Below, one piece after another: positions 1 to 64,000 of a stretch of DNA of 64,000 bases. The notes under the pieces are model-generated. The model was not told the origin of the DNA and did no database searches. It saw only the letters and a list, made by a program, of their open reading frames with translations. The position numbers and the translations under genes were made by a program. Origin of the DNA: an uncultured SAR116 cluster alpha proteobacterium (GTDB taxonomy: Bacteria; Pseudomonadota; Alphaproteobacteria; Puniceispirillales; Puniceispirillaceae); the NCBI GenBank assembly GCA_902573725.1, contig CACGLE010000002.1:1-64000 (forward strand). The letters are read 5' to 3'. Position 1 is the stretch's first letter. Each line of letters opens with the position of its first letter.

Positions 1-609
1 CTAGATGTGCTTTTTAATAACGGTGCATACGCTATCCCTGCTGCTGTAGAAGATTTACCTACGAATGCCCTGCGATCTATTTTTGAGGCAAATTTATTTG
101 GCTGGCATACACTTACACGATTGGCGCTACCGATAATGTTTGCACAAAAATCTGGCCGCATTATTCAAAATTCATCTGTATTAGGATTTGCTGCAATGCA
201 ATTCAGAGGTGCATATGTTGCAACAAAATTTGCTCTTGAAGGATTAACGGACACAATGCGGCTGGAATTACGGGGAACTGGGATAGACGTTATTCTTATA
301 GAACCGGGACCAATTCGAACAAAAATCCGTGAAAACGCACTAATACAATTCGAAAAATGGATAGGTTGGGAAGAAGCTCGCCAAAAATCTACCTATGAGC
401 ATAAGTTAATTCCTCGTCTTTCAATAACCAACCCAGAAAAAGACTTATTCGAATTATCAGCCTCTTCTGTCAGTGAAGCTGTATGGCGCGCATCAACAGC
501 GAAAAAACCACGAGCTCGATATAGAGTAACGTGGGCAACAACACTAATGATGGTGACGAAGAGACTGTTTCCTACATGGCTAATTGATAATATTTCAAGA
601 CGTTATTGA
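1..609 (+). CDS. Short-chain dehydrogenase/reductase, 5'-truncated by window edge
   Basis: Frame is open from base 1 (LDVLFNNGAY..., an NNxG-like SDR motif) and contains the YxxxK catalytic motif (GAYVATKFALEG). The Rossmann GxxxGxG start would lie upstream of the window. Confidence 0.85.
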   Translation, partial: LDVLFNNGAYAIPAAVEDLPTNALRSIFEANLFGWHTLTRLALPIMFAQKSGRIIQNSSVLGFAAMQFRGAYVATKFALEGLTDTMRLELRGTGIDVILIEPGPIRTKIRENALIQFEKWIGWEEARQKSTYEHKLIPRLSITNPEKDLFELSASSVSEAVWRASTAKKPRARYRVTWATTLMMVTKRLFPTWLIDNISRRY

Positions 610-643
610 TTGATTAGCATCAAAATTCCAGTTCTTTCTGAGA

Positions 644-1426
644 TTAGGCCTGAAAATCTCTCATCCATTCTAATGTATCTTCCGTGTGCCCTGTCGGCTG
701 ATATTCAGCTCCAAAATATCCAGAATAACCTTCCTCTTTAAAGCTATTGAACAATAGGGGATATGAAAACGCATTTTTATTTGGCTCATTTCTGCCTGGA
801 AATGACGCAAACTGGATGTGAAAGATATCCTGTTTTAAATATTTAAATGCCTTAAAAAGAGCCTCTTTTGAACCCGTTATGTGTAACATATGAAAACAGT
901 CGAACATAATACCTACCCTATCAGAATTAATTTTTTCGATTACATCTCTTGCTCTTTGAACTGAAGACATAAAATAACCAGGAACAGAATATGAATTAAT
1001 AGGCTCGATTATAATCTTTACGTTTGTGCCCTCTAACTTTTCTAGGGCATAATTAATATTCTGACACAAGGTATCAAAAGCAGAATGATCAGATGTTATT
1101 CCAGACATAATGTGTATATATTGAACATTGATTTCTTTAGCATATTCAACAGCTCTATCTATTGCCTGCTGTGCTTGTGGTATAGCATCATGAAGTGCTG
1201 ATAATCCAAATTGTCCTTTTTCACCTTTAGATGTGTTTATAGCTAGCATTGGTATAGCCTCATCCTCACACACCCGCCTCAAATCATGTGGAGAACATGC
1301 ATAAGGTCTCTGGCATTCAACTGCCTGGAAACCCGCTCCAGATGAGCGAACTATTGCTTCAATAAGTCCGTACTCAGTAAATAAATATCCTAGGTTTGCA
1401 GAAAGGGAATAACTCTTCAATTGCAT
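644..1426 (-). CDS. hyi: Hydroxypyruvate isomerase-like TIM-barrel protein
   Basis: 260 aa; xylose-isomerase-like TIM-barrel pattern (IIIEPINSYSVPGYF, VGIMFDCFHM, FGAEYQPTG) typical of Hyi/YgbM. Confidence 0.75.
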   Translation of the reverse strand: MQLKSYSLSANLGYLFTEYGLIEAIVRSSGAGFQAVECQRPYACSPHDLRRVCEDEAIPMLAINTSKGEKGQFGLSALHDAIPQAQQAIDRAVEYAKEINVQYIHIMSGITSDHSAFDTLCQNINYALEKLEGTNVKIIIEPINSYSVPGYFMSSVQRARDVIEKINSDRVGIMFDCFHMLHITGSKEALFKAFKYLKQDIFHIQFASFPGRNEPNKNAFSYPLLFNSFKEEGYSGYFGAEYQPTGHTEDTLEWMRDFQA

Positions 1427-1593
1427 TCTCCTCTTTTAAATCTACACTCAACGTTATTTAACCAAAAAGTGATTTTATATTCTGACTTATAACAGGCTGA
1501 CCGAAAGCGATTGAATACAGCACTAATTGCAGATACACTATTAGTCTTTCAAAATATTACAAGTACGAAAATATATCTAAGGGGACTTAATCA

Positions 1594-2034
1594 ATGCGCT
1601 ATATTCATACGATGGTAAGGGTTAAAAATTTGGACACATCACTTGATTTCTATTGCGACAAGCTTGGTTTCATTGAATTAGGTAGATATGATTCTGAAAA
1701 AGGCCGATTTACTAATGTGTTTTTATGTGCCCCCAAAGATAAAAGCTTAGCAGAAGAATCAAGATCCCCCGAATTGGAATTAACTTATAATTGGGATCCA
1801 GAGGATTATACAAGTGGACGAAATTTTGGTCATCTTGCCTACCGGGTAAATGATATTTATCAAATATGTAGGGACTTGATTGATAAGGGTGTGACTATAA
1901 ATAGGCCTCCTCGGGATGGCTATATGGCATTTATTAAATCTCCAGATGGTATTTCTATTGAGCTACTGCAGGAAGGAGAAAGGCTGCCCATTCAGGAGCC
2001 ATGGAACTCAATGCCTAATTCTGGAAGTTGGTAG
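1594..2034 (+). CDS. gloA: Lactoylglutathione lyase (glyoxalase I)
   Basis: MRYIHTMVRVKNLDTSLDFYCDKLGF start typical of GloA; C-terminal IKSPDGISIELLQ metal-ligand region. Confidence 0.88.
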   Translation: MRYIHTMVRVKNLDTSLDFYCDKLGFIELGRYDSEKGRFTNVFLCAPKDKSLAEESRSPELELTYNWDPEDYTSGRNFGHLAYRVNDIYQICRDLIDKGVTINRPPRDGYMAFIKSPDGISIELLQEGERLPIQEPWNSMPNSGSW

Positions 2035-2039
2035 TAAAT

Positions 2040-2813
2040 ATGTCCAGGATCGAAATTATTCAATTTAAATATCTTTCAGATAATTATGGTGTTTTGCTTC
2101 ATGACAAACACACTAAAAAGACTGTTGCAATTGATGCTGGTGATGAAGCTTCCTATAACAAAGCCCTTGATGCCCAGGGATGGCAATTATCTGAAATATG
2201 GGTGACACATCATCATTGGGATCATACTGACGGCATACAAGGCTTGTACGAGCGATGGCAATGTAAGGTAATTGGGCCAGCTAAAGACTCAACTGTGCCA
2301 ATCGCTCATCTATCTCAAGGCATAACTGAGGGTAATAGTTTTTTGTTTGCTGACTCAACTGTAAAAGTTATTCATACACCAGGCCACACGCTTGATATGA
2401 TAAATTTTTACCTGCCATCAGAAAATATTTTATTTTCAGGTGATACATTGTTTTCGCTAGGTTGTGGAAGAGTTTTTGAAGGCGATATGAATATGATGTA
2501 CAACAGTATAAATAAAATTTCAGCTCTTCCTGATAAGACGACAATTTACTGCAGCCATGAATACACTATAGCTAATGGGAAGTTTGCATTAAACGTTGAG
2601 GGCGACAACAAATCACTTATAGCTCGTATAAATCAAGTTGAGGAACTTATTGCTGCAAATAAACCTACTATTCCAACAACTTTAGAATTAGAAAAACAGA
2701 CAAATCCATTTCTTCGAACCTCTTCACCATCAATAAGAAATAAATTAGGACTCAAAAATGCTAGTGAGGTCGAAGTTTTCTCTGCCCTGAGAACTGCGAA
2801 GGATAATTTCTAG
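2040..2813 (+). CDS. gloB: Hydroxyacylglutathione hydrolase (glyoxalase II), metallo-beta-lactamase fold
   Basis: THHHWDHTDG (THxHxDH) motif, HTPGHT, CSHEYT. Start placed at ATG 2040 rather than upstream 2028. Confidence 0.9.
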   Translation: MSRIEIIQFKYLSDNYGVLLHDKHTKKTVAIDAGDEASYNKALDAQGWQLSEIWVTHHHWDHTDGIQGLYERWQCKVIGPAKDSTVPIAHLSQGITEGNSFLFADSTVKVIHTPGHTLDMINFYLPSENILFSGDTLFSLGCGRVFEGDMNMMYNSINKISALPDKTTIYCSHEYTIANGKFALNVEGDNKSLIARINQVEELIAANKPTIPTTLELEKQTNPFLRTSSPSIRNKLGLKNASEVEVFSALRTAKDNF

Positions 2814-2834
2814 AAATCAAAACGTTAGATAATA

Positions 2835-3062
2835 TTATACGCCTAAATCTATTTTATCTGCTTTACGTTGCGCGCGTTTTTTCTTTCGCATCTTTATAAT
2901 TTGCTTTGCTTGACCTTGCGTAAGACAATCTGGACAAACGCACTTTCCTGCCAGATCAAAATTCGTTCGTAGGTTGGGCAAATTATGACACCAGCATGTT
3001 TTTCCTTTGTTAGAACCACACTGGAATTTAGTACCACATTCGTCACATTCTAACCGTTGCAT
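2835..3062 (-). CDS. Small cysteine-rich CWC-type protein
   Basis: 75 aa with CxxC, CWC and CVCPDC motifs and a basic C-terminus; resembles the Cys_rich_CWC family. Confidence 0.7.
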   Translation of the reverse strand: MQRLECDECGTKFQCGSNKGKTCWCHNLPNLRTNFDLAGKCVCPDCLTQGQAKQIIKMRKKKRAQRKADKIDLGV

Positions 3063-3139
3063 ATTTTTCTACTTATAAGTTGCAGCCTTTTAAATTACGA
3101 CATTATCAAAATGTTATTTTAAACAAAAATCAAACATCT

Positions 3140-4951
3140 CTAATTCCTCGCCGCTTTCTTTCTTTCATGCGACAATAAATATTGCTTTCGTAGACGTAAT
3201 TTCATTGGTGTTACTTCAAGTAACTCATCATGATTCAGATATGCCATCATATCCTCTAGTGAGAGATTCCGTTGCGGTGACAAGGAAACAGCATCATCTG
3301 TCCCCGACGCACGCACATTTGTAAGTTTTTTTCCTTTTAGAACGTTTACTTCCAGATCATTATCACGGTTATGTTCTCCAACAATCATTCCCTGATACAC
3401 AGGAGTCTGATGAGAAATAAACATTACCCCTCGATCTTGCAGATTAAACAGAGCATAAGCAACAGCTTGGCCTGTATCATTAGAGATCAAGACACCATTT
3501 CTGCGCCCAGGAATATCTCCCTTATATTTTGCATAACTATGAAACAACCGATTGATAACACCTGTGCCTCTTGTGTCTGTGAGAAACTTACTTTGAAAGC
3601 CAATCAGCCCGCGTGATGGAGCAAGAAACGTAAGTCTAGTTTTGCCTGCGCCGACCTCACGCATATCCATCATTTCAGCCTTTCGGCGATTCAAAGAATC
3701 AATAACTGAACTTGAATATTCAGAATCCACATCTATTATCACTTCTTCAATCGGCTCTAAACGCTGTCCTTCTTCTTGCTTGTAGAGAACTCTTGGTCTT
3801 GAGACTGTAAGTTCAAAACCCTCTCTTCTCATTGTTTCAATTAGCACACCAAGTTGTAATTCACCCCTGCCACCGATTTCAAAAGAATCCTTGTTATCAC
3901 TCTCTGAGAATGTAATTGCTACATTTGTCTCTGCTTCTGATAGCAATCGTTCGCGAATCATTGTTGAGGTAACCTTCTTACCTTCCTGACCAGCAAATGG
4001 TGAATCATTCACAGTAATGGTAACTGACATTGTTGGAGGGTCGATTGGCGTTGACTGAATGGGCTGCTTTTGTTCAGAGTTACAGATTGTGTCAGAAACA
4101 GAAGTTTTTGCTAAACCAGCGATGCAAATTATATCACCTGCTTCAACCCTATCTACAGGCACTCTATTTGTCCCCTCAAAATGCATTAATTTAGTTAGCC
4201 TACCGTGTTCAATAATATTACCAGTAAGATCTAAAGCGCGGACCTGCTCGTTCATTTTTGCTGTCCCTTGTACGACTTTTCCAGTAAGGCATCTTCCCAG
4301 AAACTGGTCTGAGTCAAGCAATGTCGCTAGCATTGCGAAAGGCGCTTTTAAATCTTGTTTTGGTGGGGGTACATGTTCCAAAATTAAATTCAATAATGGT
4401 TCTAATGAGGAGCGTTCATTTTCCAGGTCTGTTACACACCATCCGTCTCGACCTGATGCATACAAAATTGGAAACTCAAGCTGCTGCTCATTTGCTTCAA
4501 GAGCAACAAATAAGTCAAACACCTCGTCCACCACCTCTTCCGGGCGACCATCCGGTCTGTCTACCTTATTTATAATAACGATTGGCCTTAAGCCAAGAGC
4601 AAGTGCTTTTCCTAAAACAAATTTTGTCTGAGGCATTGGACCCTCAGCAGCATCAGTTAGTAATATAACCCCATCAGCCATATGTAAAACACGCTCAACT
4701 TCTCCACCAAAATCAGCATGTCCTGGTGTGTCAATGATATTTATTCTCACATTCTTCCAGCGTATAGATGTTGGCTTAGCGAGAATTGTAATGCCTCTCT
4801 CTTTTTCCAATTCACCTGAATCCATCAATCTTTCGCTAATTGATTGATTATCGCGGAACATGCCAGATTGTTTCATAATTGAATCAATTAGGGTTGTTTT
4901 ACCATGATCAACGTGGGCAATAATTGCAATATTGCGTAATTCTTGAGTCAT
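3140..4951 (-). CDS. typA: Ribosome-associated GTPase TypA/BipA
   Basis: [12 protein letters not shown]1, [17 protein letters not shown]3, NKVD G4; 603 aa with BipA-type C-terminal domain. Confidence 0.96.
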
Positions 4952-5030
4952 TTCGTTAAGACCTTATTATGGGAGCTTGAAGAAGGTGTCCTACATCTTT
5001 CTTTGCATAAAAGAAATCAAAATGTGTTTA

Positions 5031-5669
5031 TTAGGTGAATTTTTCTACCAGAATTATGCCTGCATTTTTCATTTTTGCTAATTGACGAGCGAGTGAACCA
5101 TCCAGGTCAATTGCTCTACAGGCAGAAAGGATAACAGTCACGGTAAAGCCAAGGCGTGCCGCATCAAGCGCCGAATAAGCAACACAATAATCAGTTGCAA
5201 GGCCAGCCAGATAAATGTTTTTAATTTGCTTAGTGGCTAGCCATCCTTCTAGGCCAGTAGGAGTGTTACCGTCATTTTCAAAGAACGCTGAATAACTATC
5301 TATTTCATGGCGGTATCCTTTACGTATTATTGTTTGTGCAGGAGCTGTATTCAATTCTGGGTGAAATGCTGCTCCAGGACTGTTTTGTATACAGTGGTCA
5401 GGCCACAAAGTTTGATCGCCGTAGGGCATTTTTACAGAAGAAAAAGGGGGTTTACCTTTATGAGAGCTCGCAAAACTGGAATGTGATGCTGGATGCCAAT
5501 CTTGGGTAAAGACTACATTACTAAATGAGCCAATTAATTTGTTTATCGGTTGCACAACCTGGTCTCCATGCATTACTGCTAGAGCTCCACCTGGACAGAA
5601 ATCATTCTGAACATCAATCACCAGTAAACAGCTATTGCTTTCATTTGAGCTAATATCTCTTAACTTCAT
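5031..5669 (-). CDS. pncA: Nicotinamidase (isochorismatase-like hydrolase)
   Basis: [34 protein letters not shown] with catalytic Cys. Confidence 0.92.
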
Positions 5670-6256
5670 GTTTTAATTTCCTCACCCATCGCTTCAGACC
5701 AATGACGTCTGCATAATGAGATATATTTATCGTTACCACCTATTTCAATTTGTGCGCCGTCCTTCACTACTTTTCCATCTGCTGATTGTCTTACAACCAT
5801 GGTAGCCTTTCTTCCACAATGACAAATCGTTCTAATTTCTCTGATATCATCAGCTATCGCAAGAAGCTCACCAGAGCCTTCAAACAACTTTCCCTGAAAA
5901 TCAGTTCGTAGACCATAACACATAACAGGAAGGTCGAGCTGATCCGCAACTCTAGCCAATTGCCACACTTGCTTTTTTGATAGGAACTGAGCTTCATCAA
6001 CCAAAACACATGAACGCTTTTTCTCAAAATCAGACTTTTTAATTAAAGAAAAAAGATCTGTATCCTCGCGAAATGTAAAGGCATCTGCACTAAGCCCGAT
6101 CCTAGATGCAATCACACCAGGGCCTGCTCGTGTATCTAATTTTGCTGTTAGAAGGAGTGTTTGCATACCTCTTTCCTGATAGTTATGAGAAGCCTGCAAT
6201 AATATCGTTGATTTTCCCGCGTTCATTGCGGAATAAGAAAAATACAATTTAGCCAA
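5666..6256 (-). CDS. tdk: Thymidine kinase
   Basis: [23 protein letters not shown]-loop, VDEAQF, type II TK zinc cysteines; overlaps pncA by 4 nt (ATGA). Confidence 0.95.
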
Positions 6257-6426
6257 GATTGCTCTCTATTCACAAGATGTATTTAAATATAACAGTTGTT
6301 AAATTGTCAAAATATGAAGATATAATCAACAACTGCTTTAGCACCCCATCTTTTTTCTAAAATAAAACATACGATAGAATAGTTTCATCTTGAAAATACC
6401 TCCAAAAAAATAGATAACATTTAATC

Positions 6427-7056
6427 ATGGATTCTTTAACCGTTCTTGACCACCCTGTTTTGAGTCACAAACTTGCAATTTTGCGAGATGAAAATACACG
6501 TTCACCAGAATTTCGAAAAACATTGCTAGAAATCGGGCATATTATGAGTTGGCCTGTGTTTTCACACTTCTCAGTAGCAAAAAAAGAAATAACGACACCT
6601 ATGGAGAATACAACTCAAAATGTTCTTACTTCTCCATATCCATGTATTGTATCTATCCTTCGAGCTGGAAATGGTATGGCAGATGCGCTATCGGCAACTC
6701 TCCCGGAGGCACCAATCGGATATATTGGAATGCAACGAAACGCAAATACTCATTTGGCAGAACCGTACTTTAAAAAACTACCTGACCAAATTCAGAATAG
6801 ACAAATTATACTTGTTGACCCCATGCTCGCCTCAGGAAGTTCAGCAGAACAGGCCGCTGATTTTTTAAAAAGAGATGGAGCAAAAAATATTTTGTTTGTC
6901 TGCTTAGTGGCTGCACCAGAAGGAATTGAGTACTTTCACAAAAATCACCCTGATATTCCAATCATTACGGCAGCACTTGACCGTGAACTTGATGAAAATG
7001 CTTATATTCTTCCCGGTCTAGGAGATGCTGGTGATAGAATTTATGGTACTGAATAA
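6427..7056 (+). CDS. upp: Uracil phosphoribosyltransferase
   Basis: ILRAGNGMADAL, GYIGMQRN, VDPMLASGSSAEQA (PRPP loop), ALDRELDENAYILPGLGDAGDRIYGT. Confidence 0.96.
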   Translation: MDSLTVLDHPVLSHKLAILRDENTRSPEFRKTLLEIGHIMSWPVFSHFSVAKKEITTPMENTTQNVLTSPYPCIVSILRAGNGMADALSATLPEAPIGYIGMQRNANTHLAEPYFKKLPDQIQNRQIILVDPMLASGSSAEQAADFLKRDGAKNILFVCLVAAPEGIEYFHKNHPDIPIITAALDRELDENAYILPGLGDAGDRIYGTE

Positions 7057-7059
7057 AAT

Positions 7060-7464
7060 TCAGAATAAATTATCTGGACCAAAGGAAGCTGGCAGAAGTG
7101 CTTCTAAAATGAATCGCTTTTGAAACATTTCTTCATCGCAAATTAAAACAGGTGTTTTCAGAGCTGAAAATTCACGTATTTTTTGTCTACACCCCCCACA
7201 GGGAGTGCATAATTCTGAACCACTACCGCTAATCGCTATCAATTTAATTTTTTTGCCCCCTGAAGCAATCATAGAAGATATAGCACCTGCTTCTGCACAA
7301 GTTCCTTGTGGATAAGCAGCGTTTTCTACGTTTACGCCTAAATGAATATTTTTCAATTCATCTAATATTGCCACACCAACTTTAAATTTTGAATAAGGTG
7401 CATATGCATTTTTTCTAACTGTAATAGCAGATTCACATAATTGCTTTTCTACATGTGTTAGCAA
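7060..7464 (-). CDS. cdd: Cytidine deaminase
   Basis: NVENAAYPQGTCAEAGAI and PCGGCRQ zinc motifs. Confidence 0.96.
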   Translation of the reverse strand: MLTHVEKQLCESAITVRKNAYAPYSKFKVGVAILDELKNIHLGVNVENAAYPQGTCAEAGAISSMIASGGKKIKLIAISGSGSELCTPCGGCRQKIREFSALKTPVLICDEEMFQKRFILEALLPASFGPDNLF

Positions 7465-7470
7465 ACAAGT

Positions 7471-8448
7471 CTACCTCTCTTTAATATATGGTTGTCCTAT
7501 AGCACGTGGAGGTGTAACTCCACCAATAAATCCAGCCAACAATATTACTGTAAGCAGATAAGGAAGAGCAATAAGTAAATCTGATGATATCTCACCAATT
7601 AGCATTATCTCAACTCCCTGAACACGCGCAGCAACAGCCTCCAAAAATCCAAAAAGTAAGCAAGCAAACAACGCAGGTACTGGTTTCCATTTACCAAAAA
7701 TCATCGCTGCTAGTGCAATATAACCTTTACCAGCTGTCATTTCTTTTACAAATCCAGCACCTGTAGCGGTGGATAGATAAACCCCCGCTAAACCACATAA
7801 AATCCCTGCAATTATAATAGCCTGAAAGCGCATCCTTGTTACGGATATTCCAGCAGAATCTATTGCCTCAGGTTTCTCACCTACCGCCCTAAGTCTGAGA
7901 CCAAAAGTTGTCTTAAATAATATATAAAAAGTTACACCAACGCTTGCTAATGCAGCCCATACCAATATGTTATGATCAGATAAGAGCTCTTTATAAATAA
8001 TTCCAAAAATTGGAACATTTTGTTCCATAAAATCCACAAATGGTAATTCTAAGGAATTAAACCTTGAGGTCCTTGGTAGTGTTGGAGTTTGTCCTCCCTG
8101 TCTGAATAAAGCAATACCAATAATAACAGTAAGACCTGAAGCCAAAATGTTTATCGCAAGTCCAGATATTACTTGATTCCCTCTGTGGATTATACATGCA
8201 AAACCATGAATGAGGCTCGCTATAATAGAAACGATAATAGCCGCTATTGCGCCAATCCAGGCCGAGCCTGTCGCATAAGCTGTTGCTGCAGCAACAAATG
8301 CGGCCATAAGCATCTTCCCTTCTAGGGATATATCAATTATTCCTGACCTCTCTGAAAAAATTCCTGCCATTGCACAAAAAATTAGAGGGGTAGCCACACG
8401 TAAAGTTGAGTCCAAAGCGAGCAAGAACTGAAACCAAAAATCAGTCAT
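7471..8448 (-). CDS. Nucleoside ABC transporter permease (BMP/NupQ type)
   Basis: Multi-TM protein with ERSGIIDISLEGKM and GLRLRAVGEKPEAIDSAGISV, typical of simple sugar/nucleoside permeases. Confidence 0.9.
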   Translation of the reverse strand: MTDFWFQFLLALDSTLRVATPLIFCAMAGIFSERSGIIDISLEGKMLMAAFVAAATAYATGSAWIGAIAAIIVSIIASLIHGFACIIHRGNQVISGLAINILASGLTVIIGIALFRQGGQTPTLPRTSRFNSLELPFVDFMEQNVPIFGIIYKELLSDHNILVWAALASVGVTFYILFKTTFGLRLRAVGEKPEAIDSAGISVTRMRFQAIIIAGILCGLAGVYLSTATGAGFVKEMTAGKGYIALAAMIFGKWKPVPALFACLLFGFLEAVAARVQGVEIMLIGEISSDLLIALPYLLTVILLAGFIGGVTPPRAIGQPYIKER

Positions 8449-9556
8449 TATTTGGCTCCTTTAAACGCTCCTCATTTAGAAATAATTTTTCCAGCATTGG
8501 ATTAAACATATATGCTAATGCACCAGAAAATAGAATAATAAGACCTTGTATCATTACCACCATATCTCTAGTAATCGTCTGAAATTCAAAATCAAGTTCA
8601 GCTCCACCTTGAAAGAGAGCACCAAATAATAAACTTGCAAATATTATCCCAAGTGGATGATTACGGCCCATAAGAGCAACTGCAATACCCGTAAAGCCAT
8701 ATCCTGATGTGAAATTTAAAATAACCCTATGTTGTACACCAAGAATTTCATTAACTGCCATCATGCCTGCTAGCGCACCTGAGATAGCCATGGTTATGAT
8801 GATAATAGTTTCTGGTTGATACCCTGCATATGTTGAGGCCTTTGGACTGAAGCCGGTGGCTCTAATTCGATATCCCAAATGAGTTCGCCATATCAACAGC
8901 CATACTAAAAAACAACATATTAAAGCCAAAACAAAAGATAAATTTAAAGGCGATCTGCCTATATCAAATCCTAATCTGTTCAAAATATCATGGAATTGCC
9001 ATAGCATTACACCATTCTGAAAAGAAATGGTTTCTGGTGACATTTGATTGGGAGCCATGAGCATGCCAGCGAGCAACCACACCATTATTGCAGAAGCAAT
9101 AAAATTAAACATAATCGTCGTAATGACAATATGACTGCCTCGCTTAGCTTGCAAATATCCTGGTATAAAACCCCAAATAGCTCCGAATAAAGCAGACCCT
9201 AAGATTGCTAGAGCAATCACAACTAGAACTGGAAGAATTCCTCCAAGACTAAGTGCAACCAATCCAATGCCTAATCCTCCCATTGCTGCCTGACCTTCTC
9301 CACCTATGTTGAACAACATTGCATGAAAAGCAACAGCAACCGCTAAACCAGTAAAAATAAAGTTAGTTGTATAGAACAACGTATACCCAAGTCCACCCTT
9401 GTATACAAAAGCACCTTTTAACATAACAGATAATGCTGTAAATGGGTTTTCACCAATTATTGCTATGATAATTCCTGCAACAAATAACGCTGTTAAAAGA
9501 TTCAAAATTGGTATGACACATATATCCACATATCTTGGCAATCTTGACGCTTGCAT
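8441..9556 (-). CDS. Nucleoside ABC transporter permease (NupP type)
   Basis: NIGGEGQAAMGG, GYRIRATGFSPKASTYAGY; 8-nt overlap with the neighbouring permease. Confidence 0.9.
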   Translation of the reverse strand: MQASRLPRYVDICVIPILNLLTALFVAGIIIAIIGENPFTALSVMLKGAFVYKGGLGYTLFYTTNFIFTGLAVAVAFHAMLFNIGGEGQAAMGGLGIGLVALSLGGILPVLVVIALAILGSALFGAIWGFIPGYLQAKRGSHIVITTIMFNFIASAIMVWLLAGMLMAPNQMSPETISFQNGVMLWQFHDILNRLGFDIGRSPLNLSFVLALICCFLVWLLIWRTHLGYRIRATGFSPKASTYAGYQPETIIIITMAISGALAGMMAVNEILGVQHRVILNFTSGYGFTGIAVALMGRNHPLGIIFASLLFGALFQGGAELDFEFQTITRDMVVMIQGLIILFSGALAYMFNPMLEKLFLNEERLKEPNND

Positions 9557-11139
9557 TAATTTTTTTCCTCTATAGCCTTTTCTAACGGAATACCCGCCAT
9601 CATTTTCCCTAGCATTGCTTTTGTGGTATTTGCCTTGGATACAATCCCCATTATTTCACCAGAATTCATAACTAAAATCCTATCTGATAAACTCAAAATT
9701 TCCTCTAATTCAACTGAAACTAAAAGAATTGCACATCCACTATCGCGCATTTTTATAAGAGTTTTATGAATGAATTCTATAGCCCCAATGTCAACTCCAC
9801 GTGTTGGCTGTCCAACTAAAAGAATTTTTGGAGCAGATGAAATTTCTCGTGAAAGAACTAGTTTTTGCTGATTCCCCCCCGAAAACTGGCTACTTATTAA
9901 TGTTGGATTTTGCGGACGAACATCAAAGGAATCCTGCAACCGAGCGCAATGTGCTTGAATTTGTTCTGGTTTGGTAAAAAAACCAGTTCCAAAGCTCGGA
10001 TTTTTCTCATAACCAAGAATAACTGACTCAAAAGCTTGAAATGGCAAAACTAATCCCTCCGCGTGCCTGTCCTCAGGAACATGCGATAACCCTAATTCTC
10101 TCATTAATCCGGGACTGCAATGATTTTTACTATCAAAGATTTTATCGTTGATTCTAAAATTTCCCCTACTTGGAGGAGTTATTCCAGAGAGAACAGATAA
10201 TAACTCAGACTGTCCGTTACCCGCTATTCCAGCAATACCCAAAATTTCCCCAGAACGAAGATCAAAAGTCGCATTCTTGAGACTATCAAACCCTCTTTTA
10301 TCAGTAACCCCTATTCCATCTGCTGATAGCGCTACGCTACCTACCTTACCTGACTCGTACTTGGTATTTACAAGAACAGACCTTCCTACCATTTGCTCAG
10401 CTAGCCATTCTGGAGAAGTTTTTTTGGTGAGTGTGTTTGCGACCATTTTACCCTGCCGCATTACAGAAACTTCATCTGTGATTGCCATTATCTCATGGAG
10501 TTTGTGTGTGATTAACAATATCGTAACGCCCTCTGACTTCAAAGCTAACAATATTTCAAAAAGTTGATCGGTTTCCTGAGGTGTCAGTACGCCGGTGGGT
10601 TCATCAAGTATTAATACTCTTGCGCCCCTGTAAAGGGCTTTTAATATTTCTATTCTTTGCTGAATTCCTACCGGCAAATCTTCAGTAACGTTGTCCAGAT
10701 CCACCTCTAACCCATAAGTCGATTTTAATTCTTCAAGCTTTAACTTGGCATTCTGGAGGCCATTTTTAAGGCCCATTTTACCCTCTGACCCAAGTATGAT
10801 ATTTTCCAATGCTGTGAAATTAGGAACCAACATAAAATGCTGATGAACCATTCCAATCCCAAGCCTTATTGCATCTGATGGTTGTTTGAAAATAGCTGCC
10901 TTACCATCAACTTGAATATCGCCGCTGTCAGGCTGATAAAACCCGTATAGAATTGACATTAATGTAGATTTTCCTGCCCCGTTTTCACCTATAATTCCGT
11001 GAATAGTTCCGGATGAAACATTGAGGCATATCTCATCGTTAGCCCTAACTGGGCCAAATGACTTACAAATACTTTTTAATGAAACAGCAAACGGCGACTT
11101 TTGGCCGCCGTTTTTCTGTTCTAAAATTTTTTTCTTCAA
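9556..11139 (-). CDS. Nucleoside ABC transporter, tandem ATP-binding protein (NupO type)
   Basis: Two ABC halves: GENGAGKST ... [12 protein letters not shown] and [10 protein letters not shown] ... [14 protein letters not shown]. Confidence 0.93.
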
Positions 11140-11166
11140 AGTAACAAACTCAGCTGACGATTGATC

Positions 11167-12198
11167 TTAGTAAGGACAGTTATTATCCGCTAAATAATCG
11201 TGCACTGCTACATCGCCAGATAGTATGGCCTCTCTTGCCGAGGCAACCGCCTTTTTGATATCATCTGTGATTAAGTTTTCGTTATTTTCATCTAAAGCCC
11301 AATCTACTCCGCCTTCAGCTAAACCCAACACTTGAACTCCAGAAGTGAATTGCCCTTTGCTAGCATCCATAAACGTATTATACGCGGCCACATCAACTCT
11401 TTTTAACATTGATGTTAATACTGACCCAGGCGCAAGACCATTTTGATTTGAGTCCACACCTATCGCTAATTTTCCAGCATCCGCTGCAGCTTGAATTACA
11501 CCAACACCAGTTCCGCCAGCTGCATGGTATACAACATCGGCACCACGATCGATTTGGCTTCTTGTTAATTCAGCACCTTTAGCTGGATCATTCCAAGCTG
11601 ATGGTGTTGAACCTGTCATATTCTGGTAGATCTCTGCATTTGCTGAAACTGATTTGACTCCACCTACATATCCACACGCAAATCTGCTAATTAACGGGAT
11701 GTCCATTCCACCGACAAATCCTACTTTGTTTGTTTGTGACGCTTTAGCAGCAGCTACACCCACAAGGTAAGAACCCTCATGTTCTTTAAATGCATATTGA
11801 CGAAGGTTAGGAGAATCCAGCCAACTCACATCAATGATTGAAAATTGTACATCTGGGTTGTCAGCTGCAACTGCAGCTATGGCATCAGCCTGCGCAAATC
11901 CAACACCTAAAACTATTGTTGCGCCACGCTCAACCATTCGTCGCATTGCCTGCTCACGCTGAGTTTCATTGGTAACCTCAAACTCCATGACCTCTATACC
12001 GGTTTCTTCTGTAAATTTCTTTACACCATTCCACACACCTTCATTGAAGGACTTGTCAAACTTACCACCCATATCGTATATCACGGCTGGTTTCATGGCA
12101 TGTGATCCTGCAAAACCTGTTGTAACAACTGAGAACATCGCCAAACATGACACCATTATTGTCCTGACAATAGTCAATATATTCATTTGATTATTCAT
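11167..12198 (-). CDS. BMP-family nucleoside-binding substrate-binding protein
   Basis: Signal peptide, then YDMGGKFDKSFNEGVWNGVKKF, VVYHAAGGTGVGVIQAA, GVDSNQNGLAPGSVLTSMLKRVD. Confidence 0.93.
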   Translation of the reverse strand: MNNQMNILTIVRTIMVSCLAMFSVVTTGFAGSHAMKPAVIYDMGGKFDKSFNEGVWNGVKKFTEETGIEVMEFEVTNETQREQAMRRMVERGATIVLGVGFAQADAIAAVAADNPDVQFSIIDVSWLDSPNLRQYAFKEHEGSYLVGVAAAKASQTNKVGFVGGMDIPLISRFACGYVGGVKSVSANAEIYQNMTGSTPSAWNDPAKGAELTRSQIDRGADVVYHAAGGTGVGVIQAAADAGKLAIGVDSNQNGLAPGSVLTSMLKRVDVAAYNTFMDASKGQFTSGVQVLGLAEGGVDWALDENNENLITDDIKKAVASAREAILSGDVAVHDYLADNNCPY

Positions 12199-12214
12199 AT
12201 TTTTTTCCCTTCAC

Positions 12215-13048
12215 CTATTTTAATCCAATTTCTTTAAGTCTATTTTGCAGATAACTCTCTGCTGAAAGCACGTTACTCAACATAACCTCTGGTCTTGGAT
12301 GAAGAAACATTGGAATAGAATAACGTGAATTATTTTTTTTCCCTTCAGGGTTTATTACACGATGTGGTGTAGATGGAAAGAAATTTTCACTAGCCATCGC
12401 AAGCATGTCGCCATTATTAATGGTAATCATTCCAGGGTCGCTAGAAATATCATGCCATTTTCCAGTTTTATCTTGTGCTTGCAAACCAGGTTCTGACCCC
12501 GCAACAAGCAACGTAATTAAATTAATATCCTCATGAGCCGCAGCTCTAATAGCACCTGGCTCAATATCCTCTTGTATTGGTGGATAGTGCAAAATTCGAA
12601 GTAAACTTTGCTCACTACCTTGCATCATTTTCTCAAGTGATTCTGAAAGTGTGTTTTGTACATCAGGAGGTAAACAATTATCAAGCCATTTCAAAAGGGT
12701 CAAACCGAGAGCAAATAAGTCATTATATAATTTTCTGGTTTCTGTCTCTAATTCAGGAGGAACGCGCCCCCAAGGAAATACATGATAGAATTCTTTTAGA
12801 TCTTTTATCTGAACACCTTTCGCATTCTCGGACCTGAATGGAAAGTAGCCATCATGTTTTTCAATATCACGAATAAAGTCATGCTTGGTATCACTTGCAA
12901 AAAATTTGCCCCAGTTATCATAAATTGATTTTACTTGCTTCTCACCGATTGGGTGGTTTGCCAACACTGCAAATCCGGTTTCATGCAAAGAGCGCGTCAA
13001 TATCTCTGGTGCATCAATTGCATTGTAATCTACTATTTGAACTTGCAT
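12215..13048 (-). CDS. 2-oxoglutarate/Fe(II)-dependent oxygenase (isopenicillin N synthase-like)
   Basis: HxD (AAHEDINLIT), distal His (STPHRV) and RxS (NSRYSIPMFL) form the full facial triad and 2OG-binding pattern. Confidence 0.9.
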   Translation of the reverse strand: MQVQIVDYNAIDAPEILTRSLHETGFAVLANHPIGEKQVKSIYDNWGKFFASDTKHDFIRDIEKHDGYFPFRSENAKGVQIKDLKEFYHVFPWGRVPPELETETRKLYNDLFALGLTLLKWLDNCLPPDVQNTLSESLEKMMQGSEQSLLRILHYPPIQEDIEPGAIRAAAHEDINLITLLVAGSEPGLQAQDKTGKWHDISSDPGMITINNGDMLAMASENFFPSTPHRVINPEGKKNNSRYSIPMFLHPRPEVMLSNVLSAESYLQNRLKEIGLK

Positions 13049-13060
13049 ATTCTCTATTTC

Positions 13061-14017
13061 CTAGCTGTTAATACGCTTATTGAGAGCTGCGTCGGCTTTT
13101 GAAAATATGGATTTAAACCGCTTCTGAGCAGCTTTGATATCCACATTTATAGCCACATTTACAGACCGTCTCTCCAAATTTTTACAAACAAAAACATTAC
13201 CTACTTTCTCCCCTTCCACTATGACAGATAGTGGTACTTTTTGGAAAGTAAAAATATCAGGATCAGTTATTGCCATGATAGCCGCAGGATCATGCATTAA
13301 ACAGACAGTTTTCCCAACAAGCCCTTCATAAAATTTTATATAAAACTCAGAAATATTTAAGATGAAACCTCCTATTATAGGTGACTTCTCGCCTCCCTCC
13401 AAAAATACATTAGGAGGAAATTGTATTGTTGATGTAACATCAAGACCTATCAAATCTATTTCCCAATCTGCTGCAAGCACCTTTTCCGCAGCATGGGGAT
13501 CATTCCAGAAATTGGCTTCTGCAAAAGATGTTACGTTTCCTCGAACATAAACAGCACCGCCCATTATAACTACTTTTTTTACATGGTTAACGATATCTGG
13601 ATCATAATCAAGTAAGTTTGCAATGTTACTCAAAGGGCCAATAGGACATAAAATAATATCATTAGAATTTGCTCTAATTGTTTCAGATAAAAAGACATGT
13701 GCTGGTCTTGGGTCTGCTTTTCCAATCGGATTAATATCGACAAAATTTCCAAAACCCTGCGCTCCATGAACATGAAAAGAAGGAGTGTTCATTTTCTGAA
13801 GAATTGGTTTTGCTGCACCCTCAGAAACAGAGCATTTATAGGCGCCTTGCTCTGCTAACCATAACGCATTTCGCGTTGCTTGGTTCACATATACGTTACC
13901 AAAAATTGTGGTTAATCCAATTACTTCTAATCTAGTGTCTGCAAAGGCTTGATGGATTGCCATTGCATCGTCTATTCCAGGATCTGTATCTATGATAATC
14001 TTTTGGGCCGCCATCAA
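13061..14017 (-). CDS. Inosine/uridine-preferring nucleoside hydrolase
   Basis: IIIDTDPGIDDAMAI signature and VVIMGGAVYVRGN. Confidence 0.94.
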   Translation of the reverse strand: MMAAQKIIIDTDPGIDDAMAIHQAFADTRLEVIGLTTIFGNVYVNQATRNALWLAEQGAYKCSVSEGAAKPILQKMNTPSFHVHGAQGFGNFVDINPIGKADPRPAHVFLSETIRANSNDIILCPIGPLSNIANLLDYDPDIVNHVKKVVIMGGAVYVRGNVTSFAEANFWNDPHAAEKVLAADWEIDLIGLDVTSTIQFPPNVFLEGGEKSPIIGGFILNISEFYIKFYEGLVGKTVCLMHDPAAIMAITDPDIFTFQKVPLSVIVEGEKVGNVFVCKNLERRSVNVAINVDIKAAQKRFKSIFSKADAALNKRINS

Positions 14018-14025
14018 CGCTGTTC

Positions 14026-14916
14026 CTATGAATTTTCTCCGATAAAGGTCTCAACTTCCTGCAATGATGGAATAGCTGCTAACGCACCTTGTTTTGTGAT
14101 TTGCAAAGATGCTGCTGCAGAGCCATAGCTCATTGCCTGTTCCATAAACATACCCTTACTTAAAGAAGCGAGTAAGTATCCAAGAAAGGTGTCTCCTGCT
14201 CCCGTTGTATCTACAGGACTTACCTCAAATGGCGAGACGAAAAAGTCTCCCTCTTCACCAATATAACGCGCCCCTTTTGACCCAAGAGTAATTACCAGAT
14301 GTGGTAAGCCAAGTTCTAATACATCTTTATTTATAAATTTTATTAATGCATTAGCTTCTCCTTCATTAACCACCAGCAAATCGGTGAAGGGTAGTAGAGA
14401 GGCCGTTTGTTTAGCAACAAATGGTGCAGCGCTGTAGCATATTTTTAGGCCTTTTTCCTTGGCAGAAACCAGAAATTCATGAACTAACGATGTTTCATTT
14501 TGTGCCAAAGCCCAATCAGTGGTTTTTGCATTTGAAAGTGCAGACTCTATCTGTTTTTTTGATATCTTATTATTAGCGGAGCCAGAGAGGACAATCTGAT
14601 TCTCCCCAGTTTCATTATCTACCATAACAACAGCGTGGCCAGACTCTGTTTCCAATAAAGCAATGTTATTGAGATTTACCCCAGCCTCTCTCATTTCTCT
14701 CAAATAATGCTCGTCTCTTTTTCCAAATGCACCAATATGGAAAACATCAGCGCCCGCTTTTGCAAGCGCTACAGACTGATTTGCACCTTTTCCACCGAGG
14801 AAAATATCGTACCCTACTGCCGCGAGCGTCTCACCAGCAGACACAAGATGTGGTAATCTATAAAAATAGTCCAGATTTATAGAACCAAGATTAAATATAG
14901 CCATTAGAGTTATCAC
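14026..14916 (-). CDS. rbsK: PfkB-family carbohydrate kinase, ribokinase-like
   Basis: GGKGANQSVALAKAG and DTTGAGDTFLGYLLA. Confidence 0.87.
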   Translation of the reverse strand: MITLMAIFNLGSINLDYFYRLPHLVSAGETLAAVGYDIFLGGKGANQSVALAKAGADVFHIGAFGKRDEHYLREMREAGVNLNNIALLETESGHAVVMVDNETGENQIVLSGSANNKISKKQIESALSNAKTTDWALAQNETSLVHEFLVSAKEKGLKICYSAAPFVAKQTASLLPFTDLLVVNEGEANALIKFINKDVLELGLPHLVITLGSKGARYIGEEGDFFVSPFEVSPVDTTGAGDTFLGYLLASLSKGMFMEQAMSYGSAAASLQITKQGALAAIPSLQEVETFIGENS

Positions 14917-15609
14917 CTATTTTTTGGAATATTTATCAATGTTTGTATCTGACCACCCAACCGGGTCATTCAAAAATGCCTCAACTGTTAAAACTGTTTT
15001 TTCATCAAATCTATCCAAAGATTTCAATTCAGTTAAAATATCCCACCAAGTTGCTAAATAATGAAGATTAAGCCCATGTTCCGTCAGTTTTTTTTGGGCA
15101 TCAGCAAATAGATCATAATAAAAAATTACTAAAATATGGTCACAGTTTGCCCCCGCATTGCGCAATGCATCTGCAAACATAAACTTACTTCCTCCGTCAG
15201 TCGCTAAATCCTCTACTAATAAAACTTTTGAGCCAGATTCAAGGTGACCTTCTATCTGCGCATTTCTTCCAAATCCTTTAGCTTTTTTGCGAACATACAG
15301 CATTGGTAGAGCTAGCCGCTCACTTAAAAAGGCTGCAAATGGAATGCCTGCCGTCTCACCTCCCGCCACGGCTTCAAAATATTCAATACCAACGGCCTCA
15401 GCTAACAAAGAAACAGAATAGCTCATTAAAGCAGCTCTTATTCTTGGAAAAGATATTAATTTTCTGCAGTCAATATAAACAGGGCTAATTGAACCAGAGG
15501 TGAGGACAAAAGGTTTAACTGCATTAACGTGAACCGCCCCAATATCTAGCAACATTCTTGCTGTAGACTGCGCAATTACTTTTCTTGGTGTATGGTTATA
15601 GTTAATCAT
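14917..15609 (-). CDS. pyrE: Orotate phosphoribosyltransferase
   Basis: TSGSISPVYIDCRKLISFP, LLVEDLATDGGSKF PRPP loop. Confidence 0.9.
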   Translation of the reverse strand: MINYNHTPRKVIAQSTARMLLDIGAVHVNAVKPFVLTSGSISPVYIDCRKLISFPRIRAALMSYSVSLLAEAVGIEYFEAVAGGETAGIPFAAFLSERLALPMLYVRKKAKGFGRNAQIEGHLESGSKVLLVEDLATDGGSKFMFADALRNAGANCDHILVIFYYDLFADAQKKLTEHGLNLHYLATWWDILTELKSLDRFDEKTVLTVEAFLNDPVGWSDTNIDKYSKK

Positions 15610-15714
15610 TAAATTTAATAGCTTTTTTAATTTTAGCAGGTCTACCCTAATTTATTAGAAGTTAAAAGAATTAATGATTATTTTTCTAAAACCATTTTTT
15701 CAATTGTGTTAAAT

Positions 15715-16521
15715 TCATTTTTTATCTTCTCGCTTTAAAATTAGGATACTGCCAAATAAAACCAGTATAGAAATAGTAAGTATCATTAAAGTTGCAATAG
15801 CATTAATCTCCGGTGACACTCCAAGACGAATTTTTGAAAAAATTACTATCGGAAGTGTTGAACTACCAGGGCCACTCACAAAACTGGCGATCACTAAATC
15901 ATCAAAACTTAGTGTAAATGATAACAACCACGCAGCTATAATTGAGGGAAGAATAAGTGGCAAAGTAATAGATAAAAAAACAAAAGGTTGCCTTCCCCCT
16001 AAATCTCTTGCTGCTTCCTCAAGATATTTATCCATATCACGGAGTCTTGTTTGGATTACAACAGCAGCAAAACACATCCCGAAAGTGGCATGGGCGATCA
16101 TGATGGTGTCCACACCACGACCAGACGGCCAACCAAAACTTATTTCCATTGCAATAAATAATAGTAACATTGATAAACCAGTAACTGCCTCTGGCATTAC
16201 TAGAGGCGCGCTGGCAACAAGGCTTAAAATTAATCTGCCCTTAAAAACTGAGAATCTTACAAAGGCAATTGCAATCAATAATCCGAATACCGTTGAAATT
16301 GTTGCCGAGCTTACACCAATAAGGAGTGACTTATACAGAGCTGTAAGCAAAATATCATCTGTCCAAAGTTCTTTATACCATTTAGTTGAAAAGCCTGCCC
16401 AAACAGCAACAAGTTTACTGCTATTAAAGCTATAAATAATCATTATCATAACGGGAATATATAAAATACCAAATCCTGCGATACCCAATGCCTTAATTAA
16501 TAATGGAACATCCCGACGCAT
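15715..16521 (-). CDS. potI: Spermidine/putrescine-type ABC permease
   Basis: Multi-TM with EAARDLGGRQPFVFLSITLPLILPSIIAAWLLSFTLSFDDLVI; gene order potF-G-H-I. Confidence 0.88.
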   Translation of the reverse strand: MRRDVPLLIKALGIAGFGILYIPVMIMIIYSFNSSKLVAVWAGFSTKWYKELWTDDILLTALYKSLLIGVSSATISTVFGLLIAIAFVRFSVFKGRLILSLVASAPLVMPEAVTGLSMLLLFIAMEISFGWPSGRGVDTIMIAHATFGMCFAAVVIQTRLRDMDKYLEEAARDLGGRQPFVFLSITLPLILPSIIAAWLLSFTLSFDDLVIASFVSGPGSSTLPIVIFSKIRLGVSPEINAIATLMILTISILVLFGSILILKREDKK

Positions 16522-17411
16522 CAGCTTATACGCTCCCTATCCTGATACCTTGCATAAACAATAGGCAGTATAATAATTGCAATTAATATTATTGCTATTG
16601 CTGCAGCGACAGGCCAATCCCTATTCCTAAAAAATTCGGTCCAAATTACTTTCCCAAGCATTAATTGCTCCGGTCCTCCAAGTAATGCTGGTATCACAAA
16701 TTCTCCAACAGCGGGAATGAATACTAGAAGACTTCCTGCTACAATTCCAGGAATACTTAGTGGCAAAACTATTGTTCTGAATATATCCCATTTCTTTGCC
16801 CCGAGGTCTGCTGCTGCCTCAATTATAGAAACATCTAGCCGCACAAGAGAAGCATAAAGTGGTAAGATCATTAACGGTAAATAAGTAAGTATCATGCCAG
16901 AATAAATAGAAAAATCAGTTTGCATCATTTGAATAGGAGTTACAGTAATACCTGCCCATATTAAAACATCATTAATAAATCCATTTGGGTTCAACAGGCC
17001 AATTAATGCATACATTCTTAAAAGTGAAGAAGTCCAAAAAGGCATTAATACTAATATAAGTAAAATATGCTGAATCGATTTATTTGACCGGGCTATCCAC
17101 CAAGCCATCGGATAAGCAAATAAAAGACAATACAAAGTTGAAAAAAATGCTAACCTTATACTATTAATTGCAGGCCATAAGTAATCTTCCCAATATTCGT
17201 AAATTAAAAGATAGTTGTCCAAAACTGGCCTAAAAGAAAAACCTCCAGAACCAATTTGAAAAGCAGGAATATAAGGCGGTACTGCTCGCCTCGCTTCTGA
17301 AAAGGAAACATTGATCATTTCTACTAATGGAAGCATGAAGAATAATAAAAGCCATCCCAGCGGTAGCCAAATAACTAGAATTCGCCCAAATTTTTGAAAA
17401 AAATAGTTCAT
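16521..17411 (-). CDS. potH: Spermidine/putrescine-type ABC permease
   Basis: EAAADLGAKKWDIFRTIVLPLSIPGIVAG EAA loop and pot context. Confidence 0.88.
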   Translation of the reverse strand: MNYFFQKFGRILVIWLPLGWLLLFFMLPLVEMINVSFSEARRAVPPYIPAFQIGSGGFSFRPVLDNYLLIYEYWEDYLWPAINSIRLAFFSTLYCLLFAYPMAWWIARSNKSIQHILLILVLMPFWTSSLLRMYALIGLLNPNGFINDVLIWAGITVTPIQMMQTDFSIYSGMILTYLPLMILPLYASLVRLDVSIIEAAADLGAKKWDIFRTIVLPLSIPGIVAGSLLVFIPAVGEFVIPALLGGPEQLMLGKVIWTEFFRNRDWPVAAAIAIILIAIIILPIVYARYQDRERIS

Positions 17412-17415
17412 TTAT

Positions 17416-18489
17416 TTATCTTTCAAGAATTATGATTGAATCTGGTGAAAAATTAATAAAGCCTGTTTCTGGTTGTCGAGCATTCGATTTGCTTGGAAGG
17501 TTATGCGACTCATATAGCTTTAAATTTATACCTCCTGGCCCAACAACCCTATATTGGGTTCCAGCTCCATAAAAAGCCCAATCTGTAATTTCGACTGGAA
17601 ATTCGTTGATTTTTCCTGTTGGTTTTGAGGTGAGTGAAATTTTTTCTGGTCTAAGAGCAAGATTAACTTTTTGATTTATTCTAAATTTTGCTCCGGTCGA
17701 TACATGAATCGGAACCGCACCTTGCATCAACCAATAAGGCTCTTTTTGCTCTTTTACTGTTACTTCAATAAAACTGATTTCCCCTACAAAATCTGCAACA
17801 AATGTAGTTTGTGGTTGCTCATATATTTCATTAGGTGTTCCAACTTGGACTAATTTTCCGTTGTTCATGACACCAATTCTTGTTGATAACGTCATTGCTT
17901 CTTCTTGGTCATGCGTTACTACAACAAAAGTCGTGCCAAGCTGTTCTTGAATTTTACAAAGTTCAAATTGTGTTTCAGACCTTAGCTTTTTATCTAAAGC
18001 AGCGAGTGGTTCATCTAATAATAGTAGTTTAGGGCGCCTTGCAAGGGCCCTCGCTAGCGCAACACGCTGTCTTTGTCCACCGGAAAGGGTGGATGGTTTT
18101 CGTTCACCCATTCCATTAAGATGTACAAGCTCTAGTAATTCACTAACACGACTTTTTATTTCATTGTCAGGAAGGGAGGCCCGTTTTAAACCATAACCAA
18201 TATTATTTGAAACACTCATATGTGGGAAAAGAGCATAATTTTGAAACATAATATTTACAGGCCTATCCGCTGGGTCGACATCTACCATATCTTGACCATC
18301 GATCTCAACATAACCTTCGGTAGTTAACTCAAAACCAGCTAATATTCTTAATAATGTAGTCTTACCACAACCTGAAGGACCCAGCAGACTAAACAGCTCT
18401 CCCTTTTCTAAATCAAATGATACATTATCTACCGCTAATAATTTACCATATTTTTTTGAGATATTCTGAATTCTAATGAAAGGGGCCAT
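17416..18489 (-). CDS. potG: Spermidine/putrescine-type ABC ATP-binding protein
   Basis: GPSGCGKTTLLRILAGFE, LSGGQRQRVALARAL, DEPLAALD. Start moved from 18519 to ATG 18489 (MAPFIRIQNISK) because the upstream start abuts the terminator-like U-tract. Confidence 0.9.
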   Translation of the reverse strand: MAPFIRIQNISKKYGKLLAVDNVSFDLEKGELFSLLGPSGCGKTTLLRILAGFELTTEGYVEIDGQDMVDVDPADRPVNIMFQNYALFPHMSVSNNIGYGLKRASLPDNEIKSRVSELLELVHLNGMGERKPSTLSGGQRQRVALARALARRPKLLLLDEPLAALDKKLRSETQFELCKIQEQLGTTFVVVTHDQEEAMTLSTRIGVMNNGKLVQVGTPNEIYEQPQTTFVADFVGEISFIEVTVKEQKEPYWLMQGAVPIHVSTGAKFRINQKVNLALRPEKISLTSKPTGKINEFPVEITDWAFYGAGTQYRVVGPGGINLKLYESHNLPSKSNARQPETGFINFSPDSIIILER

Positions 18490-18517
18490 GTGACAATGCC
18501 GTTCTTCATGTATTGTC

Positions 18518-18560
18518 AAAAAATGAAAGCCACTTTCCCTTTATATTGAAGGTGGCTTCC
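18518..18560 (-). terminator. Intra-operonic terminator/attenuator hairpin between potF-like and potG-like genes
   Basis: Arms gaaagccactttc (18525-18537) and gaaggtggcttcc (18548-18560); on the minus strand the stem is followed by tttttt. Confidence 0.7.
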
Positions 18561-18594
18561 ATTGCTATTTACTTGTTCTATATTCAGCTAAATT

Positions 18595-19728
18595 CTAATT
18601 GCCAGCAGAAAACCTATTCCAGACACGAGTAACAATTCTGTCAGTTTGAGCATCATAGACAGGTGTGACAAAGAGCTTTTCCTTAGCTTTTTCGGTAGGA
18701 TAAATTCCTGGATGGGATAAAATTTCTGGATCAATGTCTGGTCTAGCCGCTTCATTGCCGCTTGCATACCAAACATAATTCACATTCGCTGCTGCCACGT
18801 CAGCACGCATCATATAGTCTACAAATTTATAAGCGTTATCAACATTTTTTGCATCAGCAGGAATTGCCATCACATCAAACCAAAGATTTGTTCCCTCATT
18901 TGGAATATAATAATCAATCACATGCCCATTTTCTGCTTCCTCGGCTCTGTAAGCTGCTTGAAATGCGTCTCCAGACCACATGATTGCTGCACAGATATCC
19001 CCATTTGCAATGTCATTTATTGACTGACTTGAATTTATGTATCTTAAATAAGGCCGGATGGCAGAAAGTGCATCACCAGCAGCTTCAAAATGGGATTTCT
19101 CCATCGATGTCCCAGGGTGTCCAAGATATGTCATCACATTAGGCAAAACATCTGTTGGTGCATCTAAAATGGCAATACCGCAATCCTCCAATTTTGCTGC
19201 ATTTGCTGGGTCCAGAATAAGCGACCAGCTATCCGTGGGAGCATCATCACCGAGTCTCTCAGTGACCATATCTTCATTATAAGCAATTCCGGTTGATCCC
19301 CACATATAGACTAAACCTGCTGAATTTGATCCAACCATTCTATCTGCCTGAGCTTGAATCTCAGGATCCTGGTTAGAGGCATTTTGAATTCTTGACAAAT
19401 CCATATCCTGATAGGCCCCCGCTTCTCGACCACGAGCGAGAAAATCTGCGGTGGGTACAACAAGATCATAACCTGACGAGCCCGCTAACATCTTGGCTTC
19501 TAAAACCTCATTGGAATCATACATATCATAAGTGACGATTATGCCGGTCTCAGCCTCAAAATTTGAAATTGTATCCTCTGCAATATAGTCGGACCAATTA
19601 TAAATTTTTAACTCCCCCCCTGCTTCAGAAAGCTGACTAGTTTTTATGTTGGATGAGTCAAAATTCAAAAATATAACAACAGCAGCTGCTATAACACCTA
19701 TCAACAAAAAAAGATTGGATCTTTTCAT
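18595..19728 (-). CDS. potF: Polyamine-type ABC substrate-binding protein
   Basis: LKIYNWSDYIAEDTISNFEAETGI is the PotD/PotF signature. Confidence 0.92.
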   Translation of the reverse strand: MKRSNLFLLIGVIAAAVVIFLNFDSSNIKTSQLSEAGGELKIYNWSDYIAEDTISNFEAETGIIVTYDMYDSNEVLEAKMLAGSSGYDLVVPTADFLARGREAGAYQDMDLSRIQNASNQDPEIQAQADRMVGSNSAGLVYMWGSTGIAYNEDMVTERLGDDAPTDSWSLILDPANAAKLEDCGIAILDAPTDVLPNVMTYLGHPGTSMEKSHFEAAGDALSAIRPYLRYINSSQSINDIANGDICAAIMWSGDAFQAAYRAEEAENGHVIDYYIPNEGTNLWFDVMAIPADAKNVDNAYKFVDYMMRADVAAANVNYVWYASGNEAARPDIDPEILSHPGIYPTEKAKEKLFVTPVYDAQTDRIVTRVWNRFSAGN

Positions 19729-19816
19729 AATTCATCACTCCTTATTACGGTTGAGAGATACCATTACTGATTTATAAGCATTTTACTGACGCCCAACAAG
19801 TAAAATAATTAAAGCG

Positions 19817-20869
19817 CTATTTCACGATCTGCCAGTAAACTTCCATAAATGGATCAAAAATCGTAATTTTTCCTTCTTTAGTTTCAAGATTTTCGGGCAT
19901 TTTAAGAGGTATATCTGTTTTTTTCAAAGTTAACCTTTCCTTATTATGTGGCATCCCATAAAATTCAGCGCCATGCAGACTTAAGAATCCCTCTAATCTA
20001 TTCAGCACTCCTAAATTATCAAATAATTGAGCTAAGATCTCAACTGCAAAAGGCGCATTAAAAATGCCAGCACACCCGCAAACATCAATTTTTGTATTGT
20101 CTAAATGAGGGGCACTGTCAGTACCAAGAAAAAATCGTTTATCACCATTGGTCGCTGCTCTTATCAAAGCCAATCGGTGAGACTCCCTCTTTAACACCGG
20201 CAAACAATAATAATGGGGTTTAATACCCCCAGAAAGCATAACGTTTCGGTTTACAACCAAATGATGAGGGGTGATGGTTGCAGCTAAATTTTTTTCTTCA
20301 TTAAGAACATAGGAAACTGCTTGCTCAGTTGTAATATGCTCCATTACTATCTTCAGATCTGGAAACTCATTTCGTAAAGGCACTAAAATTTTTTCAATAA
20401 AAACTGCCTCTCGGTCAAATATATCTATCTGCGGATCAGTAACCTCACCATGAATTAATAAAGGTATACCCTGCTCCGACATTGCCCCTAGAACTGAATA
20501 TACACCGTTAATATTTTTAACGCCATTAGATGAATTTGTCGTCGCGCCTGCAGGGTACAATTTAACAGCTTTAATAATTTTTTTCCTATAGGCTGAGACA
20601 ACATCGTCTGCTTCTGTTTCTTCAGTTAAATAAAGGGTCAGCAATGGCTCAAATTTTATATCTTTATCTAAACAGGCCTTTATTCTGTTGGCATATAGGC
20701 GAGCATCTTCCCCTGTTATTATAGGAGGAACGAGATTTGGCATTATAATAGCTCTTGAGGCCCAGCGATAACTTTCAGGCAATACGGCCTTCATTATCTC
20801 CTCATCCCTAACATGTAAATGCCAATCATCAGGTTTTGTAATAACAAGCTGGTTTGGAGATATTTTCAT
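19817..20869 (-). CDS. pyrC: Dihydroorotase (class II, E. coli type)
   Basis: DDWHLHVRD metal-binding motif, KLYPAGATTNSSNGV, GTDSAPH. Confidence 0.95.
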   Translation of the reverse strand: MKISPNQLVITKPDDWHLHVRDEEIMKAVLPESYRWASRAIIMPNLVPPIITGEDARLYANRIKACLDKDIKFEPLLTLYLTEETEADDVVSAYRKKIIKAVKLYPAGATTNSSNGVKNINGVYSVLGAMSEQGIPLLIHGEVTDPQIDIFDREAVFIEKILVPLRNEFPDLKIVMEHITTEQAVSYVLNEEKNLAATITPHHLVVNRNVMLSGGIKPHYYCLPVLKRESHRLALIRAATNGDKRFFLGTDSAPHLDNTKIDVCGCAGIFNAPFAVEILAQLFDNLGVLNRLEGFLSLHGAEFYGMPHNKERLTLKKTDIPLKMPENLETKEGKITIFDPFMEVYWQIVK

Positions 20870-20918
20870 GAGACAATCATTGTTTTTTTCTATCTTCTAA
20901 AAAAATCCAGAACAACAT

Positions 20919-22142
20919 TTATGTTTCAAAACCAATAATTAAATCGCCTAACATGTTTGCCGTATAGCATGCAAGAGTCCATCCTAAATGTCCATGACCG
21001 GTGTTATAAAAAATATTTGGTTCTTTGCCTTGCGAGACAAGGGGCATCATATTTGGCCTCATTGGTCTCAATCCAGCCCAAGGTTGGGCATCCTTAGTCG
21101 AAACTTCAGGAAAATTTGTTTCCACCCAGTTTTTAAGAGGTTTGATACGAGCGTCCAAAATATCCAAATTATGCCCGACTATTTCCGCAGTACCAGCAAC
21201 CCTAAATCTATTCTTCCCCAACCTTGAGGTAACTATTTTTGCTTCATCATCAAGTAAACTTACATTAGGAGCCTTTTTCTGAGAAATTAAGTCAGTTAAT
21301 GGGACTGTAATCGAATAACCTTTAACTGGATAAATATTTACCCTATCCCCAAGCATTTTTGCAAACTTGTGACTGGCAACACCTGCACAAATAACACACA
21401 TGTCGAAAGTTTCTATTTGGTCTTGAAAATCCTTGTGTTTGAATTCTATTTTTACTTCTGAACCCAATACTTTGATCGATTTTACATCTGCACTTTGTTG
21501 AAAATTGACACCACGATCCATTGCAACTCTTGCTAAATGAGATGTAAATTTATGGATATCACCTGTGGAGTCTGTTTTGGTGTAGTATCCACCTACAAAT
21601 TTTTTTTCTAAATTAGGCTCTATCGTTAAAATTTCATTCTCTGTCAATCTGCGACGCTCTAATCCTCCTAATGCTAAAAGTTCATTTACTCTGTGAGCAT
21701 GCTCAAATTCTCGGTGACTTTTATAAATGTGTAAAATACCACAATTTGATTTATCAAATTCTATTCCAGCATCATCAACAATTTTCTGCATATATTTGCG
21801 AGACTCAATTGCCATCTTAACAGTCTGTATAGTATTTTTTTTATAGTTTTTGGTTTGAAGCAAAAATTCGGCTAGCCAACTTAGTTTATGCCAATTAGGC
21901 CAAAAATTTATTTTGAGTGGAGCATCTTTTTTCAATAACCAAGTTACCGCTTTTAGAATGGTCCCAAAGTGATTCCAAACTTCTGCATTGCTAGCTGAAA
22001 GTTGCCCCCCATTAGCATAAGAAGTCACAATAGAGGGGTATCTCTGTTTTTCAAAAACAGTCACTTTATATCCAAGTTCACTCAATACAAATGCTGTGGT
22101 TACCCCAGTAACACCAGCTCCAATAACTGCAATTGTTTTCAT
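20919..22142 (-). CDS. dadA: FAD-dependent D-amino-acid dehydrogenase (DadA-like)
   Basis: IAVIGAGVTGVTTAF dinucleotide fold, VTSYANGGQLSASNAEVW, PWAGLRPMRPNMMPLV. Start set to ATG 22142 preceded by GGAG. Confidence 0.88.
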   Translation of the reverse strand: MKTIAVIGAGVTGVTTAFVLSELGYKVTVFEKQRYPSIVTSYANGGQLSASNAEVWNHFGTILKAVTWLLKKDAPLKINFWPNWHKLSWLAEFLLQTKNYKKNTIQTVKMAIESRKYMQKIVDDAGIEFDKSNCGILHIYKSHREFEHAHRVNELLALGGLERRRLTENEILTIEPNLEKKFVGGYYTKTDSTGDIHKFTSHLARVAMDRGVNFQQSADVKSIKVLGSEVKIEFKHKDFQDQIETFDMCVICAGVASHKFAKMLGDRVNIYPVKGYSITVPLTDLISQKKAPNVSLLDDEAKIVTSRLGKNRFRVAGTAEIVGHNLDILDARIKPLKNWVETNFPEVSTKDAQPWAGLRPMRPNMMPLVSQGKEPNIFYNTGHGHLGWTLACYTANMLGDLIIGFET

Positions 22143-22189
22143 TTCTAAAGACTCCAAGATGTACGTATGCCATCAATTGACATTCAAAA

Positions 22190-22402
22190 TACACCTCGCC
22201 TGTCTCTTTACCTGAGAGTTTCCCATAAGAAAATTTCTTTTCTACACAGTTTCCCCGTCGGTGGACTTTTTTCAGTCACTTTCCAGACTGTTCACACTGA
22301 TTGACCCTTTTGCCTGAGAGATTATGAGGCTTGTGCTCCTTCGGCGCTGTATATAAATCCTAAAACCTTAAGTTTATTAACAGACTCTCCCAATCAGCGT
22401 TT
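22190..22402 (-). promoter_or_regulatory. Tandem glycine riboswitch (two aptamers) in the dadA-like 5' leader
   Basis: Minus strand aptamer 1: gggagag...cagcgccgaaggagcacaagcctcataatctctcaggcaaaaggg; aptamer 2: gtctggaaag...ccaccgacggggaaac...gggaaactctcaggtaaagagacag. Both match the glycine riboswitch core and lie directly upstream of the gene. Confidence 0.93.
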
Positions 22403-22604
22403 CGAACGTTGTTATTTTATCATAGGGCTCATTTAAATACAATTGCCTTTAATTTTAGATGAAAAATATAAAAGTGTAACAATAGAATAAGGGTTTATAC
22501 TTTACAGGATAAAACTTTAACATTATAACCTAGCACGCTCGGCCTTACTGCTTTTAGGCTGTGTAACTTTTCTTTAAAATCACTTTATAAGAGGTAATTT
22601 AATC

Positions 22605-24611
22605 ATGACCAGCGCGTTTATTCCTGTTGCTCTTGGGGCGTTTGGCTTATTAGTCGCTTTTTTTGTTTATCAGTGGATCAAAAAATCACCCGTTGGCAGT
22701 GGGCCAGAAAAAGATATAGCTGATGAAATACACCTTGGCGCCATGGTATTTATGGCGAGCGAGTATAAGCGACTTGCAGTCTTTTGTTTAATTTGTATCA
22801 TTGCACTTTATGCTAGTTTAGGGGAAGGTACCGCTATAGCATTCGCGCTGGGAGCATTGTGTTCTGGTACAGCTGGTTACATTGGAATGTACACTGCTAC
22901 AAAAGCAAATGTTAGAACTGCTGTTGCCGCTAAAACTAAAGGAGCTTCTGATGCATTAAATGTTGCATTTTTTGGAGGCTCAATTATGGGTCTCACCGTA
23001 GCATCCATGGGTTTGTTGGGAATTGGCGTGCTATACGGATTTATGGGAGGTAGCTTACACGGCATTGAATCTATTGAAGGTTTCGCAATGGGAGGTTCTT
23101 CTGTAGCTCTATTTAGTCGTGTTGGTGGAGGTATATTCACTAAATCAGCAGATGTCGGAGCAGACCTGGTGGGCAAAGTTGAGGCCGGAATACCAGAGGA
23201 TGACCCTCGTAATCCAGCCGTCATTGCTGATAACGTTGGTGACAACGTTGGTGATGTAGCAGGCATGGGGTCTGATATTTTTGAATCATACTGTGGCGCT
23301 ATGATTGCATCTATGGCCCTAGCTGCATCAATGTCTATGGCTTCTTTAGAAGGTTTAGGGGGGGACAGAGCAGTATTGCAATTTATGCCCCTTGCTCTTG
23401 CATCCACTGGTCTTGTGTGTTCGTTGCTTGGTATTTTGTCAGTTCGTTTGTTCTCAAACAAAAGTGCTGATGTCGCCTTACGATTTGGTACTATTGGTTC
23501 AGCAGTAGTTTTTATTGCTGCGGCTTACTTTGTTATAACCAGCATGGGCGCATCCGTTGGCGTCTGGAATGCCGTGCTCGTCGGAGCAATTGGTGGTATT
23601 ATCGTTGGTTTAGTAACTGAATATTACACTGGGGGAGCACCTGTAAGAAAAATTGCTAAAGACGGTGAAACTGGTCCTGCAACCGTTATGATTTCAGGAC
23701 TGGCGATAGGAATGCAATCTGTAGCAATTCCTGTTCTAACTATCGCAGCAATTATATTCTTCGCAAATCTCTCAGCTGGACTTTATGGTGTTGGAATGGC
23801 TGCTGTCGGAATGTTAGCCACTGTTGGAATAACTATGGCAATTGATGCTTATGGTCCTGTAGCAGACAATGCCGGTGGCATCGCCGAAATGGCTGAAATG
23901 GGCTCAGAAACACGAGAGATAACTGATTCACTTGATGAGGTTGGTAATAGCACTGCTGCTATCGGAAAAGGGTTTGCAATTAGTGCTGCTGCTCTAGCTG
24001 CACTAGCTTTGATAAGTGCTTACATTGTAAAAGTTAGTAACGGAGACCCCGATTTTGTCCTAGCAATTAATGACCCCATCGTTTTAGTTGGTATGTTTAT
24101 AGGAGGTATTTTTCCTTTTATTGTTAGCTCTATCACAATGACTGCTGTTGGTGACGCTGCTTTCGAGATGATTATTGAAGTTCGTCGTCAATTCAAAGAA
24201 ATTCCTGGCCTTATGGAAGGAAAAGCAAAACCGGATACAGCAAGATGTGTTGATATCGCCACACGTGCTGCATTACGTCGAATGATCCTCCCAGGTTCAC
24301 TTGCTGTGCTTGCACCGGTTATTATTGGTTTTGGCCTTGGACCAAAAGCTCTCGGTGGTACATTAGGAGGAGCATTGATATGTTGTGTAATGATGGCACT
24401 TATGATGGCAAATGCTGGTGGAGCATGGGATAATGCAAAAAAACACGTAGAGAAGGGAAATTTTGGCGGTAAAGGCTCTGATGTGCATAAGGCAGCCGTG
24501 GTTGGAGATACCGTTGGAGATCCTCTTAAAGATACCTCTGGTCCTTCTATGAACATTTTAATCAATGTTATGGCCATTGTTAGTTTGGTAATTGCTCCAC
24601 TTCTTATTTGA
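22605..24611 (+). CDS. hppA: Membrane-bound ion-translocating pyrophosphatase
   Basis: [42 protein letters not shown] substrate motif and about 16 TM segments. Carries the K+-dependent-type motif [10 protein letters not shown]. Confidence 0.95.
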
Positions 24612-24647
24612 TGAACATGTTGCATTTCTAAAATACTTTATTACGTT

Positions 24648-24676
24648 CGAAAAGGTAGGCTTACAGTCGGCCTTTT
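24648..24676 (+). terminator. Probable rho-independent terminator after hppA
   Basis: aaaaggtaggcttacagtcggccttttttaac: imperfect stem (AAAAGG/CCTTTT plus GGC/GTC) followed by a T-run. Confidence 0.5.
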
Positions 24677-24701
24677 TTAACTTCCACATAAAATTAAAAA
24701 A

Positions 24702-25817
24702 ATGAGCGAAGAAATTATAATTATCGGTAATAGTTTTAGTGGTCTTGGAGCGGCCATTGCCTTCGCTAAATATGGGCATAAAATCAAAGTCATAGCACCC
24801 AATAACAAGCCTCAACTTTTTGGTGGATTACAAATTGCACCAAACGGCTTAGCTGCCTTATCCAGTTTAGATTTAAAAGATGAAATATTAGATAAGGCGA
24901 CTAGGCTTTTAGCAGTGGAAATAAAATCTTTAGATTTGGCATCGACCCTTGCAAAAATATCGCTATCAGAAAACAAAACTACATACGTATCAATTGCACG
25001 CCAGGACCTTCATCAGACCTTATTAAGAATATGTTTAAAAAACCCCCTTATCAAATTTATTGATGCTAAAGTATCAGCCATTTCCCAAAAATTTAATAAC
25101 ACAACTTTAATTCTAGATAACTCCGATATTATCACCGCCCCCTTTGTAGTGGGTGCGGATGGCTGGGAAGGTAAGACAAGACAATTTGTAAATCCGACAG
25201 CCAGCCAAGTAAATTCTGGATATGCTATTTATAGAGGTATATTTCCTTCAAAAGACATTCCACCGGGTTTTTCTTTTCCAAATGTGCAATTATGGCTCGG
25301 TAATTCATGCCATTTAGTGTCCTACCCAATCCAAAATGGCAAAAATGTCAATTTTGTATTTTCATTTTCTGAAAGCGCTTTTTCTAAAAAGTCCATCCAA
25401 TCTATTTTATCCTGTCATCCAATTTTATCACTACTTGAAAAAAGAATGAAGGACTGGCAAATAATATCTGTAAAAACTAGTGAACCCTTATTCAACTGGC
25501 GCAGAGGTTCAGCAACATTAATAGGTGACGCAGCCCATCCTATGCCACCTCATTTAGCTCAGGGTGCTGGTCAATCGTTTATGGATATTGCATGTATTGA
25601 GACTCTTCTAGCAAAGGGATTTCGTGTTTCCGATACGTTAAATGAAATGATAAAAATACGTATGCCAGAAGCTCATTCTGTTGCTAGGAAAAGTCAAATA
25701 TCTGGAGATATTTTTCGCGCTAACGGACCTGTTGCAAACTTACGAAACCAGATAATTGGGTTAGCTGGGGAAAAAATTATAAATGAGTTTCTAAATGATT
25801 TATGGCAATTAGCCTAA
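24702..25817 (+). CDS. FAD-dependent aromatic-type monooxygenase (UbiH/PHBH superfamily)
   Basis: N-terminal FAD fold (IIIGNSFSGLGAAIAFAKYGH), GADGWEGKTRQ, GDAAHPMPPHLAQGAGQSFMD. Confidence 0.85.
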   Translation: MSEEIIIIGNSFSGLGAAIAFAKYGHKIKVIAPNNKPQLFGGLQIAPNGLAALSSLDLKDEILDKATRLLAVEIKSLDLASTLAKISLSENKTTYVSIARQDLHQTLLRICLKNPLIKFIDAKVSAISQKFNNTTLILDNSDIITAPFVVGADGWEGKTRQFVNPTASQVNSGYAIYRGIFPSKDIPPGFSFPNVQLWLGNSCHLVSYPIQNGKNVNFVFSFSESAFSKKSIQSILSCHPILSLLEKRMKDWQIISVKTSEPLFNWRRGSATLIGDAAHPMPPHLAQGAGQSFMDIACIETLLAKGFRVSDTLNEMIKIRMPEAHSVARKSQISGDIFRANGPVANLRNQIIGLAGEKIINEFLNDLWQLA

Positions 25818-25931
25818 AATATAGATATTTTTTAATTTAATTTCTGATACTTTCCTAGCCATTACTTGTTTTTGAGACGAATTACACCATGTCTTTATTT
25901 CATGTAATAAAAACATTAGTGAAGGTATTTT

Positions 25932-26495
25932 ATGAATATTAAGCATTTAAACTGGTTCCTTCTTATAATAACCACGATAAATTTAGGTATTTCATCTATG
26001 GCAAATGCTAAATCTGCATATGATTTTAATTTTGACTCAATTGAAGGAGGTATTATACCTCTATCTGATTTTACGGGTAATGTAATACTTCTTGTTAATA
26101 CTGCCTCTAAATGCGGGTTTACCAACCAGTATGAAGGGTTGCAGTCACTGTGGGACGAATTTAAATCAGATGGATTAGTAGTAATAGGCGTACCAAGCAA
26201 CGATTTTGGGGGACAAGAACCAGGTACAAATGTCCAGATTAAAAACTTTTGCGAGGTAAATTTTAACATAAACTTCCCAATGACTGCCAAAGCCATCGTT
26301 AAAGGAAACGGGGCGCACCCTTTCTATAAATGGGCTAATGACGAACTTGGTTGGAGAGCTCGTCCCAAATGGAATTTTCATAAATATCTTATCGGTAGAG
26401 ATGGTTCTTTACAGGGTTCTTTTTCATCTATGGTCAGCACGGAGTCATCAAAACTCCGAAATAAAATTACACAATTACTAAAAAATAAAATCTAA
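25932..26495 (+). CDS. Glutathione peroxidase (Cys type) with signal peptide
   Basis: LLVNTASKCGFTNQYEGLQSLW, GVPSNDFGGQEPG, WNFHKYLIGRDG. Confidence 0.92.
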   Translation: MNIKHLNWFLLIITTINLGISSMANAKSAYDFNFDSIEGGIIPLSDFTGNVILLVNTASKCGFTNQYEGLQSLWDEFKSDGLVVIGVPSNDFGGQEPGTNVQIKNFCEVNFNINFPMTAKAIVKGNGAHPFYKWANDELGWRARPKWNFHKYLIGRDGSLQGSFSSMVSTESSKLRNKITQLLKNKI

Positions 26496-26512
26496 AAACT
26501 ACTAAATATTTT

Positions 26513-27670
26513 TTAACGAGCTTCCAAAAGTACCCCAGTCCTCTCGGATAGGGCAGTCTTTCCTGCTATCTTTGCTATAGGTTGACCTCTCCAAATATAT
26601 TTTTGAAGCATCATAGAAAAAACAATACCACTAGTTCCTGCATATATTGGAACCTTAACACGATAAGCTTCTGGTCCATCTAATAAAAGTATGTTTGCAA
26701 TTAATTCTCCTTCTGTTACATCTTGACCAAGCTGGACTTCATAACAAACCAATCCAGTTACCTCTGATTTGATAATCTGAGTCGCATTAAATGGCAAAGC
26801 TGGTGGCATGGGAGAACATGTATTATCAGTTATTGAGTTAACAAATCCACGCGAACTAAAAAACCCCATTAAATTTTCTGCATCTTTTCTATTTAAAGAT
26901 ATTTCAACATCAACTAATCCTCGATATTCCAGCGTTGCGGATAGTACTGGCTTTGGAATGGGTTTATCTGGACAACGCCTTTGCATATCTATCCATAACC
27001 TTGGCCAAATTTCATCGAAAGAACCCCCACCTGAATTTTCCGCCGTTAAAGTTACATAGGAACCCATCCAGTCAGATAGGTCTTGGTATTCAGGCATTAA
27101 TTGCGGAACAATATAAATATGGTTTAATGCTTGAACGTCGCAATGCAAATCCAAAACTACATCGCAACCCACTGCTATTTTAATTATTTCAAGCCGGAGT
27201 CTTTCTAAAGCGGTTATCGGTTTCTGGTTTGATATCCATTTTTCTACCGCTGATAAAACTTTGTTTTTGTTTTCTTCAACATCTTGCGTTAAATTTTTAA
27301 TTATTTCTCCATCTTCACTAATGATGCATTCTGCAAGGTCTGGCCAATTACGATTAAAGTTTATTCCAGTGGAAAAATCGAACCTACCACTATGACGGTG
27401 ATTATAAATCTGTGCCATTCCGATTGGGTTTACCATGGGAAAAACAAAAAATTCAGCATTAAGTTTTCCCAACTTATCTACCGTCTCCAACATCTCTAGT
27501 AAATAGTGCAAAATGAGCGTTCCTGGCTGCTCATCTGCATGTAGGCCCGCCTGTAAAAATATTTTAGGAACATCACTTTTCCCATCCGGGGCAAAATGAT
27601 AATAAGATAAATTATAAAAAGAGCCTGCTGTATCAGCCTGTAATTGAATCTTTAGATGCTCAACGCTTAT
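26513..27670 (-). CDS. Succinylglutamate desuccinylase/aspartoacylase-family deacylase; probable ATA start
   Basis: The ORF track begins at an internal TTG (27511). The same frame stays open upstream and encodes SVEHLKIQLQADTAGSFYNLSYYHFAPDGKSDVPKIFLQAGLHADEQPGTLI, which includes the HxDE zinc-ligand motif. A GGGAGG SD precedes an ATA codon at 27670. Confidence 0.82.
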   Translation of the reverse strand: MSVEHLKIQLQADTAGSFYNLSYYHFAPDGKSDVPKIFLQAGLHADEQPGTLILHYLLEMLETVDKLGKLNAEFFVFPMVNPIGMAQIYNHRHSGRFDFSTGINFNRNWPDLAECIISEDGEIIKNLTQDVEENKNKVLSAVEKWISNQKPITALERLRLEIIKIAVGCDVVLDLHCDVQALNHIYIVPQLMPEYQDLSDWMGSYVTLTAENSGGGSFDEIWPRLWIDMQRRCPDKPIPKPVLSATLEYRGLVDVEISLNRKDAENLMGFFSSRGFVNSITDNTCSPMPPALPFNATQIIKSEVTGLVCYEVQLGQDVTEGELIANILLLDGPEAYRVKVPIYAGTSGIVFSMMLQKYIWRGQPIAKIAGKTALSERTGVLLEAR

Positions 27671-27706
27671 TTTTACCTCCCGATCTTATGAAAGTGAACC
27701 TTTTCA

Positions 27707-28549
27707 TTACCTCAATATATTTATTGATATTTGGATTTTTGCTCTCTGCTCAACATCAAGGTGTCTGTTTAAATACTTATTAGCAACCCCAAAAATAAAA
27801 ATTATGACCAATGTTAATAATATGAAATACATCGCCACTATTGGATAAGGCAGAAACGGATTAAATGTCTTATCTGAAAAATAATTAGCGTAATATAATG
27901 CGTCACCAGACTGCCTCCAGGCTGGAAAGCCAGAGAAAAAAATTAGTGATGTAGCATGAAATAGAAAAATAGCTTCATTAGTATATGAGGGCCAAGCCAG
28001 ACGTAACATAGAGGGCCAAATAATACGCCAGAATTTACTCCATCCAGTTATGCCATATGCCTCCGCTGCTTCTAATTCACCGGAGGGAACAGAGCGAATT
28101 GCACCGTAAAATATTTCTGCTGAATATGCAGCAGTATTGAAAAAAAGTACGATTAACCCGCCAAGCCAAGCTCTTGTGAGCCAGCGTGTTTCAGCAGATA
28201 ATGTTATGAATCCTAAATCAAATTCAATGCCGACTTTAGGTAGAAGTACAAAAAACTCATAAGCGAAGAAAAATTGAATAAAAAGAGGAGACCCTCTAAA
28301 CACAAAAATGATACTTTCAGATGGTATTCTTAAAAGTGCAAGCTTATGGTTTTTGCCTACAGCAAGAATTATTGAAAACCAAAAACCAAAAAAAACAGCA
28401 ATTATTCCAAAATAAATATTCCAAATTAACCCAGAGCCAATTAATACAACCTGTTCACATATCGTAATATCAGTTTTTGGCAAGATACGTTCACCAATCC
28501 CAATTGAACGCAGACCATAATCCTGTAATGTTGCCCAACAAGAGCTCAT
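27707..28549 (-). CDS. Polar amino-acid ABC transporter permease (HisM/ArtM family)
   Basis: GSPLFIQFFFAYEF, AEIFYGAIRSVPSGELEAAEAYGITGWSKFWRIIWPSMLRLAWPSYTNE. Confidence 0.9.
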   Translation of the reverse strand: MSSCWATLQDYGLRSIGIGERILPKTDITICEQVVLIGSGLIWNIYFGIIAVFFGFWFSIILAVGKNHKLALLRIPSESIIFVFRGSPLFIQFFFAYEFFVLLPKVGIEFDLGFITLSAETRWLTRAWLGGLIVLFFNTAAYSAEIFYGAIRSVPSGELEAAEAYGITGWSKFWRIIWPSMLRLAWPSYTNEAIFLFHATSLIFFSGFPAWRQSGDALYYANYFSDKTFNPFLPYPIVAMYFILLTLVIIFIFGVANKYLNRHLDVEQRAKIQISINILR

Positions 28550-28551
28550 CC

Positions 28552-29433
28552 TTAATATCCTTGTAGCTCTTTGCCAGCCATTGTTGCCTGACCTTTGCTT
28601 AATTTTATTTGAAGCCGTTTTAGCACCTTACTACTTGCCCATGTCATTAATAAATAAAACACCAATAACCCAGCAAAATAATAGACCCTCCAATCTGGAT
28701 GGGGATAAGCATACATAGAGGTCTTAGAACCACCAAGCTCTCGTGCCCAATACACTATATCCTCAACTCCCAGTAAAAATAATAGAGGCGTTGCTTTAAT
28801 TAATATCATCCATAAATTTGATAAACCAGGAATTGCATATATCCACATTTGGGGCACTAAAATTCGCCAAAAAATTTGTTTTTGCGTAAATCCAAAAGCA
28901 GCACCGGTTTCTGTTTGCGTCTTGGGAACTGCTCTCATAGCCCCACTTAAAACATTGCCCGCAAAAGCACCAAAAACAATTGCAAAAGCAATTAATGCTA
29001 ATGTAAATGCGTAAAGCTGATGTACCCACAATTCTGCTGTTGATAAAGGTAGTTTAGCTGACTTACAAACAACGAAATCTGTACCCTGCCATATTGGTTC
29101 CACTACATCAAAGCATATTATTTTATGACGAATAAATTCAAAAAACTGGTCGAGTGCTAAAGGCACAAACAAAAAGAAAACTACATCTGGTATACCCCTA
29201 ACCATATTAATATAGCACTTCGAAAATATTTGAATAATCCAGTTAGATGAGCGCGTGCCGATTGTAGCAACAAATCCAAACAACAGAGATAAGGGAGCAG
29301 CAATTGCCAGCAACACCAAAACGACTAAAAATGATACGTAAAACGCAAAATGTTTAGCGGTAGTTAAATAACATATTACCCAGAAAAACTCCGTTAATGT
29401 CGATGGATCTGCACAAACATTAAACATTGGCAA
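28552..29433 (-). CDS. Polar amino-acid ABC transporter permease (HisQ/ArtQ family)
   Basis: NMVRGIPDVVFFLFVP, GAMRAVPKTQTETGAAFGFTQKQIFWRILVPQMW. Confidence 0.9.
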   Translation of the reverse strand: MPMFNVCADPSTLTEFFWVICYLTTAKHFAFYVSFLVVLVLLAIAAPLSLLFGFVATIGTRSSNWIIQIFSKCYINMVRGIPDVVFFLFVPLALDQFFEFIRHKIICFDVVEPIWQGTDFVVCKSAKLPLSTAELWVHQLYAFTLALIAFAIVFGAFAGNVLSGAMRAVPKTQTETGAAFGFTQKQIFWRILVPQMWIYAIPGLSNLWMILIKATPLLFLLGVEDIVYWARELGGSKTSMYAYPHPDWRVYYFAGLLVFYLLMTWASSKVLKRLQIKLSKGQATMAGKELQGY

Positions 29434-29479
29434 TCCTTTTATCTGGGAATTAACTAATATTGACTAAAACTAATGGTTT

Positions 29480-29515
29480 GGTAAGACGCAGACCAACATA
29501 AATCTACGTCTTACC
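29480..29515 (-). repeat. Intra-operonic hairpin between the amino-acid SBP and permease genes
   Basis: Perfect 9-bp inverted repeat ggtaagacg (29480-29488) / cgtcttacc (29507-29515), plus an inner AGA/TCT extension. Confidence 0.7.
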
Positions 29516-29522
29516 TCCTTTT

Positions 29523-30254
29523 TTATTTGCAATCGGGAAAAGTTTCACTGATTTCCCATTCAGTAATTAGAGAATTCAATGAACCATCATCGCACATTGA
29601 GTTGATTGCTGAATTAAATTTATCTTTCAAAGAAGAATCTGATTTACGAATACCCATTCCAACGCCTCCACCAATAAAAACGCTGTCACCCGCAAAACTT
29701 AACTCACCACCTGATTCCTCTACAAAAGGTTTTAAAAATGCATCATCAGCAAGAACAGCATCTGCTTCACCATTTCTAACAGCGGCGATTGTTTCATCAG
29801 GTGTAGCAAATTCTACCAAAGTGGCTCCAGAATCGACTATATAACTTGCCTGTATTGTTCCAGTTTGAGCTGCTATCACACCGGATTTTAAATTAACAGA
29901 CGCTCCTGATAATGTAACGTATGTTGAAGGGTCTGGCATAGTATACGGCCTGGTAAAATCGATTTCTTTCATACGCTCTTCCGTGATAGACATACCAGCT
30001 ATTATAGTATCGTAATTTCCCCCTTTTAAGTTTGGAATAATTGAGTCCCAATCATTCTTTACCCAAGCGCAGTCAAGATTTGCCCGCTTACATAATTCGT
30101 TTCCTAGGTCAATTTCAAATCCTATAAATTGGCCATTATCATCAATGCCGTTATAAGGCATATAGGCACCTTCTGTACCCATTCGAACAGTATCTGCATA
30201 GACTGTGCTTATTGCAAAACTTGCAAAAACAGCTGCAATTAGAATTTTTTTCAT
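29523..30254 (-). CDS. Polar amino-acid ABC substrate-binding protein (lysine/arginine/ornithine-like)
   Basis: Signal peptide, MGTEGAYMPYNGIDDNGQFIGFEIDLGNELCKRA, DWDSIIPNLKGGNYDTIIAGMSIT. Confidence 0.93.
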   Translation of the reverse strand: MKKILIAAVFASFAISTVYADTVRMGTEGAYMPYNGIDDNGQFIGFEIDLGNELCKRANLDCAWVKNDWDSIIPNLKGGNYDTIIAGMSITEERMKEIDFTRPYTMPDPSTYVTLSGASVNLKSGVIAAQTGTIQASYIVDSGATLVEFATPDETIAAVRNGEADAVLADDAFLKPFVEESGGELSFAGDSVFIGGGVGMGIRKSDSSLKDKFNSAINSMCDDGSLNSLITEWEISETFPDCK

Positions 30255-30292
30255 AACATTTCTCCTATCTAAACATTTAAGTGCATTTCAAT

Positions 30293-31072
30293 TTAACTCG
30301 CAGCTGCACTTAAAAACTGCTTTAGCCGTTGAGATTTGGGTTTTCCAAACAAACTGTCCGGATGACCTTCTTCTTCGACAATTCCCTGATGCAGGAAATA
30401 CACTCGATCTGACAAATCACGTGCTAGCTGCATATCATGAGTCACTAAAAGCATGGTACGCCCCTCTGATGCAAGATCTTTTATAACTTTCACCACTTCT
30501 TGTTCAAGCTCTGGGTCAAGAGCAGAAGTAGGCTCGTCAAATAATAAAGCATCGGGTTCCATTGCAAGTGCTCTCGCGATAGCCGCCCTTTGTTGTTGAC
30601 CACCTGATAATTGAGCTGGCCAAGCATCTGCTTTATCTGCGATACCAACTTTTTCGAGAAGGGAATAAGCTACATCTCGCATAATATGCCTATCTTTTCT
30701 AAGAACGGTAACTGGCGCTTCAATTACATTATCCAAAATCGACAAATGAGACCATAAATTAAATGATTGGAAAACCATTGATAAATTGGTTCTAAACTTA
30801 ATAATCTGCTTTTTATCAGATAACTGCCTAGAATCTGTTTTATTAGTCCAAGATACAGCCTCTCCCTTGAAAATTATTTCACCAGCCTGTGGAATCTCTA
30901 ACAAATTACAGCATCGCAATAATGTTGATTTTCCAGACCCAGAGGAGCCAATAAAACTAATTACGGACCCTGCATATGCTGAAAAACTTATGTCTTTTAA
31001 AACTGAAAGTTTGTCATAATTTTTCTTGAGGTTACGCACCTCTAAAATTGGGCTATTTTCAATTATATCCAA
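30293..31072 (-). CDS. Polar amino-acid ABC ATP-binding protein (HisP-like)
   Basis: GSSGSGKSTLLRCCNLLEIP, LSGGQQQRAAIARALAMEP, DEPTSALDPEL. Confidence 0.94.
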   Translation of the reverse strand: MDIIENSPILEVRNLKKNYDKLSVLKDISFSAYAGSVISFIGSSGSGKSTLLRCCNLLEIPQAGEIIFKGEAVSWTNKTDSRQLSDKKQIIKFRTNLSMVFQSFNLWSHLSILDNVIEAPVTVLRKDRHIMRDVAYSLLEKVGIADKADAWPAQLSGGQQQRAAIARALAMEPDALLFDEPTSALDPELEQEVVKVIKDLASEGRTMLLVTHDMQLARDLSDRVYFLHQGIVEEEGHPDSLFGKPKSQRLKQFLSAAAS

Positions 31073-31318
31073 AACGAATCTATCCTGATAAAATTTTAGC
31101 TATATATGATTTCCCTAAGCGAAACCAATATGATTCTTTTTACCATAGCGTCTTATTGTAATATTATAAAGAAATCAAAAAACAAAAATTACTCATTTTA
31201 ATTTTTAAAAATCAAACCACAACTATACTTGCGGATAAATTAGATTAGATGCTATATCCATCTACACGCTTATTGGGCTTTAGATTAAATTTGAATTTCT
31301 GCTTAGCAATATTTTAAT

Positions 31319-32287
31319 ATGACAAAAAAAGCACAAGAAATGATTAAAAGATCCGAGGAAATGCCCTTTTTGATCGCAGCTCTTTATCATTTTGTTAGCC
31401 TGAATAAAATAGATGAGTGGCAAACAAAAATAAAAAATTACTGTGATGAACAATCTCTGTTTGGAACTATTCTTATTGCTCCAGAAGGGATAAATGGAAC
31501 AGTTGCAGGAAGCCATAAAGGCATAAATAATTTTGTTTACTGGTTATGTAATCAACCTCAATTTAAAGAATTGGAAATAAAATATTCCCAAAATGAAAGT
31601 TGTCCTTTTCACCGCATGAAAGTACGACTAAAAAAAGAAATAGTAACTATGGGAAAACCTGATATCAACCCGTCGAAATCTAGAGGTGTTTACGTAAAAC
31701 CCCAAGATTGGAACAATTTAATTTTATCTCCAGATGTACTGGTTGTTGATACTCGTAATGATTACGAAATAGCTATTGGGCAATTTAAAGACGCTATAAA
31801 CCCTAATACAACTTCGTTTCGTGATTTTCCAAATTGGGCAGACAATTTTGCCTCTCAGGGAAGAAATATTAAACCAACTAAAATTGCTATGTATTGTACT
31901 GGGGGAATTAGATGTGAAAAATCAACAGCCTATATGAAAAGGCTTGGGTTTGATGAGGTTTATCATCTACGAGGCGGAATCCTTAAATATTTTGAAGAAG
32001 TTCCTTCTAATGAATCACTTTGGCAAGGGGAATGTTTTGTGTTTGATGATAGGGTTAGCGTTGACCATACATTAGAAAAAGGAGCCTACACATTATGTAA
32101 TGCCTGCAGACAACCTTTATCTGAGGCTGACCTGGAAACAAGCAGCTATCAACCTGGAATTAGTTGCCCAAAGTGTATTTCAAAAACAAGCCCGAAACAA
32201 AAAGAGCGTTTTAAAGAAAGGCAAAAACAAGTTAAATTAGCTCAGAGACGAGGTCAGAAACATATAGGTGCTTCGATCAAAAAGTAA
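31319..32287 (+). CDS. trhO: tRNA uridine(34) hydroxylase, rhodanese domain (YceA/TrhO)
   Basis: APEGINGTVAGS, VKPQDWN, VVDTRNDYEIAIGQF, MYCTGGIRCEKSTAYM. Confidence 0.94.
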   Translation: MTKKAQEMIKRSEEMPFLIAALYHFVSLNKIDEWQTKIKNYCDEQSLFGTILIAPEGINGTVAGSHKGINNFVYWLCNQPQFKELEIKYSQNESCPFHRMKVRLKKEIVTMGKPDINPSKSRGVYVKPQDWNNLILSPDVLVVDTRNDYEIAIGQFKDAINPNTTSFRDFPNWADNFASQGRNIKPTKIAMYCTGGIRCEKSTAYMKRLGFDEVYHLRGGILKYFEEVPSNESLWQGECFVFDDRVSVDHTLEKGAYTLCNACRQPLSEADLETSSYQPGISCPKCISKTSPKQKERFKERQKQVKLAQRRGQKHIGASIKK

Positions 32288-32288
32288 A

Positions 32289-32306
32289 AAGTATAAAACT
32301 TTTTAT
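32289..32306. terminator. Weak AT-rich hairpin in the convergent trhO/rpe gap
   Basis: taaaaagt-ataaa-acttttta inverted repeat; the stem has only one G-C pair. Confidence 0.3.
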
Positions 32307-32319
32307 TAATTATAATATT

Positions 32320-32976
32320 TTAGTTGCCTCTAATTGATTTTATTCGAGACTCATATTGCTCTTGGCCTGCACCAAAAATAGCTGAACCAGCAACAAGATT
32401 ATTTGCGCCAGCTGCAACTGCTAAGGAGGCCGTTTGAGCGGTGATACCACCATCTACTTGTAATTGAATTGGCCTATCGCCAATTAGTTTCCTAGCTAGT
32501 TGTACTTTATTTAACATTGTTGAAATAAATTTTTGACCGCCAAAACCTGGATTTACTGTCATAATTAGAATTAAACCAATTTTATCTAAAACTTGTGAGA
32601 GATTTTCAACACCAGTGTGAGGGTTTAACGCAACTCCGGCGCAACAATCATGATCATCAATAACTGACAAAACTCTATCAAGGTGATTACACGCTTCATA
32701 ATGTACTGTAATACCGTTGCATCCTGCCTGTTTCATATCTGTAATTAATAGTTCCGGGTTACTCACCATTAGATGTGCATCAAAATAACTTGATGAGCTT
32801 TTCCGAAGGGCAGAGATAACAGGAGCCCCAAAGCTTATATTTGGAACAAAATTACCGTCCATTACATCAAGATGAATCCAGTCCGCCCCAGCTTTTTCAA
32901 CTTTGTCAACTTCAGCTGAAAGATCTCCAAAATCAGCAGCTAAAATAGAAGGAGCAATTATAATACCAGAGTTCAT
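32320..32976 (-). CDS. rpe: Ribulose-phosphate 3-epimerase
   Basis: IAPSILAADFGDLSAEV, WIHLDVMDGNFVPNISFG, MTVNPGFGGQKF, VDGGI. Confidence 0.97.
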   Translation of the reverse strand: MNSGIIIAPSILAADFGDLSAEVDKVEKAGADWIHLDVMDGNFVPNISFGAPVISALRKSSSSYFDAHLMVSNPELLITDMKQAGCNGITVHYEACNHLDRVLSVIDDHDCCAGVALNPHTGVENLSQVLDKIGLILIMTVNPGFGGQKFISTMLNKVQLARKLIGDRPIQLQVDGGITAQTASLAVAAGANNLVAGSAIFGAGQEQYESRIKSIRGN

Positions 32977-34799
32977 AATACTACCACATTCTTTGCCTTG
33001 AAATAGGGCAAGTTATCCTGACTTGAACAACCCATAACTGTAATCCTCTCAATTATTTGCAACGCACGTTGATATTTGCGCTCTAGTTCTTCTTCCTCTA
33101 AAGCTTCAAACTGCTGTCCACACAATAATATGCCATGATTAGATTGCAATGCTCTTATTCTTTTACCATGCATTAAACCATCTACTAATATAGCGTGATT
33201 AAATTCCTCCTGTTTGACAATTTGAATTTTATTTTCGACAAGAAATTTACGTAAAGCTGCTTCACCATCTAATGTAATTTTCCAGAATTCGGAATCAGAA
33301 TTTGATGGTGGACCATCTACAAGTTCAAAAGCCTTGCAAAAAGCAAGGAATATAAGTTCCTGTTTTTCAGCTCCAGTCCATGCTGTGCTCCCAAGTGTGC
33401 GCCATATATTATGATTCATTTCTTCATATACTTGTGGAATACGTTCAAAGAACAAACGATGTAACCCAATATCGTTCACAGAGCTATCCATTTTCTGCTC
33501 TTTATGTATGTCAATAGCTGAAAACGAACCACACACAGGACACCCTGAGTCCGAAAATTTGTCTTTTCTATAAATATGAGAACATCTCAGACCAGAAGTT
33601 AATTTATTATCACACAGATAATAACTTGTTTGCTCATCCGCCGGCTGCTGAGCTATCCATTCAAATCTATTTTTAAATTTTAAATAAGAACCTCTATGAG
33701 ACCAAAGAGTCCATTGCAATTTTTCTACAGGTCCAAAAGTTGACCAATTAGAAGAAACATCTATTACTATACAAGTATCCTTATTAACCGCTGCACGCAA
33801 CCCACGACCCACTGACTGACCCCACAAGACCTTTGATAAAGTTGGCCGCATATGCACAATAATATTACAATGCGGATTGTCCCATCCCTCAGCTAGAACG
33901 CCGACAGAAACAACGGACTCTACTTTACCCTCAGCATGATCTGTTAACATCTGCATCCGCTCTTTAATTGGGGTGCTAGCTGTGATTAGAGAAACACTAA
34001 TTCCCAATTCTTCAATCGCTTCCACAGTGGTTTCAGCAACCGTAACATCTGGACAAAACCATGCTGAAATTGGAATTGGTTTTACATTTCCCCGCTCTTC
34101 CAGGTAGATAGAGCATGCATGGCTTATCATAGATGACTTAATAATTGCCGGTGCCAGTTTTGCTACTGGAAAATCACCACTACTGATATCAATATCTCCA
34201 AGGTCCAAGTCATGAATAAAGTGAGGTCTATATTGTGGTTTTACCAGAATACCCTCATCAAACAGCTTATCCATATTAGCGCCATCAATAATAGCATCAA
34301 ATGCTAGGCTTAACTGGTCTTTTTGGTCTGCTGTTCTTCTTTCTGGCGAGGCTGTCAGGCCTAACATATGAGCATCGTCTCTTCCATTTTCTAAAAAACA
34401 ATCCAAGATCCGTTTGTACCCTGTTCCGTTTGGAGAAACACGATGTGCCTCATCTATAATAACAAGTTTTGCTTGTTCGATGGCATCATCTAATATGTCT
34501 CTTGCACGAGTGCTAGTTGATAGCAACACATCATAATCAGAAAAGGCGGCCTCCGTATGATTGAGACCCAACTTTCTAACTCTATGCTCCTTAGCCAAAG
34601 CCTTTTCAAGCTGCTCAAGCAATACCAACCTATGACACAAAACAATGACTTTTTCACCAGAATAAAATTGTTTTATAATTTCACTAGCAAGCACCGTTTT
34701 ACCGGCGCCAGTTGGGGCTTTAATAATAAAGCGCCGATGAGAATCTAAAATAGACTGAAAATCATCAATAATTTCTTTTTGCCAACGCCTAAGTTGCAT
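32973..34799 (-). CDS. Superfamily II DEAD/DEAH helicase
   Basis: APTGAGKTVLA, IIDEAHR, LGLTASPERR, SVGVLAEGWDNPHCNIIVHMRPTLSKVLWGQSVGRGLR; internal paired-Cys element (CSHIYRKDKFSDSGCPVCG). Overlaps rpe by 4 nt. Confidence 0.88.
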   Translation of the reverse strand: MQLRRWQKEIIDDFQSILDSHRRFIIKAPTGAGKTVLASEIIKQFYSGEKVIVLCHRLVLLEQLEKALAKEHRVRKLGLNHTEAAFSDYDVLLSTSTRARDILDDAIEQAKLVIIDEAHRVSPNGTGYKRILDCFLENGRDDAHMLGLTASPERRTADQKDQLSLAFDAIIDGANMDKLFDEGILVKPQYRPHFIHDLDLGDIDISSGDFPVAKLAPAIIKSSMISHACSIYLEERGNVKPIPISAWFCPDVTVAETTVEAIEELGISVSLITASTPIKERMQMLTDHAEGKVESVVSVGVLAEGWDNPHCNIIVHMRPTLSKVLWGQSVGRGLRAAVNKDTCIVIDVSSNWSTFGPVEKLQWTLWSHRGSYLKFKNRFEWIAQQPADEQTSYYLCDNKLTSGLRCSHIYRKDKFSDSGCPVCGSFSAIDIHKEQKMDSSVNDIGLHRLFFERIPQVYEEMNHNIWRTLGSTAWTGAEKQELIFLAFCKAFELVDGPPSNSDSEFWKITLDGEAALRKFLVENKIQIVKQEEFNHAILVDGLMHGKRIRALQSNHGILLCGQQFEALEEEELERKYQRALQIIERITVMGCSSQDNLPYFKAKNVVVL

Positions 34800-34926
34800 G
34801 ATTAGTTTGCCTAATGTTTAATGTTAAATTTAAAAATAAATTTTTACCGGCCAATTCTAAACATGTTTTTTTAAAATTGGGATAAAAAGTTTCTCTTTTG
34901 TTACACTTAATATATCTAATGGCTTT

Positions 34927-35904
34927 TTAAACGTCCGTCTTATTATAAATCGATATTAGTTCTGCTAGAATTGATAAAGCTATTTCAGACGCCGCCCTCC
35001 CCCCGAGCTGTATACCGGCTGGTCCGTGAAGTCTAGAGAGAGAATGCTCCGTAGCACCAGCTTTTTTTAATCGGTCTAATCTTGATCTATGTGTTTTAGT
35101 GCTCCCTAAACAACCTATGTAATAGGCATTTGTTTTTAAAGAATACAGCAAAGCTGGGTCATCAATCTTTGGATCATGAGTAAGTGTTACGATCGCTGTT
35201 TGCTCGTCAACATGTAATTCAGGCAAAATATCCTGCGGCCAACCCAATCTTGTTGCAACATTAGGAAATCTCTTTTCACTCAAAAAAATAGACCTTGGGT
35301 CTATAACTGTGACATTTAAATCCATCGTAACTGAGAGCTTACTTAACACTTGGCTAATATGCCCAGCTCCGATTATAATGAGCTGGTTACAAGGCCTAAT
35401 TCGCAATGTAAATTTTTGCTCTTTATGCTCTAAAGTGCTTTTATGAACAAAATTCATTGCTATGGAAGGTTTTTTGGTTTCAATATATAAATTTTGTAAA
35501 TCTGAAAGAGTAAATATAATGTCTAATGGCTGTCTTTTATTTTCAGCTGCTGATGCTTTTTTCAAAACAGATAATGGTATTCCACTATCTTTAACAGGTA
35601 AAATTAAAACAGATATACTTCCACCACAAGACAATCCAACTTCCCAAGCCGTTTCGTCAGCAATACCAAAATTTTCTATACGAGCCTTGCCATCCTCCAT
35701 AGCAACCTGACTTAAACGAATAACCTCACCTTCAACACAACCGCCAGAGACCGAACCTTCGATGTGCAAATCATCTCTCACCAGCATCAGAGAGCCTGGT
35801 TGTCGAGGAGCAGAGCCCCAAGTTGAGATTACAATGACTAAACATGCCGAATGATTGTTTTGTATCCAACTTGTTAGCAGCGGTAAAAAAGAATTCTGTC
35901 TCAT
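34927..35904 (-). CDS. XdhC/CoxI-family protein
   Basis: STWGSAPRQPGSLMLV, GSVSGGCVEGEVI, IIGAGHISQVLSKL, YYIGCLGSTKTHRSRLDRL. Confidence 0.9.
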   Translation of the reverse strand: MRQNSFLPLLTSWIQNNHSACLVIVISTWGSAPRQPGSLMLVRDDLHIEGSVSGGCVEGEVIRLSQVAMEDGKARIENFGIADETAWEVGLSCGGSISVLILPVKDSGIPLSVLKKASAAENKRQPLDIIFTLSDLQNLYIETKKPSIAMNFVHKSTLEHKEQKFTLRIRPCNQLIIIGAGHISQVLSKLSVTMDLNVTVIDPRSIFLSEKRFPNVATRLGWPQDILPELHVDEQTAIVTLTHDPKIDDPALLYSLKTNAYYIGCLGSTKTHRSRLDRLKKAGATEHSLSRLHGPAGIQLGGRAASEIALSILAELISIYNKTDV

Positions 35905-36048
35905 TGATTAACATTTACATTCATAAAAATCATTTGTTAAGCAAGAATAGCTAATAATACAGAATAAAATAGTATTTAAGTGAAAACAATCCAGTAATCA
36001 TTTTTCAATAAAGTGAAGCCTAACATTTTTAAGAAATCAAGGAAACGC

Positions 36049-37257
36049 TCATCGTGAGTTTGATAAGCGAACAAATATTAAAATAACTGTCGTTATAGTT
36101 GTAGTAAAACCGCCAAGAATAAGAAACGTAAAAGAAATGCCCAGAATTTCAGATATTGCCCCAAGCAATAATGCCCCAATTGCTGCGCCACCCATTGCAA
36201 TCATAGTCCATAAACTCATCACCCTACCTCTAAATTCATCGGTAAGTTGAAGTTGGGCTGCAGATTGCATAGTAGTTGCAAAAAACGTTGTTGCAAATCC
36301 AAGTAATGCAACAAGGCACGCTGTTATCAAAATATCACGCGATAATCCTATGAGAATAATAGTAGTAGGCACAATTATTGAGGATAATACACCAAAAGTG
36401 CCTATCACACCCACTTGCTGTGGTTTTCCAGCAGCCTTCGCAAAAGATGCTAATATTGCACCAGCACCAGCACTCGCAGTCAAGAACCCTAATTCATTTG
36501 GACCAGTCTTAAATAGCCCTTGAGCAATAATGGGCAGCGTTTCTAACAAACCGCGACCTATTATTGTTACACATATCGTTAAACTAAAAATATATAATAT
36601 AAACGGATCTTTTCTGGTGTACGAAAAACCTTCAATAAGTGCCTTAAAGAAGTGCTGTTTGTTCCTTGCAATAAAGTCCCTAGGTCTAATAGCAATCTTG
36701 CGAACCAAAAAAATCATCGGTAAAAAACCAATACTCGTTACCCACAATGTCTCTGTCGGTCCAACTAAAGTCAGCAAAACGCCCCCTATAGCTGGTCCGA
36801 CTAGTCTAGATATATTAAAGTTAAGAGCTGTTATTGCAATGATTGAGGAAAGCTGTTCTTTGCTTCCTAGTCGTGCAGCAAACGCCATTCTAAACGGATG
36901 ATTAGCGGATGCAGTAATACCAATGGCTGTTGCAAATAGCACCACCGTAAATTCATTTATACCTATCAGATAGGCCAACAAAATAAAAGTAACTGAAATT
37001 ACTAGCATCACAATATAATTAGCAAAAACAGCGTTTCTGATCTCTATACGGTCTGCTAAAACGCCAAAAAAAGGGCCCGTTATCATTGTTGGCGCAAAGC
37101 TTAAAAAAGCTGTAAAGCCCACAAATGCGGGTGAACTAGATACATCCCATGCTAGCCAGGCTACTACCAGTCTTTGCACCCACATGCCATGCAGTGCTAT
37201 GGAAACACATGCTAAATAATGTCGGAATGGCTTTGATTGAAATGCCGATAAATTCAT
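36049..37257 (-). CDS. MFS transporter (EntS-like/MFS_3)
   Basis: 402 aa, about 12 TM; GPFFGVLADRIEIRN, DEFRGRVMSLWTMIAMGGAAIGALLLGAISE. Confidence 0.85.
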   Translation of the reverse strand: MNLSAFQSKPFRHYLACVSIALHGMWVQRLVVAWLAWDVSSSPAFVGFTAFLSFAPTMITGPFFGVLADRIEIRNAVFANYIVMLVISVTFILLAYLIGINEFTVVLFATAIGITASANHPFRMAFAARLGSKEQLSSIIAITALNFNISRLVGPAIGGVLLTLVGPTETLWVTSIGFLPMIFLVRKIAIRPRDFIARNKQHFFKALIEGFSYTRKDPFILYIFSLTICVTIIGRGLLETLPIIAQGLFKTGPNELGFLTASAGAGAILASFAKAAGKPQQVGVIGTFGVLSSIIVPTTIILIGLSRDILITACLVALLGFATTFFATTMQSAAQLQLTDEFRGRVMSLWTMIAMGGAAIGALLLGAISEILGISFTFLILGGFTTTITTVILIFVRLSNSR

Positions 37258-37446
37258 TCAAGTCCTCATTTAAAAAACAGTTTTAGGTTGCTAAGCACCT
37301 TCCTGTGAGAGTCAAATCAAACTTACGTTTAAAAAGAGATTAAAAACGACTAAACAATAAAAATAGGTATCAAGCTTGCTATTAAACTAGCCAAGGATTA
37401 TCCCTAATAAAAGATTCGCTTTTGAATTTAAAATTTGGAGTAATTT

Positions 37447-38559
37447 TTGTTTAAAGAACCTTATATAGATATTTTGCTCCCCTTCAAAGAGCTTTTTACT
37501 CCCTGTAATGCCGGGGCAGTTTCAACAGTGGTTAGTGATTTCGCTTACCATACAACCCTAGAATATGAAATATATATTTATGGCAGAAATGTGCCTTCTA
37601 ATACGTTTTCAAATCTATCATATATTCCTCTAAAACCAAATTTTCCTTTACTTTTTGGTAATAATATTGGATTAGCCCATAGCTACATTGCGCATCTAAA
37701 AAGAAGAGATTATTTGCCCTCCTTAATTGAAGTTCATGGCAGATGCAAAGTTGCTAGAACTATTGCCAAAAAATGCAAAAAACTTAAGGTTGCTTTATTT
37801 TTGCATAATGACCCTCGTGAAATGATAGGTGGCAGAACCTTGGCAGAACGACTTTGGCTTGCAAAAAACCTATCTGGTATTTTTGCAAATTCTGCATATA
37901 TAAAAGACTGTTTTCTTGATGGATTCAATGCTCAGCAAATATCACAAACACCGATATTTTTAACTCCAATTGGAGTGCAGAGAAATTTAAATAAAAAACC
38001 ACTTAAAAATAAAACCATAGTAATCGCATCACGTATTGTACCCGAAAAAGGTATTTTGGAAGCTGCAATTGCACTAAAGAAAATATTACCAGATTTTCCT
38101 GATTGGAAAGCGAAAATTATAGGTGCGAAGCAATTTAAAAATGGCAAACTTTCTGATTATGAAAAATCCGTAAGATCAGCTGTTGCGCCACTAAAAAAAC
38201 AAGTTGAAATAACTGGGTTTTTGCCACTGGCCCAGGTAAATAAAGAATTAGCGAAAGCCTCAATAGCCCTTGTGCCCTCAGTCTGGCAAGAACCTGCCTC
38301 AAGAGCTGTACTTGAGGCACTTTCTAACGGATGTGCTCTTATAACTACTAGGATGGGTGGCATTCCGGAACGTGCGGAAGGCAGAGCATTGCTAGTAGAT
38401 AAACCAGATAGTATAAATTTTGCTCGCGCCATCGAAAGTTTACTCTCAAAACCAAATAAACTTAAAAAATTACACAACATAGCTTGGAATGATTATCCAT
38501 TCGATTGTGCGAGCATGACACTAGAAATTGATGCTGCAAGAAAAAAAATTACCTCCTAA
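37447..38559 (+). CDS. GT4-family glycosyltransferase
   Basis: GT4 C-terminal pattern IVASRIVPEKGILEA ... ALVPSVWQEPASRAVLEALSNGCALITTRMGGIPE. TTG start preceded by GGAG. Confidence 0.85.
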   Translation: MFKEPYIDILLPFKELFTPCNAGAVSTVVSDFAYHTTLEYEIYIYGRNVPSNTFSNLSYIPLKPNFPLLFGNNIGLAHSYIAHLKRRDYLPSLIEVHGRCKVARTIAKKCKKLKVALFLHNDPREMIGGRTLAERLWLAKNLSGIFANSAYIKDCFLDGFNAQQISQTPIFLTPIGVQRNLNKKPLKNKTIVIASRIVPEKGILEAAIALKKILPDFPDWKAKIIGAKQFKNGKLSDYEKSVRSAVAPLKKQVEITGFLPLAQVNKELAKASIALVPSVWQEPASRAVLEALSNGCALITTRMGGIPERAEGRALLVDKPDSINFARAIESLLSKPNKLKKLHNIAWNDYPFDCASMTLEIDAARKKITS

Positions 38560-38572
38560 AAACCATTTTAGG
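38555..38572. terminator. Short hairpin in the convergent gap between the GT4 and permease genes
   Basis: cctaaaa-acca-ttttagg; weak T-rich flanks. Confidence 0.35.
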
Positions 38573-38578
38573 TTTCTA

Positions 38579-40261
38579 TTACTTTCTAGCTATTTTTGAC
38601 AATGCTTTATTTGCTATTATTACAGGTATTAAACCAGATAGAACGATGCATAGTGCTGGATAGGCAGCCTGTTCTAACATCTCGTCCTTAGCAAGCTGAT
38701 ATGTGATGGTTGAAAAAGTATCAAAATTTAACGGACGTAATAATAATGTTAGCGGCAATTCTTTCATGATGTCTACAAATAGTAAAAGCCCCCCAGCTAG
38801 GATAGAGGGCCAAAGATTTGGTATTATAATAGACCAAACTGATCCAAAAAAACGCCTTCCTAAGAGCTGACTTGCAGACATCAACTCTCTAGGAATCTGC
38901 TCAAGCCCAGCTGTAACTGACCCGAAGCCAACAGCATTAAATCTTGTAAGATAAGCTATAATCAAAACAAATATAGTGCCACTTACTATCACCTCATTAA
39001 AGTATGGGATAATGCCTGACATAAATAATTGGGCCGTTGATTCTATCTGAGCTAAAAAATGCAGAATACCAATTGCTAATATTGTTCCTGGAAAAGCATA
39101 ACCTGTTGCAGAAAGGCCAACAAAAAATCGTGTGGATTTATTTAATCTATAAAAACTAACAATTGATAAAAATGAAGATATGATAATTATAATTATGGCG
39201 CTAACGAGTGAAATTAAAATCGTATTATAAAAAGTCACATATAAGTATTGAATAGAATTTATCTCATTTGATTTTATAACAAAAGATATCAAAATCATGA
39301 CTGGTAAAATAAATCCTATAAGCACTGGTAAACCGCAAATTAAAAAGCAGACTAATTGTAGTTTAGGCTCCAGTCTTATTCTTGGCATTCCTTTATTTCC
39401 TGGAGATTTATTGGAAAAAAGACGGTTTGAGCGCGCATAACGCTCAACAGCCAATAATACCAAAATAAGAGAAAATGCAAAAATAGAAATTTGGGCCGCT
39501 GCAACTATATTATTCATGCCAAGCCATACGTTAAAAATACCAAGCGTAAGTGTCTCAATTCCAAAATAATCAACTGTGCCAAAATCGGATACAACTTCCA
39601 TTATCACAAGGGACAAACTTGCAATTATTGCAGGCCTAGCTATAGGAATAGCAACGCCAGTAAATAAAGATTTTCCAGAAAGCTCAGCGGCTTCAAATAA
39701 TGTTCGAGAAATTCTCTGAAATGTCGTTCTTACAAAAATATAAATGTAGGGGTATAAAACCGAAGCCATCATTAAAATAGCACCAAAGTGTGTTCTAACA
39801 TCAGGAAACCAATAATCATCTGGGTTATTCCAGCCAAAAAGAAAACGCAAGTGTGTTTGAACTGGTCCTGCATATTCTAAAAAATCAGTATAAGTATATG
39901 CGATCAAATAAGCGGGTATAGCTGCTGGTAGAACTAACATCCAGCTAAGGGTCTTTCTTCCCCAAAAATTATACCTCGAAATTATCCAACCTGAAGAAAC
40001 TCCAAAAATCGTTGCTATTATACCAACACCAAATATTAGAATGATAGTGTTAAAAAAATACCTTGGAAGTACAGTTTTCATAAGGTGTGATAACAAGTCC
40101 TTATTATCACCTAGTGATACAAAAACAATATTGAATATTGGCGCTAGAATAAACAAGGCAACTATCAAGGCGGGCACCTGAAAAATTAGGGCTGCTAAAA
40201 TTTTCTTTCTGTGTGCTAAAATGTCAATGTTATACATCTGGTTGCCATATAGTTTAGTCAT
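38579..40261 (-). CDS. Ferric iron-type ABC permease, fused two-domain (FbpB/ThiP-like)
   Basis: 560 aa, about 12 TM with two EAA-like loops (ARPAIIASLSLVIMEVVSDFGTVDYFGI; LLGRRFFGSVWSIIIPNLWPSILAGGLLLFVDIMKELPLTLLLRP). Confidence 0.88.
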   Translation of the reverse strand: MTKLYGNQMYNIDILAHRKKILAALIFQVPALIVALFILAPIFNIVFVSLGDNKDLLSHLMKTVLPRYFFNTIILIFGVGIIATIFGVSSGWIISRYNFWGRKTLSWMLVLPAAIPAYLIAYTYTDFLEYAGPVQTHLRFLFGWNNPDDYWFPDVRTHFGAILMMASVLYPYIYIFVRTTFQRISRTLFEAAELSGKSLFTGVAIPIARPAIIASLSLVIMEVVSDFGTVDYFGIETLTLGIFNVWLGMNNIVAAAQISIFAFSLILVLLAVERYARSNRLFSNKSPGNKGMPRIRLEPKLQLVCFLICGLPVLIGFILPVMILISFVIKSNEINSIQYLYVTFYNTILISLVSAIIIIIISSFLSIVSFYRLNKSTRFFVGLSATGYAFPGTILAIGILHFLAQIESTAQLFMSGIIPYFNEVIVSGTIFVLIIAYLTRFNAVGFGSVTAGLEQIPRELMSASQLLGRRFFGSVWSIIIPNLWPSILAGGLLLFVDIMKELPLTLLLRPLNFDTFSTITYQLAKDEMLEQAAYPALCIVLSGLIPVIIANKALSKIARK

Positions 40262-40607
40262 ATCTTTTTACTTTTAAAAATACTTACAAAAGTTGCAGAA
40301 ATAAAAAACACCACCGCGAACCAATTTTTAAAATTATATCTTCTTTATCCAATTACTTCTGAATGTTAATAGAAAGTAAGACATATTTATATTTGTTTCC
40401 GAATGTGTAATTCTCACGATTTAAGCAAAAAACTTTTAAGCATACTTACTTAAATGGGAAATCATCCATGCCATAGCTAAAAATGATTTTCAATATTAAT
40501 TATTAAAGACATTTTTTATTTAGTTTCACTGCTGCAAAACACTAAAATAAAAATTGTTTCTTGATTAAGTCAAAAACTAGAATATTGTGCGACCTAAATA
40601 AAAGACC

Positions 40608-40639
40608 AACAAATTATCAATAATTTTTGATAATTTGTT
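40608..40639. repeat. 13-bp perfect inverted repeat with 6-nt spacer upstream of ppk
   Basis: aacaaattatcaa-taattt-ttgataatttgtt, ending 24 bp before the ppk ATG. Confidence 0.9.
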
Positions 40640-40663
40640 CTTCAATTTTAAACCAGGATATTT

Positions 40664-42772
40664 ATGAGTAACATACCACCAACAAATCCACTTATTAAGC
40701 CCGATGATGAAAACGGGTCTTTCTTTAACCGTGAACTCAGCTGGCTGGCATTTAATGAGAGAGTTTTAGCCAATTCATTTGATAGCCGTATACCGTTAGC
40801 GGAACGATTGCGCTTCATAACAATAGCTGCAAATAATCTTGATGAATTTTATATGGTGCGTCTTGCTGGACTGTATCAGCTTAGGATACGAGGATTTACA
40901 ACACTTCCTGAACAAAACACATCTATTGATGATTTAATTTCCAAAATCACAGAGCGGGCAAAACAACTGGAAGTTAGACAACTTAAACAACTTAATTCAA
41001 TTTTAGATGAATGTTCTAATGTGGGGATATTTTTAACTCAAGAAGAAGATCTATCTTCTCAAGATATTAAATGGCTTAAAAACTGGTATGAGGTAAATAT
41101 ACTTCCGCTATTGGCTCCTACAACTCTTGACCCGTCTCACCCATTCCCTTTTATTCAGAACAGTGGAAAAGGAGTATTTTTTGAATTATATTCTGCAACC
41201 AGTGATATTGTTAACTCAGTTATTTTAATTCCAGAGAACGTTCAGCGTTTTATTAAACTACCAGATAACGGTATTCGTGTTCTTTGTATCGAGACAGTTA
41301 TTAAAATATTCATTAATATCATTTATCCAAACCATAAGATCAAAAGTTGTGGAATGTTTAGACTGCTTAGAGACTCAGAAATTGAAATAGATGACGAAGC
41401 AGACGACCTGATTCTCCAATTTGAGACTGCTTTGCGCGCGAGAAGACGAGGAAATGCGGTTAATTTAACAATTTCGGATAGTTTATCAAAGGAAGTTATA
41501 GCATTTTTTAGCAACCAATTGCACTTGAAAAGCACTCAAATAACTATTTCACCTGGTTATATAGGTATTACCGATTTTTCTGGTTTTCTAGATTTTCTTA
41601 AACAATCTATGTTTTTTACCCCCTATCGAGCCCGTTTTCCCCAACGGATTTTGGATTTTAAAGGTGACTGCTTTGCTGCTATAAGAAATAAAGATATCAT
41701 CATTCACCATCCATATGAAAGTTTTGATGTTGTTTTACGATTTTTGGAGCAGGCGGCATTAGACCCACAAGTACTTACAATTCGTCAAACATTATATAGA
41801 ACATCTATTGACTCACCTATTGTAAAAGCGCTTGTTACTGCCGCTGAAAACGGGAAAACTGTATCAGCACTAATTGAAATTAAAGCAAGATTTGATGAGG
41901 AAAATAATATTCAACTTGCCAGAGTTTTAGAGAGGGCTGGAGTACAGATTGCCTATGGTTTAGTAAATAAGAAAATCCATGCAAAATTGTCATTAATAAC
42001 TCGTCGAGAAGCCGGACAATTAATGTCTTATGCACATTATGGAACTGGTAATTATCATCCTGTTACCGCAAAAAGCTATACTGATTTGTCTTATTTCACT
42101 GCTAATCCAGAAATTTGCCGAGATGCGTGGCGTATTTTTAATTATCTTACAAGCCACATAGAACCAGAAAATTTTGAAAAAGTTGTTCTATCGCCCTTCT
42201 CCTCTGCTAAGTGGTTTCTTGAGCATATTGAATCCGAAATTAAAGCTGCAAAAGATGGGCGTCCATCTGGAATATGGATGAAAACAAATGCGCTTGTGGA
42301 TAAAGACATAATTGATAAATTATATGAGGCGTCTCAAGCTGGTGTGAAAATTCAGCTTATCGTGCGCGGCATTTGTTGCCTTAGGCCAAAGGTAAAAGGG
42401 CTATCTGATAATATTACTGTCAAATCAATAATTGGAAGGTTTCTGGAACATTCTAGGGTCTATGTTTTTGCAAATGGGGGTAAGTTTTTATCTGATAAAA
42501 ATATTGTTATTATGGCATCTGGTGATTTAATGCCTCGTAATCTATACCAACGTGTAGAGACATTTATACCACTTGAGAATGAGACTGTTCGTGCACAGGT
42601 TTTAGAACAGGTAATGTTGGCATTGCTAAAAGATACGAGCAATTGTTGGGAACTTCAGTCCGACGGGACATATATAAAACAAAAATATTCTGAGAATAAC
42701 TTTTCTTCACATACTTATTTCATGAATAACCCAAGTTTGTCTGGACTAGGTAGTCTAGCAGTTCCAGATTAA
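40664..42772 (+). CDS. ppk1: Polyphosphate kinase 1
   Basis: FFNRELSWLAFNERVL, ANNLDEFYMVRLAGL, HHPYESFDVV, THSH-equivalent HAKLSLITRRE, HYGTGNYHPVTAK. Confidence 0.97.
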   Translation: MSNIPPTNPLIKPDDENGSFFNRELSWLAFNERVLANSFDSRIPLAERLRFITIAANNLDEFYMVRLAGLYQLRIRGFTTLPEQNTSIDDLISKITERAKQLEVRQLKQLNSILDECSNVGIFLTQEEDLSSQDIKWLKNWYEVNILPLLAPTTLDPSHPFPFIQNSGKGVFFELYSATSDIVNSVILIPENVQRFIKLPDNGIRVLCIETVIKIFINIIYPNHKIKSCGMFRLLRDSEIEIDDEADDLILQFETALRARRRGNAVNLTISDSLSKEVIAFFSNQLHLKSTQITISPGYIGITDFSGFLDFLKQSMFFTPYRARFPQRILDFKGDCFAAIRNKDIIIHHPYESFDVVLRFLEQAALDPQVLTIRQTLYRTSIDSPIVKALVTAAENGKTVSALIEIKARFDEENNIQLARVLERAGVQIAYGLVNKKIHAKLSLITRREAGQLMSYAHYGTGNYHPVTAKSYTDLSYFTANPEICRDAWRIFNYLTSHIEPENFEKVVLSPFSSAKWFLEHIESEIKAAKDGRPSGIWMKTNALVDKDIIDKLYEASQAGVKIQLIVRGICCLRPKVKGLSDNITVKSIIGRFLEHSRVYVFANGGKFLSDKNIVIMASGDLMPRNLYQRVETFIPLENETVRAQVLEQVMLALLKDTSNCWELQSDGTYIKQKYSENNFSSHTYFMNNPSLSGLGSLAVPD

Positions 42773-42789
42773 AGAACTGGAATTTTTAA

Positions 42790-44286
42790 ATGGTTAAACT
42801 AACTCAAAAATTTAACACCCCAACAAATCATATTGCTGTAATTGATATCGGTTCAAACTCTATCCGGTTAGTGATTTTTAAAACCATGGGACGCTTTCCA
42901 TTCCCCTTATTCAACGAACGAGTAACTTGCCGCTTAGGAGAGGGCCTAGAACCAGATAATAATCTCCAACCAGAAAAAATTAAAATTGCATTAGAAACAT
43001 TAGGTAGATTTGCTTCTATTCTGAAGTCTATTCCCAATTTGTCAGTTAGAATTGTTGCAACTGCCGCAACAAGGCGAGCCAAAAATGCAAATGATTTTCT
43101 CGTTCCCGCACAGAAAATACTTAATCATGAAATTAAAGTGTTGAAAAAAGAACAAGAGGCACGCCTAGTGTCAATTGGACTTTTATCCAACTTTAACATA
43201 AGTGATGGACTTATTGTTGATCTAGGTGGAGGTAGCCTTGAATTAGTGCATGTAACAAACGGAAAGCCTCTTTATTTCAAGAGCCTGAACGTTGGACATT
43301 TAAGTATAAAACCTCAACATGAAATATTCGATATGTTAAAAAAAGTTGAATGGCTCTCTAACATGAAGGGATTAAATTTATATGGAGTAGGTGGTAGTTT
43401 TAGAGCTCTGGGCGCTGCATATATTCATAAAACTAAATATCCTCTCGGCATGTTGCATGCACTCACAATGTCAAAAATCGCAGCAAATTCATTATTAAAT
43501 CAAATATTAGATGAAAAACCTGACCTAGAGGGAATTCCTGAGGGACGTCGTTTTTCAATGCCCAAAGCATCAGAAATTTTAGCCTGTTTATTATCTATTT
43601 CTAATGTGGACAAATTAGTTATAAGTGGAACAAGTATTCGTGATGGATTAATTGCAAAAGAAATTTCAAACCATCCAAAATTAGCTCATTATAAAGAAAA
43701 AGACCCCTTACATATTGCATGCGCAGAAATTGCAGCACATAGATTACGTTTTTCTTCTATAAACGAAAATTTATTTAATTTTATTAAACCTTGCATAAAA
43801 ATAGGTTTGAAAAATATGAATAATCTGAATACTGGACGTTTAGTTAAAGCATCATGTTTGTTGTCTGAAATTTGTTGGGATGAAGAACCATCTATGCGTG
43901 CTAATATTGCGTTTGAAAAAATAAATGCACTTCCAATTTACAGTCTAACCCACCCTGAGCGTTTATGGATTTCTCTTACCCTATTTCATCGATATAATGG
44001 TATAAAGTTCATTCAAAAACAACCAATATTATCTGAATTTATTTTAACCAATGAGCAACAGAAATATGCACTTTTTATTGGCCTTGGAATAAGACTCGGA
44101 TTAAATTTTAGCGCTGGAATAAACACGAACCTAGATTTAATTAAATTGCATATTAGAAAAAAAACTCTTGTATGTGAGATAGCAAAATGTGCATCAAATC
44201 TTTTTACAACCCAAAATAAACAACGTTTAACAAGCTTTGCTAATACCCTGTCTCTTGGTACCAAAATCACTTATTCAGAAAAATAA
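42790..44286 (+). CDS. ppx: Exopolyphosphatase (Ppx/GppA family)
   Basis: IAVIDIGSNSIRLVIF, ATAATRRAKN, GLIVDLGGGSLELV. Confidence 0.95.
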   Translation: MVKLTQKFNTPTNHIAVIDIGSNSIRLVIFKTMGRFPFPLFNERVTCRLGEGLEPDNNLQPEKIKIALETLGRFASILKSIPNLSVRIVATAATRRAKNANDFLVPAQKILNHEIKVLKKEQEARLVSIGLLSNFNISDGLIVDLGGGSLELVHVTNGKPLYFKSLNVGHLSIKPQHEIFDMLKKVEWLSNMKGLNLYGVGGSFRALGAAYIHKTKYPLGMLHALTMSKIAANSLLNQILDEKPDLEGIPEGRRFSMPKASEILACLLSISNVDKLVISGTSIRDGLIAKEISNHPKLAHYKEKDPLHIACAEIAAHRLRFSSINENLFNFIKPCIKIGLKNMNNLNTGRLVKASCLLSEICWDEEPSMRANIAFEKINALPIYSLTHPERLWISLTLFHRYNGIKFIQKQPILSEFILTNEQQKYALFIGLGIRLGLNFSAGINTNLDLIKLHIRKKTLVCEIAKCASNLFTTQNKQRLTSFANTLSLGTKITYSEK

Positions 44287-44305
44287 AAATTGACTAAAAA
44301 ACTTA

Positions 44306-45301
44306 CTATTTGATTTGTACTTGCTGTTCAAGAAACAATCGTGTTGCTTCTAACCATGAATATTTCAAAGCTTGATCTCTAGCAACATTACGAGGTATTT
44401 TTAAAGCTCCCTTCACAGCCTCGTTAAGATCCTCAGAAAGATAACCAGCTTTAGAATCACCAATTATATCAATTGGACCAGGGGCTGGAAAGGCAGCAAC
44501 TGGAACCCCACATGCCAATGCCTCCAATAATACTAGGCCGAAGGTATCCGTACGGCTTGGAAAAACAAAAACATCTGCTTTATTATATATTTCTGGCAAA
44601 TCGTTTTTACTTTTTTTTCCTAAAAAGGTTACATCAGGATATGTCGACTCTAACTTTGACAATAAAGGGCCTTCTCCAACGACAATTTTTCTTCCTTTTA
44701 ATTTTAAAGACAAAAATGCCTCTATATTTTTCTCTACTGCAATCCTTCCGACATATAAATATACTAAATCTTTATTAGGTTTACGATTAGCAAAAGGTTT
44801 AAAAATATCTGTTTCAACGCCCCTAGGCCAATAAACTGGCGATCCTATTTGGTGGTGGTTCAACTCCTCAATAATTGAATTAGTGGGAGCCAGCGTAGCA
44901 TTTGAATATTTGTGAAACCATCGTAAAAAACGATAGCTGAATGAAATAGGAAGCCCTATTCTAGCTTTTATGTAATCAGGAAATTTAGTGTGAAATGCTG
45001 TTGTAAATTTAAACTTATTTTTTATTGCATATTGTCTAGTTGCGATGCCAAGTGGCCCTTCTGTCGCAATATGTATTACATCAAGTTTGTTATTTTGGAG
45101 GAATTTTTGAACACCTCTTTTAGGAAAAACAGATAAGCGAATTTCTGGGTATGATGGACAAGGAATTGTTCTGAACTTATCAGGTGTTAACATTATCACT
45201 TCATGACCAAGCTCCTTAAGGCAAGCATTTGTGCATAAAATAGAGTTAACTACACCATTGGTTTGTGGATACCAAGCATCTGAAACAATGAGAATTTTCA
45301 T
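44306..45301 (-). CDS. GT4-family glycosyltransferase, similar to lipid/alpha-mannosyl-type glycosyltransferases
   Basis: MKILIVSDAWYPQTNGVVNSI, FHTKFPDYIKARIGLP, YVGRIAVEKNIEAFL, VFVFPSRTDTFGLVLLEALACGVPVAAFP. Confidence 0.88.
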   Translation of the reverse strand: MKILIVSDAWYPQTNGVVNSILCTNACLKELGHEVIMLTPDKFRTIPCPSYPEIRLSVFPKRGVQKFLQNNKLDVIHIATEGPLGIATRQYAIKNKFKFTTAFHTKFPDYIKARIGLPISFSYRFLRWFHKYSNATLAPTNSIIEELNHHQIGSPVYWPRGVETDIFKPFANRKPNKDLVYLYVGRIAVEKNIEAFLSLKLKGRKIVVGEGPLLSKLESTYPDVTFLGKKSKNDLPEIYNKADVFVFPSRTDTFGLVLLEALACGVPVAAFPAPGPIDIIGDSKAGYLSEDLNEAVKGALKIPRNVARDQALKYSWLEATRLFLEQQVQIK

Positions 45302-45409
45302 ATACTCTCTCTATTATGTGTTTTGCTTAGATCAAGTTTTATTTCTTGAAACAGTTATTCTGTATACCCAAAACAGTTTTGGTGACCTTACTGCCTAATC
45401 TAAATTGTA

Positions 45410-46357
45410 TCAAGAGATCACGCGGGCTGACCGAGTTATTATGATAATACCAGCTACAATAATAAATGTAATACCAACAACCTCGCTTAAACCAAGAACG
45501 GTTGACCATAATACCCAACCCCATAGTGCTGCGAAAACTAAGAACCCATACTCATAAACAGCCAATATACTCGTATCTGTCATTTGATAGGCCTTTGTCA
45601 TAAAAGCGAGAGCAACTACAGTAAGAATTGCTTGAATGGTAATCCACACTAAAAATTTAATGCTTACCGGTCGCCATCCTTCCAAGAAATAAAACATTTC
45701 TGAAGGATTGTTCTGTATTGTAGGGAAAAGCGATAAGGTAGTAGCAACAATGGCACCAATTATTCCAATTGCGCAAAGATACGCTAGCGTTAAACCAATC
45801 GCTGACTCTTCACTACAAAAATGGCGCGTGCTAAGCACAGCCATCGCGTAGAACATTCCCCCAAGCACAGGAATAATTTGTAACAAATTAAATTCAGAGA
45901 AATCAGGTTTTAGTAAAACATAGACACCTATACTACCCAATATTACAGCCAGAATTCGAAAAATTCCTATACGTATTTTGAATATAATAACAGAAAATAT
46001 TAACACAAATATAGGGGATGAAAAAAGTCCTGCACCTGCCTCAGCTACTGAAAGGAAAGATAGACCACCGAAATAACAAATCATTGCAGCACTAAGAAAT
46101 ATAGAACGCAACAAAACAAATAACGGTTGTTTGGGTCGTATATCATATCTAAAAATAATTACTAACCCAATAATCAATAAGGTCGTTATGAAACTGCGTA
46201 TTGCATGAAACTGCCAGATTCCCGTTTCGTCATTAATAAGCAAAACAAGATTATCAGACAAACCAAGCAGAAAAACCCCAATTAATATAAACGTGCCTGC
46301 TCTTACAGAGACAGGCAATTGATTTAACTTGCCTTTAAAAACGGATAATGAGTTCAA
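45410..46357 (-). CDS. EamA/DMT-family transporter
   Basis: 315 aa, about 10 TM, two EamA repeats. Confidence 0.88.
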   Translation of the reverse strand: MNSLSVFKGKLNQLPVSVRAGTFILIGVFLLGLSDNLVLLINDETGIWQFHAIRSFITTLLIIGLVIIFRYDIRPKQPLFVLLRSIFLSAAMICYFGGLSFLSVAEAGAGLFSSPIFVLIFSVIIFKIRIGIFRILAVILGSIGVYVLLKPDFSEFNLLQIIPVLGGMFYAMAVLSTRHFCSEESAIGLTLAYLCAIGIIGAIVATTLSLFPTIQNNPSEMFYFLEGWRPVSIKFLVWITIQAILTVVALAFMTKAYQMTDTSILAVYEYGFLVFAALWGWVLWSTVLGLSEVVGITFIIVAGIIIITRSARVIS

Positions 46358-46827
46358 CTAGCTCGACTCAATTGACGCGGAGATGACACCATTGTTGTCA
46401 TCCAGAAACCTACTTGTTCCCCTGAAAGCACTTTTTCAACTGCCCAAAAATAATCATAAGAAATTCCATCACCTGTGATTATGGACACAACAAACTGGCT
46501 CTCAATATCTGTTGCATTGACCAACTTGATTGAATAGCTTTGAAGATTAAGAAGTGGTGAATAAGAAGGTGTTTCAAACAGCATCTTAAAACGCGCTAGA
46601 GGCCCTGTAGCTCGCTTATTATTGGGATGAGCAAACAACCAAACCTGTTCAATTCCCTGACCAGAAGCACCTGATTGCAAACCTAATAATTGTATCTCAA
46701 CAACTTCCTGAGCGCTAAAGCCCTCATTAGGTGCTATAAGGTTTTCTGAAAAAGATTGTTTTGCTAATGTCATAGTTATAAGAAAAAATACCACCCACAA
46801 AAAAAATTTCTTAATATTGTTCATCAT
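46354..46827 (-). CDS. DUF4864-like secreted protein
   Basis: Signal peptide, then FSAQEVVEIQLLGLQSG...GIEQVWLFAHPNNKRATGPLARFKMLFETPSYSPLLN. Confidence 0.65.
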   Translation of the reverse strand: MMNNIKKFFLWVVFFLITMTLAKQSFSENLIAPNEGFSAQEVVEIQLLGLQSGASGQGIEQVWLFAHPNNKRATGPLARFKMLFETPSYSPLLNLQSYSIKLVNATDIESQFVVSIITGDGISYDYFWAVEKVLSGEQVGFWMTTMVSSPRQLSRAS

Positions 46828-46869
46828 TAAATTATCTCACTAAAAAATATATTCTATACCATTTAATAT

Positions 46870-47763
46870 TTATTTTTCTTTTTTGGTAAGACCCAACCTT
46901 AAACCACAGACCACTAAAACAAAACCAATAATATGATAGTTTTGCAATGGCTCTCCCAATATTATTATAGCTAGTATAACTGAAGCAATTGGCAACCAAT
47001 AAAAAAATAAACCTGTGCGTGTTACTCCAAGCGTAACAACAGCAGAAGTATAAAATTTATACGCAAGTAAAGCAGGACAGATCACGATATAACTCAACCC
47101 GAGTATAGGACCTATAGATAAATTCATCCGATAACCCGCTTGATATTCTAAAAATTGCAATGGAAACAATTCAATCGCTCCGATAATGAAAAGAACCCAT
47201 AAAAAAGACCAGTGATTAACTTCTTTAGGAGAAAAACGCAGAAGAAGTGAAAATAAACCATATATAATAATAGCGATAACCATTATTAAATCTCCTGAAT
47301 TAAAAGTTAAATTAAGTAAATTCCCCAAATCTGCCTTAATCAAAACAATAAAAACTCCTATGGTAGCCAACATCATACCAAGCATTTGAATTCTAGTTAT
47401 TCTTTCCCTAAAAAAGAGCCATTCAAAAAAACACAATATTATTGGAAGAGTGGTTTGTAGCAACCCAACATTGCTTACAGTGGTATAATTTAATGCCCAA
47501 TATTGAAGAGTATTGTATGCCCCTATTCCGGTTGTAGCGATCCAAAATACAGACCATTTATTCGCCCAAATTAAAGGAAAGTCTCTCTTGAGAGGAGGCC
47601 TAAAAATTATCAAAATTAAAATAGAGGCAAAAACCCATCTCCAGAATGCATGTTGCAAGGGGGGCAAATCATCTGCAAACATTCGTGCAGTGATAGAATT
47701 GCCTGCCCAAAATGTCATGGTGAGTAATAAATACATATAAGCAGTTTTATATGATACGTGCAT
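46870..47763 (-). CDS. EamA/DMT-family transporter
   Basis: WAGNSITARMFADDLPPLQHAFWRWVFA; 10-TM pattern. Confidence 0.9.
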   Translation of the reverse strand: MHVSYKTAYMYLLLTMTFWAGNSITARMFADDLPPLQHAFWRWVFASILILIIFRPPLKRDFPLIWANKWSVFWIATTGIGAYNTLQYWALNYTTVSNVGLLQTTLPIILCFFEWLFFRERITRIQMLGMMLATIGVFIVLIKADLGNLLNLTFNSGDLIMVIAIIIYGLFSLLLRFSPKEVNHWSFLWVLFIIGAIELFPLQFLEYQAGYRMNLSIGPILGLSYIVICPALLAYKFYTSAVVTLGVTRTGLFFYWLPIASVILAIIILGEPLQNYHIIGFVLVVCGLRLGLTKKEK

Positions 47764-47774
47764 TTTCTATTTCT

Positions 47775-48665
47775 TTACAAAATAATTATCCACGAACTAA
47801 AAACAACCAAAATGGCACCTAACCATGCTCCAAGCACCGGCATTTTTTTTGTTTGAAACCAGACAAACGGTAGCATTAAGACAGGACTTATGGCCACTAA
47901 CATAGAAACCTTTGCTACCTGTCCTGTTTCTAACGCTTTTAAAAATAAAGCTAGTCCAAAACTTAGACCAAAAAAACCATTTGCAACAACATGCCAACTC
48001 ACAGTTAGTGGTGGAATTTTCCATATCTTTGGTTTGTCCTTTTCAAAAATTAACATTGCCCATAAAAACACTCCGGCAGCGACAACCCTTATCAGGCTCG
48101 TTTGCAATGGGTCTGCCCCCTGCTCCATGACTGGACGTAAAAATAGCACACCAGCCGCCTGTCCAAGTGCTGCTAACAAACCAGCAGAAACTCCTAACCA
48201 GAGAGGTGGCTTTATAACTTCCCAGTCATGAACATTCGTTTTCGGGCTTCCATAGACTACCGCTAGAGCGATACCTAAAAACCCTATGACAATCGCAACA
48301 ATAATCAAAAAAGTTAATTCCTCATTTAGTGTTAGCCAAGCAAGGAACGCCGCTAATGGTGCGTTTATAGCGAATAATATTCCGGTTCTCCGTGGCCCGA
48401 GTCTCTCCATAGCGATAAATAGAAAGAAGTCTCCTAAACCAATCCCAATAATGCCAGATATTATAATCCATTTCCATTCACTAGGTGCTATTTCCCAACT
48501 ATTTCCATTGAGCATTATCATTGAAGCTAACAAAAGAGAAGCAACAATCATCCTCAACCTATTAAATTGAAGGGACCCATAATATACGGCTGGTTTATGT
48601 CCAAATAATTGTGATAAGACCCAACTGAAAGATGCAGCTAAAGCAAAAAATGCGGCGCTATCCAT
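47775..48665 (-). CDS. EamA/DMT-family transporter
   Basis: 296 aa, about 10 TM; FSWVLSQLFGHKPAVYYGSLQFNRLRMIVASL. Confidence 0.88.
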   Translation of the reverse strand: MDSAAFFALAASFSWVLSQLFGHKPAVYYGSLQFNRLRMIVASLLLASMIMLNGNSWEIAPSEWKWIIISGIIGIGLGDFFLFIAMERLGPRRTGILFAINAPLAAFLAWLTLNEELTFLIIVAIVIGFLGIALAVVYGSPKTNVHDWEVIKPPLWLGVSAGLLAALGQAAGVLFLRPVMEQGADPLQTSLIRVVAAGVFLWAMLIFEKDKPKIWKIPPLTVSWHVVANGFFGLSFGLALFLKALETGQVAKVSMLVAISPVLMLPFVWFQTKKMPVLGAWLGAILVVFSSWIIIL

Positions 48666-48843
48666 AATAAAAATTTATAACCATGACTTTGTATATTTTC
48701 TTTGTACTATTCGTTTTTTATATCGAAGTTACTCAAAAGTTAAAAAATTTGTTAAGAAAGACTTTGATTACTTTATATTCATAAAAAAACTTTATTTATT
48801 TTTTTATTTAGAAAAAATTTAAAACCTCTTTTTTTTGAGCGTT

Positions 48844-49374
48844 CTAATTTCTTGGAGCATGTTTTGCTAAAATGCGCTGCAACGTGCGACGATGCATCTT
48901 GAGCCGCCTCGCTGTTTCAGATACATTTCTATTACATTGCTCAAAAACGCGTTGAATATGCTCCCATCTTACCCTGTCTGCTGACATAGGATCATCGGGT
49001 GGTGGTGGTAGAGGTTTATCATAATCCACAAGTGCATTTTTAATTTGCTCGGCACTTGCCGGTTTTGGAAGATAGTCGATCGCTCCGACTTTCATAGCAG
49101 CTACCGCTGTAGCAATGTTTCCAAATCCAGTAAGCATTATCGCCCTGCATTTGGGATTGCTAGATGAGAGTTTTTTTACAATAGAAAGCCCACTTCCATC
49201 TGCTAATTTTAAATCAAGAACAGCGGTATCAAAGGATATTTTTTCAATCATTTCTTCTGCTTCTTCTATTGATGATACTGCTGTTACCTCAAATCCAAAA
49301 GAATCCATAGATTTTGATAGTCTTCTTAGAAGAATTTCATCATCGTCTAAAATTAGTAATTTACCTAAGTTCAT
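48844..49374 (-). CDS. regA: Global redox response regulator RegA/PrrA/ActR
   Basis: Receiver domain, four-proline linker PPPPDDPMSADRVRWEHIQRVFEQC, and Fis-type HTH NVSETARRLKMHRRTLQRIL. Confidence 0.95.
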   Translation of the reverse strand: MNLGKLLILDDDEILLRRLSKSMDSFGFEVTAVSSIEEAEEMIEKISFDTAVLDLKLADGSGLSIVKKLSSSNPKCRAIMLTGFGNIATAVAAMKVGAIDYLPKPASAEQIKNALVDYDKPLPPPPDDPMSADRVRWEHIQRVFEQCNRNVSETARRLKMHRRTLQRILAKHAPRN

Positions 49375-49379
49375 TTTTA

Positions 49380-50662
49380 TTACACCAAACTTTCAATAGG
49401 GATTTTAATTTCTACAGAAGCACCATTTGGCTTTCTATTTTGGAAAATAGTTGTCCCATTTAATTGTCTTATAAATGACTGAACCAAAAATAATCCAAGT
49501 CCCCTATGACCCTCTTGCCCTAAACGAGAGCTATTTTCTGGTTGCCCTATATTTGACAAAATGGAAGGAGGATATCCCATTCCATCATCTATCACATTTA
49601 TATAAATCGATTCTTGGTCCCATGAAATAACTAAAGTAATTTTTGTTTCTGCAAAATCGTTTGCATTTTCAAGTATTGCCTCTAATGCATAACTTAGCTC
49701 AGGTATCTGAGCAATTTCTGGCTGATTTTTAGCTGAGCTATTTTCAACTTTCCATTCAATTTGAACCTTAAAAGAGGAGATTGTATTAGCAACCATTTTT
49801 TGAACAGCCAGTCCTAAAGGCATTAAAATATCAAGCTCTCTACTGGTTTTCATTGCGTCGGAGTCAAGCTCTGACAAAATAATCTGACATCGTTCAACTT
49901 CTGCTTTTAACAGCAATAAATCCTCTTTCTGAATAGAGTTTAATTTTAGCTGTGTCATTAAATCATCGCTGATCAGCCTAATTGTTGTTAACGGTGAGCC
50001 AAGCTTGTGAGCTGCTGCTGTTGCTAAAGATCCTAATGCAATGACTTGTCTCTCAGAAGCGAGCATCAACCTTGTTTGCCCAAGCATTTCAGATGTTCTT
50101 TTACTTTTTTGTGCTAACCAAAAAACATAATAAGCCATAAAAATAGCAGATATCACTAATGCAATCCACAATCCAAATTGGTATAAGGGTGGAACTACAA
50201 ACCCTTTATAAGACCATGGTAATGGCAAATGATAAATGCTAAGAATACTTGCACAAATTGTTACTATGATTACAAGGGTAATAGTTGAAAATAAGTCTAA
50301 AATTGCTGCAGATACAGCAACAGGTGCAAGAAATAATATTGAAAATGGATTTAGTAGCCCACCAGCAAAATATAACAGAGCCGCAAGTTGAGTAACATCA
50401 AATATTAAAACAAAAAGGACAGATAGTCGTGATAATTGCACTGCATTTTTATTTAGCCATGACTGCCACAGATTTAAAATTATGCCAATTGCAATAATGG
50501 TCAAAAGAGGAACTAACGGAAGCAAAAACCCTAACGCAAAATGAACTATGAGTACAGTTGTTAATTGCCCTGAAAGAGCTATCCAGCGAATGAAAATACT
50601 AACTCTTGGGTCAATAAGACTATATTCGGTTTCAAAAGCTGGTAGAAAATGACGTTCAATCA

Positions 50663-50663
<1 letters not shown>
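49380..50663 (-). CDS. regB: Redox sensor histidine kinase RegB/PrrB
   Basis: Six-TM sensor with GGLLNPF quinone-binding motif, H-box AAAHKLGSPLTTI, conserved Cys in ERCQIILSEL, GxGLGLF ATP lid. Confidence 0.93.
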
Positions 50664-53122
<2,459 letters not shown>

Positions 53123-53125
53123 TCA

Positions 53126-54304
53126 CTAATAACTTATTATACCATCATTCACATAAAAATACTGTGCTTTTGATTTTAGAGATTCAAAACTCTTTTCATC
53201 ACTGCCACTATACCAAACCTGCCCCGAAAAATTTTTACATGCGTCAAATAGAGCATCTCTTCTCCATGGATCTAATAGTGCCGCCACATCGTCCAATAAT
53301 AACAATGGTGGTTTTTCTAATCTAGTAGATTGCAAGTGTGCATGTGCTAAAATAAAAGTTATAAGAAGAGCTTTCTGTTCTCCAGTTGACGCTTCATTTG
53401 CAAACTGTTTCTTTTCACTGTGAGTTACAATCAAATCTGTAGTATGTGGTCCCATGATTGAACTATTATTTGCTTCTCGGTTTTTCTTTGCATTTTGCTT
53501 TATCATATCCTCTATTTCAGAGGCTGGAATCCTATTTAATAATTCTGAACCTCCACCAACTAATTGAGCTGAGAATTTTGGAAACTCTGTTTGCATATTT
53601 CGGACAGTACGATTTATATCCTCAATGAGAGCGTTACGAGTAGCCATAATAGCAACACCTGTCTCCGCTAATTGAGTTTCATTTAAACTATACCAAATAG
53701 GATCCTTAACCTCATTTGCTAACATTCGGTTTCGTTCACGATACGATTTTAAAAATCGCAATAACCTGCCAGAATGGGCTGGATCGAAAGAAATTGCTAA
53801 CCTATCAATAAAAAGTCGTCTTATTTTTGGACTATCTAAAAACAGCCCATCCATTTGAGGTGTAAGCCAGGAAATTGAGCAAATTTTAGCCAGCATTTCT
53901 TGTGTTTCAGTCTCTTGATTGATTTTAACTATCCTACGATTACTCTCCTCAGATATTCCGGTGCCAATCTGCCAACACTTATCATTTGTAATTAAATCAG
54001 CATAAAATGCCCATTTCCTTTGATTTTGCATGGGTTTATTTAAATCTTTGTATGAAAAATCATCCACATTCGCACGCCTTAACCCTCTGCCTGGTGCTAG
54101 TAAAGAAATAGCCTCCATTAAGTTTGTTTTACCGGTACCGTTCTTGCCTGTAAGAACAACTGGTTCATTTTGAATTTCAAAATTAACTTCTCTATAATTT
54201 CGAAAGTTTAATAAGCGAATTTTTCTAAGCCAGTGACTAATCCCTTTATCTATCATTTTTGAGTTGGATACTGAAGCACAGTAAGCATTGGATGTTAAAG
54301 CCAT
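53126..54304 (-). CDS. recF: DNA replication/repair protein RecF
   Basis: IRLLNFRNYREVNF, LTGKNGTGKTNLMEAISLLAPGRGLR, STGEQKALLITFILAHA. True start may be downstream (about 54256). Confidence 0.95.
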   Translation of the reverse strand: MALTSNAYCASVSNSKMIDKGISHWLRKIRLLNFRNYREVNFEIQNEPVVLTGKNGTGKTNLMEAISLLAPGRGLRRANVDDFSYKDLNKPMQNQRKWAFYADLITNDKCWQIGTGISEESNRRIVKINQETETQEMLAKICSISWLTPQMDGLFLDSPKIRRLFIDRLAISFDPAHSGRLLRFLKSYRERNRMLANEVKDPIWYSLNETQLAETGVAIMATRNALIEDINRTVRNMQTEFPKFSAQLVGGGSELLNRIPASEIEDMIKQNAKKNREANNSSIMGPHTTDLIVTHSEKKQFANEASTGEQKALLITFILAHAHLQSTRLEKPPLLLLDDVAALLDPWRRDALFDACKNFSGQVWYSGSDEKSFESLKSKAQYFYVNDGIISY

Positions 54305-54315
54305 AAAAATAGTTA

Positions 54316-55419
54316 CTACACTCGCATAGGCATCAAAACAAAAATGTTTGCTTCATCTTCAGGGTCACGAAGTAGACTCGGAGACCCTGGGTCTATAAGC
54401 TCTATTGCAATGGTTTCGCCTTTTATTTGAGTTAAAATGTCCATCAGATATTTAGCATTAAAACCAATATCAATGGTGTCTCCATCATAACTTATTTCAA
54501 GAATCTCGGTAGCGCTTGAAGCATCTGGGTTAGTCGCGGATAATACCAGTTGATTGTTTTCTATATTTAATTTTATAGCGCGTGACTTATCAGAGGCTAT
54601 TGTTGACACACGATCCACAGCTGCACTCAATAAATTTACACCCACGGATATTATTTTATCATTACCTTTCGGAATAACTCGCTTATATTCAGGAAAAGTT
54701 CCGTCAATCAATTTTGTTGTAAGCCTTACATCTCCAACGCCAAATTCAGCTCTGGTTTCTGATAATTTCACTTCTACTTCTTGTGGCTCATCATCCAAAA
54801 GTTTTCTTAGTTCTGAAACCGCTTTACGCGGTATAATTATCGCGGGCATATTTTCTGAACCGGGGGGTGGCCTCATTTGTGACAATGCGAGCCTGTGACC
54901 GTCTGTTGCTACAGCAGTTAAATTTGTTGTGTCCGAAAAATGAAGATAAATTCCATTAAGATAATATCTAGTTTCTTCCGTAGATACCGCAAACTTGGTT
55001 GTATCAATAAGATTTCTTAAATCTGGTGTTGTGATTGAAAAACTTACTGGCATATCTGAGCTATTTATTGCTGGAAAATCTTCTATTGGTAATGTCGGTA
55101 AATTAAAACTTGATCTACCCGCGCTTACATGCGCGTGACCATCGGCAACATGAAACTGAACCTCTGCGCCTTCTGGTAATTTTTTTACGATCTCAAATAA
55201 TAGATGAGCAGGTATTGTTGTTGCGCCTTCACTCGAAATCGAACATGGAGCTATGGTGATAATATCCATATCCATATCAGTCGCTGTGAGCGACAGTTTT
55301 TCAGATGCTGCTTGCAAAACAACATTGGATAAAATAGGGATTGTATTTCGACGTTCAACCACAGAATTAATGTGACTTAATGGTCGCAATAAATTCATTC
55401 GATCGATTGCTAATTTCAT
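54316..55419 (-). CDS. dnaN: DNA polymerase III beta sliding clamp
   Basis: MKLAIDRMNLLRPLSHINSVVERRNTIPILSNV ... FVLMPMRV end. Start reset to ATG 55419 preceded by GGAGG. Confidence 0.97.
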   Translation of the reverse strand: MKLAIDRMNLLRPLSHINSVVERRNTIPILSNVVLQAASEKLSLTATDMDMDIITIAPCSISSEGATTIPAHLLFEIVKKLPEGAEVQFHVADGHAHVSAGRSSFNLPTLPIEDFPAINSSDMPVSFSITTPDLRNLIDTTKFAVSTEETRYYLNGIYLHFSDTTNLTAVATDGHRLALSQMRPPPGSENMPAIIIPRKAVSELRKLLDDEPQEVEVKLSETRAEFGVGDVRLTTKLIDGTFPEYKRVIPKGNDKIISVGVNLLSAAVDRVSTIASDKSRAIKLNIENNQLVLSATNPDASSATEILEISYDGDTIDIGFNAKYLMDILTQIKGETIAIELIDPGSPSLLRDPEDEANIFVLMPMRV

Positions 55420-55536
55420 TTTTACCTCCACCAAAAGGAACAGGTGATTTTTCCTATTCTGACATACAAAATGTTGTATGCCAATCCTTTTAAGCAACAA
55501 CATGTCGCAACTTTATCGAAGGTCAATAGCACTTAA

Positions 55537-57003
55537 TTAATTATCAGATAATAACGAACGCAATAGTTCAACATCATCACTCATTTCACTGTCATGAATA
55601 AGTAACTCTTCTACCTTTTTAACAGCATGCATAATGGTCGTATGGTCTCTTCCACCAAACTTTCTACCAATTTCAGGATATGATGATGTTGTTAAATTTT
55701 TTGCCAAATACATGGCAATTTGGCGGGGTCTTGCAATAGACCTTGCTCGCCTTGCTGAAAACATATCAGAGGTCCGAATAGAAAAATGCTTTGATACCTG
55801 TTTTTGTATATCGTCAATCGTTACACGGCGACTAGAGGCTCTGATAAGGTCCGACAATGTTTCGCGTGCCATTTCAACTGTGATTGTTCTCCCAACAAGG
55901 CTAGCGTGGGCAACAATCCTATTGAAGGCTCCTTCTAATTCACGGATATTACTAGTGATTTTATGCGCCAAAAATTCAAGGACTGCATCTGGCACACTTA
56001 CAGCAACAGAATCTCTTTTAGAAATTAAAATCCCTAATCGTAGCTCATAAGTGGTTGCATGAATATCGGCTACCATTCCCCATCCCAACCTACTTCGAAG
56101 ACGTTCTTCCATACCCGATAAATCTGTTGGTGACTTATCTGCAGACAATACCACCTGTTTCCCGTCATCTACTAATGCATTAAATGTGTGAAAAAATTCT
56201 TCTTGTGTGGATTCTTTTCCGGAAATAAATTGTACGTCATCTATCATCAATACGTCTACAGAGCGAAATTGTTCTTTAAAAGTCATTGTATCCTTGTGTC
56301 TTAGTGCCTGAATAAACCGATACATAAATTTTTCAGCTGAAAGATACATCACTTTTCGGTTTGGCTGACGGGAATTAATCTCCCATGCTATTGCATGCAT
56401 CAAATGTGTCTTACCAAGTCCAACACCACTATATAAGAATAAAGGGTTAAAAGCAGGAGTTGCACTTTCAACAACCCGTCTAGCAGCGGCGAAAGCTAAT
56501 TCATTTGGCTTTCCAACGAAAAAATTTGAAAATGTAAAACGAGGATCTAAACCATGTGTGGAAGATACCGCTTTCTCATTTAGCTCTTTATATTTCATTT
56601 CCGTAATTCGTGGAGCCCTGCCTGACGGAGCATCACTTATATTCATCAAATTTGAAAATTCATTCCAATTTATTTCGAGAGCTGAAACTGATAACGACAA
56701 ACTTTTTGCGATAAGCCTTAATTTATCCGAATAGTGAGATTTTACTCTATCGCGTACCAACTTACTAGACGCATTAAGATGAATTACTTCATCTTTCAAG
56801 TCCTCAACTTCGAGAGGTTTAATCCAGCTCCGCCATGCTGTTTCGCCAATATCCTTTCGGATTTGCGTACTTATTACGTTCCAAACTTCATCTTTTTTTT
56901 CAGATTCATGTTTACTAATAGAATTAATCCGACAATTTTTTTCCTGCGATACGTTTTCTTCGTCAGTTTGAGATATGTCTTCGTTATGAGATTCTTTTTC
57001 CAA
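55537..57003 (-). CDS. dnaA: Chromosomal replication initiator DnaA; TTG start
   Basis: FLYSGVGLGKTHLMHAI, FRSVDVLMIDDVQFISGKESTQEEFFHTFN, GGRDHTTIMHAVKKVE. Confidence 0.98.
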   Translation of the reverse strand: MEKESHNEDISQTDEENVSQEKNCRINSISKHESEKKDEVWNVISTQIRKDIGETAWRSWIKPLEVEDLKDEVIHLNASSKLVRDRVKSHYSDKLRLIAKSLSLSVSALEINWNEFSNLMNISDAPSGRAPRITEMKYKELNEKAVSSTHGLDPRFTFSNFFVGKPNELAFAAARRVVESATPAFNPLFLYSGVGLGKTHLMHAIAWEINSRQPNRKVMYLSAEKFMYRFIQALRHKDTMTFKEQFRSVDVLMIDDVQFISGKESTQEEFFHTFNALVDDGKQVVLSADKSPTDLSGMEERLRSRLGWGMVADIHATTYELRLGILISKRDSVAVSVPDAVLEFLAHKITSNIRELEGAFNRIVAHASLVGRTITVEMARETLSDLIRASSRRVTIDDIQKQVSKHFSIRTSDMFSARRARSIARPRQIAMYLAKNLTTSSYPEIGRKFGGRDHTTIMHAVKKVEELLIHDSEMSDDVELLRSLLSDN

Positions 57004-57317
57004 CGGATATTCCTTACACGTTATTTGATGTAATAGTTATGAGACAAAACCAACCAACAGGTTAGAGAAGAATACCCATTTTACGAACTTTTGATCAAGC
57101 TAGATTCTTCATCAAAAAGGCAAATTAATAAATAAAAATTAAAATAAACAGCTTGACATCTGTTTACCCATTTTTTGAGATAATTTTGGTTTTTTAAAAA
57201 ATTCAATCTGTTATAAAATCGAATCAGTTTTAAAATCAAAAGGAGGGTTTAAAAAGAGAGGATTTACGCCTTCCATTTATAAATACAAATAAGATTTATT
57301 TTTTTGGTAAACAGTTT

Positions 57318-57593
57318 TTACGCCGCGCTAACCGAAAGTTTTTTAACACTTGCGGCGAGTCGGGATATTTTTCTTGATGCTGTCTTCTTGTGCATAACAC
57401 CTTTGCTAACCCCTCGCATAATTTCTGGTTGCGCTAATCTTAGTGCAACTTTAGCACCATCGGCGTCTCCAACTCCGACCGCAGATTCAACTTTTTTTAT
57501 GAAAGTCCGAATACGACTTATTCTTGCCCTATTTATTTCTGCTCTAGCTAAATTTCGGCGAATTCTTTTTTTTGCTGACTTATGGTTTGCCAT
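57318..57593 (-). CDS. rpsT: 30S ribosomal protein S20
   Basis: [36 protein letters not shown]. Confidence 0.97.
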
Positions 57594-57691
57594 AATTAAC
57601 CCTTAAAACCCATAAAATTAGAATGGTGTATACGGCTGAAATAATAGTTAAGTCAAGCTGTAATTACCTTTTTTCCTAATAATTTTTAGAT

Positions 57692-58090
57692 TTATGGGAT
57701 TGTTAAAGGAGTGATGCTTAATCTCCAAATTAAACCATTTAGATTGTTAGAGGATATGAATTGAAATTTTTCTTGTCCCCTCTGATATTGTTTTCCAGAT
57801 ATTTTCCAACCAAGTTGTGGCATAACCTCACTATAAAATTTCTCGATTGATTCTCTGCTATCACTCGATGTAGCTATTAACATAATTATACGACCGGATG
57901 GAGAGTCAAAACCAAAACTTAATTCGGGTTCTATTTTCATTGAGTCCATTACTGGGATATCGTCTATAAAATTTAGTCCAACATTTTCATTACAAAACGA
58001 ACTTTTTGCACAAATAATCAATAGTGACAACGCAACAATTATAGGTTCATATCTAAAAGAAAATATCTTACCATATTTCGAGTAATTCAT
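57692..58090 (-). CDS. Hypothetical exported protein
   Basis: 132 aa with N-terminal hydrophobic segment; same strand as and next to mutM; ends LIWRLSITPLTIP. Confidence 0.55.
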   Translation of the reverse strand: MNYSKYGKIFSFRYEPIIVALSLLIICAKSSFCNENVGLNFIDDIPVMDSMKIEPELSFGFDSPSGRIIMLIATSSDSRESIEKFYSEVMPQLGWKISGKQYQRGQEKFQFISSNNLNGLIWRLSITPLTIP

Positions 58091-58128
58091 TTCTCAAGTC
58101 CTATTTTAAAAAAATATGATAACACGAT

Positions 58129-58950
58129 TTAACGCTGACATAAACCACAATAAAATGTTGTTCGCCCTGATTGTTTTAGCTCCTTTATAATCGAACCACA
58201 TTCAAGGCAAGGTTCTCCAGACCTTCCATAAACTTGCAATGATTGGATAAAATAACCTATTTCGCCACCTGGTTGAATGTGATCACGAAGGCTAGTTCCC
58301 CCTGCATCAATAGCTTTAAGGAGTATAACTTTAATAGAGTCTACAAGTTTTTCTGCTCTTTTCTTTTTTAAAGTTTTAGCCTGGCGTTTTGGAGAGATTC
58401 CTGCCCTAAATAAGGCTTCCGATGCATAGATATTCCCAATTCCTGCAATATTTCTTTGATCCAATAAGAACGTTTTTATTGAACAAGTTTTGCTGGCCGT
58501 CTTGGTGATTATATAATCAGGTGTAAATTCTTTGCTCAATGGTTCGGGCCCCAGGTTTTTTAAAAGCCAATGTGATAAGACAAATTCTTCTTTAAATAAG
58601 TCAACACAGCCAAACCTTCTTGGATCTGAAAATACCAGCCATTCTTCACTTTCAAAACCAATCGCAACATGGTCATGTTTTTGAAAGTTCGGTCGACTTT
58701 TATAGATTCGAAAAGCACCTGACATACCGAGGTGTATTAAAAGAATTTGCTTTGTAGAAAGGGGAATTAAAATATATTTCCCTCGTCTTTGTGGTTGCTT
58801 ACAAATTACACCTTTAAGGGTTTTATTCAAAGATGTTGGAATAGGCCAACGCAAATTTTTTCTACCTACAAAAATGTCAGTAATCTTTTTTCCACTAGCA
58901 ATTGAAGCAATGGCGCGTTTAACTGTCTCAACTTCAGGTAACTCTGGCAA
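58129..58950 (-). CDS. mutM: Formamidopyrimidine-DNA glycosylase
   Basis: MPELPEVETVKRAI and C-terminal zinc finger YGRSGEPCLECGSIIKELKQSGRTTFYCGLCQ. Confidence 0.97.
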   Translation of the reverse strand: MPELPEVETVKRAIASIASGKKITDIFVGRKNLRWPIPTSLNKTLKGVICKQPQRRGKYILIPLSTKQILLIHLGMSGAFRIYKSRPNFQKHDHVAIGFESEEWLVFSDPRRFGCVDLFKEEFVLSHWLLKNLGPEPLSKEFTPDYIITKTASKTCSIKTFLLDQRNIAGIGNIYASEALFRAGISPKRQAKTLKKKRAEKLVDSIKVILLKAIDAGGTSLRDHIQPGGEIGYFIQSLQVYGRSGEPCLECGSIIKELKQSGRTTFYCGLCQR

Positions 58951-59079
58951 TCTTGCATTTCCTCTTTTTACTTTATCCTGTTATAACAAATCCACGAATC
59001 AAAGTGTGGTATTTGATGAACTGATTTCATCAACCTATATAGGTAAAAAATATATGTTTATTTACAGGAAACTCAACAA

Positions 59080-59856
59080 ATGAGTAAAAGTGCAGAGAAC
59101 AAACAAGTTCCGACGGCTAATTACCAAGTAGATTTTGGTTATCGCAAAGTTTCAGTCACTGAAAAACAAAATTTGGTAAATCACGTTTTCAATTCTGTCG
59201 CACCTTCCTATGATATTATGAATGACTTAATGAGCTTAGGTGTTCATAGGCTTTGGAAGGAAACACTGCTTGACTGGATGGCACCACGCCCTAACCAAGT
59301 TTTAGCGGATTTGGCGGGGGGAACGGGAGATATTGCACTTCGCTTTATTCAAAGAGGTGGTCATTTTGCATATATTATTGATATAAACCAGCAAATGCTA
59401 GCCTCAGGCCAAAAGAGAAAAGTAATGGAAAATTATAAACATAAGCTTAATTGGTTACTTGGCGATGCGCAAGCTATACCTTTAGCAGATAATAGTGTGG
59501 ATAGAGTGACTATTGCGTTTGGACTTAGAAATGTTCCAGATCGAACCAAGGCATTAAAACAAATAGTTCGTATTCTAAAACCCGGCGGGAGATTTTGTTG
59601 TCTTGAATTTTCACATGTAAAAAACCAGTTATTAACTGTTATATATGATAAATGGTCTTTTGATGTGCTCCCCAGGCTCGGTCACCTCATAGCCGGCGAT
59701 AGTCAAGCCTATCAATATTTAGTTGAATCTATTCGTCAATTTCCATCTCAAACAGAGCTTAGTTTAATGATGGCTAATGCAGGAATGTCACAAATCAAAG
59801 TCAAAACACTTTCTGGCGGAATCGCAGCAATCCATTCAGGGTGGAAGCTAGATTAA
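59080..59856 (+). CDS. ubiE: Ubiquinone/menaquinone methyltransferase
   Basis: YDIMNDLMSLGVHRLWKE, LADLAGGTGDIALRF, GLRNVPDRTKALKQI. Confidence 0.96.
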   Translation: MSKSAENKQVPTANYQVDFGYRKVSVTEKQNLVNHVFNSVAPSYDIMNDLMSLGVHRLWKETLLDWMAPRPNQVLADLAGGTGDIALRFIQRGGHFAYIIDINQQMLASGQKRKVMENYKHKLNWLLGDAQAIPLADNSVDRVTIAFGLRNVPDRTKALKQIVRILKPGGRFCCLEFSHVKNQLLTVIYDKWSFDVLPRLGHLIAGDSQAYQYLVESIRQFPSQTELSLMMANAGMSQIKVKTLSGGIAAIHSGWKLD

Positions 59857-61376
59857 TGTCTTACCTGATAGCTATATTTAGACTTCCTTATATCGGACTT
59901 ATACTTGGAAGGGCAGGAGTTTTAGGCCATATTAGTAGACTTGCACCATTGCCTGCATGGCAAAAATCACTCTTCAGCTTCGTTAACTTTCTTGTAGCTG
60001 GTCAAAATAGTCAGAAGAATGCAGGTGAAACACTTTGCCTTGCTTTGCAAAAATTAGGTCCTGTATTCATAAAATTTGGACAGGCGTTATCCACTCGTTC
60101 GGATTTACTTGGGCCAGATATTGCCCGCGGATTAGTAATGCTTCAAGATAGCATTCCTCCATTTTCATCACAAATTGCCAAGAAAATAATTGAACGTGAA
60201 ACAGGAAAAAAAATTGAAGAAATCTTTGTTTTTTTTAAGGATCAACCTGTAGCTGCCGCTTCGGTTGCGCAAGTACACAAAGCAAAACTTACTGATGGAC
60301 GTGACGTAGCAGTAAAAATACTTCGCCCAAATATTCACAAACGCATGGCAAAAGATATAACTTTTTTTTATACACTTGCCAGAATAATGGAATTTCTTGC
60401 TCCGCAACTTAAAAGATTACGTTTAGTTATAGCTGTAGAACAGTTCAAACAATTAACTGAGCTTGAACTGGATATGCGGATGGAAGCCGCGGCAGGTGGC
60501 AAATTACGAGATAATTTGGCATCTGATATGGGAGTTCGAATTCCTTGGATAGAACATAGTCTTACAAGTAAGAATGTTCTTGTTTGTGAATGGATTACAG
60601 GACTTAGAATTGATGACGTAAAAGGCCTTGTTGCCTCGGGTCATAAAATTGATGATATCACTAATAAAGCAGCAACGAGCTTTTTTAACCAAGTATTCAG
60701 AGATGGATATTTTCATGCCGATATGCATCCAGGAAATATATTTGTGACATCTGATGGAACGCTGGTGCCAATTGATTTTGGTATTATGGGGAGTCTTTTG
60801 CCGGAAGACAGATTTTTTTTAGGAAGCTTGCTTATAGCTCTACTGGAACGAGATTATGATAAAGTTGCAAGACTACATTATGATGCAGGTATGCTTCCAG
60901 AGGAGGCCCCTCTTTCATTATTTGCACAAAATTTGAGAGCGCTAGTTGACCCAGTAATGGATAAACCTTTGGGTGAGATAGAGCTAAGTGAAGCCCTTGG
61001 TCAAATATTGCAAATATCAGCTAGATTTGATATTTTCGTGCAGCCCCAGTTCAATCTACTTCAAAAAACAATGGTGATGGCTGAGGGTGTGGCACGCAGC
61101 CTTAATCCCGACGCAAATATGTGGCATCTCGCAAAACCGCTCGCGTCTGAATGGATTCAGTCTCAGACAGGGTTTGCATTGAAACTACAGGAATTCTTCT
61201 CAGATATTGAACGGGTTGTTCGCGCCCTCCCTAAGATTATAGATAAATATGAGAAGAGTCTAATTGAACAAAATACTGAAAGAAATGAAAACAAAAAGTC
61301 TTTCTTCATCTCTAATCTAGGTTGGTTTTTTGGCGGTATATCAATAAGTGTTGCTTTTTTTCTTTTTTACAGCTAA
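59856..61376 (+). CDS. ubiB: Ubiquinone biosynthesis protein UbiB (ADCK-like)
   Basis: GPVFIKFGQALSTRSDLLGPDIA, AAASVAQVHKAKL, DGYFHADMHPGNIFV. ATG overlaps the ubiE stop (TAATG). Confidence 0.96.
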   Translation: MSYLIAIFRLPYIGLILGRAGVLGHISRLAPLPAWQKSLFSFVNFLVAGQNSQKNAGETLCLALQKLGPVFIKFGQALSTRSDLLGPDIARGLVMLQDSIPPFSSQIAKKIIERETGKKIEEIFVFFKDQPVAAASVAQVHKAKLTDGRDVAVKILRPNIHKRMAKDITFFYTLARIMEFLAPQLKRLRLVIAVEQFKQLTELELDMRMEAAAGGKLRDNLASDMGVRIPWIEHSLTSKNVLVCEWITGLRIDDVKGLVASGHKIDDITNKAATSFFNQVFRDGYFHADMHPGNIFVTSDGTLVPIDFGIMGSLLPEDRFFLGSLLIALLERDYDKVARLHYDAGMLPEEAPLSLFAQNLRALVDPVMDKPLGEIELSEALGQILQISARFDIFVQPQFNLLQKTMVMAEGVARSLNPDANMWHLAKPLASEWIQSQTGFALKLQEFFSDIERVVRALPKIIDKYEKSLIEQNTERNENKKSFFISNLGWFFGGISISVAFFLFYS

Positions 61377-61412
61377 TTTCAAATATGTGAAATTCTCACC
61401 AAATTGTGAAAA

Positions 61413-62882
61413 ATGGGTTATCAGGATAAATTAAACTATCTGATTAATGCTTTTGGAGGCGCTGATAATCTTCAAAAACTACTCGGTGTAGGTCCTAGTG
61501 CTATAAGTAATTATAAAAGCAGAAAACATTTACCTTTGAACCAAGCAAAAAGATTATCTAAAATAGCTCCTCAATTTGGTTTTAGTTTAGACCCGCATAG
61601 CCTTCAAATTAGCACTAGCGATAAAAATAAAAAGCCGGAAATATTGCTAATTATAACTGGTGGGATTGCTGCATATAAAGCTCTTGAACTTATCAGACGA
61701 TTACGAGATTTTGAATTCACCATCACAGTGGTAATGACAGAAGCAGCCAAAAATTTTATAACACCTTTATCCGTATCTGCACTTACTGGAAATAAAGTTT
61801 ACTCAAATTTATTTGATTTAACAGATGAGCAAGAAATGGGACATATCCAACTTGCTCGTAAGGCAGAATTAATTTTAATTGCTCCAGCAACGGCTAATTT
61901 TATTGGAAAAATGGCGCATGGGCTCGCTGATGACCTTGCAAGCACTATATGTCTTGTAGCAGACGCTCCTATTTTTGTTGCGCCTGCAATGAATCCGCAC
62001 ATGTGGTCAAATATTGCAACTCAAGAAAACTGTACTACCCTGTTGAATAGGGCTGTTCGCTTCTTAGGTCCAGACAATGGCAATACCGCATGTGGGGAAA
62101 TAGGTTCTGGTAGATTGGCTGACACCTCGTACATTGTTTCTGAGATACAAAAAACATTACACATTAAGCTAAACGAAAAAATAGGAATTAGTGATAAAAG
62201 TCTGCAAAAACCGTTGGACGGGATTAGAATTCTTATAACTGCAGGACCAACTTATGAGCCCGTTGACCCCGTTAGATTTATTGGAAATAGATCATCTGGA
62301 AAGCAGGGATTTGCAATTGCTGATGCCTGCGCTGCTGCTGGCGCATCAGTTTGTCTCATTTCAGGACCAGTCAATTTAGAAGCGCCAGAAGACGTCCGCC
62401 TTATTTTGGTTGATACAGCAGAACAAATGAAGAGCGCTTGTGAGAAAGAACTTGAAGTGGATTGTGTGGTTTGTGCAGCAGCTGTTTCTGATTGGCGCCC
62501 ATTGCAGGTTAACAAGAGAAAAATCAAGAAATCTAATAAAAAAATACCTCAACTTGTGCTAACTGAAACACCGGACATTTTATCTTGGGTTGGATGTCAC
62601 AAATCAAGGCCAAGGCTTGTTATTGGTTTCGCAGCAGAGACAGAAAATCTCAAAATAAACGCTGCTAAAAAAAGAAAGAATAAAAATGCAGATTGGATTT
62701 TGGCAAATTCAGTTTTTCAGTCTGGTATTTCTGTGTTCAATGCTGATAATAATGAAGTTTTTTTTATTTCTAAAAATGATGTAGAAGATTGGGGTACAAA
62801 CAGTAAGGAAACGGTAGCACAAAAATTAACTGATAAGATTAGTGGATATTTTTCTAATAATCAAGAAAAGAGGGGGGTATGA
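61413..62882 (+). CDS. coaBC: CoaBC (phosphopantothenoylcysteine decarboxylase / phosphopantothenate-cysteine ligase) with N-terminal HTH-like extension
   Basis: IITGGIAAYKALELIRRLR and ITAGPTYEPVDPVRFIGNRSSGKQGFAIA; about 70 aa preceding region GGADNLQKLLGVGPSAISNYKSRKHLPLNQAKRL. Confidence 0.95.
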   Translation: MGYQDKLNYLINAFGGADNLQKLLGVGPSAISNYKSRKHLPLNQAKRLSKIAPQFGFSLDPHSLQISTSDKNKKPEILLIITGGIAAYKALELIRRLRDFEFTITVVMTEAAKNFITPLSVSALTGNKVYSNLFDLTDEQEMGHIQLARKAELILIAPATANFIGKMAHGLADDLASTICLVADAPIFVAPAMNPHMWSNIATQENCTTLLNRAVRFLGPDNGNTACGEIGSGRLADTSYIVSEIQKTLHIKLNEKIGISDKSLQKPLDGIRILITAGPTYEPVDPVRFIGNRSSGKQGFAIADACAAAGASVCLISGPVNLEAPEDVRLILVDTAEQMKSACEKELEVDCVVCAAAVSDWRPLQVNKRKIKKSNKKIPQLVLTETPDILSWVGCHKSRPRLVIGFAAETENLKINAAKKRKNKNADWILANSVFQSGISVFNADNNEVFFISKNDVEDWGTNSKETVAQKLTDKISGYFSNNQEKRGV

Positions 62883-63337
62883 GCTCTTCCCTTAACATTG
62901 ATATTGAAATATTAGACCATGCGAGCGATCTACCTATTCCTAAATATCAAACCGAAGGTGCCGCTGGTATGGATTTGTATGCCGCACTTTCAAAGCCAAT
63001 TGAATTAAGACCTTTTGAGAGAATTCTAATTCCAACGGGATTAAAAATAAGCCTCCCGAAAAATTTAGAAGCTCAAATACGTCCACGTTCTGGACTTGCC
63101 TATACAAATGGTATATCGATATTAAATTCACCTGGAACAATTGATAGCGACTATAGGGGTGAAATAAAAATTTTACTTATCAATTTAGGTCAGGATAAAT
63201 TTGTTATTGAACATAGTTCTAGAATTGCGCAATTAATAATTACCCCTGTTATACAAGTAAAATTAAAAGTTGTATTAGCCCTTAATGAAACAAAAAGAGG
63301 ACAAAGTGGTTTTGGTTCTACAGGGCAAAAGGCATAA
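62879..63337 (+). CDS. dut: dUTP diphosphatase
   Basis: GAAGMDLYAAL, IRPRSGLAYTNGISILNSPGTIDSDYRGEI, RGQSGFGSTG. Confidence 0.97.
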   Translation: MSSSLNIDIEILDHASDLPIPKYQTEGAAGMDLYAALSKPIELRPFERILIPTGLKISLPKNLEAQIRPRSGLAYTNGISILNSPGTIDSDYRGEIKILLINLGQDKFVIEHSSRIAQLIITPVIQVKLKVVLALNETKRGQSGFGSTGQKA

Positions 63338-63343
63338 ACATAA

Positions 63344-64000
63344 ATGAAGATAACCGATACCCAACTCCACCGATATGCACGCCAAATAGTAATGCATGAA
63401 ATTGATGAAGATGGACAGCAAGCATTATTATCTTCTAAAATAGCAGTTCTAGGGGCGGGAGGCTTGGGCTCAGTTGTTATTGCAAATCTGGCAGCAGCTG
63501 GTGTTGGAGAGATAATAATTTGTGACAATGACATTATTGATTTAAGTAATCTAAACAGGCAAATTATTTACCGTGAGAGTGATGTTGGAAAACCAAAAAC
63601 TGAAAGTGCAAAACGCTTCGTTCAAGATATCAACCCTGATGTTTCGGTAAAAATAATACAAAAAACAATGGACAAAGAAAAACTTAACGATATTTTATCT
63701 GATTGCAATTTACTAGTAGATTGTGCTGACCAATTCCGCACAAAATTTAATGCTGCCGAAGCAGCTTTCGAAAATGGAATTCCACATATTTTTGGAGGTG
63801 CCGTTCGGTTTGATGGGCAAATGGCCTCTTTGATGGCAGGTGTAGAAGGTTATAATAATTCACCTTGTTTCGCGTGTCTTTTTCCAAAAGATTCCGACGT
63901 GGCACAAGCCACAAATTGCGCACAAGCTGGTATCCTATCACCCATAACAGGATTAATCGGCAACTTACAATCTTTAGAAACAATAAAGTGGGTTACAAGA
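63344..64000 (+). CDS. MoeB/ThiF/HesA-family adenylyltransferase, 3'-truncated by window edge
   Basis: Absent from the ORF track because it has no stop in the window. ATG 63344: MKITDTQLHRYARQIVMHEIDEDGQQALLSSKIAVLGAGGLGSVVIANLAAAGVG...CFACLFP. Confidence 0.92.
   Translation, partial: MKITDTQLHRYARQIVMHEIDEDGQQALLSSKIAVLGAGGLGSVVIANLAAAGVGEIIICDNDIIDLSNLNRQIIYRESDVGKPKTESAKRFVQDINPDVSVKIIQKTMDKEKLNDILSDCNLLVDCADQFRTKFNAAEAAFENGIPHIFGGAVRFDGQMASLMAGVEGYNNSPCFACLFPKDSDVAQATNCAQAGILSPITGLIGNLQSLETIKWVTR

Follow-up and report, generated by a model that had tools for sequence, protein, structure and literature searches.

A tandem glycine riboswitch upstream of a dadA-like gene suggests a glycine dehydrogenase in a SAR116 lineage without GcvP

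Why should a glycine riboswitch precede a gene whose family is annotated as a D-amino acid dehydrogenase? The question was raised by a locus on contig CACGLE010000002.1 of an uncultured SAR116 cluster alphaproteobacterium, of which a stretch of 64,000 nucleotides (the window) was analyzed. Few features of a bare sequence hint at what substrate an enzyme uses, and linkage to a riboswitch is among them. The targets named for glycine riboswitches are gcv genes, transporters, serine genes and the malate synthase gene of SAR11 (PMC2211319; PMC3766115; PMC12452182). In a 2025 survey the glycine riboswitches of Pseudomonadota were found on gcv genes only, and COG0665 proteins appeared only as thiO under TPP (PMC12452182). 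In a search covering openly accessible article texts we found no paper linking a glycine riboswitch to dadA or a D-amino acid dehydrogenase, and we claim no priority. The riboswitch class is well known, and its dadA target is under-recognised.

A preliminary description of the locus had placed two adjacent glycine aptamers on the minus strand, directly upstream of the dadA-like gene. Covariance-model searches confirmed this arrangement, although the proposed search with RF00504 recovered only half of it. Aptamer 1 scored 53.3 bits against a gathering score of 32 (its E-value in Table 1 was computed for a search of 64 kb with all 4227 Rfam families) and was the sole RF00504 match in the genome to which the window belongs (1.45 Mb, 64% complete). 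Aptamer 2 was absent from the Rfam matches in the window, even at E<=10. As Rfam was blind to it, we built a covariance model, R1, from 21 aligned second aptamers that belong to dadA leaders in other lineages, with none from the window's genus. R1 matched at 22292-22191 with 64.1 bits (E=1.3e-14), demonstrating that the tandem is real. The next-best place for R1 in the window was aptamer 1, with 16.9 bits; a weak match at 629-729 (13.3 bits, E=0.2) was rejected as due to chance. The limits first given for the locus, 20919-22402, proved exact: the RF00504 match has its 5′ end at 22402, and the stop codon of the dadA-like gene finishes at 20919.

Table 1. Position of the riboswitch elements and genes in the window
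Feature	Position	Strand	Basis
Glycine riboswitch aptamer 1	22292..22402	(-)	RF00504, 53.3 bits, E=3.9e-08, full model 1-94
Glycine riboswitch aptamer 2	22191..22292	(-)	R1 model, 64.1 bits, E=1.3e-14 over whole window
Aptamer 2 P1, 5′ strand GUCUG	22284..22288	(-)	Pairs with CAGGC 22198-22202; R1 structure alignment
5′ arm of predicted anti-Shine-Dalgarno helix (AGAGAC + CGAGGUGUAU)	22189..22207	(-)	MFE folds; co-variation with Shine-Dalgarno region across relatives
3′ arm of predicted sequestering helix (GUACAUCUUG, GA loop, GUCUUU), contains UUGGAG	22147..22164	(-)	MFE folds
Shine-Dalgarno-like UGGAGU	22151..22156	(-)	9-14 nt before ATG; best anti-Shine-Dalgarno match
dadA-like gene, FAD-dependent oxidoreductase, proposed glycine dehydrogenase	20919..22142	(-)	NF009074/PRK12409, 614.8 bits; PF01266, 1e-61
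pyrC (dimeric dihydroorotase)	19817..20869	(-)	TIGR00856, 401 bits; 49 nt behind dadA

The element resembles the tandem RF00504 riboswitch found on gcvT in having two aptamer cores, in their order, in the short linker and in an Rfam match above the gathering score; aptamer 2 also shares the consensus CCGAMGGRG...CUCUCAGGU...ACAGA. It differs from the gcvT type in the gene controlled, a dadA-like oxidoreductase in place of gcvT or a transporter, and in a GGAAAG in aptamer 2. The core GGAGAG / CCGAAGG / CUCUCAGG is complete in aptamer 1. Two deviations had been noted in aptamer 2, of which one stands: GGAAAG is atypical and confined to the window's genus, where it is common to the dadA leaders, whereas the 21 second aptamers behind R1, all of other lineages, have GGAGAG without exception. 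The other, CCGACGGGG, is normal for second aptamers, CCGACGGGG/CCGAAGGGG being their ordinary form in the lineage (e.g. L038 and L064). The tandem in the window is predicted to bind glycine, and aptamer 2 with its GGAAAG may bind it poorly.

Control at translation had been suggested from a ribosome-binding site close to the ATG and the lack of an obvious intrinsic terminator. Both observations hold: an RBS-like UUGGAG is located 10-15 nt before the ATG at 22142, and a search of the minus strand from aptamer 2 to the ATG gave no intrinsic terminator. MFE folds of the leader contained a helix composed of AGAGAC/GUCUUU and CGAGGUGUAU/GUACAUCUUG, in which UUGGAG is embedded. Its 5′ arm shares bases with the 3′ strand of aptamer 2 P1; the helix and P1 are therefore mutually exclusive, and glycine binding should free the Shine-Dalgarno sequence. 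The predicted exposure of this sequence in the window rose only from 0.34 to 0.45, part of which is expected from simply removing aptamer 2. Because that removal also takes away pairing partners, the change in accessibility is weak evidence, and a swap test was used instead.

In this test the pairing between the 3′ strand of aptamer 2 and the Shine-Dalgarno region was compared for own and swapped partners in 72 non-redundant leaders. Own pairs were superior overall (z=-11), and remained so when partners were exchanged within lineages only (own-pair duplex -21.2 vs -18.9 kcal/mol, z=-8.0). The within-lineage value was -4.4 (P<1/5000) for SAR116 alone, -6.4 for Burkholderiales and -3.8 for others. 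The pairing in L060 is an example: UCCAGAAC...GAGGGG pairs with CCCCUC...GUUCUGGA, with UGGAG as the Shine-Dalgarno sequence. No significant co-variation was seen among the Rhodobacteraceae (z=-1.0), so that their leaders (L037, L040, L048, L050, L067 and others) may use another expression platform. The duplex of the window taken alone was not significant (p=0.07), and the prediction of an ON switch here accordingly leans on relatives. Overall, the dadA 5′ leader combines RF00504 with an expression platform whose Shine-Dalgarno-sequestering helix is supported by co-variation across relatives, from which we infer a translational ON switch.

This reading of the leader could be wrong in two ways. 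The riboswitch might be an OFF switch, or act on transcription (e.g. Rho-dependently). Both ON and OFF glycine riboswitches have been described (PMC6944388), and the fold of the window opens the Shine-Dalgarno sequence only modestly. We nevertheless consider this unlikely in view of the absence of a terminator and of the co-variation of the Shine-Dalgarno region with a strand that it can occupy only at the expense of aptamer 2 P1. In addition, glycine riboswitches on catabolic genes are usually turned on by glycine. It is also possible, though doubtful, that aptamer 2 is a degenerating "ghost" in the window's genus and that only aptamer 1 binds glycine. Three congeners (L032, L123 and L124) have CATCAGG in place of CUCUCAGG in aptamer 2, with aptamer 1 kept, and their aptamer 2 scores with R1 are 40-45, compared to 60-66 in most other congeners; the GGAAAG shared by the genus points the same way. 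In catabolic (GCV) contexts aptamer 1 is the conserved one and aptamer 2 decays to a ghost (PMC6944388), a rule which the erosion in these three congeners resembles, and their aptamer 2 is a possible intermediate towards a ghost. Against this, aptamer 2 of the window scores as high as those of other genera and its P1 and P3 pairing is intact.

The gene behind the leader encodes a protein of 407 aa, a FAD oxidoreductase of the DAO fold, from a start at 22142 which is common to relatives. It passed the NF009074/PRK12409 cut-off (614.8 vs 494 bits) and missed those of E. coli-type DadA, PRK00711 (353.7 vs 383 bits), and of the ThiO glycine oxidase, TIGR02352 (119.7 vs 250.8 bits). The curated name of NF009074/PRK12409 is "D-amino acid dehydrogenase". 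Its identity to E. coli DadA is 32%, compared to 54-61% for riboswitch-linked relatives outside its own genus; its nearest named records, 94% and 80% identical, are from SAR116-cluster alphaproteobacteria. A putrescine/spermidine-type transporter and pyrC lie behind dadA, and a membrane pyrophosphatase lies in front of it in divergent orientation. The dadA-pyrC adjacency is kept in the SAR116 relatives L031, L032, L034, L036 and L038. With this recurrence and the short distance between the genes, pyrC is possibly co-transcribed with dadA, and the glycine switch might thereby also affect a pyrimidine gene.

The association of riboswitch and gene was then followed across genomes. In 61 genomes of the SAR116 family, RF00504 was located directly upstream of all 17 genes above the PRK12409 cut-off. 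Among the 80 nearest relatives in a search of 84,980 species genomes, 78 carried RF00504 upstream of dadA. These 78 span Alpha-, Beta- and Gammaproteobacteria (Rhodobacteraceae, Comamonadaceae, Cupriavidus, Polynucleobacter, Stutzerimonas, Bradyrhizobium and others). The remaining two, L047 and L074, had no RF00504 above the gathering score upstream of dadA; a weak R1 match (16.4 bits) was present in L047. Independently, 150 Pseudomonadota genomes were sampled evenly; PRK12409 was found in ten, the window's own included, and tandem aptamers were directly upstream of the gene in 9/9 of the others. No riboswitch of this type was found upstream of six distant DadA paralogues in the same sample (E. 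coli dadA and five others). In a tree the riboswitch-linked genes grouped together, and the switch seems to have been lost twice within this group. The pairing of riboswitch and dadA in almost every relative examined suggests that the enzyme oxidises glycine and replaces the usual machinery of glycine breakdown.

Two unusual records were encountered among the loci. A 385-kb contig labelled Akkermansia muciniphila (L085, CALQKH020000002.1) carries a Burkholderiales-like dadA with a glycine riboswitch; the encoded protein and that of the window share 57% identity, and the contig is probably mislabelled or mis-binned. In Comamonas testosteroni NFYY023 (L066, 3001-4206) the frame of the riboswitch-linked dadA is broken after 181 aa, by a frameshift or a sequencing error.

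A line of evidence on the substrate comes from engineered Cupriavidus necator, where DadA6 was called a glycine oxidase and deleted as a glycine sink (PMC11879842; PMC12421819). To locate this gene, the published colony-PCR primers for the dadA6 deletion were used as sequence tags in Cupriavidus genomes. The reverse primer, with one mismatch, was found about 1.2 kb upstream of the riboswitch-dadA locus in C. lacunae (L108). Its site, again with one mismatch, was present in 10/60 Cupriavidus genomes, and in 7/7 loci fetched it was followed by the tandem motif and a dadA 91-97% identical to that of L108. The forward primer matched C. lacunae exactly and was oriented back towards dadA; the later part of the contig bearing it matches DNA just behind dadA in a relative. 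In C. lacunae the primers thus flank the riboswitch-dadA locus, so that DadA6 very probably belongs to the PRK12409 family and, as judged from primer sites in sister species of C. necator, the riboswitch-linked Cupriavidus gene is very probably dadA6. The presumed C. lacunae orthologue is 56% identical to the window protein and has the same riboswitch upstream, although Cupriavidus is a betaproteobacterium with another gene neighbourhood. No riboswitch beside dadA6 was mentioned in the accessible C. necator literature. We infer that the substrate of the window enzyme is glycine, used by a glyoxylate route.

GcvP was absent, and no GcvT exceeded the cut-off, in 10/10 genomes of the window's genus, five of them with a completeness of 90% or more and contamination of no more than 5%. 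The congener G035 gave only a 40-bit GDC-P match in a frame of 536 aa. The genus does have GcvT-fold proteins of about 820-1030 aa, which could be sarcosine/dimethylglycine enzymes. Among the 61 family genomes, three had both dadA and GcvP, 14 dadA only, 34 GcvP only and ten neither (Fisher P=3e-5); in the 28 good genomes the same split was 3, 9, 14 and 2 (P=0.0015). Both P values overstate independence because the genomes are related, and are uncorrected for phylogeny. Among the genomes with neither, G026 and G030 (98-99% complete) possess neither a full GcvP nor a PRK12409 DadA. Of 20 riboswitch loci away from dadA that were read in the rest of the family, 19 had the riboswitch on gcvT, and in the remaining one the contig ended too early. 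SAR116 genera that possess the glycine cleavage system (GCS) mostly bear the riboswitch on gcvT; in a few GCS-bearing genomes, e.g. G002, G006, G032 and G033, gcvT has no riboswitch. Malate synthase G was found in 7/10 genomes of the window's genus, including all five good ones, and was not found in the window's own incomplete genome; in the genomes searched the malate synthase of the genus had no riboswitch linkage.

A comparison can be made with SAR11 (Pelagibacter), also a marine alphaproteobacterium, where a glycine switch on glcB ties glycine to the glyoxylate/malate route, beyond glycine cleavage alone. The difference is that the switched gene of the window would itself make glyoxylate. 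In SAR11 gcvT, too, carries a riboswitch (PMC2704228), in contrast to the window's genus with its lack of GcvP and of a GcvT above cut-off.

Could the enzyme nonetheless be what its family name says? A true D-amino acid dehydrogenase acting on D-alanine or D-serine might sense glycine as a proxy, for example where an excess of glycine disturbs the use of D-alanine in the cell wall. The sequence is of DadA type, the NCBIfam equivalog name was assigned with 614.8 bits, and the protein shares with E. coli DadA the DAO fold and the character of a FAD-dependent amino acid dehydrogenase. E. coli dadA, however, has dadX as its partner and no glycine riboswitch, while no dadX lies beside the gene in the window and a glycine riboswitch is near-universal upstream of its relatives. 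Taken with the low identity to E. coli DadA, the missed PRK00711 cut-off and the description of dadA6 as a glycine oxidase (PMC11879842), this makes such a dehydrogenase improbable. Less probable still is an enzyme for sarcosine or another N-substituted glycine, regulated by glycine as its product or relative. Sarcosine oxidases are among the DAO-fold FAD enzymes, one weak match in the PDB is annotated as sarcosine oxidase, and the long GcvT-fold proteins of the genus could handle sarcosine or dimethylglycine; if they do, that role is already filled. Control by a product would be expected to be of the OFF type, whereas the platform favours ON, and the dadA6 evidence points to glycine. Among solved structures only distant glycine oxidases matched the window protein, the closest by sequence being of the ThiO type (TIGR02352; PDB 7cyx, 4ysh and 1ng3), with weak similarity.

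We consider it probable that the tandem glycine riboswitch turns on a respiratory glycine dehydrogenase which makes glyoxylate and replaces the missing glycine cleavage system. When glycine is low, translation would be blocked because the Shine-Dalgarno region is paired with the bases immediately following aptamer 2 and with its 3′ strand. In glycine-filled aptamers this strand would be held in the P1/P3 of aptamer 2 itself, the Shine-Dalgarno sequence would be freed and the enzyme made. Surplus glycine would then be converted to glyoxylate and ammonia, with electrons passed to the respiratory chain, and the glyoxylate would enter the malate synthase reaction. The dadA-like enzyme would in this way stand in for the glycine cleavage system in the window's SAR116 genus.

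We also lean towards the wider proposal that the whole PRK12409 family of Proteobacteria is misnamed and comprises dedicated, riboswitch-controlled respiratory glycine dehydrogenases (glycine to glyoxylate), an alternative to the GCS and, in several SAR116 genera, its replacement. The linkage of riboswitch and gene in the even sample, in the SAR116 family and among the nearest relatives gives a glycine function to a family that is widespread and carries the annotation D-amino acid dehydrogenase, in agreement with the independent work on C. necator dadA6. If this is true, some members of the SAR116 clade oxidise glycine by way of glyoxylate, with no cleavage into one-carbon units, which would bear on marine carbon and nitrogen cycling.
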